A stretch of DNA of 64,000 nt, from contig DATIKU010000021.1 of the NCBI GenBank assembly GCA_035477215.1, positions 1 through 64,000 of the forward strand, given 5' to 3'. Below, piece after piece: positions 1 to 64,000 of this stretch (positions are counted from its first letter, which is position 1; every line of letters begins with the position of its first letter). This DNA is from Spirochaetota bacterium. GTDB taxonomy: Bacteria > Spirochaetota > UBA4802 > UBA5368. The notes beneath the pieces were generated by a model that was not told the DNA's origin, searched no databases, and worked only from the letters and a program-made list of their open reading frames with translations. The position numbers and the translations under genes are program-made.

Positions 1-1893
1 CGGTACATGGCCTTGGAGTGCCGCATGGTATGGGGTATTCCCCACACCCGTGGGGATGAACCGAAGGGAGGGTTTGTTAATAGATGGAAGGACTGGTATT
101 CCCCACACCCGTGGGGATGAACCGACTAAACAAGGATGCGGACACATTGACACTTAGTATTCCCCACACCCGTGGGGATGAACCGGACAACAGCGGTGAA
201 GAGATACATCATATTCGGTATTCCCCACACCCGTGGGGATGAACCGCGGGAGGAGTTCGGCGAGAGGAGAGAATATCGGTATTCCCCACACCCGTGGGGA
301 TGAACCGGCCCAGGTGGCCATTACGAAGCTCCTCGAAGAGTATTCCCCACACCCGTGGGGATGAACCGGGACTCCATGGCCGCATCCTTTTCGGTGTTAT
401 GTATTCCCCACACCCGTGGGGATGAACCGCGTCGCTGCGTTTTTTCACGAGGGCACAGAAAGTATTCCCCACACCCGTGGGGATGAACCGGGCCGCTTGG
501 TTGTGCTGGTCGAAACCAGCACGTATTCCCCACACCCGTGGGGATGAACCGGCGACGGATGGGTTGCAAATTGGTCCGACGATGTATTCCCCACACCCGT
601 GGGGATGAACCGGGAGAAAGAGTCGTCGTACTGGCGGTCGAGGGGTATTCCCCACACCCGTGGGGATGAACCGATAACGGCGCCAGAAAAAATGTCGGAA
701 AAATTGTATTCCCCACACCCGTGGGGATGAACCGTATTGCGAAAGTCGTTGATGAGATCAGGTCATGTATTCCCCACACCCGTGGGGATGAACCGTAAAA
801 AATATTTCGGTTTATAATGTTTCAAAAGTATTCCCCACACCCGTGGGGATGAACCGCCGAAAACCAAAACGAAGCCGAAAACCAAAACGTATTCCCCACA
901 CCCGTGGGGATGAACCGGTCGGTGCGCGAAACAATTCGGATGTCAGAAAGTATTCCCCACACCCGTGGGGATGAACCGGGTGCGGCATTTCTGGCTGATG
1001 CAGGTTAGGTGTATTCCCCACACCCGTGGGGATGAACCGGCGGCCATGCGTTTGATGGCGGATCAGCTCCTGTATTCCCCACACCCGTGGGGATGAACCG
1101 TGGGGGATGTGGTTCAGACTCGAGGACGAGTGGTATTCCCCACACCCGTGGGGATGAACCGCTGATCGCCGGGCTGGAGATCGGCGAGTCGGCGTATTCC
1201 CCACACCCGTGGGGATGAACCGGTTGAGGAGGTCAGGGGGCATAGGGTAACATAGTATTCCCCACACCCGTGGGGATGAACCGGACATGGCCGCCACGCT
1301 GGACGGGGCCAATGAGTATTCCCCACACCCGTGGGGATGAACCGTACGTCCGCGATCTGCTGGCTAATCTGCAATCGTATTCCCCACACCCGTGGGGATG
1401 AACCGCGGCATGTCACCACGTCGCTGTATTCCGATTTGTATTCCCCACACCCGTGGGGATGAACCGGAGGAGTTATGCGAATCAACCGATTCCGTATTGT
1501 ATTCCCCACACCCGTGGGGATGAACCGATACCGTGCATGATACACGGTTTATTTACCATGTATTCCCCACACCCGTGGGGATGAACCGGACAGAAACAAG
1601 TATCGCCAATCACAGGCGCTGTATTCCCCACACCCGTGGGGATGAACCGAGTCCGGCTCGAGGATTTCCGGTCCGTATATGGTATTCCCCACACCCGTGG
1701 GGATGAACCGTAACCTATCCACTTCCATTCCGTCTAAATCGAGTATTCCCCACACCCGTGGGGATGAACCGTATCACAATAATAATCACTGCTATGCATT
1801 GGAGTATTCCCCACACCCGTGGGGATGAACCGCCAAAAACCTTGAAATATAAATCACGCAATTTGTATTCCCCACACCCGTGGGGATGAACCG
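1..1893 (+). CRISPR. Type I-E-like CRISPR array, 31 full repeats, left end outside window
   Basis: A 29-nt repeat begins GTATTCCCCACACC and ends GTGGGGATGAACCG. It occurs at position 35 and then every 61 bp up to 1865-1893, giving 31 complete copies separated by 32-nt spacers. Bases 1-2 (CG) are the end of another copy, and 3-34 is its spacer. The sampled copies are identical, including the last one. The repeat holds a short GC palindrome, and its 3' end ATGAACCG matches the eight-base crRNA handle of type I-E systems, so transcription should run left to right. The leader and cas genes would then lie left of the window; none is visible here. The last repeat is not degenerate. Confidence 0.97.
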
Positions 1894-2591
1894 CTGCGGG
1901 GGATGAGCGGCCCCAGGAGCCGGCTTTATCCGCAGTCCGAGGAGAAGGTTTAGACTTGTGAAAGAAGATGTTTGTCGGCGTGCTTAAGTATTCAGCGTCG
2001 GTGGTGCTCCCCTGTATCTTTCCCGGCATATTACGTTGCCAATGAGTTTTCACATGAAAACATCGTTGCAAGAGAAATACTTTTCTGTCCCATGCACTAT
2101 CGGCCGGGACAACGGGCTTCGGCGAGGAAGATGATCAACGTCGCGTCCCGCGCGGGGGCGGCGCGAGACGCGACCTCGTGTCGCCGCGCCGACATTGGGG
2201 CGTCCTGCCGGGAACGCATGGACTGAAACTGGTTGCCTGGCTTGCTGTTGCTGGTTTGTCGCGCCCCAATGGGCGACCCACAGGAGGCGGGAAGTCTCGG
2301 CGAAGGCGGGATGTCGGGAGCCGAATGCGTGGCCTGAAATAATACAATTAGAATAGCCGTGACTTGCGGGACAAACTCGCCCCGTTAGGGCTATTATATT
2401 CCCGCTTTACCAGTCGGGCAGGGTACGACGGTGTGCCCCTCGAATATCGGGCAGAACAGTATTGACATTTATGATCGGTTGGAATATTGATTATAATCTC
2501 CAGTTATGTGGCGACAAATCGTTCGGCGAATATTGAAGGGCGAAGTGATATTCTTCCATAATCGATTCTATAAGCCAGGCGGGAGGGTGGT
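1894..2591. other. Intergenic region after the CRISPR array, with a strong hairpin
   Basis: About 700 bp with no convincing gene. At 2160-2190 the outer arms GGCGCG/CGCGCC and inner arms GCGAC/GTCGC form a GC-rich hairpin with a four-base bulge. Beyond it, CATTGGGGCG near 2192 is inverted as CGCCCCAATG near 2262. The stretch from 2450 to 2590 is AT-richer and probably carries the promoter of the next gene, but TTGACA at 2462 and TATAAT at 2492 are 24 bp apart, which is too far for a standard promoter. It sits on the trailer side of the array, so it is not the leader. Confidence 0.5.
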
Positions 2592-3125
2592 ATGTGGATT
2601 TATATGAATAACGCATTTCTTTCTATAGTCCGGAATGATGATGTTCCGGGCATGCTCCTCGTTCGGGCCCGTCGTTCCGGCGACATCGAGTCGGTTTTCC
2701 CGGATGCCAGAGTCATCGAAACTTCAGGTTCCGATTACGCGTTTCGGTCGAATATCGGCCGGGAAGTCGTCGCCGATCGAATTGCGAGCGCGGTTCTCTC
2801 AATCGACTATCCAAATTTCAAGGATTCGGTTTCGGACCCGGCGAGGCGAGGAATATATTCATCCGTATGGAACAAAACGCTCGAAGGATTCGATACCGGA
2901 ATGTATTCCCGGTCGCGTTCCCGCGTAAAAATTAATCGTAACGAAAATAGTGCGAGGAAAAGTATAATGGCGGCAAAGAAAAAGGGTGCGGATTCGACGA
3001 CTTCTTTTCTCCCCAAATCGACTCCTCCGCCGGAAGATCGAGATGTGATCGATTTAACGGGAGAGGACCTTTCGAAGGTGGATTCCGGGGGTAAAGGATC
3101 GGGAGACAATAAAAAAATAAAATAA
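2592..3125 (+). CDS. Uncharacterised small protein with charged C-terminal tail
   Basis: A 177-residue protein. Residues 1-100 (starting MWIYMNNAFLSIV, then LLVRAR, GDIESVFPDA, IDYPNFKDSV) resemble, from memory, a widespread family of about 100-residue hypothetical proteins of unknown function. I cannot name a reaction. Residues 105-177 are an added low-complexity tail rich in Lys, Ser, Asp and Pro, probably disordered. The start has a good ribosome site (GGGAGGG four bases upstream). No signal peptide or membrane segment is visible. It is the first gene after the CRISPR array and stands alone, 124 bp before the ferredoxin-type gene. Confidence 0.75.
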   Translation: MWIYMNNAFLSIVRNDDVPGMLLVRARRSGDIESVFPDARVIETSGSDYAFRSNIGREVVADRIASAVLSIDYPNFKDSVSDPARRGIYSSVWNKTLEGFDTGMYSRSRSRVKINRNENSARKSIMAAKKKGADSTTSFLPKSTPPPEDRDVIDLTGEDLSKVDSGGKGSGDNKKIK

Positions 3126-3249
3126 CCGTCGATGCTACGGTTATCTCACGGCACAAGGCATCAATCCGCTGAGGGTGTCCGGCAACAAAAAGATACCCGG
3201 GAAATAGTGACGCGGCGGATGCGGTCGGCAATACCGCAAGAAACGATAC

Positions 3250-4050
3250 ATGCGAGGCCCCTCCATGGGACGATCCCGTTTTCTCTATGACCTCATCATG
3301 TGCTTCTTCAAACCCTCCCGCCTCTGGGAGCGCATCTCGCCTTTCCGAAAAAAAGATTCCGCGCGGAACGCCTCCGCCCACATCATCCCGGTGGGCCGCG
3401 TGCTCCACGCCGGCAAAAGCGTTGTTCTGCCGGTGTCCATCATCGAAACTCTCATCCGCGCCTCGGGCACCGTCGGCATCATGGCCGAGTGCCTGTGCCG
3501 GAGGGGCAACGGCTGCCAGGGCCATCCCGCCGATCTGGGTTGTCTCATCCTGGGCGACGCGACGCGCGACCTCGATTTGCGGCTCGGCCGCTCCGTCACC
3601 GCGAAGGAGGCCATGGCCCATGCGCGTGTGGCCCTGCGGCGCGGCCTGTATCCCATGGTGGTGCACAACCAGTTCGATGCATGGCTGTGGGGTGTCGACT
3701 ACCACCGAATGCTGAATATCTGCTTCTGCTGCGACTGCTGCTGCGCGGTGCGCTATTCCGTTCGGCTGAGAAGGTCCGAGGGTTTTTTTCAAAATATTCA
3801 CCGCCTTCCCGGACTTACGGTGCGGGCCACCGCGGAGTGCGACGGCTGCGGCGAGTGCGTGACCGGGTGCATGGCCCGGGCCATAACGCTCGAAGACGGT
3901 AACGCGTCCATTCGCCTTGAGGAGTGCAAGGGATGCGGCTTGTGCGCGGAAGTCTGTCCCCGGAAGGCTATTGTCATGGAGATGGAGGGAGATGCGCGCG
4001 CCGGGGGCGATATCCTGAACATCTACCGCGGAAGAACCGGAATCGACTGA
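3250..4050 (+). CDS. 4Fe-4S dicluster-binding protein
   Basis: A 266-residue protein with two C-terminal ferredoxin-like motifs, CDGCGECVTGC at about 197-207 and CKGCGLCAEVCP at about 226-237, which should bind two [4Fe-4S] clusters. The N-terminal 190 residues hold many extra cysteines (CLCRRGNGC near 78-86 and the cluster CFCCDCCC near 158-165), so additional metal binding is possible. No signal peptide or clear membrane helix is seen. Its partner and reaction cannot be told from context, since the neighbours are unrelated. The ribosome site before the ATG is weak, and the ATG at 3265 is an alternative start. Confidence 0.85.
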   Translation: MRGPSMGRSRFLYDLIMCFFKPSRLWERISPFRKKDSARNASAHIIPVGRVLHAGKSVVLPVSIIETLIRASGTVGIMAECLCRRGNGCQGHPADLGCLILGDATRDLDLRLGRSVTAKEAMAHARVALRRGLYPMVVHNQFDAWLWGVDYHRMLNICFCCDCCCAVRYSVRLRRSEGFFQNIHRLPGLTVRATAECDGCGECVTGCMARAITLEDGNASIRLEECKGCGLCAEVCPRKAIVMEMEGDARAGGDILNIYRGRTGID

Positions 4051-4222
4051 GAGCTCCCCCTGCCCGGGCGCCCCATTCATGCTTGACCGCGCCGCCCTGG
4101 CGCATGTATAACCATGATGTGATTACCATCATAAAACGCGTACCGCGCATTAAACCGGTTTTCCCCGTTTATCGGGCAGGCATCGATTCAGGTGCCGGTA
4201 ACTCGTCCGTCCGGAGGCACTC

Positions 4223-5890
4223 ATGAAGACGACCGCCGAATCCTCGACCGCGAGATCCTGGCTCATCGTGTTCTCCGTTCTCCTGTCTGTCGTATCCGTT
4301 GCGCTGCTCTGCGTGCTTGCGGTCAACTCGATCTGGAATGACGTCAATCGCTTCATCGGTGCCATGAGCGGACTGCGATTGAACTGGGTCGCGGTCATAC
4401 TCGGCGCAACCGGCGCGCTGCTCGTCAACTATATCGCGCAGCTGTGGAAAACCGCCCGCGCTTTTCGCGCGAAGGCCCCGACACGTCCGGCGCTTTTTCA
4501 GCGCATTGCCGCGCTTCCGGTGCTGCTCGTATGGAGCGCAATGGTGTTCGCCCTGTTCATGGAGGCGGGCGACGCTGTGCTCGTCTCTCAGGCCGAGTAC
4601 CTTTCACTCCTGCTGGGACCCTGGCTTCTCGTTTCGATCGCGGCCGGTCTTTCGTTTTACCTTTGGAGACGGCATCGTCGCGGAGAAGCGGGCCCCGGGG
4701 TGTTCGCGGCGGTTGCCGTGTCGTCGCTCGCGTGCGTGATATTGGCGGTCGCCCTTTTCCTCCAGGGCAGGGCGGCCGAAAGCGATTCCGCGCCGATGAC
4801 GCGTCCTCCGCAGCGCTTCCACGACCAGGTCATTTTCGATGGAACAAGGGACCCGGACTATATCACTTTCAGGATACCCGGCATCGTCGTAACGCCCGCC
4901 GGGGTGGTGCTGGCCTACTGCGAGGCGCGCGAGAGCTACAGCGACTGGGGAAAGATCGACATCTGCATGAAACGCAGCCGGGATGGCGGCGATACATGGG
5001 AGGAGCGGGTGACGCTCTACGCCGGCCGGGATGGTACGGTGAACAATCCCGTCATGATAGCGGAACGCGGCTCGGAGACCGTGCACTTGCTGTACAACAC
5101 GAACTATAACCGCGCCTTCTACCGGAAGAGCCTAAACGCCGGGGCGACGTGGTCGAAAACCGTCGAACTCACTCCGGTGTTCGAGGCGTTTCGTGCGACA
5201 TATCCCTGGAAGGTCATCGCCTTCGGTCCGGGGCACGGCATACAGCTATCGAACAGACGGCTGATCGCGCCGGTCTGGCTTTCGCCCGGCGGAGGGAGCG
5301 ACGGCCACCATCCACAGCACTCCTCAACCCTGTACAGCGACGATGGCGGAGCGACCTGGCATGCGGGGCAGATGGTCTCATCGCTTGGGGAGCCCGGCAT
5401 GGGCGAGCCGGTGGCGGTGGAGCTCTCGGACGGAAGCGTGATGCTCAACATGCGCAACGAGATATTCGATTCCGACCGCGTGTATCGCGCCGTATCCACC
5501 AGCCGCGACGGGGCGCGCGGCTGGTCGCGACCCGTGCAAAACAGAGGGCTGCCCGACGCGGTCTGTTTCGGCTCGCTGCATCGCTATGACGCGCACACCA
5601 TCCTGTTTTCGAACGTGCACAGCGATTTGAGGGTGGATTGGAAGCTGACCTTTTTCAAACTGAGGGGGGCGCGGGAGCCGCTCGGCATCCGCGCGAGCTT
5701 CGATGACGGCAAAACCTGGCCCGTGGCGCGGATATATCGGCATAGGGAGGGCGGCTATTCCGATATTTTCGTGAATCGCGGCGTCATCCATGCTCTTTAC
5801 GAGCAGGGGTGGCAAAAACGGAACAAGTACCGGACGGACTGCCTCAGGCTCGCCCGATTCAATCTGGCCTGGGTGAAGGAGGGAAGATAG
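4223..5890 (+). CDS. Sialidase (neuraminidase) with five-helix membrane anchor
   Basis: A 555-residue protein. Residues 1-185 hold about five hydrophobic segments (near 11-33, 50-72, 93-118, 125-147, 158-180). Residues 195-555 form a sialidase beta-propeller: FRIPGIV carries the conserved Arg-Ile-Pro motif, and Asp-box repeats follow (SRDGGDTW, SLNAGATW, SDDGGATW, SFDDGKTW). The family cleaves terminal sialic acids from glycans. An odd number of helices with a short N-terminus would place the catalytic domain outside the inner membrane. Sialidases usually carry a signal peptide instead of a multi-helix anchor. GGAGG precedes the ATG. It converges on the chemoreceptor gene at a hairpin. Confidence 0.88.
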   Translation: MKTTAESSTARSWLIVFSVLLSVVSVALLCVLAVNSIWNDVNRFIGAMSGLRLNWVAVILGATGALLVNYIAQLWKTARAFRAKAPTRPALFQRIAALPVLLVWSAMVFALFMEAGDAVLVSQAEYLSLLLGPWLLVSIAAGLSFYLWRRHRRGEAGPGVFAAVAVSSLACVILAVALFLQGRAAESDSAPMTRPPQRFHDQVIFDGTRDPDYITFRIPGIVVTPAGVVLAYCEARESYSDWGKIDICMKRSRDGGDTWEERVTLYAGRDGTVNNPVMIAERGSETVHLLYNTNYNRAFYRKSLNAGATWSKTVELTPVFEAFRATYPWKVIAFGPGHGIQLSNRRLIAPVWLSPGGGSDGHHPQHSSTLYSDDGGATWHAGQMVSSLGEPGMGEPVAVELSDGSVMLNMRNEIFDSDRVYRAVSTSRDGARGWSRPVQNRGLPDAVCFGSLHRYDAHTILFSNVHSDLRVDWKLTFFKLRGAREPLGIRASFDDGKTWPVARIYRHREGGYSDIFVNRGVIHALYEQGWQKRNKYRTDCLRLARFNLAWVKEGR

Positions 5891-5938
5891 CGCTCGCCCC
5901 CATCGGGGGGCCCTCGCCGGAATGGAAACCAGGCGGTC

Positions 5939-5974
5939 TCTCCACGATGAGAATTCTAATTCTCATCGTGGAGA
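5939..5974. terminator. Perfect 17-bp hairpin between convergent genes, overlapping a stop codon
   Basis: Bases 5939-5955 pair perfectly with 5958-5974, leaving only two unpaired bases. The stop codon of the reverse-strand chemoreceptor (5956-5958) lies at the apex, so the right arm is also the coding sequence of its last residues. The sialidase gene ends 48 bp to the left. The structure probably ends or protects transcripts from both sides. There is no run of T after either arm, so it is not a textbook rho-independent terminator. Confidence 0.6.
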
Positions 5975-7533
5975 ATGTCGTCCATCAACTTTTTCATCTC
6001 CGCGGCCCTGGTGCCGATGACGTCCGCCGTGTCCAGTATCTCCTGGTTGTGCGCGGCGATATTCTGCGCGAGCTCCGCGATCTTCTGGATCGAAAGGGCG
6101 CTCTCTTCCATCGAGGACTGCTGTTCCCCCGTCGAGGTGAGGATGGACTTCGACAGGCGGTCGAGTTTCTTGGATTGCGCCCCCGCGGCGCCGATGTATT
6201 CGTCCTGCCTCCGCATGGCTTCGCGTACGCTCTCGATGTTGCCGCCGCTTTTTTCGATAAGGGCAAGCACCTCGCCGATGGCGTCGAGGGTGGTCTGTAC
6301 AAGCTGCACGCCCTTCCCGATATCGGCGCCGATCCGACCCACCCTTTCGGAGATCTCCTTCGCGTTATCTGATGTCGCGAGGGCGAGCTTCCCGATCTCG
6401 TCGGCGACCACGGCGAATCCTCTGCCGTGCTCGCCCGCGCGGGCCGCCTCGATCGCCGCGTTCAGGGAGAGGAGGTTGATGCGGTCGGTGATATCGTTGA
6501 TGACGCCAATGAATGAGGCTATAGCCTCGCCCCCCTGGCTGATGATGCGCATCGTATCGTTCATGTCGGCGAGACTGCCGCCGGTCTTCCGCGATGATCC
6601 GCCGATCGTCTCGATGCTCCGAAGGAGTTCGGCGCTCTCGGCCAGGACTGCGCGCTGGCTCTCCTGCAGCGAACGCACCAGTTCGCGGATGCGGTCCGTC
6701 TCGGCGCTCTGGTCGTTCATTGACAGCGAAATGGATTCGATCGAGGCGAGCTGTTCCTCGTGGATCGACGACAACTCCTCGCTCATGGCCGCCTGATCCT
6801 GCGATACCCCGGCGAGCTTCGAGCAGACGTTCCGCTGCGTGGCGCTTACGCCCGAGAGCTCCAGGTTCATCCCCCCGAGGCTCGCGAGGACCCCCTCGAG
6901 GAAGCCAGCCCTTTTTTTCGCCACATCCTCCTGCTCCATCGCACGCCGGGCGAAAGACGACATGTTTTTAAGTATGGCATTGCAGATCAGGGTGAAGCCG
7001 ACCAGGAGAACGATTTTTCCCAGTTCGTCATCGATGATGATGAACCCGAATTGGAAATCGCCGGCCTTCACCGGAAGGTCGAGTACGAATACCCCGATGC
7101 AAACCAGGAACGCATATTCAATGACGGCCGCAGACCCGGCAACCAGCGTCAGCGACCTTTTGTTCTGGAGGAGCGTCAGAGCGATGAACACCATGTATGC
7201 GGGGAAGACCGTGGACTCGTTTAGCATCATATGGGGTCTGCCGGCGAGCATGTGCGCTGATTTCATCAGGGTGGGAAGACTGATCTCGATCAGCGCGGTG
7301 ACGTACTGGAACGCCATACTTCGGATGTCCCTCTTCGCGAGCGCGTTGTTTATAAGCGCAAATAGAATGAAGACGAACAGACCTGAAAAAAACGTGACGT
7401 TTATGGCCATCGAGTTATCGGCGGCGGCACCGCCGATGATGAGGATGAGAATCACGGCGATGACCATCCGAATGCGATTCGCCAGCACTATGCCGGTTTT
7501 GGTAATGTCGGCGATGGTTCCGGTCTTTCCCAT
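5956..7533 (-). CDS. Methyl-accepting chemotaxis protein, membrane-embedded sensor type
   Basis: A 525-residue chemoreceptor. Residues 15-205 contain about six hydrophobic segments with no large periplasmic loop, so the sensor is probably within the membrane. No clear HAMP domain follows. The C-terminal half is a long coiled coil with the conserved hairpin tip at about 350-385 ([20 protein letters not shown], then [12 protein letters not shown]), which binds CheA and CheW in this family. Ligand unknown. The start has a ribosome site (AGGAG) upstream of the ATG. It is a single gene with no chemotaxis neighbours. Its 3' end lies in a perfect hairpin. Confidence 0.93.
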
Positions 7534-7961
7534 GTGGAGCTCCTGTGGTTATGAGATTGGTGCTATGGGAGAAAACAGGTACACCTGATAATTTCCATTT
7601 TTATATGTAATGGCGTTCGAACCGGTGTCTTCTGCGTGGACTACTCGCCATTGGACTGAGCGACCGCTCACCCTGTCGCAGGATGTGCGCGCGGGGCCGG
7701 ATTTGTCAATACCAATTCGCGCTTTTGGTTTGTACAGCGGGGTGGTTTTCAGGGCGTTTCGGTTAAGGGGGGCAGGTTAAAGGCACTGACTTCCACAGGG
7801 AGAAAGATGGAGATCTCAGCGCAGGCGAAGTTTTGCCGCGCAAACCATCCGGAGATGTGCTCGACGGCCACGGGCCGGATGATATAAATTCGATTGAGGA
7901 ACGCTCCAGGCCGTTGCTTTCGGGAGCGCCATGGGCCGGCCACGTCGAATGAGGGAGGGTT
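7534..7961. other. Intergenic region before mntA
   Basis: A 428-bp gap between the divergent chemoreceptor and mntA genes. It should contain both promoters, but I find no clear -35/-10 pair. A 64-codon reverse frame at 7749-7943 has no recognisable feature and was not called. Nothing else stands out. Confidence 0.4.
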
Positions 7962-8252
7962 ATGATGAACCCTGAAATAACCGAAAAGCTAAAAAGCGCG
8001 AAACGCCGGCTTGCCGAGCGCTATGGTGTTTCGCGGCTGGGCGTGTTTGGTTCGTACGCGAGAGGGGAGGAGCATGGCGGAAGCGATGTGGATATTCTGA
8101 TCGAATTCAAGAAAACCCCCGATCTGTTTGAATTCTTCGAGATTGAGGAATTCCTTGAAGACGCCCTGGGCGCGAAGATCGACCTGGTGCGCGAGCAGGC
8201 TCTGAAACACCGGATAAAATCCCGGGTGTTGGCCGAGGTTGTCTATATATGA
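7962..8252 (+). CDS. mntA: MntA-type minimal nucleotidyltransferase antitoxin
   Basis: A 96-residue minimal nucleotidyltransferase. The signature GSX10DXD is exact: Gly30-Ser31 (VFGSYARGE), then Asp42 and Asp44 (SDVD). In the MntA/HepT toxin-antitoxin family this enzyme adds AMP units to a tyrosine of HepT and neutralises it. The stop codon overlaps the hepT start by four bases (ATGA), the usual coupling for these pairs. GAGGG before the tandem ATG codons supports the start; the second ATG at 7965 is equally possible. Cytoplasmic. Such modules are often mobile and sit among accessory genes, as here. Confidence 0.9.
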   Translation: MMNPEITEKLKSAKRRLAERYGVSRLGVFGSYARGEEHGGSDVDILIEFKKTPDLFEFFEIEEFLEDALGAKIDLVREQALKHRIKSRVLAEVVYI

Positions 8253-8554
8253 AACGTTCGACAGATATGCTCCTTGATGATATACTGGGTTCGATGGAGA
8301 GTATTTTCGCGTTCATCAACGGGTACAATTCGGAAGAATTCCAAAGGGATGATAAAACGCTGAGCGCGGTGATACGAAAGCTGGAAATCATAGGCGAAGC
8401 GGCGAAGAATATTCCACCTGATATTGTGGATGCGAGCCCCGATATACCTTGGACCTGCATGGCGAAGATGCGGGATGGGCTGATCCACGGCTATTTTGGT
8501 GTCGGCGCGGAAAGTGTCCGGGAGACCGTCCACGGGCGTCTTCCGAGCTCTTGA
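8249..8554 (+). CDS. hepT: HepT-like RNase toxin, C-terminus shortened
   Basis: A 101-residue HepT (DUF86) protein. The catalytic and modification motif RX4HXY is present as Arg75, His80, Tyr82 (RDGLIHGYF), and the conserved IIGEA helix is at 47-51. In the family it is an RNase, and the tyrosine is the target of MntA. The usual C-terminal helix after the 'RLP' turn is missing: the protein ends RLPSS at 8554, about 10-15 residues short of family members I know. The missing end coincides with the broken edge of a tetR gene on the other strand, so the 3' end was probably lost by a deletion or insertion. Activity is uncertain. Confidence 0.85.
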   Translation: MKRSTDMLLDDILGSMESIFAFINGYNSEEFQRDDKTLSAVIRKLEIIGEAAKNIPPDIVDASPDIPWTCMAKMRDGLIHGYFGVGAESVRETVHGRLPSS

Positions 8555-8690
8555 AGTAAAAATAAAATGAACCTCGGGGAACGCCCGCTTTTTTAAGGAT
8601 ATCGTTTATGCCGGTGTTGACGCAGCCGTTTCCATGAATCAGTTCCGCGGCCGACGCGAGCAGGGCTTCCCCGGGGGAGATTTTCATCAT
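8537..8690 (-). pseudogene. TetR-family regulator remnant, N-terminal HTH only
   Basis: Reading left from the ATG at 8690, about 51 codons encode a typical TetR DNA-binding domain: AAELIHG, then TGINDILKKAGVPRGSFYF, then YFKSSED. Homology stops near 8537, exactly where the hepT reading frame on the opposite strand ends. The frame runs on to 8388 only as the complement of hepT. The whole ligand-binding domain is gone. It faces away from the SMR exporter gene at 8982, the usual arrangement for a repressor and the exporter it controls, so the exporter has probably lost its regulator. Confidence 0.8.
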
Positions 8691-8699
8691 ATTCGTATC

Positions 8700-8715
8700 A
8701 GTAGAGCGGCCTACT
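8700..8715. promoter_or_regulatory. Short palindrome upstream of the tetR remnant
   Basis: AGTAG at 8700-8704 and CTACT at 8711-8715 are inverted around six bases, ten bp upstream of the tetR start codon. Position and size fit a TetR operator in the tetR/exporter divergent region, but five-base arms can occur by chance. The rest of 8716-8981 holds no gene and no riboswitch I could recognise. Confidence 0.25.
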
Positions 8716-8981
8716 ATGTGTTAATAATTTTTTCGCTTCACCATGGCCTTCCCTTTGGCGTTTTCCCCCGCCGCGGGGGGTGCAGCCTCCGTGCATGCCA
8801 CGACTACAATGCATAAAGTGTATGGTATATTTTTTATTGGGTCAGGCGATATTACCGTGCACGCGCGACGACGGGGTGTAATGCCGCCGGGCCGAAATTC
8901 CGACAGTAGTGGTATGTCGTCATGCCGAATCGGCGCGCGTATTCCCGCCGTTGGCGGCTCCACTTTAAGGGGGTGGTTTAA

Positions 8982-9302
8982 ATGGACTGGTTGTTCCTCG
9001 TCATAGCCGGAGTTTTCGAGATAGGCTGGCCGTTGGGACTCAAGATATCGCAGGCCCCGGCGAACAGGGTCCCCGGTATCGTTTTGGCGGTGGTCGCGAT
9101 GACTGCAAGCGGCGTGTTCCTCTGGCTTGCGCAGAAGACTATCCCCATGGGGACCGCCTACGCGGTCTGGACGGGGATCGGCGCGGCGGGGACGTTCATC
9201 GTCGGCGTCATCGTCTTCAAAGATTCCGCCGATATTCTCAGAATACTTTCCGTGCTCCTCATCATCGCCGGGGTGGTAGGGCTGAAGCTCGCGCACCGGT
9301 GA
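8982..9302 (+). CDS. gdx: SMR-family exporter, SugE/Gdx (guanidinium) type
   Basis: A 106-residue protein with four membrane helices. The conserved acidic residue lies in helix 1 (GVFEIGW, Glu13), followed by GLK. The stretch AVWTGIGAAGT in helix 3 is typical of the SugE/Gdx branch, whose members export guanidinium in exchange for protons as dual-topology dimers. It is a single gene, which also fits that branch. The ATG lies after GGGGGTGG. A truncated tetR gene faces it upstream. I looked for a guanidine riboswitch in the leader and saw none with confidence. It converges on the dehydrogenase gene 25 bp downstream. Confidence 0.9.
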   Translation: MDWLFLVIAGVFEIGWPLGLKISQAPANRVPGIVLAVVAMTASGVFLWLAQKTIPMGTAYAVWTGIGAAGTFIVGVIVFKDSADILRILSVLLIIAGVVGLKLAHR

Positions 9303-9327
9303 CGGGGGGACGCGGCGCCCCTGCCGG

Positions 9328-10434
9328 TCACAGCGGCAATTCGTAGCCTTTAAGCTTCAGCTCGTCGATCAACTGCTGCATCTCCTTCAATAAGTCCGGG
9401 CCTACCGGCACTCCCATCTCCCTGCGCTCCATCCAGGCGATGTGCTCCTTCTCTCCGGCGGTGTAGATGCGGCCGTGTCCCGGCATCTTCTTCGACGCGC
9501 GCAGCTCGCGCAGAATGTCGCCCGCGGTCTTTTTAAAGTCGGCCGGTTCGATAAAGGCGTCGACATTGATCGCGATGAAATAATGCCCCAGGCTGTAGGG
9601 GGCCTTTTTGCCGTCGCGCATTCCGGTGAGCATCTTCATGAAGCCGCCGCCCTGGAGCGCCGAGCAGAGTATCTCCACCACGGTGGCGTAGCCGTAGCCC
9701 TTATATCCGCCCCCCTCCTCGCCGATGCCTCCCAGCGGCGTGAGCGCCGCCGTGCCCTTCGTGAGGTCCTCGAGAATCTTCACCGTATCGGTGCGGGCGT
9801 TCCCGTCCAGGTCGATGACCCATCCGGCGGGCACGTCCCTGCCCTGGCGGGCGTAGACCTCGATCTTGCCGCGCTGGCTTATGGAGGTCGCGCAGTCGAG
9901 GAGGAAGGGGAAGTCCTCGTCGGTGGGGATGCCGAAGGTGATGGGGTTGGTGCCAAGCATGTTCTCCACGCCGAAGGTCGGGGCGATCGAGGGCCGCGCG
10001 TTGGTGCCGGTGATGCCGATCATGTTCTCGCGTACGGCCATGAGCGCATAGTAGCCGGCGATGCCGTAATGCGACGAGTTGCGCACCGCCGTCATGCCGA
10101 TACCGTAGGTCTTCGCCTTGTCCATCGCCATCCGCATCGCTCTTTTAGCGATGACGTGGCCCATGCCGTCGTGCCCGTCTATCACCGCGATGGCGGGGGC
10201 TTCCCGCACAATCTCGATCTTTGTAACCGGATTCAGGATGCCCGCTTTAATGCGGTCGTAATAGATGGGCTTGAGACGGTTCATGCCGTGCGAATCGAAG
10301 CCGAGCTTGTCGGCGGTTATGAGCACTTCCGCGACGATTTTGGCGTCCGCAACGGGAACGCCGACCCCCTCGAGCACGTCGATCATGAAGCGCTCGACAG
10401 TCTCGAAATCGATCCACACGGTATTCCTGTCCAT
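9328..10434 (-). CDS. Ldh2/malate-lactate dehydrogenase family oxidoreductase
   Basis: A 368-residue NAD(P)-dependent 2-hydroxyacid dehydrogenase of the Ldh2/YlbC family. It has the family N-terminus (ITADKLGFDSHGMNRL), the catalytic-region motif AVRNSSHYGIAGYY, and the conserved stretches GTNARPSIAP, LGTNPITFGIP and GGGYKGYG. Members oxidise or reduce malate, lactate, ureidoglycolate or similar acids; the substrate cannot be fixed from sequence alone. AAAGGAG precedes the ATG. It is soluble and monocistronic in appearance. A LarA-like racemase gene lies 1.8 kb away, so lactate or a related 2-hydroxyacid is a reasonable guess. Confidence 0.9.
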   Translation of the reverse strand: MDRNTVWIDFETVERFMIDVLEGVGVPVADAKIVAEVLITADKLGFDSHGMNRLKPIYYDRIKAGILNPVTKIEIVREAPAIAVIDGHDGMGHVIAKRAMRMAMDKAKTYGIGMTAVRNSSHYGIAGYYALMAVRENMIGITGTNARPSIAPTFGVENMLGTNPITFGIPTDEDFPFLLDCATSISQRGKIEVYARQGRDVPAGWVIDLDGNARTDTVKILEDLTKGTAALTPLGGIGEEGGGYKGYGYATVVEILCSALQGGGFMKMLTGMRDGKKAPYSLGHYFIAINVDAFIEPADFKKTAGDILRELRASKKMPGHGRIYTAGEKEHIAWMERREMGVPVGPDLLKEMQQLIDELKLKGYELPL

Positions 10435-10618
10435 CCCTGTCTCCTTTTACTGCCGCGGCGGCGGCGATAATGAAAATCAACTATATGTGCACATCGCCGA
10501 ATTCAGTCAATAAGGTTTTTTCACTCCGCCGTCCGCATAAATAATGCTGGATTTACGGAACCGTCTGTGGTGTAAAATACGGGTGCTTGCGCCGTGTAAC
10601 GGCTCCGGAGGTATCGTG

Positions 10619-10801
10619 ATGGATGAATTCCGTATCTGCCCCAACTGCGGCTATGCCCGCGGGTTCCACGCCTCGTTTCGAAAGGAGAAGGAGGGCCTGA
10701 TGGTGATTTTCATCTGTCCCGAGTGCGGATCGTCGTACGATATCGGACTCTTCGAAAACCGCATTTCCGAACTCGACCCCCGGCGCGGGGATAGCTACTA
10801 A
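10619..10801 (+). CDS. Small zinc-ribbon protein
   Basis: A 60-residue protein with two CxxC pairs, CPNC near 8-11 and CPEC near 38-41, which should hold one zinc ion. The rest is polar and has no membrane segment. The ATG at 10619 has GGAGG seven bases upstream, which makes it a better start than a longer in-frame ATG at 10544. Function is unknown. It is followed 17 bp later by the thioredoxin-like lipoprotein gene, so the two are probably co-transcribed. Confidence 0.75.
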   Translation: MDEFRICPNCGYARGFHASFRKEKEGLMVIFICPECGSSYDIGLFENRISELDPRRGDSY

Positions 10802-10818
10802 TTGAAAGGAGTACGATC

Positions 10819-11334
10819 ATGCGCATTCGTTTGTTTTTAGTCAGCATGCTTGCCGTGGTGGTTTTTCCCGGGTGCGGCGGACAGAGCGCCCCGAAGGGCG
10901 CCGTGCAATGGAAGAGCTATGAGGAGGGGATGAAGATCGTGCGGAGCGAGAAAAAGCCCGCGGTGGTCGATTTCTACGCCGCGTGGTGCCACTGGTGCGT
11001 CGTAATGGAGAAGGACACCTTCGCCAACGCGAATGTGATCCGCATGCTCGCCGATGATTTCGTGCCGATCAAGATCGACATGGAGTCGACGAAGTCGATT
11101 CCGGTGGATGGGCGAAATCTGAAACCGGCCGATTTCGCCGCAATGATGGGAGTGAGGGGGCTTCCCACCATCGTTTTCGTCGACAAAAACGGCGGGCTTA
11201 TTACGCAGATCCCCGGGTATATAAAGGCCGATACCTTTCTTCCGCTTCTTTCCTATATAAAAAGCGAGTGTTATCTTCAGCAGATAAGCTTCAAGGATTA
11301 TCTCGAGAAGAAGACCGACTGCGGCGTAAAGTAG
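10819..11334 (+). CDS. Thioredoxin-like lipoprotein
   Basis: A 171-residue secreted lipoprotein. The signal peptide ends in a lipobox (VFPGC, Cys19). A thioredoxin-fold domain follows with the redox pair in WCHWC (Cys57, Cys60), and the cis-proline region is GVRGLPTIVFVD. The layout resembles the C-terminal domain of DsbD and the thioredoxin_7 group. It would act in the periplasm on disulfides of exported proteins. GAAAGGAG lies upstream of the ATG. It follows the zinc-ribbon gene closely and converges on the hemolysin III-like gene six bases downstream. Confidence 0.9.
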   Translation: MRIRLFLVSMLAVVVFPGCGGQSAPKGAVQWKSYEEGMKIVRSEKKPAVVDFYAAWCHWCVVMEKDTFANANVIRMLADDFVPIKIDMESTKSIPVDGRNLKPADFAAMMGVRGLPTIVFVDKNGGLITQIPGYIKADTFLPLLSYIKSECYLQQISFKDYLEKKTDCGVK

Positions 11335-11340
11335 GGGGCG

Positions 11341-11979
11341 TCAGCTCCCTCCCACGGCGTCGAATACCAGGAAGTAGTGAAAGCCGGCACCCAGCAGTAT
11401 GAAGACATGGAATACCTCGTGGAACCCGAACCTCCCCGGAAGTGGGTCGGGTTTTTTAATCGCGTAGATTATCGCTCCCGCCATGTACGCCAGTCCCCCG
11501 GCGAGCAGAAGGACGAGGGCCCGGGCGGGCATCGCGTTTAACAGCTCCTTCACCGCCACTATGGCGACCCATCCCATGGCGACGTAGATGGCGACGGTGA
11601 CGCCGCGCGGCCGCGTGATCCATAGGAGCGTTATGGCGATGCCGGCGGCTACCAGGCCCCACTGCACGGCGACGATGCTCCATGCCCATGTCCGCGAGAG
11701 GTACGCGAATGCCACGGGCGTATAGGTGCCGGCGATCATTGCGTAGATGGCCGAATGGTCGAGTTTCCGAAACGCCGATCTCCCGTTCTCTCCGCTCCTG
11801 GCCGCGTGATAGACGCCGCTTGCGGTGAAAAGCAGCGTGGCCGAGACGCCGTAAACGAGCGCCGCGGCGAGTGTCCCGGTGTCGTGCCGCGCAACGACGG
11901 CGAGGACAACGGTTCCCGCCAGGGCCGCAACCGCGCCCGCAAAATGAGATATCGAAGAAAATGGTTGGCGAATGCTCAT
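11341..11979 (-). CDS. Hemolysin III / PAQR family membrane protein
   Basis: A 212-residue protein with about seven membrane helices. It has the metal-site residues of the PAQR superfamily: Ser and His in SGVYHAAR near helix 2, the stretch KLDHSAIYAMIAGTYTP, and His residues near the C-terminus (FHEVFHVFILLGAGFHY). Bacterial members are often annotated hemolysin III or YqfA; their role is not firmly known and may involve membrane lipid homeostasis. The ribosome site is weak. It is a single gene, convergent with the thioredoxin-like lipoprotein. Confidence 0.92.
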   Translation of the reverse strand: MSIRQPFSSISHFAGAVAALAGTVVLAVVARHDTGTLAAALVYGVSATLLFTASGVYHAARSGENGRSAFRKLDHSAIYAMIAGTYTPVAFAYLSRTWAWSIVAVQWGLVAAGIAITLLWITRPRGVTVAIYVAMGWVAIVAVKELLNAMPARALVLLLAGGLAYMAGAIIYAIKKPDPLPGRFGFHEVFHVFILLGAGFHYFLVFDAVGGS

Positions 11980-12066
11980 GGCTGAAATACCATCCGGTAT
12001 GCAAGAATCCTCTCGAAGAGGTACGGAGAAAGCGACAGCAATACCTGTGCGAAGGTTGCGATTTTT

Positions 12067-12276
12067 TCAACGAAGACGCGCGGCCGGTTCATGCGACGGG
12101 ATCGGCATCACCGCACGGAAATCGATGCCATCCTCGTTCATGCCGCGGCGCAGCGTCGATTCGGAGATCGAGACGGGGTCGAAGGCGCGGGCTTTCGTTA
12201 CGCCCGTCCTGGCGATGAGCGATCCCCCTCCCTCGTGCAATATGCCGCCGAGATGGGCGTGGACGCCGAGTATCAT
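12067..12276 (-). CDS. Possible small protein coupled to larA
   Basis: A 69-codon frame whose ATG overlaps the larA stop codon (ATGA, four bases). The protein starts MILGVHAHLGGIL and includes ARTGVTKARAFDPVSIS. I do not recognise it. The overlap suggests translational coupling, but no ribosome site is visible and the region is GC-rich, so chance frames are common here. It fills part of the 293-bp gap between larA and the hemolysin III-like gene, where I see nothing else. Confidence 0.25.
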   Translation of the reverse strand: MILGVHAHLGGILHEGGGSLIARTGVTKARAFDPVSISESTLRRGMNEDGIDFRAVMPIPSHEPAARLR

Positions 12277-13592
12277 TCGCGGACGATCGGGAAGGTCGCG
12301 CCGCCCTCCGGGAAAACGGCCACGTGCGCGCGCCGTCCGATCTTCTTCGCCGCGATGTCGACGATCGCCTGCGGATCGCGCGCGTGAACGAAAAAGCCGA
12401 ATTTTTTGATCTCATCGTCGCCAAGGGTCGGCACATGGAAGAAGAGGTCGTACTGGCGCATGAGCTGCATGGAGTAATACATGAGGAATTTCTCCTCCAC
12501 GTTGAGGCCCTTTTTCACCTTTTCGAGGAAGCCCATCACTCGCGAGGGGCCGATGGTCCGCAGTATCGTCTTCACGAGCCACAGTGGCTTGGAGTCCTCG
12601 GGCACCTTGATGTCGTCGGCTCCTCGCTCGGCAACCATGAAGGCGATTACCGCGCCGCCGGGCTTCAGCGCCGGGAGTGAATTCCCCACGCACTTCATCC
12701 CCTGCTTGAAGTTGATGTCCATGGGGTAGGAGTTGACGATGATGGCGTCCATCTTTCGATCGCAGACGAGGCCGCTGGTGCGGTTGTTGAAGGCCACGCC
12801 CTCGCGGTGGCAGGCGACGGGGTCGCCGGCGAAGGCGGCGGTGATTTTTTTTGTGTGGTCGATTGACACGTTCAGGCAGAAAACGGGCGCCTTTATGAGC
12901 CCCTGTATCTCCTCCAGGTCCTGGCGAAAGGAGTTCTTCCCGGGCATCATGCCGACGCGGTTGAAGATATATGGCGGTTCGGCGATGATGGAGTGATGAA
13001 TGCCGATCGTCTCGAAATAGGCGACGCCCGGCAGGATGTTCTTGAGGCCGCCGCCGAAACCCGCCCACAGGTGCGGCTCGACCATGCCGATCGAGATGAT
13101 GAGGTCGGCATCGGCGAGGTGTCCGTTCAGCCAGACCGGCGTTTTACGGCGAGTCTCTCCGAAGTGGTGGTTTTTATCCTTGTCGAACGCGTCGTGGTTC
13201 TCCCATTTTATTTTCGTCAGGTTCTTCGGTCCCACCTTCCGGGCCATCTCCTCCCCGGTCATCGGGGTGTGAATTCCGAGCGCCGGAATCAGGAGGACGT
13301 TCTTCATCGATGCGCCCGCCTTCGTGAGGGCCGCCAGGACCAGATGGAAGAACCGATCGGCCGGTGTCGGCCGGGTGTTGTCATCAACCACGATGACTAT
13401 TTTTTTACCCCCGAGCTTCATCTTCTCGATGGGCGTCGATTTCACCGGGTTGGCGAGCGCGGCCTTTACGAGTTTGAGCTCGTCGGCCGGCGCCTTCTCC
13501 TGTTTTCCCTCGGCCTTCGGATAATGGATGGTCCAGGTGTCGGGTACGTTGATCTTGAGTGTTTCGCCGCCCCAGGGGAGTTTGACTTGCAT
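12273..13592 (-). CDS. larA: LarA-like nickel-pincer racemase (DUF2088)
   Basis: A 439-residue protein of the nickel-dependent lactate racemase family. The residues that hold or serve the nickel pincer cofactor in LarA are all present at the same numbers: His108 (ALGIHTP), His174 and Lys184 (EPHLWAGFGGGLKN), His200 (GIHHS). The N-terminal loop DDNTRPTP is also typical. Family members racemise or epimerise 2-hydroxyacids, so the substrate could be lactate or another acid. The cofactor genes larB, larC and larE are not in this window. GAGG lies upstream of the ATG. Cytoplasmic. Confidence 0.88.
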   Translation of the reverse strand: MQVKLPWGGETLKINVPDTWTIHYPKAEGKQEKAPADELKLVKAALANPVKSTPIEKMKLGGKKIVIVVDDNTRPTPADRFFHLVLAALTKAGASMKNVLLIPALGIHTPMTGEEMARKVGPKNLTKIKWENHDAFDKDKNHHFGETRRKTPVWLNGHLADADLIISIGMVEPHLWAGFGGGLKNILPGVAYFETIGIHHSIIAEPPYIFNRVGMMPGKNSFRQDLEEIQGLIKAPVFCLNVSIDHTKKITAAFAGDPVACHREGVAFNNRTSGLVCDRKMDAIIVNSYPMDINFKQGMKCVGNSLPALKPGGAVIAFMVAERGADDIKVPEDSKPLWLVKTILRTIGPSRVMGFLEKVKKGLNVEEKFLMYYSMQLMRQYDLFFHVPTLGDDEIKKFGFFVHARDPQAIVDIAAKKIGRRAHVAVFPEGGATFPIVRE

Positions 13593-13652
13593 GATATACC
13601 TCGTGATCGGATATGATTATAAATAATAGACTTGTTGCGTAACTGACAAAAA

Positions 13653-13772
13653 TGTCATCGCGAGGAGGCCGCAGGCCGACGTGGCGATCTCAAAAGGCAA
13701 CAAGTTTTTACCAAGAAACCAAATGCGTCATGAGATTGCCACGCCCCGATAAAGCCGGGGCTCGCAATGACA
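13653..13772. repeat. Imperfect inverted repeat, dispersed-element type
   Basis: The left arm, 13653-13692, begins TGTCATCGCGAGG and ends GTGGCGATCTCA. The right arm, 13731-13772, is its inverted counterpart, beginning TGAGATTGCCACG and ending CTCGCAATGACA. About 38 bp separate the arms, and each arm has its own small GC hairpin. This TGTCATTGCGAG type sequence is a common dispersed palindrome in environmental bacterial genomes, from general knowledge. The remainder of the 409-bp gap (13593-14001) holds no gene. Confidence 0.75.
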
Positions 13773-14001
13773 CTCAGTAAAGCATCAACTCTGATGATAC
13801 AGAACTCCGAGTGTACTATAACTCCGATTTTACGGAACAAATCGAAGTATCTGTTATAAAGCGGGAATGTCAAGAACTTGTTGCCCGGACGGGAGGCCCG
13901 GCAACGAAAAACGTATGGACATGCCGCGCGCCGTATGATACTCAATGAATTTAATTGCCCGTACGGGGTCCGGGAATACGCCATTATTAGAGGACGATCC
14001 G

Positions 14002-15270
14002 ATGAAGAGAACATTTCCCTTCCTGTGTGCGTTCCTTGCGCTTTCGATCCAGTCCGTGTCCGCGCAGGACTTTTACGACAGCCAGCGCAAGGGCAACCGG
14101 GACATGGTCAAGCGGCAATACGCCGCCGACCTCGAGAAGAAGGAGGCCATCCTCCGCAAGATGCGCGAGTTTATCGGCGAGATAAACGGACGTCTGAAGC
14201 AGGGGAGTTCCACGAAGATCGACGTTCCGATCGATATCGAGTCGGTGAGCGACATCAAGACGACCGACCTTATCCACACATCGAAGAAAGTGCCGCCCAG
14301 GGAATATGCGTATCTCCTCGACGATGTCGCGTATCACGAGGAAGGCAAAAGCGGGAGCGCGGCGCTGGGAAGGTGCGCTTTCGGGGAGAAGGTGGAGCTG
14401 CTGCTGCAGTCCGAGGAGATGGAAACCGTGGACCGCGTGCGCGGCCCCTGGCTTCTGGCGCGCCGCGCGGGCGGCGAGGAGGGCTGGGTTTTTTCGGGAT
14501 ATCTTTCAAAAGACAGGCCGGGCAAAAGGATTAAAAAAGAGACCGCCCCGCCGCCCGTCGTCGAGGCGCCGGTAGAGAAGAAAAGCGCCGGCGCCTTCTA
14601 CGCTTACGTCGCCGCCGCCGACGTTCTCATGCGTGCGTCGGGCTCGAGCTCCGGAAGCGTGACGGGAAGGTTCGATTTCGCCGAGCGCCTGGAGGTACTC
14701 GAGCAGTCGAACCAGACGGAGACCATCGGCGGCAAGACGCGGCCGTGGTTCCGGGTCGGACGGCTGGACGGCTCCGAGGGCTGGATATTCGGCGGTTTCC
14801 TCCAGAAGAAGGTGCCCGAGCGGCCGGCCGCCGGGGACGCCGCGACGGGAGAGGACGCTCCCGCCCTGACGACGGGTTCCCGGGAATTCGCCGTGCCGAC
14901 AACGGGGAAGGTGTCGAGCAGGTTCGGTCACCGGGTACATCCGGTGACGAAAAAATCCCAGAGCTTTCACAGCGGCATCGACATCTTCGCGCCCAGGGGC
15001 ACCAGGGTCAACGCCACCGCCGACGGGGTGGTGAAGACGGCCTCGTACAAGAATAACGGATACGGCAATCTTATCATACTCGAGCACGAAAAGGAGCTGT
15101 CGTCGTACTACGCGCATCTCGAGGAGATACTCGTTTCGCCGGGACAGCTCGTGAGGAAGGGCGACCTCATCGGAACGGTCGACTCCACCGGCATGTCGAC
15201 CGGCAACCACCTGCATTTCGAGGTGCGGCGCGGCGGGAAGGCGATGGACCCCGACGAGTTTCTGCGCTGA
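14002..15270 (+). CDS. M23 (LytM) cell-wall peptidase with SH3-like domains
   Basis: A 422-residue secreted protein. A signal peptide (MKRTFPFLCAFLALSIQSVSA) is followed by a charged helical stretch, two SH3-like domains (about 95-170 and 200-270, each with a GxxGWIFxG-like end), and a C-terminal M23 domain. The zinc site is visible as His in FHSGID and the HLHFE motif, so the enzyme is probably an active endopeptidase on peptidoglycan cross-links. The start at 14002 is chosen because it begins the signal peptide and follows GAGGA; an in-frame ATG at 13945 would add 19 residues before it. It acts in the periplasm. Confidence 0.92.
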   Translation: MKRTFPFLCAFLALSIQSVSAQDFYDSQRKGNRDMVKRQYAADLEKKEAILRKMREFIGEINGRLKQGSSTKIDVPIDIESVSDIKTTDLIHTSKKVPPREYAYLLDDVAYHEEGKSGSAALGRCAFGEKVELLLQSEEMETVDRVRGPWLLARRAGGEEGWVFSGYLSKDRPGKRIKKETAPPPVVEAPVEKKSAGAFYAYVAAADVLMRASGSSSGSVTGRFDFAERLEVLEQSNQTETIGGKTRPWFRVGRLDGSEGWIFGGFLQKKVPERPAAGDAATGEDAPALTTGSREFAVPTTGKVSSRFGHRVHPVTKKSQSFHSGIDIFAPRGTRVNATADGVVKTASYKNNGYGNLIILEHEKELSSYYAHLEEILVSPGQLVRKGDLIGTVDSTGMSTGNHLHFEVRRGGKAMDPDEFLR

Positions 15271-15312
15271 CGGTTTCGTTCCACACGGATCACCGGGGCG
15301 CCGGCGCGCATC

Positions 15313-16731
15313 TCAATCGAAGTTGATTTCTTCCGACGGCAGCTTGAGGCCCGCGTCGTCGCGCACGGCCGGTTCGGTGCGCTCGATGCCGTCCATGGGG
15401 CCGGTCTCATCGAGCGGCCCCGCCGGTCGGGCCGGCGGGCCGCCTTCGTCCGGGTCGGCGCCCGCGCCCGCCCTTCGCGCGGGCGCCGCGCTGCGGTGCT
15501 GCTCCTTCCTCGATGGCGAGTCGCCGTCCCACGATGAGATATGGTCCCTCGACCGGTAGAACTTCGCCTTCGTCGAGAGGACGCTCGGGTTCTCGATGGA
15601 GACCTGACCGAAGTTGAACTCGAGGTTCGGATCGTCCAGGAGTGTCCCCATGGCCTTTTCGCTCTGCGCGACCGGGATGCCCGACATCCGGAGCAGTTCG
15701 TCGATGCCGAAAGTGAGTGTGACGGAACCGGTGCTCTTGAGCGACACGCGGTCTTCGAGTAGCTTGTTCTCGAGGAAGGCGTAGATTCTGGTGATGGGCT
15801 GTGCGTACACCTTGGATTCGAGGCGTATGTAGGTGAACCATATGCGCTGGCTGATGGCCATGAATATTTTGCTCGCGATGGCGGACGACTTGGCCAGGAC
15901 CTCGGCGAAGTTTTCTTTCTTGATGGACAACAGCGTCGTCGTCCCCATGCTGATGGCGGTGGCGTTACGCGGTTTGTTCGATATGATCGCGAGTTCGCCG
16001 AAGATGTCGCCGCCTTTAAGGACCGAAAGCAGGACCTCCTGCCCCCCGCCGACCTTTATGATCTTCACCCTTCCTTCCTTGATGATGAACAGGTCATCGC
16101 CCTTTTCGAATTCGGCGAAGATCATCTGGCCGTCGCGGAATATGCCAGACGAGCCGTTCTCGATGAGTCCCGCGGAAGGGGACGCGTCCGGTCCGCGCAT
16201 CTCGGCCAGCAGCGACCGGATTTCCCCGGAATGCGCCCCGCCGGGGTACTGCTCCGCGCAGCTTTCGAGGATGTGCCGCGCGTAATCGTGCCTGCCCGAG
16301 AGACGATAGTGGCGCGCCAGGTCGAAGAGCCTGGTCTCGTCTTCGATGAAGTCATCGTCCTGGGGGTCCAGGGAGAGCATCATCTCGTTGTAGGTGCGCA
16401 GCTCGTTCGCGAAGTAGTTCAGTATCTTGATCGCGACCTTCGGGTTGTTCTGCACCAGTTCGATGAAGCGCTCACGCTTCAGGGTGATGATGAGCGAGTC
16501 CCTGCGCGCGATCGCCGATTCCATCCTGGGGCGTTTGCAGAGCGTCGAGGTGAACCCGAAGACCTCGCCCTGGCGCACCAGCGGTTTGTGCAGCTTTATG
16601 CGGTCGTTGTTGCCGTGAAGGCCGACCTCCCCCTTCTCGACGATGAAGATATCGTTGGAGTCCTCGTCGCCCTCAACGTACACATAGGCGCCGGCCCTGA
16701 AAACGCTTTTTTTTCCCGTTTCCGGTGCCAT
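15313..16731 (-). CDS. Protein with two cyclic-nucleotide-binding domains
   Basis: A 472-residue protein with two cNMP-binding (Crp/Fnr-type) domains, at about 8-110 (GEVFGFTSTLCKRPRMESA) and 195-300 (GGDIFGELAIISNKPRNATA). The second keeps the GE...R pattern of a phosphate-binding cassette. A short TPR-like helical linker lies between them. After 300, a helical region (FGIDELLRMSGI) looks like a degenerate winged helix, so DNA binding is doubtful. The last 80 residues are rich in Pro, Gly and Arg. Similar double-domain proteins are common in Leptospira-type spirochaetes, from memory. It starts two bases after the DJ-1 gene, so the two form an operon. Confidence 0.85.
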   Translation of the reverse strand: MAPETGKKSVFRAGAYVYVEGDEDSNDIFIVEKGEVGLHGNNDRIKLHKPLVRQGEVFGFTSTLCKRPRMESAIARRDSLIITLKRERFIELVQNNPKVAIKILNYFANELRTYNEMMLSLDPQDDDFIEDETRLFDLARHYRLSGRHDYARHILESCAEQYPGGAHSGEIRSLLAEMRGPDASPSAGLIENGSSGIFRDGQMIFAEFEKGDDLFIIKEGRVKIIKVGGGQEVLLSVLKGGDIFGELAIISNKPRNATAISMGTTTLLSIKKENFAEVLAKSSAIASKIFMAISQRIWFTYIRLESKVYAQPITRIYAFLENKLLEDRVSLKSTGSVTLTFGIDELLRMSGIPVAQSEKAMGTLLDDPNLEFNFGQVSIENPSVLSTKAKFYRSRDHISSWDGDSPSRKEQHRSAAPARRAGAGADPDEGGPPARPAGPLDETGPMDGIERTEPAVRDDAGLKLPSEEINFD

Positions 16732-16733
16732 CG

Positions 16734-17282
16734 TCAGAGCCAGTAGACCTGCATGGCGTCTCTCAATTCTCTCATCATTGTTTTTCCCGCAAGCGCCTCG
16801 ACCAGGGCGAGTGCGAAGGGTATGGCACAGCCGGGGCCCCTGCCGGTAATGACCGTTCCATCCACCTCGACGGGGGCGCCGGTCGGTGTCGCACCCTTCA
16901 TCTCGCTCTCAAACCCCGGAAAGCAGGTCGCCTTTTTCCCGGCCAGTACGCCGGCGTGGCCCAGCACCATGGGGGCCGCACAGAGCGCGGCGGTGATGCC
17001 TCCCCGTTGGTGTATGCTCCGTATAAACGAGATGACGATATCGCTCTTCTTCAAGTTGTCGCTTCCGGGCATGCCGCCGGGAAGCACGATCGCTCCGAAG
17101 TCGTCGGGCTCGAGCCCGGCCAGGGGCTCGTCCGCCGTAACGGGAATGGCGTGCGATCCGCGAACCGGATTGCCGGCGAGGCTCGCGCTAATCGTGCTGA
17201 GCCCGGCCCGGCGCAGAACATCGAGTATGGTGACGGCCTCGATCTCTTCAAATCCCTCGGCGAGGGGAACGAGTATCTTCAT
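16734..17282 (-). CDS. DJ-1/PfpI family protein
   Basis: A 182-residue protein of the DJ-1/YajL branch. The conserved glutamate is in EGFEEIEA and the reactive cysteine in the nucleophile elbow AALCAAPMVLG. Reported roles in the family include glyoxalase or deglycase-like repair and oxidative-stress protection, and the exact activity is debated. GGGGAGG lies upstream of the ATG. It is cytoplasmic. The double cNMP-domain gene follows after two bases, and pth lies 114 bp upstream on the same strand. Confidence 0.92.
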   Translation of the reverse strand: MKILVPLAEGFEEIEAVTILDVLRRAGLSTISASLAGNPVRGSHAIPVTADEPLAGLEPDDFGAIVLPGGMPGSDNLKKSDIVISFIRSIHQRGGITAALCAAPMVLGHAGVLAGKKATCFPGFESEMKGATPTGAPVEVDGTVITGRGPGCAIPFALALVEALAGKTMMRELRDAMQVYWL

Positions 17283-17396
17283 GGAAACCTCCCCTTCGAC
17301 AACGGGAAGCGTTCGTCCTTCCCTGTGTCCGTGCCGTATTCAGAAACCATTTTCGTCGCTTCGTCAAGGCATATTCATCGTGGATGAAGCAGCTGT

Positions 17397-17930
17397 TCAG
17401 AGGCCGGCGATGAGCCCCGTCAGCGCGTCGAGAACGCCGGGCAGTGCCTCCTCGATGCAAAGCAGCTCTGCGACGGTGAAATCCGAAAGGACGTAGTCCG
17501 CCACCACCATTTCCGGGTGCGGGGGCCTGCCGACCCCGAAGCGCAACCGGTGGAAGTCGGAGGTGCCGATGTGCCGGATGATGGAACGCAGCCCGTTGTG
17601 CCCCTTGTGTCCGCCGCCGAATTTAAGCCTGAACTCGGCGAAGGGGAGCTCGATCTCGTCGTGAATGACGACGATGTTCTCCGGGCTCTCCCGATAATAA
17701 TCGATCGCGGCGCGAAGCGCGACGCCGCTGTTGTTCATAAAGGTTTCCGGAAAAAGCAGAAGGACCGACTGGCCCGCCATCTCGCCCGCGCCGGTGGTGG
17801 AGGAGAACTCCTTTTTGCGAAGCGGTATATTCGCAATGCGGGCGACGGCCTCGCCGAGCAGAAATCCGATGTTATGTCTGTTGTTGCTGTATTTTTTTCC
17901 GGGATTGCCGAGGCAGGCGATTATTTTCAT
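17397..17930 (-). CDS. pth: Peptidyl-tRNA hydrolase
   Basis: A 177-residue enzyme that frees tRNA from stalled peptidyl-tRNA. Conserved residues are present: Asn in CLGNPGKKY, the catalytic His in RHNIGF, Asp in IHDEIELP, and Asn in GHNGLRSI. The length is slightly below the usual 185-200. It often sits next to ribosomal protein bL25 (ctc), but here it lies between a STAS-domain gene and a DJ-1 gene, all on the reverse strand. The ribosome site is weak. Essential housekeeping, cytoplasmic. Confidence 0.96.
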   Translation of the reverse strand: MKIIACLGNPGKKYSNNRHNIGFLLGEAVARIANIPLRKKEFSSTTGAGEMAGQSVLLLFPETFMNNSGVALRAAIDYYRESPENIVVIHDEIELPFAEFRLKFGGGHKGHNGLRSIIRHIGTSDFHRLRFGVGRPPHPEMVVADYVLSDFTVAELLCIEEALPGVLDALTGLIAGL

Positions 17931-17966
17931 GATGCCGTGAGTTTGAAGCGGCGGCGGGGCGCGGCC

Positions 17967-18308
17967 TTATTTGTTTTTTTCGAGATACTCGGTCGCCCTG
18001 TCCAGGCTGTCGAAAAGGACAAGGTGCCTGTCGAGCTCGGTGATGGCGAAGAGCTTTTTAATGTCATCGTTGAGGCCCGCTATTACGAAGTGAAGATTAT
18101 CTTTCTGGGACTTTTTGGTTGAGCTTAGTAGCAGGCTCAGAGCCGAACTGCAGATGAACCCGACCTCGAACAGATCGAGGACGATGCTTCGCTTTTTCTC
18201 CTGGAGCCCGCGCACCACCTCCTCGAGGCCCTGCAGGTTCTCGTTGGACAGGGAGCCTTCAATCCTCAGGATGCTGATGTCGCCGATCGATTGCGGTATT
18301 ATTCTCAT
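17967..18308 (-). CDS. STAS-domain anti-sigma factor antagonist
   Basis: A 113-residue single STAS domain like SpoIIAA/RsbV. The phosphoserine region reads GFICSSALSLLL, matching the usual (I/V)DSSGL(G/A) site with Cys-Ser-Ser in place of Asp-Ser-Ser. Such proteins bind an anti-sigma kinase when not phosphorylated. No kinase or sigma gene is adjacent; the GHKL ATPase at 25700 is a distant candidate. The ATG at 18308 has GAGGT eight bases upstream and is preferred over an in-frame TTG at 18320. It heads the reverse-strand group with pth. Confidence 0.85.
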   Translation of the reverse strand: MRIIPQSIGDISILRIEGSLSNENLQGLEEVVRGLQEKKRSIVLDLFEVGFICSSALSLLLSSTKKSQKDNLHFVIAGLNDDIKKLFAITELDRHLVLFDSLDRATEYLEKNK

Positions 18309-18327
18309 TTTAGACCTCAATTCCTTA

Positions 18328-18348
18328 CGTATGGTGGGCAGCCATACG
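18328..18348. promoter_or_regulatory. Seven-bp hairpin in the STAS gene leader
   Basis: CGTATGG (18328-18334) and CCATACG (18342-18348) are perfectly inverted around seven bases, 20 bp upstream of the STAS start codon. It could be an RNA hairpin in the leader or an operator. A TATAAT on the reverse strand (18447-18452) may be the -10 box, but no -35 box at a proper distance is clear. Confidence 0.3.
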
Positions 18349-18534
18349 CCGCGGCGTCAAGATATTTTTTGCGGGCATGCCGGAGAATCGTTTATGAAAA
18401 TTTATGAAACTGAAAATGTTTAAACATATATACAATTCCTTATTACATTATACCGGTCCCGTGTATTGCAAAATATGTTGACAATTATGGCGTCAGACCT
18501 ACCGTTGATCATCGTTGTGCACCGAGGTTTATTG

Positions 18535-19488
18535 ATGAAATCCGCGAAGATTGTATCCCCCCGGAAGATCGAGGTAACGGAAGATAACATACCCGCTGTC
18601 GGCGATGATATGGTTCTCGTGCGTTTACAGAAGGCGGCGCTCTGCGGTTCGGACCTCCCTTATTTCGGCAACAGCTTCAATCCCGCAAGCTACCCGTTTC
18701 CGGCGGGATATCCGGGCCACGAGTGCATGGGCGTCGTCGAGGAGTCGAAAAACGGCTTGTATAGGCCGGGTGATCGCGTGATGTATTATCCCCCGCGTCT
18801 GGACGCCTTCAAGGAATATCATGTCACCGGTCCCGGACGGCTGCAGAAACTCCCGGCTCACGGCGATACGAACATGCTCCTGATGACGCAGGTTCTCGGT
18901 GCAGTCTCCCACTGCGTGTTCAGGCTCGACAGCCCGTATAACAAAAACGTGGTGGTCGTTGGCCTCGGGCCGGTCGGCCTGCTTTTCGTATCTCTCATAA
19001 AAAACCTCTCTCCCCGGAGCCTTATCGCCGTCGATATCCTGGATTACCGCCTCGATGCGGCGGGCCGCATGGGGGCCGACCATCTCGTCAATCCGTCGAA
19101 AACGGATGCCGTAAAGGCGATCGGGGAGATCACCTCCGGGACCATGGCCGACATCGTCATCGACGCATACGGGCAGGAAAGCTCCGTCATCAATACCTGT
19201 TTCGAGTTCGCCCGTCACAACGGCCAGATGGCCTTCTTCGGCATCTGTCTTGAGGAGGCGCCGCGGCTCAACTTCAACGAATTCTTCCGCAGGGAACTGC
19301 GGATGGTCGCGTCGGTCGGGCCGGACCTTTCGATCGACTATCCGTTCGCCCTGAGCATGATTGAGAAAAACGCGGTCGATGTTTCCCCGCTCATCACCCA
19401 TGTGATGCCCTTCGATGAAATCCAGAAGGCCTTCGACAGGGCGGTGAGCAGGGAGGACGGCGTCATTAAGATAGTCTTGGAATTTTAA
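18535..19488 (+). CDS. Zinc-type alcohol dehydrogenase family (MDR) protein
   Basis: A 317-residue medium-chain dehydrogenase. The catalytic zinc cysteine region is ALCGSDLPYFG, followed by GHECMGVV. The nucleotide-binding fold has VVVVGLGPVGLL and an Asp after beta-2 (AVDILD), which points to NAD. The four-cysteine structural zinc loop is missing, as in sorbitol or threonine dehydrogenase-like short forms. The substrate is unknown; the following glycosyltransferases suggest sugar metabolism. The start at 18535 has GAGGT upstream; a longer frame from 18466 is less likely. It heads a forward operon. Confidence 0.88.
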   Translation: MKSAKIVSPRKIEVTEDNIPAVGDDMVLVRLQKAALCGSDLPYFGNSFNPASYPFPAGYPGHECMGVVEESKNGLYRPGDRVMYYPPRLDAFKEYHVTGPGRLQKLPAHGDTNMLLMTQVLGAVSHCVFRLDSPYNKNVVVVGLGPVGLLFVSLIKNLSPRSLIAVDILDYRLDAAGRMGADHLVNPSKTDAVKAIGEITSGTMADIVIDAYGQESSVINTCFEFARHNGQMAFFGICLEEAPRLNFNEFFRRELRMVASVGPDLSIDYPFALSMIEKNAVDVSPLITHVMPFDEIQKAFDRAVSREDGVIKIVLEF

Positions 19489-19504
19489 CGGTCAGGATAG
19501 TCAT

Positions 19505-19972
19505 ATGCAACGTTCACGGATTTCCGGATTCATCGCCTGCGCCATCGCGGTGGTGCTCGCGGGCCTTTTCGTCAATTACGCGTTCGTGGAGATTTCGGCG
19601 TTCGAGATTTCCGATATAGGTCTTTTCGACGCGTATACCTATTATGCCCTCGCCATTCCGATAGCGCTGGTTGCTCTGGGCGTCTGCGGTACGGGGTTCT
19701 GGGTCGGCTGGACGATACTAACGATAAAGGTGGCACCTCCTATGCCTGAAATTGTGGAAAAAAAGGATTACGCGAAAGTAAAGGCTTTGTTTCTGTGCCT
19801 TTTCACGCTGGCTCTTGCGACACTCTTCATTTACGGAATGTATATCAGAAATTACTGGGCCCTGGCGGTCCCGGCCGCGGCGGTCACGCTCGTGGTGCTG
19901 GGCATGGTGTTCTGGGTCGGCATCGCGATAATATCGGCGCGCTCGACGCTGCCTGAAGACAAAAAACAGTAA
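19505..19972 (+). CDS. Four-helix membrane protein, unknown function
   Basis: A 155-residue protein with four hydrophobic helices in two similar pairs. Each pair ends in a related stretch (LVALGVCGTGFWVGWTIL near 57-74 and LVVLGMVFWVGIAII near 130-144), which suggests an internal duplication. The pairs are joined by a charged loop with KKDYAKVK. I do not recognise the family. AGGAT precedes the ATG. It lies between the dehydrogenase and the glycosyltransferase genes, with gaps of 16 and 8 bp, so it belongs to the same operon and may serve the same envelope pathway. Confidence 0.75.
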   Translation: MQRSRISGFIACAIAVVLAGLFVNYAFVEISAFEISDIGLFDAYTYYALAIPIALVALGVCGTGFWVGWTILTIKVAPPMPEIVEKKDYAKVKALFLCLFTLALATLFIYGMYIRNYWALAVPAAAVTLVVLGMVFWVGIAIISARSTLPEDKKQ

Positions 19973-19980
19973 TCCATGAG

Positions 19981-21225
19981 ATGAGGGTCCTTTTCTTGTG
20001 CTACCGGGGTAACCCCTACTGCGGAGGGCAGGGGATATACCTCTATCATCTTACCAGGGAGCTCGGAAAGCTCGGGGTCGAGATGGACGTGCTGGTGGGG
20101 CCGCCCTATCCGGAACCGATGGATGAGTGGGCGTCGGTGTACAGGATCGAAAACCTGAACCTATGGTGCGAGCGTACCATGCGCCTGCCGTATGAAAAGC
20201 TAACCCGGATATACTCGCCCTGGAACTTCGTCGATTACTTTCTCACGCGCTTTCACGTTTTCCCCGAGATGGAAACGTTCAGCCTGCGCGCCTTTTTCCG
20301 AATGAAGGGGCTTTTGCGCGAGAAACGCTACGACATCGTTCACGACGTGCAGTGCCTGGGGTGGGGGCTCCTGCCGATGAAGGCGTACGGAATGCCCATC
20401 GTCTCGACCGTGCATCACCCGCTCACCATGGACCGGGAGGCCGATTTCCTTATCGACAGGGGGTTCTGGGAGCACGCCACCACGGTGCTCTTCTATCCGC
20501 TTTCGATGCAGCGCATCGTCATCAACCGCCTGAACCGCGTCATCACCTCGTCCAACGAGGGCGTGGGGACGCTCGGGAAGGCTTTCGGGCTCCCGGAGGA
20601 CAGGCTTTCGGTGGTGTATAACGGAATGGACGTCGAGACCTTCCGCAGCACGGGCGAGACGCGCAGGGAGCGGACGCTCCTGTTCGTGGGGAACACCGAG
20701 GACCACAAAAAGGGCATGCGCTACCTCTTCGAGGCGCTTGCAATGCTTCCTGAGGACGTCACGCTCACCATCGTGGACGAGGGGCCTCCGAAGCGGCTCA
20801 CCGCATGGGGCATGATACAGGAGCTGGGACTCGGGAAGCGTGTGGTCTTCACCGGCAAGGTGGACCTCTCCACGCTCGTGGGCCTCTATTCCACCTGCAC
20901 CGTTGCCGTGATGGCATCGCTGCACGAGGGGTTCGGGCTGCCCGCCGCCGAGGCGATGGCCTGCGAGACTCCGGTGGTCGCGACCACCGCGGGGGCGCTT
21001 CCCGAGGTTGTGGGCGACGACGGCGCCGGGATACTCGTGCCGCCAAAAAATCCGGCGGCCATACGGGACGCGGTCGCGACGCTCCTCGCGGACGCCGCGC
21101 TTCGAAAGGCGATGGGGAAGAAGGGACGCGCCCGCGCGGAACGGAACTTCGCGTGGCCTGTCGCCGCCAGAAACACGCTTGCGGTATACCAGGACGTTAT
21201 CGAGTCGTACAGGAGCCGGTCATGA
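19981..21225 (+). CDS. Glycosyltransferase family 4, first of a tandem pair
   Basis: A 414-residue GT-B fold enzyme. The N-terminus has the glycine-rich acceptor loop (YRGNPYCGGQGIYL), and the C-terminal domain has the donor-site motif EGFGLPAAEAMACETPVVA, typical of retaining GT4 enzymes that use nucleotide sugars. The acceptor is unknown. It is cytoplasmic or loosely membrane-bound. The next gene is a clear sister, alike over its whole length, and overlaps this stop codon by four bases. The ribosome site is weak, but an upstream in-frame start is absent. Confidence 0.93.
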   Translation: MRVLFLCYRGNPYCGGQGIYLYHLTRELGKLGVEMDVLVGPPYPEPMDEWASVYRIENLNLWCERTMRLPYEKLTRIYSPWNFVDYFLTRFHVFPEMETFSLRAFFRMKGLLREKRYDIVHDVQCLGWGLLPMKAYGMPIVSTVHHPLTMDREADFLIDRGFWEHATTVLFYPLSMQRIVINRLNRVITSSNEGVGTLGKAFGLPEDRLSVVYNGMDVETFRSTGETRRERTLLFVGNTEDHKKGMRYLFEALAMLPEDVTLTIVDEGPPKRLTAWGMIQELGLGKRVVFTGKVDLSTLVGLYSTCTVAVMASLHEGFGLPAAEAMACETPVVATTAGALPEVVGDDGAGILVPPKNPAAIRDAVATLLADAALRKAMGKKGRARAERNFAWPVAARNTLAVYQDVIESYRSRS

Positions 21226-22466
21226 AGATATGTCTGATGAGCTACAGGGGCAACCCTTACTGCGGCGGACAGGGCATCTATTTGATGTACGTTGCGCGCG
21301 AGCTGATCAAACTCGGCCACGAGGTGCATGCCATCGTGGGGCCTCCCTATCCCTTCGAGATGGAGGGGGTGGCCCTGCACAGGGTAAGCAACCACAACTA
21401 CTTCAACGTCAGGAAGGACTACATAAAGCCGCACAGGCCGTTCGCGAGCCTCTCTCCGCTCAATTTCTACGAGTTCGTCGCGTCGAAGTTCGGCATTTTC
21501 CCCGAGATCGAAACCTTCTCGGTCCGCGCGTTTCTGAAACTCAAGGAGCTTCTGAAAGAGCACCGTTTCGACATCATACACGACAACCAGTGCCTGGGCT
21601 ACGGCTTTCTTCTCATCAATCATTTCGGCGTGCCGTTCGTCTCGACCCTGCATCATCCGCTTTCGATCGACCGCAGCACCTGGTTCGAGTATCCATCGAC
21701 ATTCACCCTCAAGATGAAGCGCATCCTCTATTATCCGCTCCTCATGCAGGCCATCGTTTCGAACAGGCTGGACCGCATCATCACCGTCTCCCACGATTCC
21801 GCCCGCGAGATCAACAAGGCCTTCGGCGTGCCCATGGAGCGCCAGAGCGTGGTCTATAACGGGATGGACGCCGGCATATTCCACCCGGTCAAAGGCGTGA
21901 AGAAGCGCAGGAATAGCCTGATCTTCGTGGGAAACGTCGAGGACCGCAAGAAGGGCGTTATCTATCTATTGAAGGCGCTTACGCTCACGAAAAACAGGGT
22001 GCACCTGACGATTGTCGACGGCGGCGCCCCCAACAGGAACTTTGTCCCCCGCTGGATCGACCGATTCGGCATACAGGACCGCGTAAGCTTTACGGGCAAG
22101 ATTCCGCTCGAGCAGCTTGTGGAGCTCTATTCCCGCACGGAGATCGCGGTGTGCCCGTCGCTGTACGAGGGCTTCGGATTTCCGGCGGCCGAGGCCATGG
22201 CCTGCGAGGTCCCGGTGATTGCGGCCACGGGCGGGGCGCTTCCCGAGGTGGTGGGCGAGCACATGAAGACCGGCTATCTCGTGCCCCCGCGCGATCCCGA
22301 GGCCCTGGCAAAGGGGATCGATTTCCTCATGGACCATCCCGACGTTCGTCATAAGATGGGCAAGGACGCCCGCAAGCGCGTGCTCGCCACGTTCACCTGG
22401 GAGAATGCCGCGCGCGAGATGGTGAAGGTCTACGAGGAGGTCATACGTGCTCACCGTGGACTTTGA
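21222..22466 (+). CDS. Glycosyltransferase family 4, second of a tandem pair
   Basis: A 414-residue sister of the preceding enzyme with the same length and motifs: YRGNPYCGGQGIYL at the N-terminus, GPPYP near residue 40, and EGFGFPAAEAMACEVPVIA at the donor site. The ATG at 21222 overlaps the upstream stop codon (ATGA), which marks the true start although the frame is open further upstream. A duplication followed by divergence is likely, so the two may add different or successive sugars to one glycan. It overlaps the methyltransferase gene by 20 bp. Confidence 0.93.
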   Translation: MKICLMSYRGNPYCGGQGIYLMYVARELIKLGHEVHAIVGPPYPFEMEGVALHRVSNHNYFNVRKDYIKPHRPFASLSPLNFYEFVASKFGIFPEIETFSVRAFLKLKELLKEHRFDIIHDNQCLGYGFLLINHFGVPFVSTLHHPLSIDRSTWFEYPSTFTLKMKRILYYPLLMQAIVSNRLDRIITVSHDSAREINKAFGVPMERQSVVYNGMDAGIFHPVKGVKKRRNSLIFVGNVEDRKKGVIYLLKALTLTKNRVHLTIVDGGAPNRNFVPRWIDRFGIQDRVSFTGKIPLEQLVELYSRTEIAVCPSLYEGFGFPAAEAMACEVPVIAATGGALPEVVGEHMKTGYLVPPRDPEALAKGIDFLMDHPDVRHKMGKDARKRVLATFTWENAAREMVKVYEEVIRAHRGL

Positions 22467-23151
22467 CCTTCTCGGCGTGCGGGAAGGGGACCTCATGCTT
22501 GATGCCGGGTGCGGCGAGGGCAGGCATTCGTTTGAGTGCGTCGCGCGCGGGGCCCGCGTCTGCAGCATGGACATGGACATGGAATCGCTCCGCAAGGCGC
22601 GTTACACGCTGGCACACATGAAAACGAGCCGCCAGGCGCACGAAAACGGCGCCTACCTCTGCCAGATCGGCGACACGCTGAACCTGCCGTTTCGCGGCGG
22701 GACCTTCGACCGCATCATCTGCTCCGAGGTGATGGAGCACGTGAGCGACGATCATCGCGCGTGCGGGGAACTGGCGCGCGTGTTGAAAAAGGGCGGGCGC
22801 GTCGCCATCACCGTGCCGACCTTCATCAGCGAGCTCGTTTTCGACACGCTCACGTACGAGTACTTCACTTCGCCCGGCGGGCACATCCGCAAATACGTTC
22901 CGCGCCGGCTGGCCGGCATACTGCGCGAGAACGGCCTGGAGATCTACGGCGTCGGCTTCAAGCACTCGCTGCACACCATTTACTGGATGATCCGCTGCGT
23001 CGTGGGCCTTCACCTCAACGACCAGCCGTTTACCGGGGCCTACAGGCGCTTTCTCGCGCTCGGCATGGGCTCGCGCTTCATGGAGCGCGTCGAGGCCTTC
23101 TTCGACCACTTCTTTCCCAAGAGCATCGTGTTTTACGCCGTCAAGCGGTGA
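22447..23151 (+). CDS. SAM-dependent methyltransferase (class I)
   Basis: A 234-residue methyltransferase. Motif I is MLDAGCGEGRHSFE and the motif II acidic region is MDMDMESL; post-I motifs include FDRIICSEVMEHV and LKKGGRVAITVP, the usual Methyltransf_11 pattern. It starts with GTG at 22447, inside the end of the glycosyltransferase gene, so translation is coupled. The position suggests methylation of the glycan or lipid made by the two glycosyltransferases, but the substrate is not determined. No signal peptide. Confidence 0.88.
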   Translation: MLTVDFDLLGVREGDLMLDAGCGEGRHSFECVARGARVCSMDMDMESLRKARYTLAHMKTSRQAHENGAYLCQIGDTLNLPFRGGTFDRIICSEVMEHVSDDHRACGELARVLKKGGRVAITVPTFISELVFDTLTYEYFTSPGGHIRKYVPRRLAGILRENGLEIYGVGFKHSLHTIYWMIRCVVGLHLNDQPFTGAYRRFLALGMGSRFMERVEAFFDHFFPKSIVFYAVKR

Positions 23152-23240
23152 TCCGTCGTCCGCGGGCCGGGAGTCTCGACCGGCGTTCGTCGACGCTGCG
23201 TTGCGGATTCTCAGCCCGAAATTAATAATTCCAGAGGTGC

Positions 23241-24191
23241 ATGCCGATGAACATACGCGAACTGCAATCGGCGCTTGAGGAATTCATCTTCGTGGGACAG
23301 GCGCGCCAACTGGGCGTCTTCGACGCGCTTGATGAAAAAAGCGACACCGCCGCGGGCCTGTCCGTGCGCATGAAATTCGACCGTCGCGCCGCCGTCGCGC
23401 TCCTCGACGCGCTCGTCGAGATGAAATATCTAAAAAAGCGAAAGGAATGCTATTCGGTGACGCCGGAAACCAGGCGGCGCCTCGTCGTTCGCGCCGGACG
23501 TGATTACGAGGGCGATTTCTGGAGCTTTCTCCTGTACCTCGTCAATCCCTGGCGGACGCTCCCCTACGTCATGAAGCACGGCAGGCCCGACAGGTCGAGC
23601 TACGCGGGGTTTTCGATGGATGATTTCATCCGCGGCATGGACTCGCCGTGGAAGAAAAAAATAGCCCCTGAGGTCGTGCGCCTGTGCCTCGATCTCCGCA
23701 AAGGGGCCGCCAGCGTGGCCGACATCGGCGGCGCTCCCGGCACCGTCGCGCGCGAGTTCGCCCGCAGTGGCCTGGTTACACTCATCTATGACCTGAAAGA
23801 ATCGAACGACGTAATGCGGAAGGAGCTGTCGAGGGTGAAGAATATCAGCGTAATCGACGGCGACGCGACGAAGTCGTTCCCGGCGGGAGTGTACGATATC
23901 GTCTTCCTGGGAAACCTATGCCATGGCCAGTCTCCGGCCGATAACGCGAAGATGTTCCGCATGGCGCGCGAGCGGCTGTCGGACGGCGGCATGATCGCCG
24001 TCTTCGATAATCTGAAGCGCGAAGATCACCGCTCCGCGACGCTCGCGCTTCATATGATCACGCAGAGCCCCCTGGGCAACGTCTATACGCGTGCCGAATA
24101 TCTGGGCTGGCTCAGGAACGCCGGGTTCAAAAAGCTGAAAGTCGTAAAGCTCTCCGATCCCGCATGGAGCCTCGTGGTCGGATATCGCTGA
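23241..24191 (+). CDS. O-methyltransferase-like protein with dimerisation domain
   Basis: A 316-residue protein. Residues 1-85 form a winged-helix dimerisation domain like that of the family 2 O-methyltransferases (FVGQARQLGVFDAL, then LLDALVEMKYL). The SAM fold follows, with VADIGGAPGTVAREFA at motif I, the acidic end of beta-2 in LIYDLKES, and IVFLGNLCHGQ. Family members methylate small aromatic or polyketide hydroxyls. AGAGG lies before the ATG at 23241; the ATG at 23247 is an alternative. It is the last gene of the forward group, 89 bp after the preceding methyltransferase. Confidence 0.82.
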   Translation: MPMNIRELQSALEEFIFVGQARQLGVFDALDEKSDTAAGLSVRMKFDRRAAVALLDALVEMKYLKKRKECYSVTPETRRRLVVRAGRDYEGDFWSFLLYLVNPWRTLPYVMKHGRPDRSSYAGFSMDDFIRGMDSPWKKKIAPEVVRLCLDLRKGAASVADIGGAPGTVAREFARSGLVTLIYDLKESNDVMRKELSRVKNISVIDGDATKSFPAGVYDIVFLGNLCHGQSPADNAKMFRMARERLSDGGMIAVFDNLKREDHRSATLALHMITQSPLGNVYTRAEYLGWLRNAGFKKLKVVKLSDPAWSLVVGYR

Positions 24192-24281
24192 CGTATGGCC
24201 CGGTGCGGCATCCTTATGATTTTTTTAAGGGGGGATGATTACGCCCGTCTCCGGCCGGTGGAACAGGGAGGGGAATGGGAG

Positions 24282-24905
24282 CTACGCTGAAAGCGGAAGG
24301 ACCTTCTCGATGAAAAAGCCCGCGAGCGCAGCGGCCAGCAGGCGGATGTTCTCGACGATCTGCGTGTCGCTTTCGTGCTCCGGGGTGTCGCTCACCATTT
24401 TAAAGAGATAGCACCGCACCTTGAACAGTCTGCACGCCTGCAGTACGGCCGCCCCCTCCATGTCGATGAGGTCGGCCCGGGCCGCCACCGAGGCGCGCTC
24501 CGACGCCGTAATCAGCGGACGGTCGAGTGTCGCCAGGATCGCCTTCCGAAAACCGTCGAACGCGTCCGGCGTGGACGAGCGTTGTGAGCGGTTCATTATC
24601 CGGGGCCGGTCGGGTTCGATGATCGAGTCGATATGGAAGATGTCCCCGGTATGCATGGCGTTTCCGGTGGCGCCCGCGGCGCCGATGTTGAAGATCGTCC
24701 CGACGCCGTAGTTCAGTATGAGGTACTCCGCGGCGAGCGCCGCGTTCACCTTGCCGATGCCCGAAACCGCGAGCACGGGGGCCCCGTCGGCGGAGAAGAC
24801 GCGGACCGGCCCCTTCGCGGCCGCGGAAAGCCCGAGCGAGGCGATGAGCGGCCCCGCCTCGATCATCGTCGCCATTACTATGCCGGTTCGAGAATTCCCC
24901 TGCAT
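24282..24905 (-). CDS. mqnB: Futalosine hydrolase
   Basis: A 207-residue nucleoside phosphorylase-fold enzyme. The pattern VSGIGKVNAALAAEYL, IFNIGAAGATG and LIDMEGAAVLQAC is that of MTA/SAH nucleosidase-like proteins. Its overlap with mqnD identifies it as futalosine hydrolase, which releases hypoxanthine to give dehypoxanthinyl futalosine in menaquinone synthesis. The start at 24905 lies 28 bp inside mqnD; an internal ATG near 24875 would give no overlap. Other pathway genes (mqnA, mqnC, mqnE) are not here. Cytoplasmic. Confidence 0.88.
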   Translation of the reverse strand: MQGNSRTGIVMATMIEAGPLIASLGLSAAAKGPVRVFSADGAPVLAVSGIGKVNAALAAEYLILNYGVGTIFNIGAAGATGNAMHTGDIFHIDSIIEPDRPRIMNRSQRSSTPDAFDGFRKAILATLDRPLITASERASVAARADLIDMEGAAVLQACRLFKVRCYLFKMVSDTPEHESDTQIVENIRLLAAALAGFFIEKVLPLSA

Positions 24906-25699
24906 CGTGCCATCTCCTCGAGTGTCTGAATCGCCCGCCGTCCCGTTTCGCCGAGATCGAGCGTAAAATCGTTCACGTAGAGCCCTATGTGCTGCCGGGT
25001 GATATCCTCATCCATCTCCTGCGCGTGCGCTCGGACAAACTCCCGCGAGTCGCCGGGATTGTCGAAGGCGTGCCGCACCGAGGCGCGGATGATCCTCGAA
25101 AACCCGGCCGCGCGCTCACTCCCATCCTCTCCGCCGTCGAGTCGCATCGCGATACAGCCCAGCGGAATCGGCAGGCCCGTTTCCGCCTCCCACCATTCGC
25201 CCAGGTCGACGATTTTTTCGAGCCCGAAGCGGGGATAGACGAAGCGCCCCTCGTGGATGATGAGTCCCGCGTCGAAGCGTCCCGAGGCGACACCTTCCAT
25301 GATTTCATCGAAGCGCGCGACATGTATGTCAATGTCGGCCTCGCTCCAGAGCCGGAAGAGCAGATAGGCCGTGGTCAGCTCTCCCGGAATGGCGACGCGC
25401 GTGCCTTCGAGGTCGGCGAGCGCGCCGCGCGCGACTACCAGCGGCCCGCAGCCGAAGCCCAGCGCCGAGCCCGCGTTGAGCAGGGCGTAGCGCCCGGCCA
25501 GATGGAGATACGCGTGAAAGGAGAGCTTGCTGAGTTTGTACGCCCCCTGAAACGCCGCATGATTGAGGCTTTCAACGTCCTCGATATGTGAGGCAAAGCG
25601 ATAGTTCCCCGTGTCGACGCGGCCGTGCAGCATCGCGTGGAAGGCATAGGTATCGTTGGGACACGGGGAAAACCCGAACAGAACAGGTTCTGCCGGCAT
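24878..25699 (-). CDS. mqnD: 1,4-Dihydroxy-6-naphthoate synthase
   Basis: A 273-residue enzyme of the futalosine pathway, which makes 1,4-dihydroxy-6-naphthoate from cyclic dehypoxanthinyl futalosine. The fold is like a periplasmic binding protein, and the family N-terminus GFSPCPNDTYAFHAML is intact, as are KLSKLSFHAYLHL and GCGPLVVA. The start codon lies directly after the stop codon of the GHKL ATPase gene, and the 3' end overlaps mqnB. So the organism should make menaquinone by this route. Cytoplasmic, no signal peptide. Confidence 0.95.
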   Translation of the reverse strand: MPAEPVLFGFSPCPNDTYAFHAMLHGRVDTGNYRFASHIEDVESLNHAAFQGAYKLSKLSFHAYLHLAGRYALLNAGSALGFGCGPLVVARGALADLEGTRVAIPGELTTAYLLFRLWSEADIDIHVARFDEIMEGVASGRFDAGLIIHEGRFVYPRFGLEKIVDLGEWWEAETGLPIPLGCIAMRLDGGEDGSERAAGFSRIIRASVRHAFDNPGDSREFVRAHAQEMDEDITRQHIGLYVNDFTLDLGETGRRAIQTLEEMARCRGILEPA

Positions 25700-26386
25700 T
25701 TACCCGGCGGCCTGGGCGGTGCTCCGGGCGTAATGCTCGAGAGTGGCCCTGTTGAGTGGGATGGAAAGAGACGCCCTGGTCCGGTCCTCAAGCGACCGGA
25801 TGTCGAGACTGGACTGGTCAACTCCGAGGCTTCTCAGGATCATCGAGATGAGCACCAGTCCGATTCCGGCGCCCTCATTCTCCGGATCGCCGGCGTTCAT
25901 TAAGAAATAGTCCGAGATGTCCTCGCACTTGCGGGCGTCCTCAAGTTTTTTGCGCACCTTTACGAGCTCTTCGGGCGTTATCTCTATGGGATTGGTGATC
26001 GAAATATGGAGGGTGTCGTCCTCGTGATGGAAAACGATCTCCGCCTTCATGTCGCGGCTCCTCGCCAGGCGGGCGAGGGTTCTTGCGTCTTCGCGCGACA
26101 TCTCGAGCTTGAAGAGCCGGAATACCTTGTCGTGGGCGATGATGCCGGGGACCGGGCTCTGCGGCGCCGAGCCCTCAAAATAGATGTGTTTGAAGTTCGC
26201 CTTGACGGCATTGATGAGGAGCTCTTTAACGCAGGTGTAGATGGGGCCCAGGAGCACCTCGCAGCCCTGCTTGCGAAGGTAAAGGGCAAGCACCTTCTTA
26301 AGGCGATTCTCGTTGGTCGAGCTCACCGAATAGGTGACGATTCTCACGTCCTTATTCTCTTTGACGGCGTCGGTTATATATTTCAT
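25700..26386 (-). CDS. GHKL-type ATPase, histidine-kinase-like without H-box
   Basis: A 228-residue protein with the ATP-binding fold of histidine kinases: an N-box in KELLINAVKANFKH at about 54-67 and a G-box in ENEGAGIGLVLI near 170-182. No phosphoacceptor histidine box and no sensor domain are present. It could be an anti-sigma-type kinase or a partner of another regulator; a STAS-domain protein is encoded 7 kb away. It is the first gene of an operon with mqnD and mqnB, with no space before mqnD. A promoter lies 117 bp upstream. Role in menaquinone synthesis is not evident. Confidence 0.75.
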   Translation of the reverse strand: MKYITDAVKENKDVRIVTYSVSSTNENRLKKVLALYLRKQGCEVLLGPIYTCVKELLINAVKANFKHIYFEGSAPQSPVPGIIAHDKVFRLFKLEMSREDARTLARLARSRDMKAEIVFHHEDDTLHISITNPIEITPEELVKVRKKLEDARKCEDISDYFLMNAGDPENEGAGIGLVLISMILRSLGVDQSSLDIRSLEDRTRASLSIPLNRATLEHYARSTAQAAG

Positions 26387-26502
26387 TGAGGGCGCTGTTG
26401 ACTCTGTTTATTTCGGGAAATGACGCCACTTCGCCTCATTTTCCCGCGGGCTGTCCGAACCTTGATTCTCGCACCGGTGCATTCCATCTATGCAACAAGC
26501 AA

Positions 26503-26531
26503 AATATACAGTTAATATCGGTTTTTAGCAA
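26503..26531 (-). promoter_or_regulatory. Sigma-70-like promoter of the GHKL-mqnD-mqnB operon
   Basis: On the reverse strand TTGCTA (26526-26531) and TATATT (26503-26508) are separated by exactly 17 bp, in an AT-rich stretch upstream of the gene starting at 26386. Transcription should begin near 26496, giving a leader of about 110 bases. Confidence 0.55.
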
Positions 26532-26643
26532 GAGGCTGGCGGAAATTAAATGCGTATTCAGACGGTTTTTTTATTTGTTTGACATGCCACTTTCCATGGG
26601 GAAAAAGAACGGTTTGTGTTTTTCCGCTGCCTGGGCCGCAGAG

Positions 26644-27057
26644 CTATTCTTCAAGGGGTGTGCAGGAGCAGGGTGAGGTGTCCGGACCGCCGTCCTGGTT
26701 TTTTCCGCTGATGGAGTAGTCGCCTGCGTCGCTTCGGATTTCCATTTCCCGTGCCCATTCATCGGGCCCGATAAGCCTGATCCGGTTGAGGTTTTCTATG
26801 GCGATATGCCTGAAATGGGCGAAGGACTTTCCGGGATTATACCGGGTGAAGCTTATCAGCCGTTCGCAGGGGAAACAGTCGCATTCGTGGCAGAAGTTTT
26901 TACCGCCCATAACGACGCAGCAATCGTAAATGTCGCACTTGTCATGCCTTCCGTCGCAGCGGCATCCCCTGCATACCGCCGTGTCGCGGTACCTTGGACA
27001 TGCCCCGCAGTATATGCCGCAGGGTGATATTATGGCGCTCGGATGCTTCCCTTGCAT
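26644..27057 (-). CDS. DUF3795 cysteine-rich protein
   Basis: A protein of about 137 residues with at least 14 cysteines. The N-terminal pattern SPCGIYCGACPRYRDTAVC, then CRGC, CDIYDCC, CHECDCFPCERL is that of DUF3795, a family of probable metal-binding proteins with no known role. No signal peptide. The ATG at 27057 is used; an in-frame TTG at 27072 would add five residues. It is alone on its strand, divergent from the MATE gene, and no clear promoter is visible. Confidence 0.85.
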   Translation of the reverse strand: MQGKHPSAIISPCGIYCGACPRYRDTAVCRGCRCDGRHDKCDIYDCCVVMGGKNFCHECDCFPCERLISFTRYNPGKSFAHFRHIAIENLNRIRLIGPDEWAREMEIRSDAGDYSISGKNQDGGPDTSPCSCTPLEE

Positions 27058-27297
27058 TGTCACATCGATCAAATCCGGTATAAAAGTCTTGCGCTAAGCC
27101 GGCGCTCCGGTGTTATTGATTTCCGGTTTGTACGAGTCTACCATGGAGCCTGCCCCTTCGCTAAAAAAATAACGCCCTTTCGCAAACCGGCCATGCCGTA
27201 TTGAGCGATATGAAGGTGATGGCGGGGCGATTTGCGGCATTTGGCGGCCTCCACGGGCCCGCGGGCGGGTACGTGGCGGAACGAAACGGGAAACGTG

Positions 27298-28761
27298 ATG
27301 GCTCCAGAGGCGGAACGGGTGATAAACGGCATCAGAAGACAATTTTCCGGAAGGTGGAGCTCGGTAGCGGGTTATCGCGAACTTCTCGTACTGGCGGTTC
27401 CGCTCATCCTGAGCACATCCTCGTGGTCGCTGCAGCACTTTGTCGACCGCATGTTCCTGGCCTGGTACTCGCCATATGCCATAGCCGCGGTCCTGCCCGC
27501 CGGAATCCTCAATTTCTGCACCATGAGCGTTTTTATCGGCACCGCGGGATATGTGAGCATCTTCGCCGCCCAGTATTACGGCGCGGGAGTAAACGAGCGC
27601 GTGGGGCCCTCCATCTGGCAGGGGGCCTACATCGCCCTGGCCGGGGCCGTTGTTCATCTGCTTCTCATCCCGCTCGCCCCGGCGATCTTCGACTTTGTGG
27701 GACACGACCCGGAGGTCCGCCATTATGAAACCATATATTTCCAGATTCTCTGCGTCGGAGCTTTCCCCGGCATAGCCGCCTCGGCGTTTTCCGGTTTTTT
27801 CACCGGACTGGGAAGGCCCTGGCCGGTGATGTGGGTGAACTTCCTCGCCACGGCCGTCAATCTGTTGCTGGATTACATCCTGATCTTCGGGAAATGGGGA
27901 TTTCCCGAAATGGGCATAAAGGGTGCCGCCATCGCTACGGTCGCGGCCGGGTTTGTATACTGTATCGCCTATCTGGCGCTTCTCGCCGCTCCGAAACTGC
28001 GCGCGACCTATCGCACGCTGGGCGGCTGGCGCTTCGAGGGCGCGCTCTTCCTCCGGCTGTTGCGCTTCGGCTTTCCAAGCGGCATGCAGTTTTTCGTGGA
28101 CATCGCCGGCTTCACGATCTTTATTCTGCTGGTGGGGCGCCTGGGCACCGTTAATCTCGCCGCCACCAACATCGCGTTTAACGTCAACACGCTCGCGTTC
28201 ATGCCGATGATCGGATTCGGCATCGCGGTTTCGGTGATGGTGGGCCGGTATATCGGCATGGAGAAGCCGGAGCTCGCACAGCGCAGCGTGTACTCGGGAT
28301 TTCATCTGACGTTCATCTATATGGTAGCGATATCGCTCTGCTACCTGCTGCTTCCGGAAATCTTCGTCGCGCCCTTCGCCTCGAAAGCCGATCCGGGCTC
28401 GTTCGACGAAATCTACCGGCTGTCGGTGGTGCTGCTGAAGTTCGTGGCGATCTACTCCATTTTCGATACCATGAACATCATTTTCGCCTCCGCCCTCAAG
28501 GGGGCCGGAGACACCCGTTTCGTCATGTACATGCTGGCCGCGGTTTCCCTGCTTGTGCTGGTGATACCTTCGTATCTCGTGCTCGTGGTTTTCAGCGGCG
28601 GCCTGTACGAGGCCTGGATCATCGCCTCGCTCTATGTGGTGATCCTCGGATTTTCATTCTTCATCCGCTTTCGCGGCGGCAGATGGAAGTCAATGCGCGT
28701 GATAGAAGAGCCGGTCGTCTGCATTCCGCCATCGCTTCCGGAGGTGCCGGGGGCGGAGTGA
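27298..28761 (+). CDS. MATE family efflux transporter
   Basis: A 487-residue membrane protein with about 12 helices in two similar halves. It has the MATE start region (LAVPLILSTSSWSLQHFVDRMFLAWYSP) and conserved patterns such as GFFTGLGRPWPVM and, in the second half, ALKGAGDTRFVMYM. Family members export cationic drugs or metabolites using sodium or proton gradients; the substrate cannot be predicted. The ATG at 27298 is chosen because homology begins shortly after it; an in-frame ATG at 27232 would add a 22-residue polar leader. It is a single gene. Confidence 0.92.
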   Translation: MAPEAERVINGIRRQFSGRWSSVAGYRELLVLAVPLILSTSSWSLQHFVDRMFLAWYSPYAIAAVLPAGILNFCTMSVFIGTAGYVSIFAAQYYGAGVNERVGPSIWQGAYIALAGAVVHLLLIPLAPAIFDFVGHDPEVRHYETIYFQILCVGAFPGIAASAFSGFFTGLGRPWPVMWVNFLATAVNLLLDYILIFGKWGFPEMGIKGAAIATVAAGFVYCIAYLALLAAPKLRATYRTLGGWRFEGALFLRLLRFGFPSGMQFFVDIAGFTIFILLVGRLGTVNLAATNIAFNVNTLAFMPMIGFGIAVSVMVGRYIGMEKPELAQRSVYSGFHLTFIYMVAISLCYLLLPEIFVAPFASKADPGSFDEIYRLSVVLLKFVAIYSIFDTMNIIFASALKGAGDTRFVMYMLAAVSLLVLVIPSYLVLVVFSGGLYEAWIIASLYVVILGFSFFIRFRGGRWKSMRVIEEPVVCIPPSLPEVPGAE

Positions 28762-28868
28762 ACGGTGGGAGGTCCGTTACGAAATTCATAATCACGCCGG
28801 GACTTTTTTAGCGTAGTCGGGAAAAAAGTGGTTTACAACGGCCGTATAGATGCTACCTAAAACACATT

Positions 28869-29804
28869 ATGCTGGACGCCACCCTGCTGAAGGATCTTAC
28901 CGAGCTTCTTGCCAACAATCTTACTTTTCCCGAAATAGAAATAGTCGGCGGATATTTTTTTAATAAGTATGACACTCACGCGCTCGAGGGCATCTCGAAG
29001 ACCGTAACCATATCCCCGGGCAGGGCGGCCCGAAGGCTCGTGCAGGAGTGCATCGACGGGAAAAAGCTCGAGGAACTCATCGCCTTCACCGTCGAGCTCG
29101 ATGACAACCAGCTCAACGGCCGAACGGTGAGGCTCGCGGGGCTCGACAATCTCCTCTATACGCTTTCACGTTCGGGGCACATCTACGACCACGCCCGCCG
29201 GAGGCTTGTAAAGATCAGCGAAGACGCCAACCTCATGCCGAACTGGGGGGTGCTCCGCGACGGCAAGGAATACCCGCTCATCATCGCGTCGATGGATATC
29301 TGCAATAACTCGAAGCTGGTTAAGAAATACGGCCCGAAAGTAATGGAAAAGATGTACCTCGACCTTTGGGAGTTTTACAAGCCGAAGATGCGACAGTATA
29401 ACGCCCGGATGTGGTACTGGGCGGGCGACGGCGGCATACTCGCCTTCCGCGACCAGAACGGCGGGCCGGTGGAGGCGGTGAGCTGCTGCCTGGAAATGAT
29501 ATTTTCCCTCAGCATCTACAACTGTTCGCCGGACAAACAGATCGACGAGCTCATTTCAATGCGGATCGGCCTGGACGCGGGGAAGATCAAGTTCTTCAAA
29601 AAAACGGGACAGATCGTTTCGGACGTCATCAATTACGCGTGCCACCTCGAAAAGAGCCATGCCGATCCCAACGGGATCTCGATATCGGGCGAACTGTACG
29701 AGCGGCTTACTCCGCAGCTTCGCTATATGTTCAAAAAGAGAGACGAGTTCGAGTCGCGCACCGCTTATTCACTCACTTACAACTGTGACAAGGCCCTCTG
29801 CTGA
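28869..29804 (+). CDS. Cyclase-homology-domain protein with uncharacterised N-terminal domain
   Basis: A 311-residue protein. Residues 130-305 look like a class III nucleotide cyclase domain: YWAGDGGILAF replaces the GDG metal loop, followed by RIGLDAGKIKF, VINYACHLEKSHADPNGISIS. The first metal motif, normally FxDIxGFT, is ASMDICNNSK, so one aspartate remains but the pattern is poor. Residues 1-115 form a separate helical domain (LLKDLTELLANNL, RRLVQECIDGKKLEELIAF) that resembles small adaptor or death-like domains. The protein may make cAMP or only sense nucleotides. It stands alone, 310 bp before lexA. Confidence 0.7.
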   Translation: MLDATLLKDLTELLANNLTFPEIEIVGGYFFNKYDTHALEGISKTVTISPGRAARRLVQECIDGKKLEELIAFTVELDDNQLNGRTVRLAGLDNLLYTLSRSGHIYDHARRRLVKISEDANLMPNWGVLRDGKEYPLIIASMDICNNSKLVKKYGPKVMEKMYLDLWEFYKPKMRQYNARMWYWAGDGGILAFRDQNGGPVEAVSCCLEMIFSLSIYNCSPDKQIDELISMRIGLDAGKIKFFKKTGQIVSDVINYACHLEKSHADPNGISISGELYERLTPQLRYMFKKRDEFESRTAYSLTYNCDKALC

Positions 29805-29945
29805 GCGCGCCCCCCGAATTCGCGCGACAGAACCCTGAAAATACCGGGGTCGGAGCCGCGCGTTATTCTCGACAGGCGCAAAGCCGTACCCTATAGCCCC
29901 ATTCGGCAGGCGCTCAGTCAGCATCTTGCCGCGGTCCCTTTTTTT

Positions 29946-29987
29946 GTTGACAACTATACCGATATATACTACTATGATGTGTAGTAT
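29946..29987 (+). promoter_or_regulatory. lexA promoter with overlapping palindrome (candidate SOS operator)
   Basis: TTGACA (29947-29952) and TACTAT (29970-29975) are spaced by 17 bp, a near-consensus promoter. ATACTAC (29966-29972) and GTAGTAT (29981-29987) form a perfect inverted repeat around eight bases and cover the -10 box and start site. A repressor bound there would block transcription, as LexA commonly does to its own gene. A shorter palindrome, GTTGACAAC (29946-29954), covers the -35 box. The leader to lexA is about 130 bases. The remainder of 29805-30113 holds no gene. Confidence 0.65.
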
Positions 29988-30113
29988 CGTTGTTGCATCA
30001 CCGGGCACTATGGTGGATTTTCTACGCCCGTGGCGGAAGAAATCCGATATTCCCGGGATTTGCAATAAGTCCAGTAAACTGCTGAGTATATATCATGCGA
30101 GGGTAGGCAATCC

Positions 30114-30722
30114 ATGAAGAAAGACCTCACCGAGAAACAGGAAAATATTTTCGACTTTATAAAAGAGGCGATTCGCGAATCGGGCTTCCCGCCTACCGTG
30201 CGAGAGATAGGCGACCGTTTCGGAATTACGCCCAAGGGCGCCTATGACCACCTCAAGGCAATCGAGAAAAAGGGATTCATCCGGTGCGCGCAAAACAAGT
30301 CCCGAGCGATAGAGCTCCTGACTGACCGGGTAGAGGTGCTTCGAATGGATGCGGTCAATATTCCGCTGGTCGGAAGGATCGCCGCGGGCGCACCGCTTCT
30401 CGCCGAGGAGAACATCGAGGACTATCTCAGCTTCCCGGCCCCGGCCTTCAGCGGCGGTGATTTCTTCGCCCTCAAGGTGAAAGGCGATTCGATGATCGAC
30501 GAGGGTATACACGACGGAGATGTCGCCATAATCAGAAAACAGAACACGGCGCAGAACGGCGATATCGTCGCCGCGCTCATAGAGGACGAGGCCACTCTTA
30601 AAATTTTCAAGAAGGCCGGTGGCAAAATCAGTCTCGTTCCGGCCAACAGTGCCTACCGACCGATCGTTGTGAACGAGGTTGAAGTGCTGGGAAAGCTTGC
30701 CGGTATGTTCAGGAGGTATTAA
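30114..30722 (+). CDS. lexA: LexA SOS repressor
   Basis: A 202-residue LexA. Residues 1-65 are the winged-helix DNA-binding domain (PTVREIGDRFGITPKGAYDH at 27-46). The self-cleavage bond is Ala91-Gly92 (IAAGAP), and the catalytic pair is Ser126 (KGDSMID) and Lys163 (TLKIF). RecA-assisted cleavage after DNA damage relieves repression. The recognition helix (PKGAYDHLKAI) differs from the E. coli form, so the operator should differ too. It is probably self-regulated through the palindrome at 29966-29987. Cytoplasmic. Confidence 0.97.
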   Translation: MKKDLTEKQENIFDFIKEAIRESGFPPTVREIGDRFGITPKGAYDHLKAIEKKGFIRCAQNKSRAIELLTDRVEVLRMDAVNIPLVGRIAAGAPLLAEENIEDYLSFPAPAFSGGDFFALKVKGDSMIDEGIHDGDVAIIRKQNTAQNGDIVAALIEDEATLKIFKKAGGKISLVPANSAYRPIVVNEVEVLGKLAGMFRRY

Positions 30723-30902
30723 TCTTTTCATTACATGAGTCGCTGCGGTTCTCTCTTTTTTGGCGCAGGGGTCGGGCTTGAAAATTTTTCACGGTCCTGT
30801 ATCCTTTTCGGAAACTTGATGTTCTTTCTCCTTTGTCATCCCGTCCATCCCGATGATATGACGGACAGATGCCGAATTTTACCCTCGCCCGGTGAAATTA
30901 CG

Positions 30903-30931
30903 TTGACTCGGTCTGTTTTATCGTCCATCAT
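30903..30931 (+). promoter_or_regulatory. Possible promoter of the cyclase-family hydrolase gene
   Basis: TTGACT (30903-30908) and CATCAT (30926-30931) are spaced by 17 bp, about 60 bp upstream of the start codon at 30992. The -10 box matches only four of six consensus bases. The gap from 30723 has no gene. Confidence 0.4.
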
Positions 30932-30991
30932 TACCGGGCAGCCGCGGTATGGCCGCGGATTCGAACGATTCCACCGCGTGGAGCGCAGCCC

Positions 30992-31771
30992 ATGGCCCGT
31001 AAATACATCGACCTGAGTATCGCGATCGAGAACGGCATTCCGTCCGATCCGCCCCAGATGATCCCGAACATACAGTATATAACGCACGATGAGGGCGCCG
31101 GGCAGATGATCCCATTCTTCCCCGGCATCGACCCGGCCAGGGACCTTCCCGGAGGGAAGGGCTGGGCACTCGAGATGATCACGCTCACCACGCACTCGGG
31201 GACGCACCTCGACGCCCCCTGGCATTACCATCCCACGATGAGCGGCGGACTCAGGGCGCTCACCATCGACGAGGTGCCGCTTGAATGGTGCACGGGCGAC
31301 GGCGTCAAACTTGATTTTCGGGAATTTCCCGACGGCTATCTCGTTACGGCCGCGGACATGGAGGCGGCGTTCTCAAAGATGGGTTATGCGCTCAAGGAAG
31401 GCGATATCGTGCTGGTGAATACCGGCGCCGACGCCTGCTGGGGCAAGGGGGAGTATCTTATCCGTGGATGCGGAATGGGGCGCGAGGCGACGCTGTGGCT
31501 CTGCGAGCGCGGCATACGCGTGGTGGGGACGGACGCCTGGAGCTGGGACCGGCCCCTGCCGCTCATCGCGCAGGAATTTCAGAAAAACGGCGATTCTTCG
31601 ATTATCTGGGAAGGGCATTTTGCCGGCATAGAGCGGGGGTACTGCCATATCGAAAAGCTCACTAATCTGGACAGGCTCCCGCCCTTTGGTTTCACCGTGT
31701 TCTGCTTTCCGGTAAAAATTAAGGAAGCAAGCGCGGGATGGGTTCGGGCGGTCGCCGTTGTTGAGGAGTGA
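30992..31771 (+). CDS. Cyclase family protein (kynurenine formamidase-like hydrolase)
   Basis: A 259-residue metal-dependent hydrolase of the PF04199 'cyclase' family. The metal-binding signature HSGTHLDAPWHYHP is complete near residues 69-82. Family members include kynurenine formamidase, isatin hydrolase and polyketide cyclases. The substrate is not indicated by the neighbours. No signal peptide is present, so it is cytoplasmic. It is probably transcribed alone from the promoter near 30903; the DUF4321 gene starts 62 bp downstream. Confidence 0.9.
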   Translation: MARKYIDLSIAIENGIPSDPPQMIPNIQYITHDEGAGQMIPFFPGIDPARDLPGGKGWALEMITLTTHSGTHLDAPWHYHPTMSGGLRALTIDEVPLEWCTGDGVKLDFREFPDGYLVTAADMEAAFSKMGYALKEGDIVLVNTGADACWGKGEYLIRGCGMGREATLWLCERGIRVVGTDAWSWDRPLPLIAQEFQKNGDSSIIWEGHFAGIERGYCHIEKLTNLDRLPPFGFTVFCFPVKIKEASAGWVRAVAVVEE

Positions 31772-31833
31772 TCGGGGAAAAGGCTTGACAAAATCGGCCG
31801 ATAAAATCCATGCTTTTTTGTTAAGGACGCACG

Positions 31834-32070
31834 ATGATATTCGCAAAGGGAAATCTGGGTTTTTTTCTGGCCTTTCTGCTGATTGGCGGGGTGCTGGGTT
31901 CGGCCCTCGGAACGCTGGTCGTAAGGCTTTTCCCCGCGCTCCAGGTCATCAATACCAGCCTGACGGGGCCGATCTCGCTCAATCTCGAGATCATCAGCTT
32001 CGGCGTCAGGCTGAATCTTTCGGCGATTGCCGGTATGATTGTCGGGCTGCTTATTTTTCGTAAGGTATAG
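31834..32070 (+). CDS. DUF4321 small membrane protein
   Basis: A 78-residue protein with two hydrophobic segments: one near 8-32 (GFFLAFLLIGGVLGSALGTL) and one near 58-76 after the stretch LNLEIISFGVRLNLSAI. This matches the DUF4321 pattern of small two-helix proteins. Function is unknown; members often lie beside housekeeping genes in Firmicutes and spirochaetes. AAGGACG lies before the ATG. TTGACA at 31785 has no good -10 partner, so the promoter is unclear. Confidence 0.75.
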   Translation: MIFAKGNLGFFLAFLLIGGVLGSALGTLVVRLFPALQVINTSLTGPISLNLEIISFGVRLNLSAIAGMIVGLLIFRKV

Positions 32071-32140
32071 TTCAGACGTACGGCCGCACCCGCGGCTATC
32101 ACGCGGAACCGTCGCATTTGCGCCGGAACCGTATAACATA

Positions 32141-32159
32141 AACCGGCCCTGGGCCGGTT
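32141..32159 (+). terminator. GC hairpin after the DUF4321 gene
   Basis: AACCGGCC (32141-32148) and GGCCGGTT (32152-32159) are perfectly inverted around three bases. It lies between the DUF4321 stop and rpsB. No T-run follows, so termination is uncertain. The rest of 32071-32319 should contain the rpsB promoter and leader, but no clear boxes were found. Confidence 0.4.
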
Positions 32160-32319
32160 GCCGCCGACCTTGTGTGATATTAACTCTGTTACAGGATCGT
32201 CTCGCGGCGCGGGTGTGCGCTGCGTCGGTGCGCGGTGAAACGGGCGCGTTATGTGCCGTTCGCCGGCCGGCGGATGAAATTAATCCGTCACTTTATTAAA
32301 TACAAGGGGGTACCGTACA

Positions 32320-33204
32320 TTGTCAGTAGTATCGATGAAAGCGCTTCTGGAATCGGGTGTTCATTTCGGGCACCAGACGAGGAGATGGAATCCGCGGATG
32401 TCCCAGTTTATCTTTACGGCCCGCAACGGGATCCATATCATAGATTTGCAGAAAACGATGCAGCGGCTCAAGATCGCTTACGCCGCGATGAAGGAGGTAT
32501 CGGCGAACGGGGGGAAGGTGCTCTTTGTCGGGACCAAAAAACAGGCCCAATCCGCGATCGAGGAATTCGCGCAGAAATGCGGCATGTACTTCGTGGCGGA
32601 GCGCTGGCTTGGCGGGCTTCTGACCAACTTCAACACGGTGAGCAATTCGATCGAGCGCCTGAAGGGCCTCGAGAAAATGTCCGAAACCGGCTCCTGGGAC
32701 GCGGAAACCAAGAAAGAGATACTGGACCTCAGCCGCGAGCTCGCAAAGAAGCACAAGGTGCTCAAGGGCATCAAGGAAATGACAAAGCTTCCCGACGCGC
32801 TCTTTATCATCGACCCCAAGAGGGAGGCGATCGCCGTAAACGAGGCGCGCAAGCTCGGCATTCCGATATTCTCGGTTGTGGACACCAACTGTAATCCCGA
32901 AGAGATCGATTACCCGATCCCGGGCAATGACGACGCCATCCGCGCGATCGCGCTCTTTCTCGAGGTGATGTCGCGGGCGATTGTCGAGGGCCAGTCCGGC
33001 GGCCAGACCGATGGAGTCGAGGCGATCGAAGAGGTCGAGGGAGAGCCGGAGACAGCCGGCGAAGCGGCCGGGGAAGCGGCCGGGGAAGCGACCGAGTCCA
33101 CGGAAGAGGGCGATGCGAAGACGAAGTCCGCCGTGGAGGCCAAGGAGCAGTACCGCAAGAAATATGAGGACCAGTACGACGCCGATGAGAAGACCTCGTG
33201 GTAA
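32320..33204 (+). CDS. rpsB: 30S ribosomal protein uS2
   Basis: A 294-residue uS2, starting with TTG at 32320 (protein [20 protein letters not shown]), with AAGGGGG ten bases upstream. Core motifs are typical ([38 protein letters not shown]). The core ends near residue 225. The last 65 residues are an acidic, Ala/Glu/Gly-rich tail with a GEAA repeat encoded by a 12-bp tandem repeat near 33057-33096, then a charged end. It heads the conserved rpsB-tsf-pyrH-frr cluster. uS2 usually represses its own mRNA, but no leader motif was recognised. Confidence 0.97.
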
Positions 33205-33246
33205 GTCGGCTTTCGGTTTGTCAATAGATTGAAGGAGAGAGATAAG

Positions 33247-33843
33247 GTGGCTGATATAACATCCGACATGATAAAGGAGTTGAGGGAGAAGACGCAGGCG
33301 GGCATGCTCGACTGCAAGAAGGCTCTCATGGAGTGCGGTGGCGATATGGAGAAGTCGGTCGAGTACCTGCGCAAGAAGGGCCTCGCGTCGGCGAACAAGA
33401 GAATGGGCCGCGAGGCCCGCGAGGGAATCATCGCGTCGTACATCCATACCAACAGCAAGCTCGGCGTACTCCTCGAGCTCAACTGCGAAACCGATTTCGT
33501 CGCCAAGAATGCGGACTTCCAGGAGCTGGCAAAGGAGATAGCCATGCAGGTTGCGGCCTCGAGCCCGCTGTATATGGATATTGAAGACGTGCCCGCCGAG
33601 GATCTGGAGAAGGAAAAGGCGATCTACCGCGACCAGATTAAGGACTCCGGAAAACCCGAGCAGGTTGTCGAGAAGATCGTGGAAGGTAAAATCAAGAAGT
33701 ATTACGCCGAGGTCTGCCTCATGGAGCAGGAGTATATTAAAGACCCGAAGCTGACCATACGCGATCTTGTTAAAAACAGGATCGCCACCTACGGCGAGAA
33801 CATCGCGGTCGGAAGGTTCGTGCGTTACAAGATAGGAAAATAA
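33247..33843 (+). CDS. tsf: Elongation factor Ts
   Basis: A 198-residue EF-Ts, the nucleotide exchange factor for EF-Tu. The N-terminal UBA-like domain ([19 protein letters not shown]) and the TDFVAKN motif are intact. It is the short form, with one core subdomain like that of Thermus, in contrast to the longer E. coli protein. GTG at 33247 is taken as the start ([12 protein letters not shown]), with GGAG upstream; an in-frame ATG at 33229 would add six residues. It follows rpsB after 42 bp and is followed by pyrH after two. Confidence 0.96.
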
Positions 33844-33845
33844 CG

Positions 33846-34577
33846 ATGGAACCCCCGGCAGACCGGCCGAATCTCAAATACCGGCGCATCGTCGTTAAAA
33901 TAAGCGGCGAGGCGCTCGCGGGCGAGGATCGTTTCGGCATCAATCCCGAAACGGTGAAAAGGATCGCCCGCGAGATCGCCGAGGTCTACCGGCTCGGAGT
34001 ACAGGTTGCGGTGGTCGTCGGGGGGGGCAACATCTTCCGCGGCTCGGTGGGCAAGGAGCTGGGCATGGAACAGGCCACCGGCGACTATATGGGCATGCTC
34101 GCCACGGTGATCAACGCGCTTGCCATGCAGGACGCGCTGGAGAAGCTCGGAACGCCGACGCGAGTGATGACGGCCCTTGAGATGCGCGCGGTCGCCGAGC
34201 CGTATATACGCCGTCGCGCCATTCGCCACCTCGAAAAAAACCGCGTGGTGATCCTCTCGGCCGGCACGGGCAACCCCTTCTTCACGACCGACACCGCCGC
34301 GGGCCTGCGCGCCATCGAGATCGGGGCCGAGGTGCTCATGAAGGCGACAAAGGTCGACGGCGTCTATGATTCGGACCCCGAGAAAAACAGCGGCGCCAGG
34401 AAGATCGACGCGATCGGGTACCTCGAGGTGATAGAGAGGCAACTGCGGGTGATGGACCTCACCGCCATATCGCTCTGCATGGACAACCACCTGCCGATTA
34501 TCGTTTTCAATCTCCTCGACGAGGACTCCATCAGAAAGGCCGTAACGGGCCATACCATAGGAACAACCATATCCTGA
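33846..34577 (+). CDS. pyrH: UMP kinase
   Basis: A 243-residue hexameric-type UMP kinase of the amino-acid kinase family, which converts UMP to UDP. Motifs include [21 protein letters not shown], and [11 protein letters not shown]. The ATG lies two bases after tsf, with AGGA in the end of tsf as ribosome site. The order tsf-pyrH-frr is the standard bacterial one. Cytoplasmic. Confidence 0.97.
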
Positions 34578-34598
34578 AATCACCGGAGGACGGGAATA

Positions 34599-35156
34599 AT
34601 GATCGATGACATAATTACTGATGCGGAAGAGCGGATGACCAAGAGCATCAAGGCGCTCGAAAAGGAATTCGGCTCGATCCGTACGGGAAGGGCCAATCCG
34701 TCACTCTTCGACGGAATACGCGTAAACGTATACGACTCCATGATGCCGCTCAACCAGCTCGCGACGATCTCGTGTCCCGAGCCGCGCCTGGTGGTGATAC
34801 AGCCATGGGACCGGGGCAATCTCACGGCGGTGGAGAAGGCCATTCTTAAATCGGACCTCTCGCTGAATCCAAACAACGACGGGAACCTGATACGCATACA
34901 GATCCCCGATCTGACCGAGGAGCGCCGCAAGGAGTACGTCAAGCTGGCCAAGCAGAAGGCGGAGGAGTGCCGGGTGTCCATTCGCAACGTACGGCGTGAT
35001 TCGAACGATATGATCAAGGACCTCGAAAAACAGAAGGAAATATCTGAAGACGATTCCAAGGCCGCCGTGGTGCGAATACAGAAAATCACCGACAGGTTTA
35101 CCGAAGAGGTGCAGAAGCTGACCGACAACAAGGAGAAGGAGATCAGCCATATCTGA
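34599..35156 (+). CDS. frr: Ribosome recycling factor
   Basis: A 185-residue factor that, with EF-G, splits the ribosome after termination. The family signature is intact: FGSIRTGRANPSLFDGI, then the long C-terminal helices with RRKEYVKLAKQKAEECRVSI. GGAGG is upstream of the ATG. A short hairpin (GATCAG/CTGATC) overlaps the stop codon. A 180-bp GC-rich gap follows before uppS, in which no gene is seen. Confidence 0.97.
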   Translation: MIDDIITDAEERMTKSIKALEKEFGSIRTGRANPSLFDGIRVNVYDSMMPLNQLATISCPEPRLVVIQPWDRGNLTAVEKAILKSDLSLNPNNDGNLIRIQIPDLTEERRKEYVKLAKQKAEECRVSIRNVRRDSNDMIKDLEKQKEISEDDSKAAVVRIQKITDRFTEEVQKLTDNKEKEISHI

Positions 35157-35336
35157 TCACGGTAATTCCCCCGGGGAGTCCGGTTCGGTAGCGGGGCCGA
35201 TTTGCCGCAACACCGGAGCGCCCGGGGATTTCCCCCGGCGTCCATTGATGCCGCCGTTTGAACCGGCCGGGATATTCCGGGCGCGTTCGTGTAACCGGTG
35301 TAACCGGAATGAACAATTCCACCCTTACGGCATGAA

Positions 35337-36053
35337 ATGAAAGATTATGCGAGCCTCATCGACAGGGACAATGTCCCGCGTCACGTGGCCATCATCATGG
35401 ACGGCAACGGGCGCTGGGCCCAAAAGCGTTCGCTCCCGCGCGTCGAGGGCCACCGGCGGGGCGCGCAGGTAATCGAGTCGCTTATGGACACGGCGATTGA
35501 TCTGGGGATAGGGGTCGTTTCGCTGTACGCGTTTTCAACTGAAAACTGGTCCAGGCCGAAGGACGAGATTGCGGGCATCTGGAAGCTGCTTGAAATGTTC
35601 TTCGAGGCCAATATTGAGAGGATCAAAAAAAAAGGGGTGAGATTGCGCCACTCGGGCTCCATGCGGCATCTCCCGGCATCGACCAGGCGCATCATCGAGG
35701 ATTCGGTCAACCGGACGCGCAACAACAGGGTTATCATCCTGAACTTCTGTCTCAATTACGGCGGCCGCCAGGAGATTCTTGACGCCGTTAACGGCTGGGC
35801 GGTATCGCGCAAACATGGCGAAAAATTATCGGAACGATCGCTCGAGCGGCACCTTTATACGGCCGGACTGCCCGAAGTCGATTTATTGATACGGACCAGC
35901 GGGGAGCATCGGATCAGCAATTTCCTGCTCTGGCAGGTCGCCTACGCGGAGATGATATTCGCCGGGGTGCTCTGGCCGGATTTCAAATCGCGCCATCTGT
36001 ACCGTATGATTTACGAATACCAGCGGAGAGATAGGAGGTTCGGCGGACTATGA
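35337..36053 (+). CDS. uppS: Undecaprenyl diphosphate synthase (cis-prenyltransferase)
   Basis: A 238-residue cis-prenyltransferase that makes the C55 lipid carrier for cell-wall and glycan synthesis. The catalytic Asp is in VAIIMDGNGRWA, and the second signature RTSGEHRISNFLLWQ is complete. The ATG at 35337 is the only good start; an out-of-frame ATG lies five bases earlier. The stop overlaps the cdsA start by four bases, so translation is coupled. Cytoplasmic, membrane-associated. Confidence 0.97.
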   Translation: MKDYASLIDRDNVPRHVAIIMDGNGRWAQKRSLPRVEGHRRGAQVIESLMDTAIDLGIGVVSLYAFSTENWSRPKDEIAGIWKLLEMFFEANIERIKKKGVRLRHSGSMRHLPASTRRIIEDSVNRTRNNRVIILNFCLNYGGRQEILDAVNGWAVSRKHGEKLSERSLERHLYTAGLPEVDLLIRTSGEHRISNFLLWQVAYAEMIFAGVLWPDFKSRHLYRMIYEYQRRDRRFGGL

Positions 36054-36925
36054 ACGAAACATCGACTCGAATACTCAGCGCGGCTGTGGCGCTGCCGGTT
36101 TACTGCTTTCTGGTGGTCACCGATCTATTTTACTCGCTCCCCGTTCTGATCATCTCGCTCATCATTTCGCTGGGCTGTCTTTACGAGTATTATCAGATAT
36201 GTTCCCGCGACGACGGCAACAGGCCGTTTGTCATCACGGGCATGGTCATGGCCGCGGCCATAAACATCATCATGTATCTCTACGCGTTCGGGAAAGTCTA
36301 CGGGTATTCGGCCTATGCTCAGCCCTTCGACGCCCGGCTGGTTTTTGCGGTACTGGCGATAGGGCTGCCGGTAATTTTCGCGATCCATATTTACAAGCGG
36401 CCCGTGGCCGGCGGCATCTATTCGCTCGCAACGACGGTCTTCGGCGTCGTTTTTATCGCGTTCCTTTTTTCGCATATCATACTCCTGAAGGCCCTCAAGG
36501 ACGGTTATATCTATGTGCTCATCCTGAACGCCGTCGTCATGCTGAACGATTCGGGCGCGTATTTCGGCGGGGTGTATTTCGGCAGGCACAAGGCGGGTTT
36601 CAGGGTATCCCCCAATAAATCGTGGGAGGGGTATTTCTCGGGGCTTTTGACCAGTATCATCGCGATGCTCCTCATCAGCCTGGTGCTCGAGTCCTTTTTC
36701 GGCAAGAGCCTTTTCACCATGATCGAGGCGACTCTCATCGGTATCGTTCTCAGCGTGGTCGGTAATATCGGCGACCTGGCGGAGTCCGCGGTCAAGCGCG
36801 ACGGTTCGATCAAGGACTCCGGCTCGCTCGTCCCGGGGCACGGTGGAATCTGGGATGTTTTCGATTCCATGATCGTTACGCTGCCGCTTTTTTATTATTA
36901 CCTGGTACTCAAGGGCGTCCAGTAA
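36050..36925 (+). CDS. cdsA: Phosphatidate cytidylyltransferase
   Basis: A 291-residue membrane enzyme that makes CDP-diacylglycerol for phospholipid synthesis. About eight hydrophobic helices are visible. The active-site region NDSGAYFGGVYFG, RHK, SPNKSWEG and the C-terminal signature KRDGSIKDSGSLVPGHGG are intact. The ATG overlaps the uppS stop (ATGA). dxr follows after 12 bp. It acts in the inner membrane. Confidence 0.97.
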   Translation: MNETSTRILSAAVALPVYCFLVVTDLFYSLPVLIISLIISLGCLYEYYQICSRDDGNRPFVITGMVMAAAINIIMYLYAFGKVYGYSAYAQPFDARLVFAVLAIGLPVIFAIHIYKRPVAGGIYSLATTVFGVVFIAFLFSHIILLKALKDGYIYVLILNAVVMLNDSGAYFGGVYFGRHKAGFRVSPNKSWEGYFSGLLTSIIAMLLISLVLESFFGKSLFTMIEATLIGIVLSVVGNIGDLAESAVKRDGSIKDSGSLVPGHGGIWDVFDSMIVTLPLFYYYLVLKGVQ

Positions 36926-36937
36926 GCCCGCGGCGCG

Positions 36938-38095
36938 ATGTCCGTCACCGTCAGCATCCTGGGCTCAACCGGGTCCATAGGCACTTCGGCGCTCCGGGCG
37001 ATCCGCTCGCAGGGCGGCGATTTCAGGGTGTACGGGCTCTCCTGCAACCGCAACACGGCGCTTCTGGGGGAGCAGATTGAGGAGTTCCGCCCCGAAGTGG
37101 TGGCCGTCGCATCGAACGACGATTCGCACGGGTGCTGCGAGGAACTGCGTCGGCGTTTCCCCGGGATCGAGTTTTTTGACGGAGCGGAAGGCGTCCTCGA
37201 GATTGCAAGGCGCGACGTCGACATAGTCCTTTCGGCGATTGTAGGCGCCGCGGGCCTGCGGCCGACGCTCGAGGCCGTGCCGCACACGCGCCGGATTGCG
37301 CTGGCCAACAAGGAGACGCTGGTCATGGCGGGCGGGCTTTTTATGGATAAAATTCGGGAGCACTCCGTGGAGCTCATTCCCGTGGACAGCGAGCACAGCG
37401 CGGTATTCTCGCTCCTCGAAAACCTGGATTCGTCCGAGGTCGAGCGCATCATCCTCACCGCGTCCGGGGGGAGCCTTCGCGACCGCGGTGCCGACGATCT
37501 TGCCGGCGTAACACCCGGCGAGGCGCTCAATCACCCGACCTGGAGCATGGGAAGTAAAATAACGATCGATTCGGCCACGCTCATGAACAAGGGGCTCGAG
37601 GTGATCGAGGCGCACCATCTTTTCGATGCGCCCTACGACTCCATCGACGTGCTCATTCATCCGGAGAGCGTCATTCACTCGATGGTGGAAACGATAGACG
37701 GATCGCTGTACGCGTTACTCGGCGTTCCGGACATGGCGCTCCCGATCCTCAACGCGCTCTCATACCCGGAGAGACGGCGCAATCCTTTCGGCCGACTCAG
37801 GCTTGAGGACCTCGGCAGCCTTCATTTCGCGGCGCCGGACGCGCGTCGTTATCCGGCGCTTGCGCTGTGCTATGGCGCGGGCCGTGCCGGAGGGACGGCC
37901 CCGGCGGCGCTTAACGGCGCGAACGAAACGGCGGTGGATCTTTTCCTGGAGCGTAAAATCGGATTCACCGATATCGTGCGCCTGGTCGAGGAGGTGCTCG
38001 CGCTTCACAGGCCGGTGGCCGAACCGGACATCGACGATATTTTCCAGGCCGACGCCTGGGCGAGGAAAGCCGTACAATCTATTTTGAGAGGTTAA
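36938..38095 (+). CDS. dxr: 1-Deoxy-D-xylulose 5-phosphate reductoisomerase
   Basis: A 385-residue enzyme of the MEP isoprenoid pathway, converting DXP to MEP with NADPH. Motifs are GSTGSIGTSAL at the NADPH site, ANKETLVMAG, PVDSEHSAVF with the metal-binding acids, and TASGGSLRD, where the family usually has GGPFR. ispG lies 1.6 kb downstream and belongs to the same pathway. The stop overlaps the rseP start by one base (TAATG). Cytoplasmic. Confidence 0.97.
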   Translation: MSVTVSILGSTGSIGTSALRAIRSQGGDFRVYGLSCNRNTALLGEQIEEFRPEVVAVASNDDSHGCCEELRRRFPGIEFFDGAEGVLEIARRDVDIVLSAIVGAAGLRPTLEAVPHTRRIALANKETLVMAGGLFMDKIREHSVELIPVDSEHSAVFSLLENLDSSEVERIILTASGGSLRDRGADDLAGVTPGEALNHPTWSMGSKITIDSATLMNKGLEVIEAHHLFDAPYDSIDVLIHPESVIHSMVETIDGSLYALLGVPDMALPILNALSYPERRRNPFGRLRLEDLGSLHFAAPDARRYPALALCYGAGRAGGTAPAALNGANETAVDLFLERKIGFTDIVRLVEEVLALHRPVAEPDIDDIFQADAWARKAVQSILRG

Positions 38096-39666
38096 TGATG
38101 GCGACACTTACATACATACTGGCAGCGGTGATCCTTCTCGGATTGTGCATCTTTGTACACGAGCTCGGTCACCTTCTGGGCGGCAGGATGGTTGGCATAA
38201 AGGCGAAGGTATTTTCCATCGGTTACGGGAAGGGCTTCATCAAAAAAAAGATCGGCGATACGACATACCAGCTCACTCTTATTCCGTTCGGGGGCTACTG
38301 CCAGTTTTACGGGGAAGACCCTTCCGAGGACCGAAAGGGCGAATCGTACGAATTTCTCTCCGCCCACCCGCTCAGGCGCGTGGTGACGGTGGTGATGGGA
38401 CCGCTCTTCAATCTCTTCTTCGGAATCATCCTTTTTTTCACGATGAACATGATCGGATACGAAGTCGAGACCAACAGGGTATACATACCCGATTACTTCA
38501 CGCAGGGGGAGTACATATCCCCGGCGTACAAGGCGGGCATACGGAGCGGCGATACGATTGTCGGGATAAATTTCAAAAAGATATCGTCCTTTCAGGACAT
38601 TCAGAATTCGATCGTTTTTTCGGACGGCCTTCCGGCGGCGATCCGGGTGGTGCGCGAGGGTCGGACGATTGATTTTACCGTAACCCCGAAGAGGTTTACC
38701 GCGAAAGGGTATTATACGCTGGGTGTGATGCCCTATGGAGAGCAGGTGCTCGTGGTTCGGAGCCTCGAGGACGAGGCGGCCCACGGCGCCGGGATACGGC
38801 AGTTTGACGAGGTGAAGGCCTTTAACGGTCGGCCGGTCAAAACGCCCGCCGATTTCACCGGGTACATCCGGGCGAATGCCGGCAAAGAGGTCAAGATGCT
38901 TGTAGACAGGGGCGGAAAGGAGATGGAGATTTCCGTGACTCCGCGACTTAAGGAGACGATTACGATTCAAGAGTTCGAGGATGCCCGGTTTAAAGGGGAG
39001 AAGATCGAGCTTACCACGGATAAGCTCGATCTGGTTAAAAACGGAATCGTACGGGGGAGTGTGAAGATAAACGGAGAGCGGGTGCTTTCGCTCGCAGACT
39101 TCCAGAAGCGCCTGGAGCGGAACCGGGGCAAGGTCGTGCGGCTTGAGACGGCCGGGGGGAGCTACACGGGGCGCGTCGCCTATGAAAAATTCGGCTTCAT
39201 CGGCGTTGAAACGGGGGTCGCGCCGGAGATGGTGCCGCTTCGCTTCGGTATCGCGGACGGGTTCGTGAAATCGCTCGTTGATCCGTATGATTTTATCGTG
39301 ATGAATATCAAGGGCATCGGCATGCTCTTCGCCGGAGAGCTCGACGTGCGGCAGAACCTTTCCGGGCCGATCCGGATCGCGAAGATCGCCGGCGACACGG
39401 CTTATTACCGGGGGATCTCGGCCTTCATCATTCTCATGGCGAAAATATCGATTATACTTATGGTGATGAACCTGCTGCCAATCCCGGCCGTCGACGGTAG
39501 CTTCATTATTTTCTTTGTCTACGAGGCGATCAAGGGAAGTCCCATAAACCAGAAGGTGCTTGAGAAGATCCAATTCGTAGGGATAACGCTCCTGATCATT
39601 CTGGGAGTGTTCGTTATATTCAACGATCTGAGCTTCTTCCCGTTCTTTCAGAAGCTCTTTCAGTAG
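38095..39666 (+). CDS. rseP: RseP-type site-2 intramembrane metalloprotease
   Basis: A 523-residue S2P protease, longer than the usual 430-450. The zinc site HELGHLLGG is near residue 22-30, and the second motif NLLPIPAVDGS is near the C-terminus (normally PxxDGG). Two PDZ domains lie between, around 140-200 and 225-290, and a further beta-rich segment at 300-390 accounts for the extra length. Four membrane helices are expected. It would cut anti-sigma factors or signal-peptide remnants in the inner membrane. Tandem ATG codons at 38095 and 38098 are both possible starts. Confidence 0.95.
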   Translation: MMATLTYILAAVILLGLCIFVHELGHLLGGRMVGIKAKVFSIGYGKGFIKKKIGDTTYQLTLIPFGGYCQFYGEDPSEDRKGESYEFLSAHPLRRVVTVVMGPLFNLFFGIILFFTMNMIGYEVETNRVYIPDYFTQGEYISPAYKAGIRSGDTIVGINFKKISSFQDIQNSIVFSDGLPAAIRVVREGRTIDFTVTPKRFTAKGYYTLGVMPYGEQVLVVRSLEDEAAHGAGIRQFDEVKAFNGRPVKTPADFTGYIRANAGKEVKMLVDRGGKEMEISVTPRLKETITIQEFEDARFKGEKIELTTDKLDLVKNGIVRGSVKINGERVLSLADFQKRLERNRGKVVRLETAGGSYTGRVAYEKFGFIGVETGVAPEMVPLRFGIADGFVKSLVDPYDFIVMNIKGIGMLFAGELDVRQNLSGPIRIAKIAGDTAYYRGISAFIILMAKISIILMVMNLLPIPAVDGSFIIFFVYEAIKGSPINQKVLEKIQFVGITLLIILGVFVIFNDLSFFPFFQKLFQ

Positions 39667-39673
39667 CGGTCGG

Positions 39674-39731
39674 GGCGCACTCCCCCGCTGCCGGCGGGGT
39701 GCGCCGCGAACCGGCCGCTGCGTGCGGCCGG
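39674..39731. terminator. Two adjacent GC-rich hairpins between rseP and ispG
   Basis: GGCGCAC at 39674-39680 pairs with GTGCGCC at 39699-39705, with further C/G pairs inside after a one-base bulge. CCGGCCGC at 39711-39718 pairs perfectly with GCGGCCGG at 39724-39731. Neither is followed by a T-run. They may weaken read-through or stabilise the upstream mRNA. They fill nearly all of the 84-bp gap. Confidence 0.45.
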
Positions 39732-39750
39732 AAATTACTGTTGCCTGTCG

Positions 39751-40857
39751 GTGCCACCGGTGAGCGATTCCAGAAATTCAACGCGAAGGGTCACGGTCCG
39801 CGGTCTTCCGATCGGCGGCGGCACTCCGGTGTCGATCCAGTCCATGACGAACGTCCCGATCGAAGACACGGCGGGAACCATCGCGCAGATCGAACGGCTC
39901 CGCGCGGCGGGCGCAGCGCTTGTCCGCGTTGCGCTCCGAAACGAATCATCACTCGAGCACCTTAAAATCGTGCGAAGTGCCGTTGATATGCCGCTTTCCG
40001 CCGATGTGCATTTCAATCACCGCATCGCGATCGGCGCGATCGAGGCCGGCATCGACAAGGTGCGCATCAACCCCGGCAACATCGGAGACGACGCGAAGGT
40101 GCTCGAGGTGGTGCGGGCCGCGAAGGAACGAGGGGTGCCGATCAGGATTGGCGTAAACGGCGGTTCGATCGACAGGACAAAGTATCCTCTCATTGACGCC
40201 GAAAGCCTGGTCGCCTCGGCGATGGACCACGTGCATATCCTCGAGAACAATGATTTTTTCGATATTGTCGTCTCAATCAAGGCCTCCGACGTCCGTCTCA
40301 CCGTGGAGGCAAACCGGCTCTTTGCCGCGACCGCGCCGTATCCGCTCCACGTGGGGCTCACCGAGGCGGGGTACGGGCTTTCGTGCATCGTACACAGCTC
40401 GATCGCGACAGGGGCCCTCCTCCTCGACGGAATCGGCGACACCATCCGCGTCTCCATGACCGGCGATCCGGTGGGGGAGGTGGCCGTTGCGAAAAAAATA
40501 CTGGAGGCCGTGGGACTGCGGACGGCGCCGGTACGCATCATCGCCTGCCCGACCTGCGGCCGTACGGACCCGTCGCTGGATCTGCTCGCGCTAGCGCAGG
40601 AAGTGGAGCGGGAAATCGCAGCGCGATTCGGCGAAGGGCTCGAGCGCTCCGGGCGCGGCGTCGTCGTTGCGGTGATGGGGTGCGAGGTGAACGGTCCGGG
40701 AGAGGCGGCCCACGCCGACGCCGGAATCGCCGGTGGGCGCGGCGGGACCATGCTCCTTTTCTCAAGGGGGAAAAAACTGCGCAGGATAAGGCCGGACGAG
40801 GCGGTGCGATCGCTCGCCGACGAGATAGAACGAAAACTACGGGAGGATTCGGAATGA
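39751..40857 (+). CDS. ispG: 4-Hydroxy-3-methylbut-2-enyl diphosphate synthase
   Basis: A 368-residue, two-domain bacterial-type IspG of the MEP pathway. The TIM barrel begins SIQSMTNVPIEDT. The [4Fe-4S] ligands are in CPTCGRTDPSLD and MGCEVNGPGEA, with the following conserved glutamate. The start is uncertain: GTG at 39751 and GTG at 39760 are both possible and no ribosome site is clear. The stop codon overlaps the start of a glycosidase gene (ATGA), an unusual partner. Cytoplasmic. Confidence 0.96.
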   Translation: MPPVSDSRNSTRRVTVRGLPIGGGTPVSIQSMTNVPIEDTAGTIAQIERLRAAGAALVRVALRNESSLEHLKIVRSAVDMPLSADVHFNHRIAIGAIEAGIDKVRINPGNIGDDAKVLEVVRAAKERGVPIRIGVNGGSIDRTKYPLIDAESLVASAMDHVHILENNDFFDIVVSIKASDVRLTVEANRLFAATAPYPLHVGLTEAGYGLSCIVHSSIATGALLLDGIGDTIRVSMTGDPVGEVAVAKKILEAVGLRTAPVRIIACPTCGRTDPSLDLLALAQEVEREIAARFGEGLERSGRGVVVAVMGCEVNGPGEAAHADAGIAGGRGGTMLLFSRGKKLRRIRPDEAVRSLADEIERKLREDSE

Positions 40858-42131
40858 AAAAAGTGAAAGCCGAGGATAGGAATTATATTTTTCCGAAGGG
40901 TTTCCTCTGGGGCAGCGCGTCCGCGGCCTTCCAGGTTGAGGGCGGGTGTGCGCACCACGATTTTTACGACTGGGCGCTTCGGGGGAAAATAAAAGACGGC
41001 ACCAGCCCGATCGACGCGGTGCGTTTCTGGGAGTATTATAAAGGCGACATCGCGCTCATGAAAAAAATGAACCACAACGCGGCGCGCATCGGCATCGAGT
41101 GGGCGCGGATCGAACCGTCCGAGGGAGCGTTCGACGAGAAGGCGCTGGCGCACTACAGGGCGATCTTAAAAGAAATGCGAAAGGCGAAAATAAGTCCTAT
41201 GGTCACCCTCCACCATTTCGCCAACCCAATGTGGCTGGTGCGCATGGGGGGATGGGAGAACCCCCGCACCGTCGATTATTACCTTCGCTTCGTTAAAAAG
41301 GCGGTCGACTCGCTCGGGGATCTTGTCGACATCTGGAACACAATCAACGAGCCGTCGGTCTACGCCGTGGCGGCCTACCTCTTCGGAGAGTTCCCCCCGG
41401 GGAAGAAAAGCTTCCGGCTGTGCCTGCGTGTGATGGACGTGATGATCGAGGCGCATGTGCGGGCTTACGCGGCGATCCACGAAATTCATGATGAGAAGAA
41501 CTGGAGAAAGGCACGGGTCGGAATCGCCAAGCACCTGCGCCCCTTCGACCCGCTTAACGAAAAAAGCCCGCTCGACCGCGTCTCGGCGCGCCTGATGGAC
41601 AAGTACTTCAACAACCGATACCTCGAAAAGATCAGCGCGAAGGGGCGCACCCTCGACATTTTCGGGCTGAACTATTATTCCGGTGACCTTGTAAAATTCC
41701 CCATGAAGATGCTGACCCGTCCGGAGCTTCCGAAAAACAAGCTGGGGTGGGACATCTATCCCGAGGGATTGTACCGTATAGTAAAACGGTACTGGGAGTT
41801 ATACCGCCTGCCGATCTACATCACCGAAAACGGTACCTGCGAGGATGGCGATGAAATTCGCCCCCGATACATTCTCGAACACCTGTATCAACTCCACAGG
41901 GCCATCGACGAGGGCGTGGACGTCGCCGGCTACTATCACTGGTCGACCCTGGACAACTTCGAACTGGTCGACGGGCTTATGTCGCGCTTCGGACTGGTGC
42001 ACGTGGACCACGAACACCCGAAGCGCAAGCGCACGATCAAGCGAAGCGGCCGCCTCTACGGCGAGATCGCGCGCTCGGGCGGCATCACCGAGAACATCGT
42101 ACGGAAGCATGCGCCCGACTGGCGGCCGTAG
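40854..42131 (+). CDS. Glycoside hydrolase family 1 (beta-glucosidase-like)
   Basis: A 425-residue GH1 enzyme. The acid/base Glu166 is in NTINEPS and the nucleophile Glu325 in YITENGT; the N-terminal FLWGSASAAFQVEG and the WSTLDNFEL stretch near the end are also typical. It should hydrolyse beta-linked glucosides, galactosides or phosphoglycosides; I see no phosphate-binding signature. No signal peptide, so it acts inside the cell. GGGAGG lies before the ATG, which overlaps the ispG stop. An FGE-like gene starts 10 bp downstream. Confidence 0.95.
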   Translation: MKKVKAEDRNYIFPKGFLWGSASAAFQVEGGCAHHDFYDWALRGKIKDGTSPIDAVRFWEYYKGDIALMKKMNHNAARIGIEWARIEPSEGAFDEKALAHYRAILKEMRKAKISPMVTLHHFANPMWLVRMGGWENPRTVDYYLRFVKKAVDSLGDLVDIWNTINEPSVYAVAAYLFGEFPPGKKSFRLCLRVMDVMIEAHVRAYAAIHEIHDEKNWRKARVGIAKHLRPFDPLNEKSPLDRVSARLMDKYFNNRYLEKISAKGRTLDIFGLNYYSGDLVKFPMKMLTRPELPKNKLGWDIYPEGLYRIVKRYWELYRLPIYITENGTCEDGDEIRPRYILEHLYQLHRAIDEGVDVAGYYHWSTLDNFELVDGLMSRFGLVHVDHEHPKRKRTIKRSGRLYGEIARSGGITENIVRKHAPDWRP

Positions 42132-42141
42132 CCACGCGCTT

Positions 42142-42939
42142 ATGGAGCCGGCGCGCTTCGTCGATATTCCCGAAGGGATGTACGATATCGGTATCGACGC
42201 GGCCTTTATTCCGGATATTGAGCGCCGTGTTTTCGGCGAGGATCTCCCGGCCGCGTATATGGCCACGGCCGTGCCGCGCCGGTCGGTACATTTAAAGAGG
42301 GTGCGCGTTTCGCGCTTTCTCGTAACGGCCGCCGAATTCGAGGAATTCGCAGATTCCACGGCATTCGTCACCGAGGCCGAGCGCGAGGGATGGGGCTGGA
42401 CCTGGGAAGGCGGCTGGACGAAAAGAGAAGACCTGTCGTGGCGGCGTCCCTTCGGCGGTGAAATCGATAAGGATTACTGGAGCGGGCGCGCCTTTATGCC
42501 TGTGCTCCAGGTGAGCTGGAATGACGCGGACAACTGGTGCCGGTGGCTGTCGGGTGAAACCGGTGAAAGCATCCGCCTTCCGCTGGAAACCGAATGGGAG
42601 GCCTTCGGCCTTCTCGCCGGAGTTCGGTCAATACGCGAAATACCCGATGACGAATCACGGATCGCCGTGGATACGGCCGGGGACTTTTTTAAAATGCTTT
42701 CCGGGATATTCTCCGCGAACGCGGACCTGCATCCGGCCGGGGTATTGTGGGAGTGGACGGCGGACTGGTTCAGGGCTTATCCCGGCGGCGGCCCCGATGC
42801 CGATTACGGAGAGGTGTACCGGATGCTCCGCGGCGGTTCGCTCGCGAGCCACCCTCTTCAGCGCTGCCGCGAATACCGCTTCCGCCGCTGTCCCACGGCC
42901 CGAAGTCCCTTCTACGGTTTCCGCTTCGCCCTGGGCTGA
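42142..42939 (+). CDS. Formylglycine-generating-enzyme-like (SUMF1) domain protein
   Basis: A 265-residue protein with the FGE-sulfatase fold: VSWNDADNWCRWLSGE, RLPLETEWEAF, LWEWTADWF, RMLRGGS and the end FYGFRFALG. True FGEs oxidise a sulfatase cysteine with a copper-binding cysteine pair; I see cysteines (CREYRFRRC) but cannot assign them, and no sulfatase gene is near. Many relatives are non-catalytic or do other chemistry such as ergothioneine synthesis. The ATG at 42142 follows the glycosidase gene by 10 bp. The 3' end overlaps the convergent tetR gene by 28 bp. Confidence 0.82.
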   Translation: MEPARFVDIPEGMYDIGIDAAFIPDIERRVFGEDLPAAYMATAVPRRSVHLKRVRVSRFLVTAAEFEEFADSTAFVTEAEREGWGWTWEGGWTKREDLSWRRPFGGEIDKDYWSGRAFMPVLQVSWNDADNWCRWLSGETGESIRLPLETEWEAFGLLAGVRSIREIPDDESRIAVDTAGDFFKMLSGIFSANADLHPAGVLWEWTADWFRAYPGGGPDADYGEVYRMLRGGSLASHPLQRCREYRFRRCPTARSPFYGFRFALG

Positions 42940-43532
42940 GATGACGCCGCTATCCCGCCGCCGATTACATCGGCCATAAAATTGCGAAAATCCCCGTCCT
43001 CGATCTTTATCGCCGCCATGAGGCCGAGTTTCTTGTACTGAAGCATGCCCTCGGCCACAGACGCCAGGAAGAGCGAGAGCATCATCGGGTCGACCTTCCT
43101 GAATTCCCCCGCCGCGATCCCCGCGCGTACCGTTTCGGACGTGAGCCTCAGCAGCTCGGCCATCTTTTCGGCGACGGTTTCGCGGCCGCTCGCCCCCTCG
43201 GCGTCGAACTCGGCTTTGTATTCCATGAGGATGTTGTAGTAGTCCCGGTGCCGGTAAAAGAACTCCATGTACGAATCGAAGGTCGAGATGAGCTTCTGCG
43301 GATTGCTTTTACGACGCGCCATGCTCCCCGAGAATTTCGCAAAAAGCATTTCGATCGCCTCGATGCAGATGGTCGTATAGATGTCGCGCTTGTTCTTGAA
43401 ATGAAAATAGATCGCCCCGGTGGTCAGCCTGGCTTTCGAGGCGATGGTGCGTATCGAGATGCCGCTGTAGCCGAACTTCAAGAAAAGCTGCCGCGACACT
43501 TGGAGTATTTTTTCTTTATTGTTGTTTTTCAT
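42912..43532 (-). CDS. TetR family transcriptional regulator
   Basis: A 206-residue regulator. The N-terminal helix-turn-helix (RQLFLKFGYSGISIRTIASK, then LTTGAIYFHFKNK) is classic TetR, and the C-terminal domain (about 75-200) would bind an inducer. The start at 43532 begins the HTH cleanly; a longer frame to 43589 is unlikely. It converges with the FGE-like gene and diverges from the TIGR01777 gene at 43718. Its targets are unknown; no clear operator is seen in 43533-43717. Confidence 0.92.
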   Translation of the reverse strand: MKNNNKEKILQVSRQLFLKFGYSGISIRTIASKARLTTGAIYFHFKNKRDIYTTICIEAIEMLFAKFSGSMARRKSNPQKLISTFDSYMEFFYRHRDYYNILMEYKAEFDAEGASGRETVAEKMAELLRLTSETVRAGIAAGEFRKVDPMMLSLFLASVAEGMLQYKKLGLMAAIKIEDGDFRNFMADVIGGGIAASSQPRAKRKP

Positions 43533-43717
43533 TGGTGTAAGCTCGTGTGGTGATCTGCGAGCGCCGGCACGCGGGTGGATGCGTAACACTGTTATGCTGC
43601 CGTGTCAAGTGAATATAATGGCCGGCTTCAAGCTGGGGTCGCCGAGGCCCGGCATTCTGAATATAATGCGCGACCCTGACAAACGGGAGTCGCCCCATAA
43701 TTTGACGGGAGGTCACC

Positions 43718-44626
43718 GTGAAAAAACGCGTTGTCATTACCGGCGGCACGGGCTTTATCGGTACCGCCCTGAGCACAGAGCTTAACGCAGCCGGGTATGA
43801 GCTTGTAGTGCTTTCGCGGGGAGAGGGGACGGATGGCGGCGGAATACGCAGAGTCCGCTGGGACGCTCGCAGTCCGCGGGGCTGGACGCACGAGGTCGAC
43901 GGAGCCTTCGCGGTCGTGAATCTCGCCGGCGACAACATCGGCTCGGGAAGATGGACGGCGGGCAAGAAGCGGGCGATTCGCGAAAGCCGTATGGAAGCGG
44001 GGATGGCCGTCGCCGCGGCCGTTTCAGCAGCGAAGGCAAAGCCGAAAGTCGTGTTGCAGGCCTCGGCGATCGGATGGTACGGAGACCGGGGGGACGAGCG
44101 GCTTGCCGAGTATTCGGCGCGGGGCGATGGATTTCTGCCATCGATCGCTCGCGAGTGGGAGGATTCCACCGCGGAGGTCGAGGACTACGGCGTGCGGCGC
44201 GTGGTCGTGCGGACGGGCGTGGTGCTCGGGCGCGGCGGGATGCTCGGGCGCGCGGCGCTTCCGTTCAGGCTCTTCGCGGGTGGAATTCCCGGCGGCGGCA
44301 GGCCGTGGTTTTCGTGGATACATCTGCGCGACGCCGCAAGGGCCATCCGGTTTCTCATGGAGCGAAAGGACGCGCGGGGAGCGTACAACCTCACCTCGCC
44401 CGTGCCGGTGCGGGCCGCTGAGTTTTACCGTCAGCTTGGCAGAACGCTCCACCGTCCCGTCTGGATGCCGCTCCCGGCCCTGGCGCTGCGGATCGCTTTC
44501 GGGGAGATGGCGCGCGAGCTCGTGCTTTCGGGACAACGGGTGCTGCCGGAGCGGTTGCTGGAAGCGGGATTCGAATTTCAGTTTCCTGATCTCGAACAGG
44601 CGCTTGAGGAAATTTTCGGGGGATGA
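43718..44626 (+). CDS. TIGR01777/YfcH-type NAD(P)-binding epimerase-like protein
   Basis: A 302-residue atypical short-chain dehydrogenase. GGTGFIGTAL is the nucleotide loop, followed by VVNLAGDNIG, SAIGWYGDRGD (with the Tyr-containing site), and a C-terminal DUF1731 segment (MPLPALALRIAFGEMARELVL). The family is widely conserved, with no firmly assigned substrate. GTG start at 43718 with GGGAGGT upstream. Cytoplasmic. It converges on the LeuA-domain gene with a 32-bp gap. Confidence 0.9.
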   Translation: MKKRVVITGGTGFIGTALSTELNAAGYELVVLSRGEGTDGGGIRRVRWDARSPRGWTHEVDGAFAVVNLAGDNIGSGRWTAGKKRAIRESRMEAGMAVAAAVSAAKAKPKVVLQASAIGWYGDRGDERLAEYSARGDGFLPSIAREWEDSTAEVEDYGVRRVVVRTGVVLGRGGMLGRAALPFRLFAGGIPGGGRPWFSWIHLRDAARAIRFLMERKDARGAYNLTSPVPVRAAEFYRQLGRTLHRPVWMPLPALALRIAFGEMARELVLSGQRVLPERLLEAGFEFQFPDLEQALEEIFGG

Positions 44627-44658
44627 CGTGATGAGAATGCACGCCGGGAAGGGTCCGG

Positions 44659-45120
44659 CTATCCCTTTGCCATCGTGCCCCGGTTGCGCAGTATCGCGTA
44701 CTCGAAGCCGTCTATCAGCACGTAGAACGACGCGGCGTTGATGTTTTCCGAGAGCGCGTTCACCTTCCAGACTGTTGTCCCATCGGTGAAGATGATGGTG
44801 ACCTCCACCTCGGTGGCCGTGCCGCGCTTGGCCTCGAGGATGTTGGCGCGGTAATCGACGAGCTTGATTTTATCGATCTCCGGGAAAAGCGGCATGAGCG
44901 CTTTCTTTAGAACGCGCGCGAGCGCGTCGACGGGCCCGTTGCCGGTCGAGGCCTCGTGGATATGCCGGCCGTTGGCCTCTATCTGCACCGTCGCCTCGGG
45001 GTCGATCCCGTTGTCGATGAGCTTGTAGCCGCCGACCACCTTGAACGGCGGCTCGTACCGGTCGAGCGAGCGGGTTATCGTAAGCTCGCGCGTGGCGTCG
45101 TGTATTTCGTAATTGAGCAT
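44659..45120 (-). CDS. Stand-alone LeuA/CimA regulatory (dimer) domain protein
   Basis: A 153-residue protein made only of the C-terminal allosteric domain seen in 2-isopropylmalate, citramalate and homocitrate synthases: STGNGPVDALARVLKKAL, IKLVDYRANILEA, GTATEVEVTI, and VNALSENINAASFYVLIDGFEY. No catalytic TIM barrel is present upstream or downstream; the next gene encodes a lipoprotein. In the parent enzymes this domain binds leucine or isoleucine. It could sense an amino acid for a partner encoded elsewhere. The ATG at 45120 follows AGGGGTG; a longer frame to 45174 is less likely. Confidence 0.85.
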   Translation of the reverse strand: MLNYEIHDATRELTITRSLDRYEPPFKVVGGYKLIDNGIDPEATVQIEANGRHIHEASTGNGPVDALARVLKKALMPLFPEIDKIKLVDYRANILEAKRGTATEVEVTIIFTDGTTVWKVNALSENINAASFYVLIDGFEYAILRNRGTMAKG

Positions 45121-45142
45121 TGGCGCACACCCCTGAACGGCC

Positions 45143-45559
45143 TTATTCATCATCGCCCGTTGATTCTTCACCATATGTGTAGGTCAGTTGGAGATCATTC
45201 CCGGCAGCCCCGGAACTCAAACGGTCTTCCTTGACCTTGGCGGAGTCCCGGTAAATCATTATCTCCAGCGTGTCGTTGGCGTCCTGCCTGGTTACGCTTA
45301 CGTCGAGCGTATCGAGCTCGTCGGCCTCGACGGTAAATTCATATATATTGCTTCCAAGATAGATGATCTGCGCCGCGTCGATGATGCGGGTTGAACCGCC
45401 GTCGATCCGGTACCAGCCGGAAAAAGAATCGGGGGTGGTTCCGTTGTCGGTAAGAAGAACGCTCAGCGTGACCGGATCTTTTGGGAGGTCGCTGCACCGT
45501 AGGGCAAAGAGAATTGCCGCGAACAGGACGAAAAATATATAGAATGCCGGATTTTTCAT
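45143..45559 (-). CDS. Putative lipoprotein, unknown function
   Basis: A 138-residue protein. A hydrophobic signal (NPAFYIFFVLFAAILFAL) ends in a loose lipobox with Cys22 (ALRCSD), acceptable for spirochaetes. The mature part is beta-rich and acidic, with DGGSTRIIDAAQ, TVEADELDTLDVSVTRQD, and a polar tail. I recognise no domain. It lies upstream of the LeuA-domain gene on the same strand with a 22-bp gap, so they may be co-transcribed, but no functional link is evident. Confidence 0.72.
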   Translation of the reverse strand: MKNPAFYIFFVLFAAILFALRCSDLPKDPVTLSVLLTDNGTTPDSFSGWYRIDGGSTRIIDAAQIIYLGSNIYEFTVEADELDTLDVSVTRQDANDTLEIMIYRDSAKVKEDRLSSGAAGNDLQLTYTYGEESTGDDE

Positions 45560-45707
45560 GGTCGATGCAGATACGTGATTAGCGAAACGCCCCGTTATTC
45601 TTTAGTATGCGGGCTTCGCCGGAATTGTCATTCCATCGCCCGATAACCGAAAAAGTAATGGCGTTTGGACGGACCTGTCAACTAAATTACCGAAGACGGT
45701 ACGGTAT

Positions 45708-47795
45708 ATGAACGACAAACCCGAACTCCTCGCCCCCGCGGGCTCCCCCGAAACCTTCGCCGCGGCCTTTCGGGCCGGGGCCGACGCCTTCTATCTCGGA
45801 GTCGGCGATTTCAACGCCCGAAAGCGAGCCCGCAACTTCTCGCGCGAGGAGATAAAAGAAGCGACGCTCTTCGCCCACCGGAACGGCAGGCGCGTCTACA
45901 TCACGCTCAACACCCTCCTTTTCGACGACGAGTTTCCGGGCGTCATCGATCTTCTCTCCTTCCTCGAGGATATTCGCGTTGATGGTATCATCGTGCAGGA
46001 CCTCGGGCTTATGTCACTGCTGAGGAACCATTTTCCATCCATCCCCATCCACGCCTCCACGCAGATGTTCTGCCATAACTCGCAACAGGCCCTGTATCTG
46101 AAAAACGCCGGGGCGAGACGCGTCATCCTCGCACGCGAGCTCTCCCTCGAAGAGATCCGCTCCATCATCGCCATGGTGCCGCTGGAATACGAGGTCTTCG
46201 TACACGGGGCCATGTGTTTTTCCTTTTCAGGCTGCTGCCTCTTCTCTTCCCACCTGTACGGCGATTCGGGGAACCGCGGACGATGCCGCCAGCCCTGCAG
46301 GCTGCCCTTCGAAGGGGCGCGCGGGAAGTCCTATCCGTTCTCCATGAAGGACCTTTCGGCCGCCTCGCTCGTCGGCGAGCTTGTCGCATCGGGCGCGTCG
46401 GCATTTAAAATCGAGGGGAGGCTTCGTAACGCCGCTTATGTTTCGCGCGCGGTCCGGATGTACCGCTCTCTCATCGACGCCTCGCCTGTCGACCGTACCG
46501 CGCGCCGGAAGGAAGGTAAGGCCGCACCAGGCAGCACGAGGGAATCGGAAGGCGGATATTTCCATGGGCGCGAGTACCGGCGTCTCGTGGCGGCCGACCG
46601 CCCCGGAGGCTCCGGCGAGGAGCTCGGCGGGGTGATTTCGGCCGCGGGATCGCTATTGGTGTTCACCTCCGGCGTCGAGATCGGAAAGGGTTCCCGGCTC
46701 AGGGTGGTCGACGCGGAGGGGCGGATGCTCCACGAGGGGACGCTTCTCGAGTACTCGCGCCCCCGGGAGGGAACCTACGAGTGGAGGCTTCCCGTAAAGG
46801 CACCCCGAGCGAAAGGCATGCGCGTGTATCTTACGGGGGAGAGCAGGACCTTCGGCGAATGGCCGGCCATACGGCGCGAGGCCGCGCTGCATAAATTCAT
46901 TCCGGTGCGTCTTGAGATACGACTCTCGCGCACGGCGATCGAGGCGCGCGCCGTAGCGGACGATCTCGCTCCGTTCGAGTTCGCTCGCGCCGTCGAAACG
47001 AACACCGCGCGGACGCGGGCGGTAACGACAGCCGATATCGAAGATATCTTTGCGCGGACCGACCGCTATCCCTTTCTTGTTGAAAAGCGCCATGTCGACA
47101 TCGAACCGGATATCTTCGTTCGGCTCGGTGCGCTGAAGGCGCTCCGGCGGGAATTGTATGAATTGCTGTACGCTCATTACGAGGCCGGGCGCGACCGCCG
47201 GGACGCCGAACGAAAGACGGCGATCCTTGCCGAAATGGCCTCCATTCGCGATTCATCAACTGCCGATGAACGCCTGTATCTCGAATACGCCGATCTGGAA
47301 AGCGGCGAGCCGGCCGATTTCAGGATCATCGAATTTGAATCCATTGGTGCGGCCATGCGACCCTGTCCGGAAGAGGTCATACTGCTCCCGCTCTTCGTCT
47401 CCGGGGAGCGGCTGGCCGGCATGCACGGTGAGATCGCCGGGCTCGTCGCGGCCGGTCACCGCCGGTTCATGATCCCGACCTACGGCTGGATTGAATTTTT
47501 CAGTCGCTACGACGAGTTGGAGCTTTTCGGCGGTCCCTTCCTGTACGCGGTGAATTCAATGGCGTACGCGGAAATCGTTTCGAGGGGAGTTCGTCATTTT
47601 TCCGTTTCGCCCGACATGCATAATGAACGGATTGTGACGATTTCTTACAGGGGGCACCTCCTGCCGCGAACCTTCAGGAAGGAGCTCATGGCGACACGCC
47701 TTCGCCTGCCCGATACCTGCTACCGTGGCGCGAAGGCGACCATCCGTGTCGCGCGCTTTGCCGAGTACGATGTTGTTTTTGAGGACGATAAATGA
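45708..47795 (+). CDS. Peptidase U32 family protein (RlhA/TrhP-like)
   Basis: A 695-residue U32 protein. The N-terminal TIM-barrel-like part (ELLAPAGSPETFAAAFRAGADAFYLG) and the cysteine-rich signature (HGAMCFSFSGCCLFSSHLYG, then RGRCRQPC) are intact; these cysteines may bind an iron-sulfur cluster. A DUF3656-like segment occupies about 370-470, and a second U32-like part the C-terminus. E. coli relatives RlhA and TrhP hydroxylate 23S rRNA and tRNA with prephenate, so RNA modification is the likely role despite the peptidase name. The ribosome site is weak. Confidence 0.9.
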   Translation: MNDKPELLAPAGSPETFAAAFRAGADAFYLGVGDFNARKRARNFSREEIKEATLFAHRNGRRVYITLNTLLFDDEFPGVIDLLSFLEDIRVDGIIVQDLGLMSLLRNHFPSIPIHASTQMFCHNSQQALYLKNAGARRVILARELSLEEIRSIIAMVPLEYEVFVHGAMCFSFSGCCLFSSHLYGDSGNRGRCRQPCRLPFEGARGKSYPFSMKDLSAASLVGELVASGASAFKIEGRLRNAAYVSRAVRMYRSLIDASPVDRTARRKEGKAAPGSTRESEGGYFHGREYRRLVAADRPGGSGEELGGVISAAGSLLVFTSGVEIGKGSRLRVVDAEGRMLHEGTLLEYSRPREGTYEWRLPVKAPRAKGMRVYLTGESRTFGEWPAIRREAALHKFIPVRLEIRLSRTAIEARAVADDLAPFEFARAVETNTARTRAVTTADIEDIFARTDRYPFLVEKRHVDIEPDIFVRLGALKALRRELYELLYAHYEAGRDRRDAERKTAILAEMASIRDSSTADERLYLEYADLESGEPADFRIIEFESIGAAMRPCPEEVILLPLFVSGERLAGMHGEIAGLVAAGHRRFMIPTYGWIEFFSRYDELELFGGPFLYAVNSMAYAEIVSRGVRHFSVSPDMHNERIVTISYRGHLLPRTFRKELMATRLRLPDTCYRGAKATIRVARFAEYDVVFEDDK

Positions 47796-47844
47796 TTGAC
47801 CATTGCGCACGTTCGCCTAAATTTCTGTTGAAAAAGGTGCGGAG

Positions 47845-48639
47845 ATGAAAATTGCGAGCTTTAATGCAAATTCGATTCGGGCGCGGCTCCCCATCGTAAT
47901 ACGATGGCTTGCCGATAATTCCCCCGATGTGTTGTGCCTCCAGGAGACCAAGATCCGCGACGAAGAGTTCCCCGCCGCGGAAATCCGGTCGACCGGATAC
48001 CATGTCGAGTATAAAGGCGAAAAATCATATAACGGCGTCGCAATTATAAGCCGGCTTCCATTGGATGCGGTCTGGTACGGCTTCGACGGTGCTGGCGAGG
48101 ACGAGGGCTCGCGCCTCGTCGCGGGCGTCTTCGCGGGTGTGCCGGTCGTCAATACCTACATCCCCCAGGGCGCGGACCCGTCGTCGGAGAAGTTCGCGCG
48201 CAAGCTTCGCTGGTTCGAGAGGCTCCGGGAATTTTTCGATAGCCGCTTTTCGGCGGACGATCCACTCATCTGGACGGGCGATTTCAATGTGGCCCCGGAG
48301 CCGATCGACGTGCACGATCCTAAGCGGCTACTCGGGCGGGTGGGGTTTCATCCCGACGAGCATCGGGCGCTGGCGCTTGTTAAGGAGTGGGGATTCGTTG
48401 ATGTATTCAGGGCGCACCGAAAGGACCCGGGCGAATACACGTTCTGGGATTATCGCGTGCGCGATGCCGTTGCGCGAGGCCTCGGATGGCGTGTCGACCA
48501 CATCTGGGCGACCGTTCCGCTCGCGAACAGGTCGGTGGGCGCGGGTATCGATGTCGCGCCGCGGCTGGCCGAACGCCCTTCCGATCATACGTTCATATAC
48601 GCCGAGTTCAGCGAACCGGATAAAGAAAACAGGCCGTGA
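47845..48639 (+). CDS. xth: Exodeoxyribonuclease III / AP endonuclease
   Basis: A 264-residue ExoIII-family enzyme for repair of abasic sites. All active-site blocks are present: SFNANSIRARLP, LQETKI with the metal-binding Glu, TGDFNVAPEPID with the catalytic Asp and Asn, WRVDHIWAT, and the final SDHTF with the catalytic His. GCGGAG is upstream of the ATG. The sugar isomerase-like gene follows after 19 bp. Cytoplasmic. Confidence 0.96.
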   Translation: MKIASFNANSIRARLPIVIRWLADNSPDVLCLQETKIRDEEFPAAEIRSTGYHVEYKGEKSYNGVAIISRLPLDAVWYGFDGAGEDEGSRLVAGVFAGVPVVNTYIPQGADPSSEKFARKLRWFERLREFFDSRFSADDPLIWTGDFNVAPEPIDVHDPKRLLGRVGFHPDEHRALALVKEWGFVDVFRAHRKDPGEYTFWDYRVRDAVARGLGWRVDHIWATVPLANRSVGAGIDVAPRLAERPSDHTFIYAEFSEPDKENRP

Positions 48640-48658
48640 TTGCGGGAAGGCGCGGGTG

Positions 48659-49501
48659 ATGAAAACGGATGAAATGAGCGACCGGCGCAGGACCGAGCTT
48701 GCCTCCCTGGCATCGATGGTGTTCATCTGCATGCCGGTGCGGCGCCTGGACGAGGGCATGCTCGAACTTGTCGAACAATACCGCTTCAACCTCGAAATCG
48801 GCATAGACCACTATGCGCTCGACCGCTTCCCGTCGGCGTATTTTGCAGACCTCGCCTACAGACTCAAACGCGCCGGCATCGACATGACGGTGCACGCGCC
48901 CTTTCACGAGCTCTTTCCCGGCGCGCCCGACCGCCTGGTGCGCGAGGCGGCGATCATGCGGCTTGACGCCGCCTTCGACCTGATGGCGGACTTTTCTCCG
49001 CGTTCGGTGGTGATGCATCTCAATCACGAAAACCGGCGGTTCGGTTTCGTCGCCGACGACTGGTTTGCGCATATCGTGCCCGCGATCGAACGGTACGCCG
49101 GCCTTTCCCGCGACATGGGCGCCATTCTCGTGCTCGAGAACGTTTATGAGGAGAGCCCCCGGGCGATGGTGCGCGTTCTCGATGCGCTCGGCGACAGGGG
49201 TGTTTTCCATTGCATTGACGTAGGGCACCTTAACGCGTTCTCCGAAACGAAGCTCGAGGACTGGCTTGCCGCAACGGGGCCGTTTGTCCGCCAGTTCCAT
49301 CTGCACGATAATGATGGCTCGGGCGACGCTCACGGGCCGATCGGGACCGGTGCGGTCCGGTTCGACCTTGTCGCGGATTTTATCGGGGGGCTGGATGTCC
49401 GGCCGCTGATCACGCTCGAGCCGCATACCGCGGAGGACATCTGGAGAACGCTCGACGGTTTCGAACGCTCGGGTATCGCCGAAGCGCTTTCGCGGTTTTA
49501 A
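48659..49501 (+). CDS. Sugar phosphate isomerase/epimerase-like TIM barrel protein
   Basis: A 280-residue AP-endonuclease-2/xylose-isomerase-type TIM barrel. Likely metal ligands are His in TVHAPFHE, Glu in VLENVYEE, Asp-His in CIDVGHLNAF, His in FHLHDNDG and Glu in TLEPH near the C-terminus. Members act on sugars or, as endonuclease IV, on abasic DNA; the usual endonuclease IV signatures are not clear. The ATG at 48659 is inside an open frame that extends upstream through xth. It is probably co-transcribed with xth. Confidence 0.8.
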   Translation: MKTDEMSDRRRTELASLASMVFICMPVRRLDEGMLELVEQYRFNLEIGIDHYALDRFPSAYFADLAYRLKRAGIDMTVHAPFHELFPGAPDRLVREAAIMRLDAAFDLMADFSPRSVVMHLNHENRRFGFVADDWFAHIVPAIERYAGLSRDMGAILVLENVYEESPRAMVRVLDALGDRGVFHCIDVGHLNAFSETKLEDWLAATGPFVRQFHLHDNDGSGDAHGPIGTGAVRFDLVADFIGGLDVRPLITLEPHTAEDIWRTLDGFERSGIAEALSRF

Positions 49502-49584
49502 GCGGTGCCGTATTCCGGAGAGAGCGGACGCGCCCGGGAAACAGAAGGCATTTTAACCGATTCATGACGGGAGGGGATGGTGAT

Positions 49585-50571
49585 ATGACCGAAATACTGG
49601 TTACCGGCGGCGCCGGATACATCGGGAGCCACGCGGTCCGGGCGCTCGCACGAATGAACTTCACACCGGTCGTGTACGATAATCTCGACGGGGGATTCCG
49701 CGAAGCGGTGGCGGGTTTCGAGTTTATCCAGGGCGACATCGGCGATTACGATAAACTCTCGCGCGTTTTTACGGAGCGAGATATTCGCTGTGTGATGAAC
49801 TTCGCGTCATATATCGCGGTAGGCGAGTCGGTTGCCGATCCGCTTAAATATTACGACAACAATGTCGGTCGCACCATCGCTCTTTTCCGCGCGATGAAGG
49901 ACGCCGGCGTGCCCAATTTCATCTTTTCATCCTCCGCGGCCGTTTATGGCGACCCCGATGCAGCGCCCATTCGCGAGGAGAGCCCGCTTCGCCCGGCGAG
50001 CCCGTACGGGAGGACTAAATATTTTATCGAAGAGATGCTGCGCGACCTGGAGGTGTCCGACGGCTTCCGTTCGGTCTGTCTGCGTTATTTCAACGCGGCC
50101 GGGGCCGACCCTTCGGGCGACATCGGGGAGCGCCATGCGCCCGAAACCCATCTCGTGCCCCTGGTGCTTCGCGCGGCGATCGATCCGGAGTATTCAATCA
50201 CCGTCTTTGGGCGTGACTACGATACGCCCGATGGAACCTGCATTCGCGACTATGTGCATGTAAACGACCTGGCCGACGCGCACGTGCTCGCGCTCCGGCG
50301 CCTGCTCGACGGTAAGGGCTCTGCGGTGTACAACCTTGGAAACGGCAGCGGATTCTCCGTGCTCGAGGTCATCGAGTCGGCCCGTCGGGTAACCGGGAAG
50401 GTCATCCGCGCCCTTGACGGATTCCGTAGAAGCGGCGATCCGGCGCGCCTTGTGGCTTCGTCGAGGAGGGCCGGCGACGAACTCGGATGGGTCCCCGTGT
50501 TCACCGATCTGGACGGCATCGTCGAAACGGCGTGGAGATGGGAGCGATCGGGTAAAAGGAAGGACTATTGA
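49585..50571 (+). CDS. galE: UDP-glucose 4-epimerase
   Basis: A 328-residue extended short-chain dehydrogenase. TGGAGYIGSHAVRAL is the NAD loop, SSSAAVYGDP and YGRTK supply the catalytic Ser, Tyr and Lys, and LRYFNAAGADPSGDIGE plus RDYDTPDGTCIRDYVHV are the GalE-specific stretches. It interconverts UDP-glucose and UDP-galactose, feeding envelope glycans. The ATG at 49585 begins the NAD loop region; an ATG at 49564 would add seven residues. GGAGGGG lies upstream. Confidence 0.95.
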   Translation: MTEILVTGGAGYIGSHAVRALARMNFTPVVYDNLDGGFREAVAGFEFIQGDIGDYDKLSRVFTERDIRCVMNFASYIAVGESVADPLKYYDNNVGRTIALFRAMKDAGVPNFIFSSSAAVYGDPDAAPIREESPLRPASPYGRTKYFIEEMLRDLEVSDGFRSVCLRYFNAAGADPSGDIGERHAPETHLVPLVLRAAIDPEYSITVFGRDYDTPDGTCIRDYVHVNDLADAHVLALRRLLDGKGSAVYNLGNGSGFSVLEVIESARRVTGKVIRALDGFRRSGDPARLVASSRRAGDELGWVPVFTDLDGIVETAWRWERSGKRKDY

Positions 50572-50890
50572 AAATGCGTTCGGGCTGGTGTCGTTGCACA
50601 AATTGAAAATGTTGAGTTTTTCCCGGTCGAGGGCCGGGAAAGAGCCGATCAGCCGGAAATAGTTGCAAGGGAACCTCGAAAAATCAGGAAATTCATTGTT
50701 CAAATAATCGCAACTCCTGATTTCACCGGATTTTTTACCCACAGGGGAACTTCAAAAAACAGATTAATAGAGGTTCCTGTAGTTTTATTCGTAATGCTGC
50801 ATTCCCATCTATTCTTAAATATATTGACAAATAAAGTCGTAATGGCGATATGGGATTACAATGTATATCTCTGCCCGGGGGGTGTAGTGA
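50572..50890. repeat. Intergenic region with nested inverted repeats
   Basis: A 319-bp gap. GGAACCTC at about 50670-50677 is inverted as GAGGTTCC at 50770-50777, about 100 bp apart. Inside, AAATCAGGA (near 50681) pairs with TCCTGATTT (near 50717), and AGTTGC pairs with GCAACT. GGGAACYTCRAAAAA also occurs twice in direct order (50669 and 50744). The arrangement suggests a small non-coding element or a MITE remnant. TTGACA at 50824-50829 may be the -35 box of the next gene; the best -10 box is poor (GATATG at 17 bp). Confidence 0.5.
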
Positions 50891-52366
50891 ATGGCTGATA
50901 TTCGAAAGATTTTTTATCCCGAGTCCATCGCGGTCGTCGGGGTATCTGAGAATCTTTATAAATGGGGTTCATTTATTTTTATAAACATATTGGGGGGGGG
51001 GTTTCGGGGGCGGGTGTTTCCTGTGGCGAAGAACAAAGAGACGGTTTACGGCCACCGGGCATATAATACGGTGGCGGAAATAGCTGAAAGCGTCGACCTG
51101 GTCTTTATCACCACGCCCGCAAGCTCGGTGATGGGAGTGCTTGCCGACTGCGTGAAGAAGGGCGTAAAAAACGTGGTCATGATCACATCGGGTTTCAGCG
51201 AAACCGGAGAAGAGGGAAAGCGGTTGGAAGAGCAGGTGATCGCTTATTCCCGCGAGAACGGCATCAACATCGTGGGTCCAAACACCATGGGCATCGTGAA
51301 CACGGCGGTAAGCCTGTACGCTACGGGCTCGCAGGTTCGTGCACCGCGCGGCGGGATCTCGATCATCGCGCAGAGCGGCAACGTCGGCAATCAGATCATG
51401 GAATGGGCCGAACAGCAGAATATCGGTCTCGGGAAGTTCGTCGGTTCGGGGAACGAGGGGGTGCTCGACTGTGAGGACTACATCGAGTACTTCGGCGCTG
51501 ATCCGGACACCTCCGTGATTTTAATGTATATCGAGGGGGTCGACGACGGCAGGCGCTTCATGGATACCGCGCGCCGGACCAGCATGAAAAAACCGGTGAT
51601 CGCGCTCAAGGCCGGCCGGACCGAGACCGGAAGCAGGGCGGCGGCGTCGCATACCGGGGCAATGGCCGGTTCGTTCAAGACATACGAAAGCGCCCTGCGC
51701 CAGAGCGGAGTCATGCTGGTAAAGGCGCCGACCGAGCTCCTTACCATCTCGGCCGCGTTCGACAGCATGCCGCTGCCCAAGGGGAACCGCGTCGGCGTCG
51801 TTACGCTTGGAGGGGGATGGGGCGTTATAACCGCGGACGAATGCGAGGAGCGCGGGCTGACTCTTCCGCCGCTTCCCGGAGATGTGTACGAGAAGCTGGA
51901 CCGGATGCTTCCGCCGTTCTGGAGCAAGGGCAACCCGGTCGACCTGGTCGGACAGCCCAGCATAGAGCTTTTCAAGGAGTCCATGAACAGCATGGTCGCG
52001 AGCGATGCTTACGATGCGGTAATACTGCTCGGGATGGTTGGTGCGGGGAAATACGCACTGCGCATACACGCATCGGCGGCGAGCATGGGATATTACCCCC
52101 ACGACAAACTTGAAGGTCTGACGAAATTAATTGCCGAGCGCCAGGCGAACTTTCTTGACAACATAGTCGAGCTGATGGAGAAATACGACAAGCCGATCTA
52201 TCCCGTGGCGCTCGTCTCCGCTCCCGAAGACGAGATGATCCATTACAAGGACGGAAGCAGGTTCAAGGCCATAATATACAAGACGCCGGAGGAGGCGGTC
52301 TTCTGTTTGGAAAAGCAATTCGAATATTACCGATACCGCAGCAGGAGGGCGACAGGACAACCATGA
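50891..52366 (+). CDS. ADP-forming acyl-CoA synthetase, alpha-type subunit
   Basis: A 491-residue subunit with the CoA-binding domain (PESIAVVGVSENLYKWG) followed by two succinyl-CoA-ligase-like domains. The phosphohistidine loop is intact as AASHTGAMAG, and SIIAQSGNVGNQI matches the family. Together with the next gene it would convert an acyl-CoA, ADP and phosphate to the acid, ATP and CoA, or the reverse. Acetate is the usual substrate, but that is not certain. GGGGGG lies before the ATG. The stop overlaps the beta-subunit start by four bases. Confidence 0.92.
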   Translation: MADIRKIFYPESIAVVGVSENLYKWGSFIFINILGGGFRGRVFPVAKNKETVYGHRAYNTVAEIAESVDLVFITTPASSVMGVLADCVKKGVKNVVMITSGFSETGEEGKRLEEQVIAYSRENGINIVGPNTMGIVNTAVSLYATGSQVRAPRGGISIIAQSGNVGNQIMEWAEQQNIGLGKFVGSGNEGVLDCEDYIEYFGADPDTSVILMYIEGVDDGRRFMDTARRTSMKKPVIALKAGRTETGSRAAASHTGAMAGSFKTYESALRQSGVMLVKAPTELLTISAAFDSMPLPKGNRVGVVTLGGGWGVITADECEERGLTLPPLPGDVYEKLDRMLPPFWSKGNPVDLVGQPSIELFKESMNSMVASDAYDAVILLGMVGAGKYALRIHASAASMGYYPHDKLEGLTKLIAERQANFLDNIVELMEKYDKPIYPVALVSAPEDEMIHYKDGSRFKAIIYKTPEEAVFCLEKQFEYYRYRSRRATGQP

Positions 52367-53061
52367 AAGAAATATTGAAGAAAGCGATGGAGCGGGGCCA
52401 GAAGGCCCTTTCGGAATTCGATTCGAAGCGTCTCATGGCGATGGCGGGATTTCCGGTGTCGCGTAACGACCTCGCCAGTTCCCGCGACGAGGCGGTGGCT
52501 ATAGCGAAGAGTTTCGGGTTTCCGGTGGTGCTTAAAGGCTGCTCGGACATCCTGACGCACAAGACAGAGATGGGCATGGTAAAGCTCAAGCTGAAGACCG
52601 AGACCGAGGTCGCCGAGGCGTACGATGAGATCGCCGGAAAGGGAGTGGTGCTCGACGGTGTTCTTGTTCAAGAGTGGATAGAGGGCGACAAGCGCGAGTT
52701 TGTTGTCGGCCTGACGCGGGACCCGCAGTTTGGCCCCTGCGTGATGTTCGGACTGGGCGGGATCTTTACGGAGGCGCTGCGCGATGTGAGTTTCAGGGTC
52801 GCACCGCTCTCCGAGATGGATGCAGAGGAGATGATCGACGAAATCCAGACAAAAAAGCTGCTCGGCGAGTTCAGGGGAAGTCCGGCCGTCGACAGGGCCG
52901 AGCTCGTCAAGGCGCTTGTCGGGATCGGCAGACTGGGCCTTGAGTATGATGAAATTGCCGAAATCGATGTCAATCCGCTCATAATCGACGGCGACAAACC
53001 GGTCGCGGTCGACGCGCTGGTTATACTCTCGGCTGCGAAGGCCGGGGGAAAGTCCGCCTGA
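52363..53061 (+). CDS. ADP-forming acyl-CoA synthetase, beta-type subunit (ATP-grasp)
   Basis: A 232-residue ATP-grasp_5 protein. Conserved stretches are FPVVLKGCSDILTHKTEMGMV, VQEWIEGDKREFVVGLTRDP, FGLGGIFTEALRDVSFR, and the final EIDVNPLII. It carries the nucleotide-binding half of the ADP-forming acetyl-CoA synthetase. Translation is coupled to the alpha gene by the ATGA overlap. The pyrophosphate-type phosphofructokinase gene follows after 95 bp. Cytoplasmic. Confidence 0.92.
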   Translation: MKEILKKAMERGQKALSEFDSKRLMAMAGFPVSRNDLASSRDEAVAIAKSFGFPVVLKGCSDILTHKTEMGMVKLKLKTETEVAEAYDEIAGKGVVLDGVLVQEWIEGDKREFVVGLTRDPQFGPCVMFGLGGIFTEALRDVSFRVAPLSEMDAEEMIDEIQTKKLLGEFRGSPAVDRAELVKALVGIGRLGLEYDEIAEIDVNPLIIDGDKPVAVDALVILSAAKAGGKSA

Positions 53062-53156
53062 TTATTTCTTGCAATCCGACAACACGCGCGGTTATACTTC
53101 CGGCGGCGCCATAGGGCGGCGCCTTGCGCGGTAAAAAAGTAAAACAGGGAGTAATC

Positions 53157-54356
53157 ATGCAGTTCAAGCCAAAACACAGGAAGGTTGCGATACTCTTTTC
53201 GGGCGGCCCGGCCCCCAGCGCGAACACGGTGATATCGGCGACGACGCTCAATTTCCTCGACAACAATATTCCCGTAATCGGCGTCTTCCGGGGTTACGAG
53301 TTCCTTCAGGATTTCAACCTGCACAATCCGAAGCTTCGAAAGGGGGTCCACTACGAGGAGCTCGGTTACAATATCACGCAGGTGCGGAACGACCGCGGAA
53401 TCTATCTCCGGACCTCGCGTGCCAACCCGGGGAAAAACATCAAGACGACCGAAGACGTCGATGATCCGGCAAAAAACGCCCAGTTGCGCAATATCCTCGA
53501 CGCCTTCGAGTATCTCAATGTGGGGGCCCTGATCTCTATTGGCGGCGATGATACGCTTAAAACGGCGAACTACCTATCGATCATGGGTTTTCCGGTGATC
53601 CACATACCGAAGACGATAGACAACGATTATTACGGCATTCCGTGGACCTTCGGTTACTGGACGGCGGTTAACACGGCGCAGACCGCCATGCTCAATCTGA
53701 AAGCGGACGCGCAGGCGACCGACAGTTTTTTTCTGGTGGAGCTGATGGGCCGCAAGGCCGGCTGGGTCACCTACGCCGCGGGCATAGCCGCCGAGGCGAT
53801 ACTGATGATTGCGCTCGAAGACATAGAAGACGCCGTGCTCGACGTGGATGGGCTGGCCGAGCGGATAGCCGATACCATCATTGCGCGCGAGAACAACCGC
53901 AGGCCGTACGGCATCATCGCCATTTCCGAGGGGCTTGCGGACAAGCTCCCCGAGGATCTCCGCCCGCACGAGACCGACAAGCACGGCAATATCCTGTATC
54001 GCGAGGCGCAGATAGGGAAAATCCTTTCGGAAGCGACGAAACGGATTTACTGCGAAAAAACCGGACTCGAGGTGAAGATCATCCCGAAACAGATAGGCTA
54101 TGAAACGAGGTCCGCGGCGCCGATAAGCTTCGATGTTGTGCTGGGGAGCATGCTCGGTTACGGGGCGTTCAAATTCTTTCGCCAGGATGAGTTCGGGGTG
54201 ATGGTTTCGGTGACCGACAACTTTGACCTAAAGGCGGTACCCTTCGGGGAACTCATCGATCCCGTGACGCTTAAAACGCGTCTGCGCGACGTTCCGCGCG
54301 GCAGCGATTTCTATACACTGAAGGAAACCCTGTCATACCGGAAGTTCTGGGAGTAG
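53157..54356 (+). CDS. pfp: Phosphofructokinase, pyrophosphate-dependent type
   Basis: A 399-residue phosphofructokinase. Two positions decide the phosphate donor. The loop GGDDTL (129-134) has Asp where ATP enzymes have Gly, and PKTIDND (151-157) has Lys where they have Gly. Both are the pyrophosphate-type residues, so the enzyme should phosphorylate fructose 6-phosphate with PPi, reversibly. The first loop is FSGGPAPSANTVI. The ATG at 53157 with AGGGA upstream is preferred over an upstream in-frame ATG at 53124. Cytoplasmic. Confidence 0.93.
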   Translation: MQFKPKHRKVAILFSGGPAPSANTVISATTLNFLDNNIPVIGVFRGYEFLQDFNLHNPKLRKGVHYEELGYNITQVRNDRGIYLRTSRANPGKNIKTTEDVDDPAKNAQLRNILDAFEYLNVGALISIGGDDTLKTANYLSIMGFPVIHIPKTIDNDYYGIPWTFGYWTAVNTAQTAMLNLKADAQATDSFFLVELMGRKAGWVTYAAGIAAEAILMIALEDIEDAVLDVDGLAERIADTIIARENNRRPYGIIAISEGLADKLPEDLRPHETDKHGNILYREAQIGKILSEATKRIYCEKTGLEVKIIPKQIGYETRSAAPISFDVVLGSMLGYGAFKFFRQDEFGVMVSVTDNFDLKAVPFGELIDPVTLKTRLRDVPRGSDFYTLKETLSYRKFWE

Positions 54357-54403
54357 GGGCGGTCGGAGTGTTTTGGCCGAATCTCGCAACAAGGAGGAGT
54401 GGC

Positions 54404-54877
54404 ATGAGGAGGACTTTCATTTTTTTAGCGATCGCGACCCTGGGCGTGGCGCTGGCGTGCGGCGGCGGGAGGCCGAGCGACGTGCTCAAGGCCATGCAAA
54501 AGGTCTACTCTTCGGATAAATTCGATGACGCGAATAAATACTACACGAAGGGCACCGTCGAGTTGTTGAACGAATTGAACAAACTCAATCCCAAGTCGAC
54601 CAAAGAAGAATCGCTGGCCGATAAGAAATTCGTGTCGGGTGCAAAGTGGAAAGTGATAGAGGAGAAGACTGACGGTGAATCGGCCCGGGTCAAGGTGCGC
54701 TACGTCGAGCACCCGGTGGAGAACATGAAGGGGTACGAGCATACCTATAAAATGAAAAAGGAAGACGGCGTCTGGAAGATCGACATGGAGGACGACCTGA
54801 AAGGTGCTCTTTCATTGATGAAGAACATGGGAGCCCTGTCCGGATTCGCGGAGAGGCTGAAAAAAGCGGCAAGATGA
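54404..54877 (+). CDS. Lipoprotein with DUF4878-like domain
   Basis: A 157-residue lipoprotein. The signal (MRRTFIFLAIATLGVALAC) ends with Cys19. The mature part is a small NTF2-like fold of the DUF4878 kind (SDVLKAMQKVYSSDKFDDANKYY, ARVKVRYVEHPVENM, EDGVWKIDM), with no enzymatic motif seen. It should sit in the outer or inner membrane facing the periplasm. AAGGAGGAG lies before the ATG at 54404. It follows the phosphofructokinase gene by 47 bp. Confidence 0.82.
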   Translation: MRRTFIFLAIATLGVALACGGGRPSDVLKAMQKVYSSDKFDDANKYYTKGTVELLNELNKLNPKSTKEESLADKKFVSGAKWKVIEEKTDGESARVKVRYVEHPVENMKGYEHTYKMKKEDGVWKIDMEDDLKGALSLMKNMGALSGFAERLKKAAR

Positions 54878-54897
54878 CCGCGGGATACGAAGGCGGG

Positions 54898-54914
54898 GGC
54901 CGGTGCTCCCGGCC
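54898..54914. terminator. Hairpin terminator between convergent genes
   Basis: GGCCGG (54898-54903) pairs with CCGGCC (54909-54914) around a five-base loop and is followed by TTT on the forward strand. It lies between the DUF4878-like lipoprotein and the convergent TPR gene, so it may serve both. Confidence 0.5.
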
Positions 54915-54920
54915 TTTACA

Positions 54921-55466
54921 TCAGCATACCATGAGGCCGAGGTTGAGTATGATGTCGTCGCGGAGGTCAAGCGCCTGCGGGTTTTCCGGCTCGATTTTTA
55001 GAAGGTTGAGGCACGCGATATACGCCATGAACAGATCACCCGATTCATAGTAGAGATTGACAAGGTTGAAATGCGTTTCGGATATCACGGGGTCGATCTC
55101 GATGGCGCGTGAGTAAAAGTGGATGGCCAGATCGAATTCACCTTCCTCCCAGTAGACGCCGGCGAGATTAGCCAGTGTAACGGCGTCATCGGGGTATAAT
55201 TCCGCCGCCTTCTCGAGGACGAGCCGGGACGCCTTTAACCTCCCGAGTTCGCAGAGAGAAATACCGAGGCCGTTTAATATATCGGGGTCCGAGCCGTTGA
55301 TCCGGGCTCCCAGGCTGAAGAGCTGAAACGCCCGTTTAAAATCTCCCATCTCAACGTACCCGTATCCGAAGTCGATGAGGCTGTATGAGTCACGGTCGTA
55401 TTCGCGCAATTCCTCGATAGTAAGGATTTTACGGATTCTTTCATTATATGTTTTAATGTCTTTCAT
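54921..55466 (-). CDS. TPR-repeat protein
   Basis: A 181-residue protein of helical repeats. At least four TPR units are visible, with the typical Gly-Ala-Pro pattern (LIDFGYGYVEMGDFKRAFQLF, LNGLGISLCELGRLKASRLV, LANLAGVYWEEGEFDLAIHF, HFNLVNLYYESGDLFMAY). It is a protein-binding scaffold with no signal peptide. The ATG at 55466 is used; an in-frame TTG at 55481 is an alternative. It is divergent from the PpiC-like gene, and its role is unknown. Confidence 0.88.
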   Translation of the reverse strand: MKDIKTYNERIRKILTIEELREYDRDSYSLIDFGYGYVEMGDFKRAFQLFSLGARINGSDPDILNGLGISLCELGRLKASRLVLEKAAELYPDDAVTLANLAGVYWEEGEFDLAIHFYSRAIEIDPVISETHFNLVNLYYESGDLFMAYIACLNLLKIEPENPQALDLRDDIILNLGLMVC

Positions 55467-55654
55467 GTCTGCGGGTATCAATTTTCCGTAATCGGCCGGC
55501 CGCGACGGTATCCGGCAAAACTATGCTTCCGGTGGAGAAAAATTGTCAATACAATTTATCGGCACGGAATGTGGGGTGGAATCTGTGCCTTTCGGTCGCG
55601 GCGCCGGGCGGTTCTGTCGCCGGCGCGCACCCGATTCGCCGGTTCAAAATCCTG

Positions 55655-55683
55655 TTGACAATCCCTGAAGCTAAATATATCAC
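55655..55683 (+). promoter_or_regulatory. Promoter of the PpiC/SurA-like lipoprotein gene
   Basis: TTGACA (55655-55660) and TATCAC (55678-55683) are spaced by 17 bp, 44 bp upstream of the start codon at 55727. The -35 box is perfect and the -10 box matches four of six bases. Confidence 0.5.
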
Positions 55684-55726
55684 ACGGATTAAGGTAAGAA
55701 AAAAACCCCCACGACAGGAGCAGGAA

Positions 55727-57124
55727 ATGAATCGATCCATCATCGCGGTCATGCTGGTGCCGGTGCTGGCCATTGCCGCCTGTAAAAGCAAGAATGACGT
55801 CGTTGCAACCTATGACGGGGGGCGGATCACTCGCGGCGAATTTCATGAATGGATGGACATGAAACGCCTTTCAAGGGATACGATTCTGAAGTCTCCAAAA
55901 CACCAGAAAAATAAGCTGGAGATGATGGCGCTTGAGCGCTTCGCCGTGGAGGAGGCGTTGAAGGAAGGCTTTGATAAAAACAAAGAATTCATTGCCTTTG
56001 CCGACATGGCGGCCGAATCGCAGTTTATGGAGTTACTTTACAACAGGGAAATTAAGGAGAAGGCCGTTTTCAAGGAGCCTGCGGTCCGGGTCAGGCAGAT
56101 ATTTATCCGGATAAAGGATTACAAGATAGCGGGGGGGAAGCGGCAGAAGCTGACCGAAGCGGAATTGAAGCGCGAGTCGGATATCGCCGTGTCACGCGCC
56201 GGCGAGATTATCGCAAGGCTTGGAAAAAAGGAAAAATTCGATGACCTCGCCAAACAGTATTCCGACGACTTCTCAAAGAAAAGCGGAGGCGATATAGGAT
56301 TCATCGTCGCCGACATGATGCCGCCGGAATTTTCAAAGGCCGCCTTTTCGCTCGGGGAAGATGAATACACCAGGGAGCCGGTCGTAACGGGGGGAGGCGT
56401 ATACATCCTGCAGGTTGTCGACCGGGAGGACCTGAGCGCGAAAAATATTGACAAGATCGTCAAGGACAAGATGCAGGCGGCCCGCCTGAAGAACAGGTTT
56501 TTCGCGAAGGCATCCAGGGAATACCTGGATGCGCTCTCGGCGGCCGGCGATGTCGAGCGCCATCTCGAGAAAGCGGTGGGGGGCAGGCCGTCTGACATGC
56601 TTTTCAAGGTGGGAGAAAAGGTGTTTACCGTGGCAGATCTTGACCGGAGAATTGCGTTATACACCGGAAGGCATGCGCATGGCAGGGCGGCTGCCCCGGT
56701 AACCCCGGACCTTAGAAAAAATGTCGCGGAAAATTATTTTAAGCTGGAGCTTTTACGGCGCACCGCCCTGCAGAAGGGTCTGGATAAAGATCCCGAATAT
56801 ATAAAAAAGGCCTCTCAGAGGAGGGACTCCATTCTTGCGCGCGAATACATTAAACATAAAGGGTCCGCCTCCGTTTCGATCACGGAGCGGGAAATGCGCG
56901 AGGAATATGACGCGAACAGGGGAGAGCGCTATTACAGCGTCGTTGACCGGGGCGGGAAGAGGGAGAAGGTGGTCGAGCCCTATCAGAAAGTGCGGGAAAG
57001 AATCAAAAGGGCTCTTGAGGGCAGGAGTCAGTCGGATGCCGTGCGTAAGTGGAAAGAAGAACTGCTCGGCAGTCGTAACTTTGCGGTAATTGAATCGAAG
57101 CTCGAAGGCGACAAGGAAAAGTAG
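55727..57124 (+). CDS. PpiC/SurA-like peptidyl-prolyl isomerase lipoprotein
   Basis: A 465-residue lipoprotein. The signal ends in AIAAC (Cys19). A SurA_N-like chaperone segment follows, then a parvulin domain at about 115-225 (VRQIFIRI, FDDLAKQYSDDFSKKSGGDIG, SKAAFSLGEDEYTREPVVTGGGVYILQV), then a second helical region. It should help fold outer-membrane proteins in the periplasm. The start at 55727 is chosen for the signal peptide and AGGAG upstream; the frame is open much further left. It converges on the HicB-like gene with eight bases between. Confidence 0.9.
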   Translation: MNRSIIAVMLVPVLAIAACKSKNDVVATYDGGRITRGEFHEWMDMKRLSRDTILKSPKHQKNKLEMMALERFAVEEALKEGFDKNKEFIAFADMAAESQFMELLYNREIKEKAVFKEPAVRVRQIFIRIKDYKIAGGKRQKLTEAELKRESDIAVSRAGEIIARLGKKEKFDDLAKQYSDDFSKKSGGDIGFIVADMMPPEFSKAAFSLGEDEYTREPVVTGGGVYILQVVDREDLSAKNIDKIVKDKMQAARLKNRFFAKASREYLDALSAAGDVERHLEKAVGGRPSDMLFKVGEKVFTVADLDRRIALYTGRHAHGRAAAPVTPDLRKNVAENYFKLELLRRTALQKGLDKDPEYIKKASQRRDSILAREYIKHKGSASVSITEREMREEYDANRGERYYSVVDRGGKREKVVEPYQKVRERIKRALEGRSQSDAVRKWKEELLGSRNFAVIESKLEGDKEK

Positions 57125-57132
57125 GAAATATC

Positions 57133-57387
57133 TCAATTAATCGACCGCGAGGCGGGCAGCGTTTCCGTAAGCACGGGGCCGTGGCTCAACTCTCCGTCGA
57201 TGGATATGGCCTCGAAGCGTTCCACCTCCAGGCCGAATTCCTGGGCCGAGTCGATATAGAACTGAAGGACGTTCTTCAGTCTCCTGATGGCCTCGCCGCG
57301 ATCGACGCCGTAACAGTTAACGTCGAGCTCCGGGCAGCTTGCGATATACTCTTTTTCAACTTCCAACAACTTGATCGACAGTTTCAT
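57133..57387 (-). CDS. HicB-like (DUF1902-type) single-domain protein
   Basis: An 84-residue protein with the HicB-type partial RNase H fold: MKLSIKLLEVEKEYIASCPELDVNCYG, then the helix DRGEAIRRLKNVLQFYIDS. In HicAB systems this domain binds the HicA toxin. No HicA-like gene lies on either side, and no DNA-binding domain is attached, so it may be a solitary form with another role. The ribosome site is not clear (GAAGAACAAGT). It is convergent with the PpiC-like gene and divergent from the atp operon. Confidence 0.75.
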   Translation of the reverse strand: MKLSIKLLEVEKEYIASCPELDVNCYGVDRGEAIRRLKNVLQFYIDSAQEFGLEVERFEAISIDGELSHGPVLTETLPASRSIN

Positions 57388-57638
57388 ACTTGTTCTTCCT
57401 GAGGTCTGGTTGTATGGACGAGTTGGTTCGACGGGTTACCCTCCCGCCGCTTTGCACCGTTGGAATTAATATCGACAGGGGCGACGTGACGCATTAACGA
57501 AAATGCGGAAGCACCGGATGAGTCGCAGCCGGCGACGCGTTTAAGAGGCTGGTTCGAAATGAAGTTCATGTTCGCGATCTTTGATCGTATTATTTTTCAT
57601 GTTCGAGGCACTTTTTTAAAAAAAACGGTTATATTTTG

Positions 57639-57667
57639 TTGACAAAAAAGAGTAGCGTGTTTGTATT
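57639..57667 (+). promoter_or_regulatory. Promoter of the ATP synthase operon
   Basis: TTGACA (57639-57644) and TGTATT (57662-57667) are spaced by 17 bp, just after a run of A and T. Transcription would start near 57674, about 30 bases before the first gene. The remainder of 57388-57638 holds no convincing gene. Confidence 0.55.
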
Positions 57668-57703
57668 GCAGTCAGTCGTGAAATCGAGCGGTTAGAGGGT
57701 GCA

Positions 57704-57964
57704 TTGCCTGCCAAAGGCACAATAAGAGGCGTCCTGGCCTATTCAACCATAGGTTTGCAGCTTGCGGGGATGGTTCTTGTTTTCGTTTACGGTGGACACT
57801 GGCTGGATGAGCGCTATTCGACCTCCCCGGGATTCCTTGTAGTGGGGACGGTGTTGGGTCTTTCGATCGGGTTTTACAGTCTGATAAAAGAATTGGGTGC
57901 GATTGATAAACGGCTTAAGGGGCACAAGGAAGAAGAACAGGAAAAAGGACGCAAGTGGCTGTAA
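57704..57964 (+). CDS. AtpZ/AtpI-type small membrane protein of the atp operon
   Basis: An 86-residue protein with two membrane helices (YSTIGLQLAGMVLVFVYGG and GFLVVGTVLGLSIGFYSL) joined by the conserved GHWLDERY turn, then a charged C-terminus. This fits the AtpZ/AtpI group, which assists c-ring assembly and may carry magnesium or calcium. It starts with TTG at 57704, with GAGGGTG upstream. It is the first gene of the ATP synthase operon, 57 bp before atpB. Confidence 0.85.
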   Translation: MPAKGTIRGVLAYSTIGLQLAGMVLVFVYGGHWLDERYSTSPGFLVVGTVLGLSIGFYSLIKELGAIDKRLKGHKEEEQEKGRKWL

Positions 57965-58021
57965 GCGGCGGTTTAGTCAAGGGATCTCATTGCTTAACAT
58001 TTTTTCAAGGTGGGCTGGCTT

Positions 58022-58876
58022 ATGATTCACTTACTGCACTCGATCAATTCATTCATAACATCCGGCGGTGGCGAAGACGAATCGATGTTCGACGTCGTGA
58101 TGCATCACCTGACCGACTACACCATCACCACCGGCATTATCGGAAAATTTAACGAGCAGTTTTTAAGCACCAAGCTTTTTGGAATCTTCGATATGCGCAT
58201 CACCCGCTGGGTCGTGATGCTGTGGGTTGCGGCGCTCGTTTGTCTCGTTGTATTCGTCCCCATCGCGCGCAAGATTAAAAACGCCAAATTCGGCTCGTCT
58301 TCCAAGTGGGTTAATCTATGGGAGGTGCTTGTCACCTTCGTTCACGACGAGATCGTCGAGCCCAATTTTGACCACCACTACGTGAAAAAGGCCATGCCGT
58401 ATTTTCTGAGCATTTTCTTCTTTATTCTCTTCTGCAACCTTGGCGGGCTCATTCCCGGAATGTCGACCGCCACCGGTAATCTCGGAGTTACTGCGGGCCT
58501 CGCGACTCTCACGTTCGTCGGGATGATAGGCGTCGGAATGATCAAGCAGGGTCCGATCGGCTACTGGACGGGGCTCGTTCCCCGCGGAGTGCCGGCTTTC
58601 GTCGTTCCGCTCATGTTCCCGATAGAAATCATAGGGCTTTTCATCAAGCCGTTCGCGCTCACCATTCGTCTTTTCGCCAACATGACTGCGGGCCACGTTG
58701 TTATAATAATCTTCCTTTATCTTGTAGTGATGTTTCAGAGCTACTGGGTGGGAATCGGCTCGGTCGCCGGGTCCCTGATGATATATCTTCTGGAACTTCT
58801 GGTGGCCTTTATCCAGGCTTATATTTTTGCGACGCTTTCGGCGATGTTTATCGGATCGTCGATGCATGCGCACTGA
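58022..58876 (+). CDS. atpB: ATP synthase F0 subunit a
   Basis: A 284-residue membrane subunit that forms the proton half-channels beside the c-ring. The essential arginine is in LTIRLFANMTAGH, and the helices PYFLSIFFFILFCNLGGLIPG and the C-terminal helix are typical. The ATG at 58022 has AAGGTGG eight bases upstream, so it is favoured over GTG at 58010, which lies in the ribosome site itself. Inner membrane. atpE follows after 98 bp, in an AT-rich gap. Confidence 0.96.
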   Translation: MIHLLHSINSFITSGGGEDESMFDVVMHHLTDYTITTGIIGKFNEQFLSTKLFGIFDMRITRWVVMLWVAALVCLVVFVPIARKIKNAKFGSSSKWVNLWEVLVTFVHDEIVEPNFDHHYVKKAMPYFLSIFFFILFCNLGGLIPGMSTATGNLGVTAGLATLTFVGMIGVGMIKQGPIGYWTGLVPRGVPAFVVPLMFPIEIIGLFIKPFALTIRLFANMTAGHVVIIIFLYLVVMFQSYWVGIGSVAGSLMIYLLELLVAFIQAYIFATLSAMFIGSSMHAH

Positions 58877-58974
58877 CGCGAGTGGATGCGTCTTTAATTG
58901 TGCTCTTAAATTTTATTCAATAAAATTTAATTAAATAAGCAACAACTTATATCACAAACACGAAGGAGGAGTTT

Positions 58975-59262
58975 ATGGAATACTTGGGTCTTTCGTACCT
59001 CGGGGCGGGTTTTGGTGCTGGTCTTATCGTGTTCGGCGCTTCTCTTGGTATCGGCAAACTGGCCGCCGGTGCTCTCGAGGGGATGGCGCGTCAGCCTGAG
59101 CTTGCCGGCGACCTGAGAACGGCGATGATCATCGCGGCGGCTCTTATCGAAGGTTTCACCTTCTTCGCCCTGGTTGTAACCTTCATGCTGGCGACCAAGA
59201 ATCCTATGATACAGCCGACTTCCGTCGAGAAGGCCCCGGCAACCGAAGAAGTGCGTAAGTAA
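58975..59262 (+). CDS. atpE: ATP synthase F0 subunit c
   Basis: A 95-residue, two-helix subunit of the rotor ring. The ion-binding acid is Glu59 (AALIEGFTFF), and the polar loop ARQPE is at 38-42. The helix-1 glutamine needed for sodium binding is an isoleucine here (SLGIGKLAAG), and Glu59 is followed by Gly instead of Ser or Thr, so proton coupling is expected. A 15-residue polar tail is unusual. GGAGGAG before the ATG is strong, in line with the high copy number of subunit c. Confidence 0.97.
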   Translation: MEYLGLSYLGAGFGAGLIVFGASLGIGKLAAGALEGMARQPELAGDLRTAMIIAAALIEGFTFFALVVTFMLATKNPMIQPTSVEKAPATEEVRK

Positions 59263-59292
59263 AGGGTAAAATAAACTGACAGGTAGTTCATC

Positions 59293-59802
59293 ATGGAAGT
59301 CCTGAAAGAAGGTTTGTTAAAAGTCGACCCCGGTCTTCTTCTATGGACGATCATAACCTTTCTGGTGCTTCTGCTTATTCTGTGGAAGGCCGCCTGGAAG
59401 CCGATCGTCGAGGCGCTTGACGCGCGCGCGGAAAAGGTGAGAGGCGATATCGAATCTGCGGAAAAGAATCGGCTCGAAACCGAAAGGCTCCTGTCCCAGC
59501 ACAGGGATATGATGGGCAAGTCGAAGGAAGAGGCCGCTCAGATAATCGCCGAGGGCAGATCCGATGCCGAGGCCCTGAAGAACGGCATCCTCGAGAAAGC
59601 CAATGGCGAAGCCAAGGATGTGATCGAGCGGGCCAAGAGAGAGATTTCGATGGCCAAGGACAAGGCTCTTTCCGAGCTTAAATCCGAAGTGGTTGCGTTG
59701 TCCACGGAGATAGCGTCCAAGGTCATTGCTAAAAACCTCAATCCAGACGACCAGAAAGCTTTCATCGAAGAAGCTCTGACAAAAATAAGGACAGTTCAGT
59801 AA
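59293..59802 (+). CDS. atpF: ATP synthase F0 subunit b
   Basis: A 169-residue stator subunit: one N-terminal membrane helix (LLWTIITFLVLLLILWKAAW) and a long charged coiled coil that reaches F1. The ATG at 59293 is 30 bp after atpE. The last five codons and the stop codon form one arm and the loop of a perfect 16-bp hairpin. atpH follows after 58 bp, the widest internal gap after atpB-atpE. Confidence 0.95.
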   Translation: MEVLKEGLLKVDPGLLLWTIITFLVLLLILWKAAWKPIVEALDARAEKVRGDIESAEKNRLETERLLSQHRDMMGKSKEEAAQIIAEGRSDAEALKNGILEKANGEAKDVIERAKREISMAKDKALSELKSEVVALSTEIASKVIAKNLNPDDQKAFIEEALTKIRTVQ

Positions 59803-59820
59803 TCCTGAACTGTCCTTATT
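59784..59820 (+). terminator. Perfect 16-bp hairpin at the end of atpF, inside the operon
   Basis: Bases 59784-59799 pair without mismatch to 59805-59820. The five-base loop starts with the atpF stop codon TAA. No T-run follows. Because it lies inside the operon it is more likely a partial terminator, a pausing site or an RNA processing or stability element that sets the ratio of F0 to F1 subunits. Confidence 0.6.
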
Positions 59821-59860
59821 GTACTCGGCGTAACAACTTTGCGAATGTATAGGTGATACA

Positions 59861-60430
59861 GTGGCTGCTAATGAAGTTGCGAGAGTGTACGCAAGCGCGT
59901 TGCTTGACATAGGGCAGGAGCGAAAAATTCTGTCGCAGCTTGAAGAGGAGCTGGGGTTCGTTGCGAAGCTTCTGGACGACGACAGGGACCTCGTATTGTT
60001 CTTCAATGCTCCGGGTGTGACCAAGGATTCCAAGAAAAGTTTCGTGGACAGGATATTCAAAGGCCAGCTGTCGGAGATCAGTATAAATTTTCTGAAGATA
60101 TTGATAGATAATAATCGCCAGTTATCGATAAGGGATATACATCTGGCCCTGATCGAATTTATCGATAAGCTTAACAATCGGCAGAGGGTTCAGGTTGTGG
60201 CCAGTTTCGGTCTCGGCGCTGAGGTGACCAAAAAGATCAAGGACGCCCTGGAGAAGAAGTTCAGCAAGGAAATAATCATTGAGGAAGTTGTTGATGAGGC
60301 CATCATCGGCGGCATTGTCATAAAGATAGGCGATCTGGTTATAGATGGATCCCTGGCCAAGGATCTCAAAAATATAAAAGAGAAATTATTATCAAGCAAA
60401 GTCAGGAGCGAAGCGGCTTATGAAGATTAA
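59861..60430 (+). CDS. atpH: ATP synthase F1 subunit delta
   Basis: A 189-residue stator subunit joining F1 to subunit b. The N-terminal helical domain ([15 protein letters not shown]) and the C-terminal signature ([22 protein letters not shown]) are typical. GTG start at 59861. The stop lies inside atpA, an 11-bp overlap that couples their translation. Confidence 0.95.
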
Positions 60431-61946
60431 AATAGAAGAAATCAAGTCAATCATCAAGAAAGAGATTGAAGGATATAAATCTGAGCTTGATGTCAGCGAG
60501 GTCGGCCGGGTAATCCAGGTCGGTGACGGTATCGCGCGTCTTTATGGCCTGGAGAACGCGATGGCCGGGGAAATGCTTGAGTTCCAGACCGGCGCATACG
60601 GACTGGTGTTCAACCTCGAAGAGGATTCCATCGGTGCGGTCGTGCTTGGCGATTATCTGACGATCGAGGAAGGCCACACGGTAAAGAGGCTCAATCGAGT
60701 GCTTGCCGTGCCGGCGGGCGATGAGTTGCTTGGAAGGGTTATCGACCCTCTCGGTATACCGATGGACAACAAGGGGCCGATTTCCACCAGTAAAATGCGG
60801 CCGGTCGAGTTTCTCGCTCCCGGTATTGCCGACCGGCAGCCGGTAAAGGTTCCGCTTCAGACCGGTATCAAGGCGATCGATTCCATGACCCCGATAGGTC
60901 GCGGACAGCGCGAGCTGATCATCGGTGACCGTAAAACGGGAAAGACGACCATAGCAATCGACACGATCATCAACCAGAAAGGCAAAAACTGCTATTGCGT
61001 ATATGTCGCGATCGGCCAGAAGGCCTCCACCGTCGCGGCGGTTGTTGAGACGCTCGAAAAATACGGGGCGATGGATTATACGATCGTCGTGGCCGCGAAC
61101 GCCTCCGATCCGGCGCCGCTCCAGTATATCGCTCCGTATGCGGGCTGTGCGATGGCCGAATATTTCATGTACGAAAAAGGCAAGGATACGCTCTGCATAT
61201 ACGACGACCTCTCAAAACAGGCAAACGCCTACCGGCAGCTCTCGCTGCTTCTTCGCCGTCCCCCGGGACGCGAGGCCTATCCCGGCGATATTTTCTACTG
61301 TCACTCGAGGCTTCTCGAGCGCGCGGCGAAGCTTTCTGACGACCGCGGCGGCGGATCGCTTACGGCTCTTCCGATCATCGAAACCCAGGAAGGTGAGGTG
61401 TCGGCCTATATCCCGACAAACGTCATTTCAATCACCGATGGACAGATATATCTTCAGCCCAGCCTTTTCGCCGGTGGAATCCGGCCCGCCGTCGATGTGG
61501 GTATTTCAGTTTCCCGTGTGGGCGGAAACGCGCAGATAAAGGCGATGAAAAGGTACGCCGGTTCGCTGCGACTGGATCTCGCGCAGTTCCGCGAGCTCGA
61601 GGCGTTCGCTCAGCTCGGAACCGAGCTCGACCAGGCCACGCAGAAACAGCTCGATCGTGGTCAGCGGCTCGTCGAGGTGCTCAAGCAGGGGCAGTACAAC
61701 CCGATGGCCGTTGCCGAGCAGGTCGGCATCATTTACGCGGCAACACAGGGCTATCTGGACAAAATTCCCGTGGAGAAGGTGCGAGATTTTGAGGCCAGGT
61801 TCATAAAATTCCTGAACGAGGCGCACCCGGAGCTTCTGGACGAGATATATTCGACAGGCGAACTCAAGAGTGTCGAGAAGTACGGCAAGGTCTGCGCAGA
61901 TTTCGCCGAAAGCTATCTGTCCGGCGTGCACGCGGACGTCCGGTAG
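60420..61946 (+). CDS. atpA: ATP synthase F1 subunit alpha
   Basis: A 508-residue subunit with a non-catalytic nucleotide site. The P-loop is [13 protein letters not shown], and the signature [14 protein letters not shown] and the arginine finger region ([12 protein letters not shown]) are intact. The ATG at 60420 is within atpH. Length and order are standard. It is peripheral on the cytoplasmic face of the inner membrane. Confidence 0.98.
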
Positions 61947-61983
61947 AATGCGTTAACGATATTTCAGACAAGGGTAACTGACT

Positions 61984-62868
61984 GTGGCGACACAAAGGGA
62001 AATAAGAAAGCGCATCAAATCGGTGGCGAGCACCCGTAAGATCACCAAGACGATGGAAATGGTGTCCACCGCCAAGATGAAAAAGATGCAGACCCGTCTG
62101 CAGATGTCGAAGCCCTATTCCGAGAAAATCGACAGGATCATTGCACGTCTGCGCGAGTCCGGTGTGGACGATGTAGCGGATCCCCTCCTCCTGGAGCGGG
62201 CCGATCCGAAGAGGATTCTCGTTCTCATGGTTACCGGAAACAGGGGTCTCTGCGGTGGTTACAACACAAATGTCATCGACAACACGCTGAATTTTAAAAA
62301 CAGGCTCGTGGTCGAGGAAGGGAAGGAAGTGCTGCTGTACGTCCTCGGCAAGAAAGGAAGCAGTTTTCTCAAATTCCTTAAAGAACCCGTATACAAGGTC
62401 GTCCAGAACCTTGAGGACAAACTTACTTTCAACGACGCCTCGGTCATCGGGTCGGAGTTGATCAGCCTGTTTCTGAACGGGGAGGTCGACGAGGTATACC
62501 TTTCATCGACAAAGGTGGTTTCAACCTCTTCCCAGAAACCGGCGATACAGAGGATACTTCCTGTTACACCGGACCGCACGGAGGTGGAACAGAGCGCTTC
62601 GGAATTTCATACGCAGTATATTTTCGAGCCGAGCCCCTATAAGATATTTTCGTCGCTTTTGCCATTGTATATAAAAGTGAAGGTTTACTCGAGCCTGCTG
62701 GAGTCCGGTTACTCCGAGCAGTTCGCGCGGCGCGTGGCGATGAAGAACGCAACCGACGCGGCGACCGAGATGGTGCGCGAGCTGACCATCCGATACAACA
62801 GGGTGCGCCAGGCAAAGATTACCAACGAGATCGCCGAAATCGTGGGCGGCGCCGCGGCGCTCGAATAG
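61984..62868 (+). CDS. atpG: ATP synthase F1 subunit gamma
   Basis: A 294-residue central-stalk subunit. The N-terminal helix starts ATQREIRKRIKSVASTRKIT, the MVTGNRGLCGGYN signature follows, and the C-terminal helix ends ITNEIAEIVGGAAALE. GTG start at 61984. It lies 37 bp after atpA and 48 bp before atpD. Confidence 0.97.
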   Translation: MATQREIRKRIKSVASTRKITKTMEMVSTAKMKKMQTRLQMSKPYSEKIDRIIARLRESGVDDVADPLLLERADPKRILVLMVTGNRGLCGGYNTNVIDNTLNFKNRLVVEEGKEVLLYVLGKKGSSFLKFLKEPVYKVVQNLEDKLTFNDASVIGSELISLFLNGEVDEVYLSSTKVVSTSSQKPAIQRILPVTPDRTEVEQSASEFHTQYIFEPSPYKIFSSLLPLYIKVKVYSSLLESGYSEQFARRVAMKNATDAATEMVRELTIRYNRVRQAKITNEIAEIVGGAAALE

Positions 62869-62901
62869 AACGTACGACGCACGCAGGGTCATCATCTTTA
62901 A

Positions 62902-64000
<1,099 letters not shown>

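Follow-up and report, generated by a model that had tools for sequence, protein, structure and literature searches.

The question raised by this locus is which sequence in front of lexA serves as the operator of a deeply branching spirochaete lineage. LexA is known for shifting its binding sequence between lineages, and a motif from such a lineage would provide a reference point for the drift of its specificity, the SOS box of Leptospira having long been unclear. The window analysed here is the whole 64-kb stretch of DNA, from contig C21 of a 3.57-Mb assembly. Among named genomes, uncultured Spirochaetes/Spirochaetota MAGs (ADurb.BinA120, UBA5368, Prado230 and others) stand closest to it, and Leptospiraceae MAGs are more distant. 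The lexA gene is intact (30114–30722, plus strand) and encodes a protein of 202 aa with a winged-helix DNA-binding domain and an S24 autoprotease, as indicated by alignment, by matches to LexA structures in the PDB and by Pfam (LexA_DNA_bind, 5e-22; Peptidase_S24, 1e-33). The cleavage bond Ala91-Gly92 and the residues Ser126 and Lys163 are invariant across 18 aligned LexA sequences, and a cognate LexA with both the DNA-binding domain and the autocleavage residues is present. It is the single LexA/UmuD-type match in a protein search of its own genome, where no UmuD was seen; small UmuD-like S24 proteins are present in relatives.

An earlier note on this DNA had described a near-consensus promoter upstream of lexA with an inverted repeat over its -10 box, and both are found as described. 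The -35 box TTGACA (29947–29952, plus strand) is separated by 17 bp from the -10 box TACTAT (29970–29975, plus strand). The TTGAC is retained in nearly all relatives, and in several families the -10 position of the lexA promoter is an extended -10 of the form TGC-TANNNT. The palindrome, ATACTACTATGATGTGTAGTAT at 29966–29987, consists of two perfectly matched inverted arms of 7 bp around an 8-bp spacer (ATACTAC-N8-GTAGTAT); it encloses TACTAT, and the ATG of lexA at 30114 follows about 126–127 bp downstream. Taken alone it is unremarkable, because inverted repeats of 7 bp with spacers of 0–20 turn up in a quarter of the shuffles of the intergenic region (75/300). A spacer of exactly 8 was found in 5/300 of these shuffles, and the window holds 10 perfect 7-N8-7 repeats. 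By itself the palindrome is weak evidence, and the case rests on the comparison with relatives. The same comparison disposes of the second palindrome that had been offered as an alternative operator: GTTGACAAC is present over the -35 box at 29946 and is not conserved, since relatives read ATTGACAAC and CTTGACATA and keep only the -35 TTGACA there.

Across this order of uncultured Spirochaetota some 28 lexA upstream regions follow the form TTGACA...TGTWTGCTA-N6-TGTWTAG, in which the half-site TGTWTAG is best retained. When sites from lexA, recA, polymerase genes and a small zinc-ribbon gene (gene X, described below) are aligned, they have in common a 9-bp half-site, TGTWTAGTA, which paired in inverted orientation gives the 20-bp dyad TACTAWACA-NN-TGTWTAGTA with the core TACTA-N10-TAGTA. 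The exact 7-mer palindrome is confined to close relatives (it is complete also in L017 and partial in others), its innermost C/G is common to few species only, and the same-genus genome L020 has TAGTA in place of TACTA in the left arm. The pattern TRTWTRSTA-N6-TGTWTAG, derived from lexA promoters and searched for in 44 genomes, matched mainly lexA promoters and gene X, plus one recA, far above its reversed-pattern control, which gave very few matches; for TACTA-N10-TAGTA the reversed control is uninformative, as its words are much more frequent than the originals in the genomes searched. The left half-site at lexA overlaps the -10 box, and promoter constraint contributes to its conservation. 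Conservation upstream of lexA in relatives had been set beforehand as a test, and a dyad or repeat over the lexA promoter is indeed kept across the order. The proposal of a lineage-specific LexA operator thus holds in substance, with the correction that the conserved unit is the larger 20-bp dyad and not the 7-mer.

The lexA promoter carries two such dyads. To score sites, a symmetrised matrix was built from best-match sites at lexA, gene X and recA and from one site at an operon of a DUF72 gene, a Y-family polymerase and DnaE (DUF72-Ypol). Its top score in the window, 19.9 bits, falls on dyad 1 (AACTATACC-GA-TATATACTA, 29952–29971), and the second, 17.2 bits, on dyad 2 (TACTACTAT-GA-TGTGTAGTA, 29967–29986), which contains the core of the palindrome and itself belonged to the training set; the third-best site reaches 11.7 bits. 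Dyad 1 departs from the consensus at 4/18 specified positions and dyad 2 at 5/18. They share TACTA (29967–29971), and their centres are 15 bp apart. The single palindrome of the earlier note is therefore the downstream dyad, and the overlapping upstream one had been missed. At lexA and gene X alike there are three half-sites in the order H1 (inverted)-N2-H2-N6-H3, and the five bases of H2 that read TASTA belong to both dyads. At lexA these are H1, AACTATACC, on the minus strand at 29952–29960, with a mean of 5.55/9 over lexA promoters against a background of about 3.3; H2, TATATACTA, on the plus strand at 29963–29971, which is TGTWTGCTA, or ends in TAGTA in two relatives; and H3, TGTGTAGTA, on the plus strand at 29978–29986, the best conserved, with a mean of 7.65/9 over 20 lexA promoters. 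The shared TASTA alternates between C and G across species because dyad 1 wants TAGTA and dyad 2 TACTA. The 15-bp offset corresponds to about 1.4 helical turns, which could place two dimers on almost opposite sides of the DNA. Two LexA dimers on two overlapping targets have been described at the colicin E8 promoter (PMC4482635); the likeness is in the overlap of targets over one promoter, spacing aside, whereas there the box is that of E. coli and the gene is on a plasmid.

A single dyad at 29967–29986, with the H1 part of dyad 1 being promoter sequence of chance resemblance, is a possible but unlikely alternative to the double operator. Of the two dyads only dyad 2 has a perfect TACTA-N10-TAGTA, a core seldom met in the genome, and H1 overlaps the -35 box and is weak in several families (4–5 of 9). 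Yet the matrix scores dyad 1 above dyad 2, half-site scores peak in the dyad 1 register in both lexA and gene X promoters, and at gene X H1, which is no -35 box there, again exceeds the background in that register. Double dyads with the 15-bp offset also recur elsewhere: the umuDC promoters of one family (L279–L281) have them, as does gene X of other genera.

The box is not restricted to lexA. The exact core TACTA-N10-TAGTA occurs twice in the 3.57-Mb genome, at lexA and before the DUF72/Y-family polymerase/DnaE operon; four sites match it with one mismatch, one at gene X and three inside open reading frames, and weaker versions of the dyad lie upstream of recA, dinB and the small zinc-ribbon gene. 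Three species with differing flanks share an identical DUF72-Ypol box, and variant boxes such as TACTAAATATATGTTTAGTA stand at the same operon in other genera. The operon itself (G000:C58 from about 4582, L134 and L283; L236–L238), with a LexA-type box over its promoter, is a mutagenesis cassette of ImuB/DnaE2-like kind that includes a DUF72 gene. At recA the box adjoins the -35 on its upstream side in about 27/37 genomes, half-site scores peak sharply at 0 and +11, and some recA promoters carry a second box over the -10. Evidence independent of the matrix training comes only from umuDC, dinB and, in other genera, DUF72-Ypol. The best match upstream of umuD in the held-out umuDC operons reached p<=0.02 in 19/20 relatives, among them near-perfect palindromes such as TACTATACATTAGTATAGTA, and 14/24 held-out dinB promoters, that of the own genome included, reached p<=0.05 with a matrix to which the umuDC sites had been added; these p-values refer to mononucleotide shuffles, and related genomes of one family do not count as independent samples. 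At uvrA the motif is at chance level, with 2/24 promoters passing the matrix test. A whole-genome profile search for the dyad gave marginal E-values (0.3–8) because the model is short; most of its matches are SOS genes, and among the 12 distinct sites that it picked out across 8 genomes, 10 belong to gene X, recA or lexA and two (L286 and L295) adjoin no recognised SOS gene. The expectation that the motif would recur at other SOS promoters is thus borne out for recA and the error-prone polymerase genes (dinB, DUF72-Ypol-DnaE and umuDC) and not for uvrA. The core regulon defined by these sites would comprise lexA, recA, dinB, Y-family polymerase/DnaE or umuDC, and gene X, but not uvrA.

These sites also bear on the reading that LexA binds a direct repeat, TGTWTAGTA-N6-TGTWTAGTA, in the manner of the alphaproteobacterial GTTC-N7-GTTC (quoted in PMC8565304). 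Gene X has near-perfect repeats with a 15-bp period, for which the direct correlation is 0.95 against 0.74 for the dyad, and at the lexA sites the values are 0.60 and 0.34. When all sites are pooled the order is reversed (dyad 0.94, direct 0.74), and the recA, umuDC, DUF72-Ypol and dinB sites are inverted and have no direct-repeat partner. The same-direction appearance of the lexA and gene X sites finds its best explanation in an overlap of two dyads, which accounts for the repeat as well as for the C/G alternation in TASTA; the letters differ from the alphaproteobacterial ones, and GTTC-N7-GTTC is absent upstream of the lexA of the window. A pure direct-repeat operator is accordingly improbable and was rejected, as the recA, umuDC and dinB sites are dyads.

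The E. coli SOS box is TACTGTATATATATACAGTA, that is CTGT-N8-ACAG or TACTG-N10-CAGTA, in which CTG...CAG is essential. It is likewise a 20-bp dyad with outer TACT...AGTA and the same geometry, and it overlaps the lexA, recA, umuDC and other promoters, but in the spirochaete box CTG...CAG is replaced by CTA...TAG and the inner AWACA/TGTWT differs. Neither the E. coli-type CTGT-N8-ACAG nor the Gram-positive GAAC-N4-GTTC occurs in the 64-kb window. In Leptospira interrogans, LexA2 regulates its own gene through TTGTA-N10-TACAA and LexA1 targets recA and lexA through TTTGN5CAAA (PMC3789691). Both come from the same phylum. The former has the same 5-N10-5 geometry and lexA self-regulation, but its half-site letters differ, and no copy occurs in the window; the latter has similar targets, but it is shorter with other letters, and it is absent upstream of the lexA of the window. 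The published Leptospira recA box TTTGCTATACAAA has 14 matches in 30 genomes of a related order, none adjoining recA, which makes this comparison uninformative. LexA motifs counted by 2021 numbered 17 (PMC8565304). Eight published ones (E. coli, Gram-positive, two Leptospira, alphaproteobacterial, xanthomonad, Bdellovibrio and Geobacter; some with letters taken from PMC8565304 and PMC3789691) were sought upstream of the lexA of the window and none is present, in agreement with the earlier remark that the box differs from those of E. coli, Bacillus and Leptospira. By its letters, the putative operator is unlike the published SOS boxes checked, and no description of TACTAWACA-NN-TGTWTAGTA as a LexA motif was found in the open full-text literature, subscription papers lying outside that scope. 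Ignavibacteria/Bacteroidetes MAGs (L222, L225, L229 and L230) have another dyad of the same 20-bp geometry, TACCATACAAATGTATGGTA or near variants, upstream of lexA. Leptospiraceae-related MAGs (L307 and L308) have the related dyads TACTTTACATTTGTTAAGTT and TACTTTACTTATGTTTAGTT upstream of recA, and in L205–L207 the related AACTATTAGGTTGTATAGT lies upstream of lexA and runs into the start codon; with these the motif family reaches beyond the order.

It is very improbable that the boxes belong to another regulator which would co-control the DNA-damage genes while LexA uses a different operator. The small UmuD-like S24 proteins of relatives would speak for such a regulator. Against it stand the finding of only one LexA/UmuD-type protein match in the own genome, the presence of the box at lexA itself and at classic LexA targets, and the absence of all eight published motifs upstream of lexA. 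A chance palindrome over an AT-rich promoter, for which the frequency of such repeats among shuffles would speak, is hardly credible, being contradicted by the conservation at lexA and by the held-out umuDC and dinB results.

The site is very probably the operator through which the LexA of this spirochaete lineage regulates its own gene, formed by the dyad TACTAWACA-NN-TGTWTAGTA and doubled at lexA. We infer that LexA dimers recognise the 20-bp dyad and repress from it, and that both dyads at lexA can be occupied simultaneously. The two overlapping lexA dyads span the promoter from the -35 box to beyond the -10 box, and bound LexA would therefore exclude RNA polymerase. DNA damage would lead to RecA-stimulated self-cleavage of LexA at Ala91-Gly92, freeing the promoter, and the same dyad would control recA, dinB, the DUF72-Ypol-DnaE operon or umuDC, and the zinc-ribbon mini-operon. 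With less assurance, though we lean towards it, a previously undescribed LexA sequence in an uncultured Spirochaetota order would place lexA and an unknown zinc-ribbon SOS mini-operon under two interlocked dyads with a common half-site and a 15-bp offset, with two LexA dimers on opposite faces of a 35-bp operator. Such an interlocked double operator offers a testable model of tight lexA repression.

Gene X, a candidate new SOS operon, encodes a zinc-ribbon peptide of 40–60 aa (CPxCG...ESGCFYCRxCGFSxC) under a double LexA-type operator. It is located on the minus strand at about 18,600–18,895 of G000:C49 (L126, L002), with counterparts in relatives (L050–L073, L289, L291 and L292); it is divergent from a gene for a ClpX-like AAA ATPase and is conserved through the order. 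The peptide has no Pfam match above the gathering score. An NrdR box at this site was dropped by eye, as the core spacing is unfit. In the second ORF of the mini-operon (for example in L002, L059, L063 and L066) conservation seems to pass from one of two overlapping frames to the other between the halves. The mean pairwise BLOSUM62 score per column is 1.36 for frame b against 0.21 in the N part, and 1.62 for frame a against 0.42 in the C part. A programmed frameshift was rejected, and overlapping genes are more likely, because there is no conserved slippery heptamer; the ATGs of the two frames lie 10 nt apart in 11/12 loci examined.
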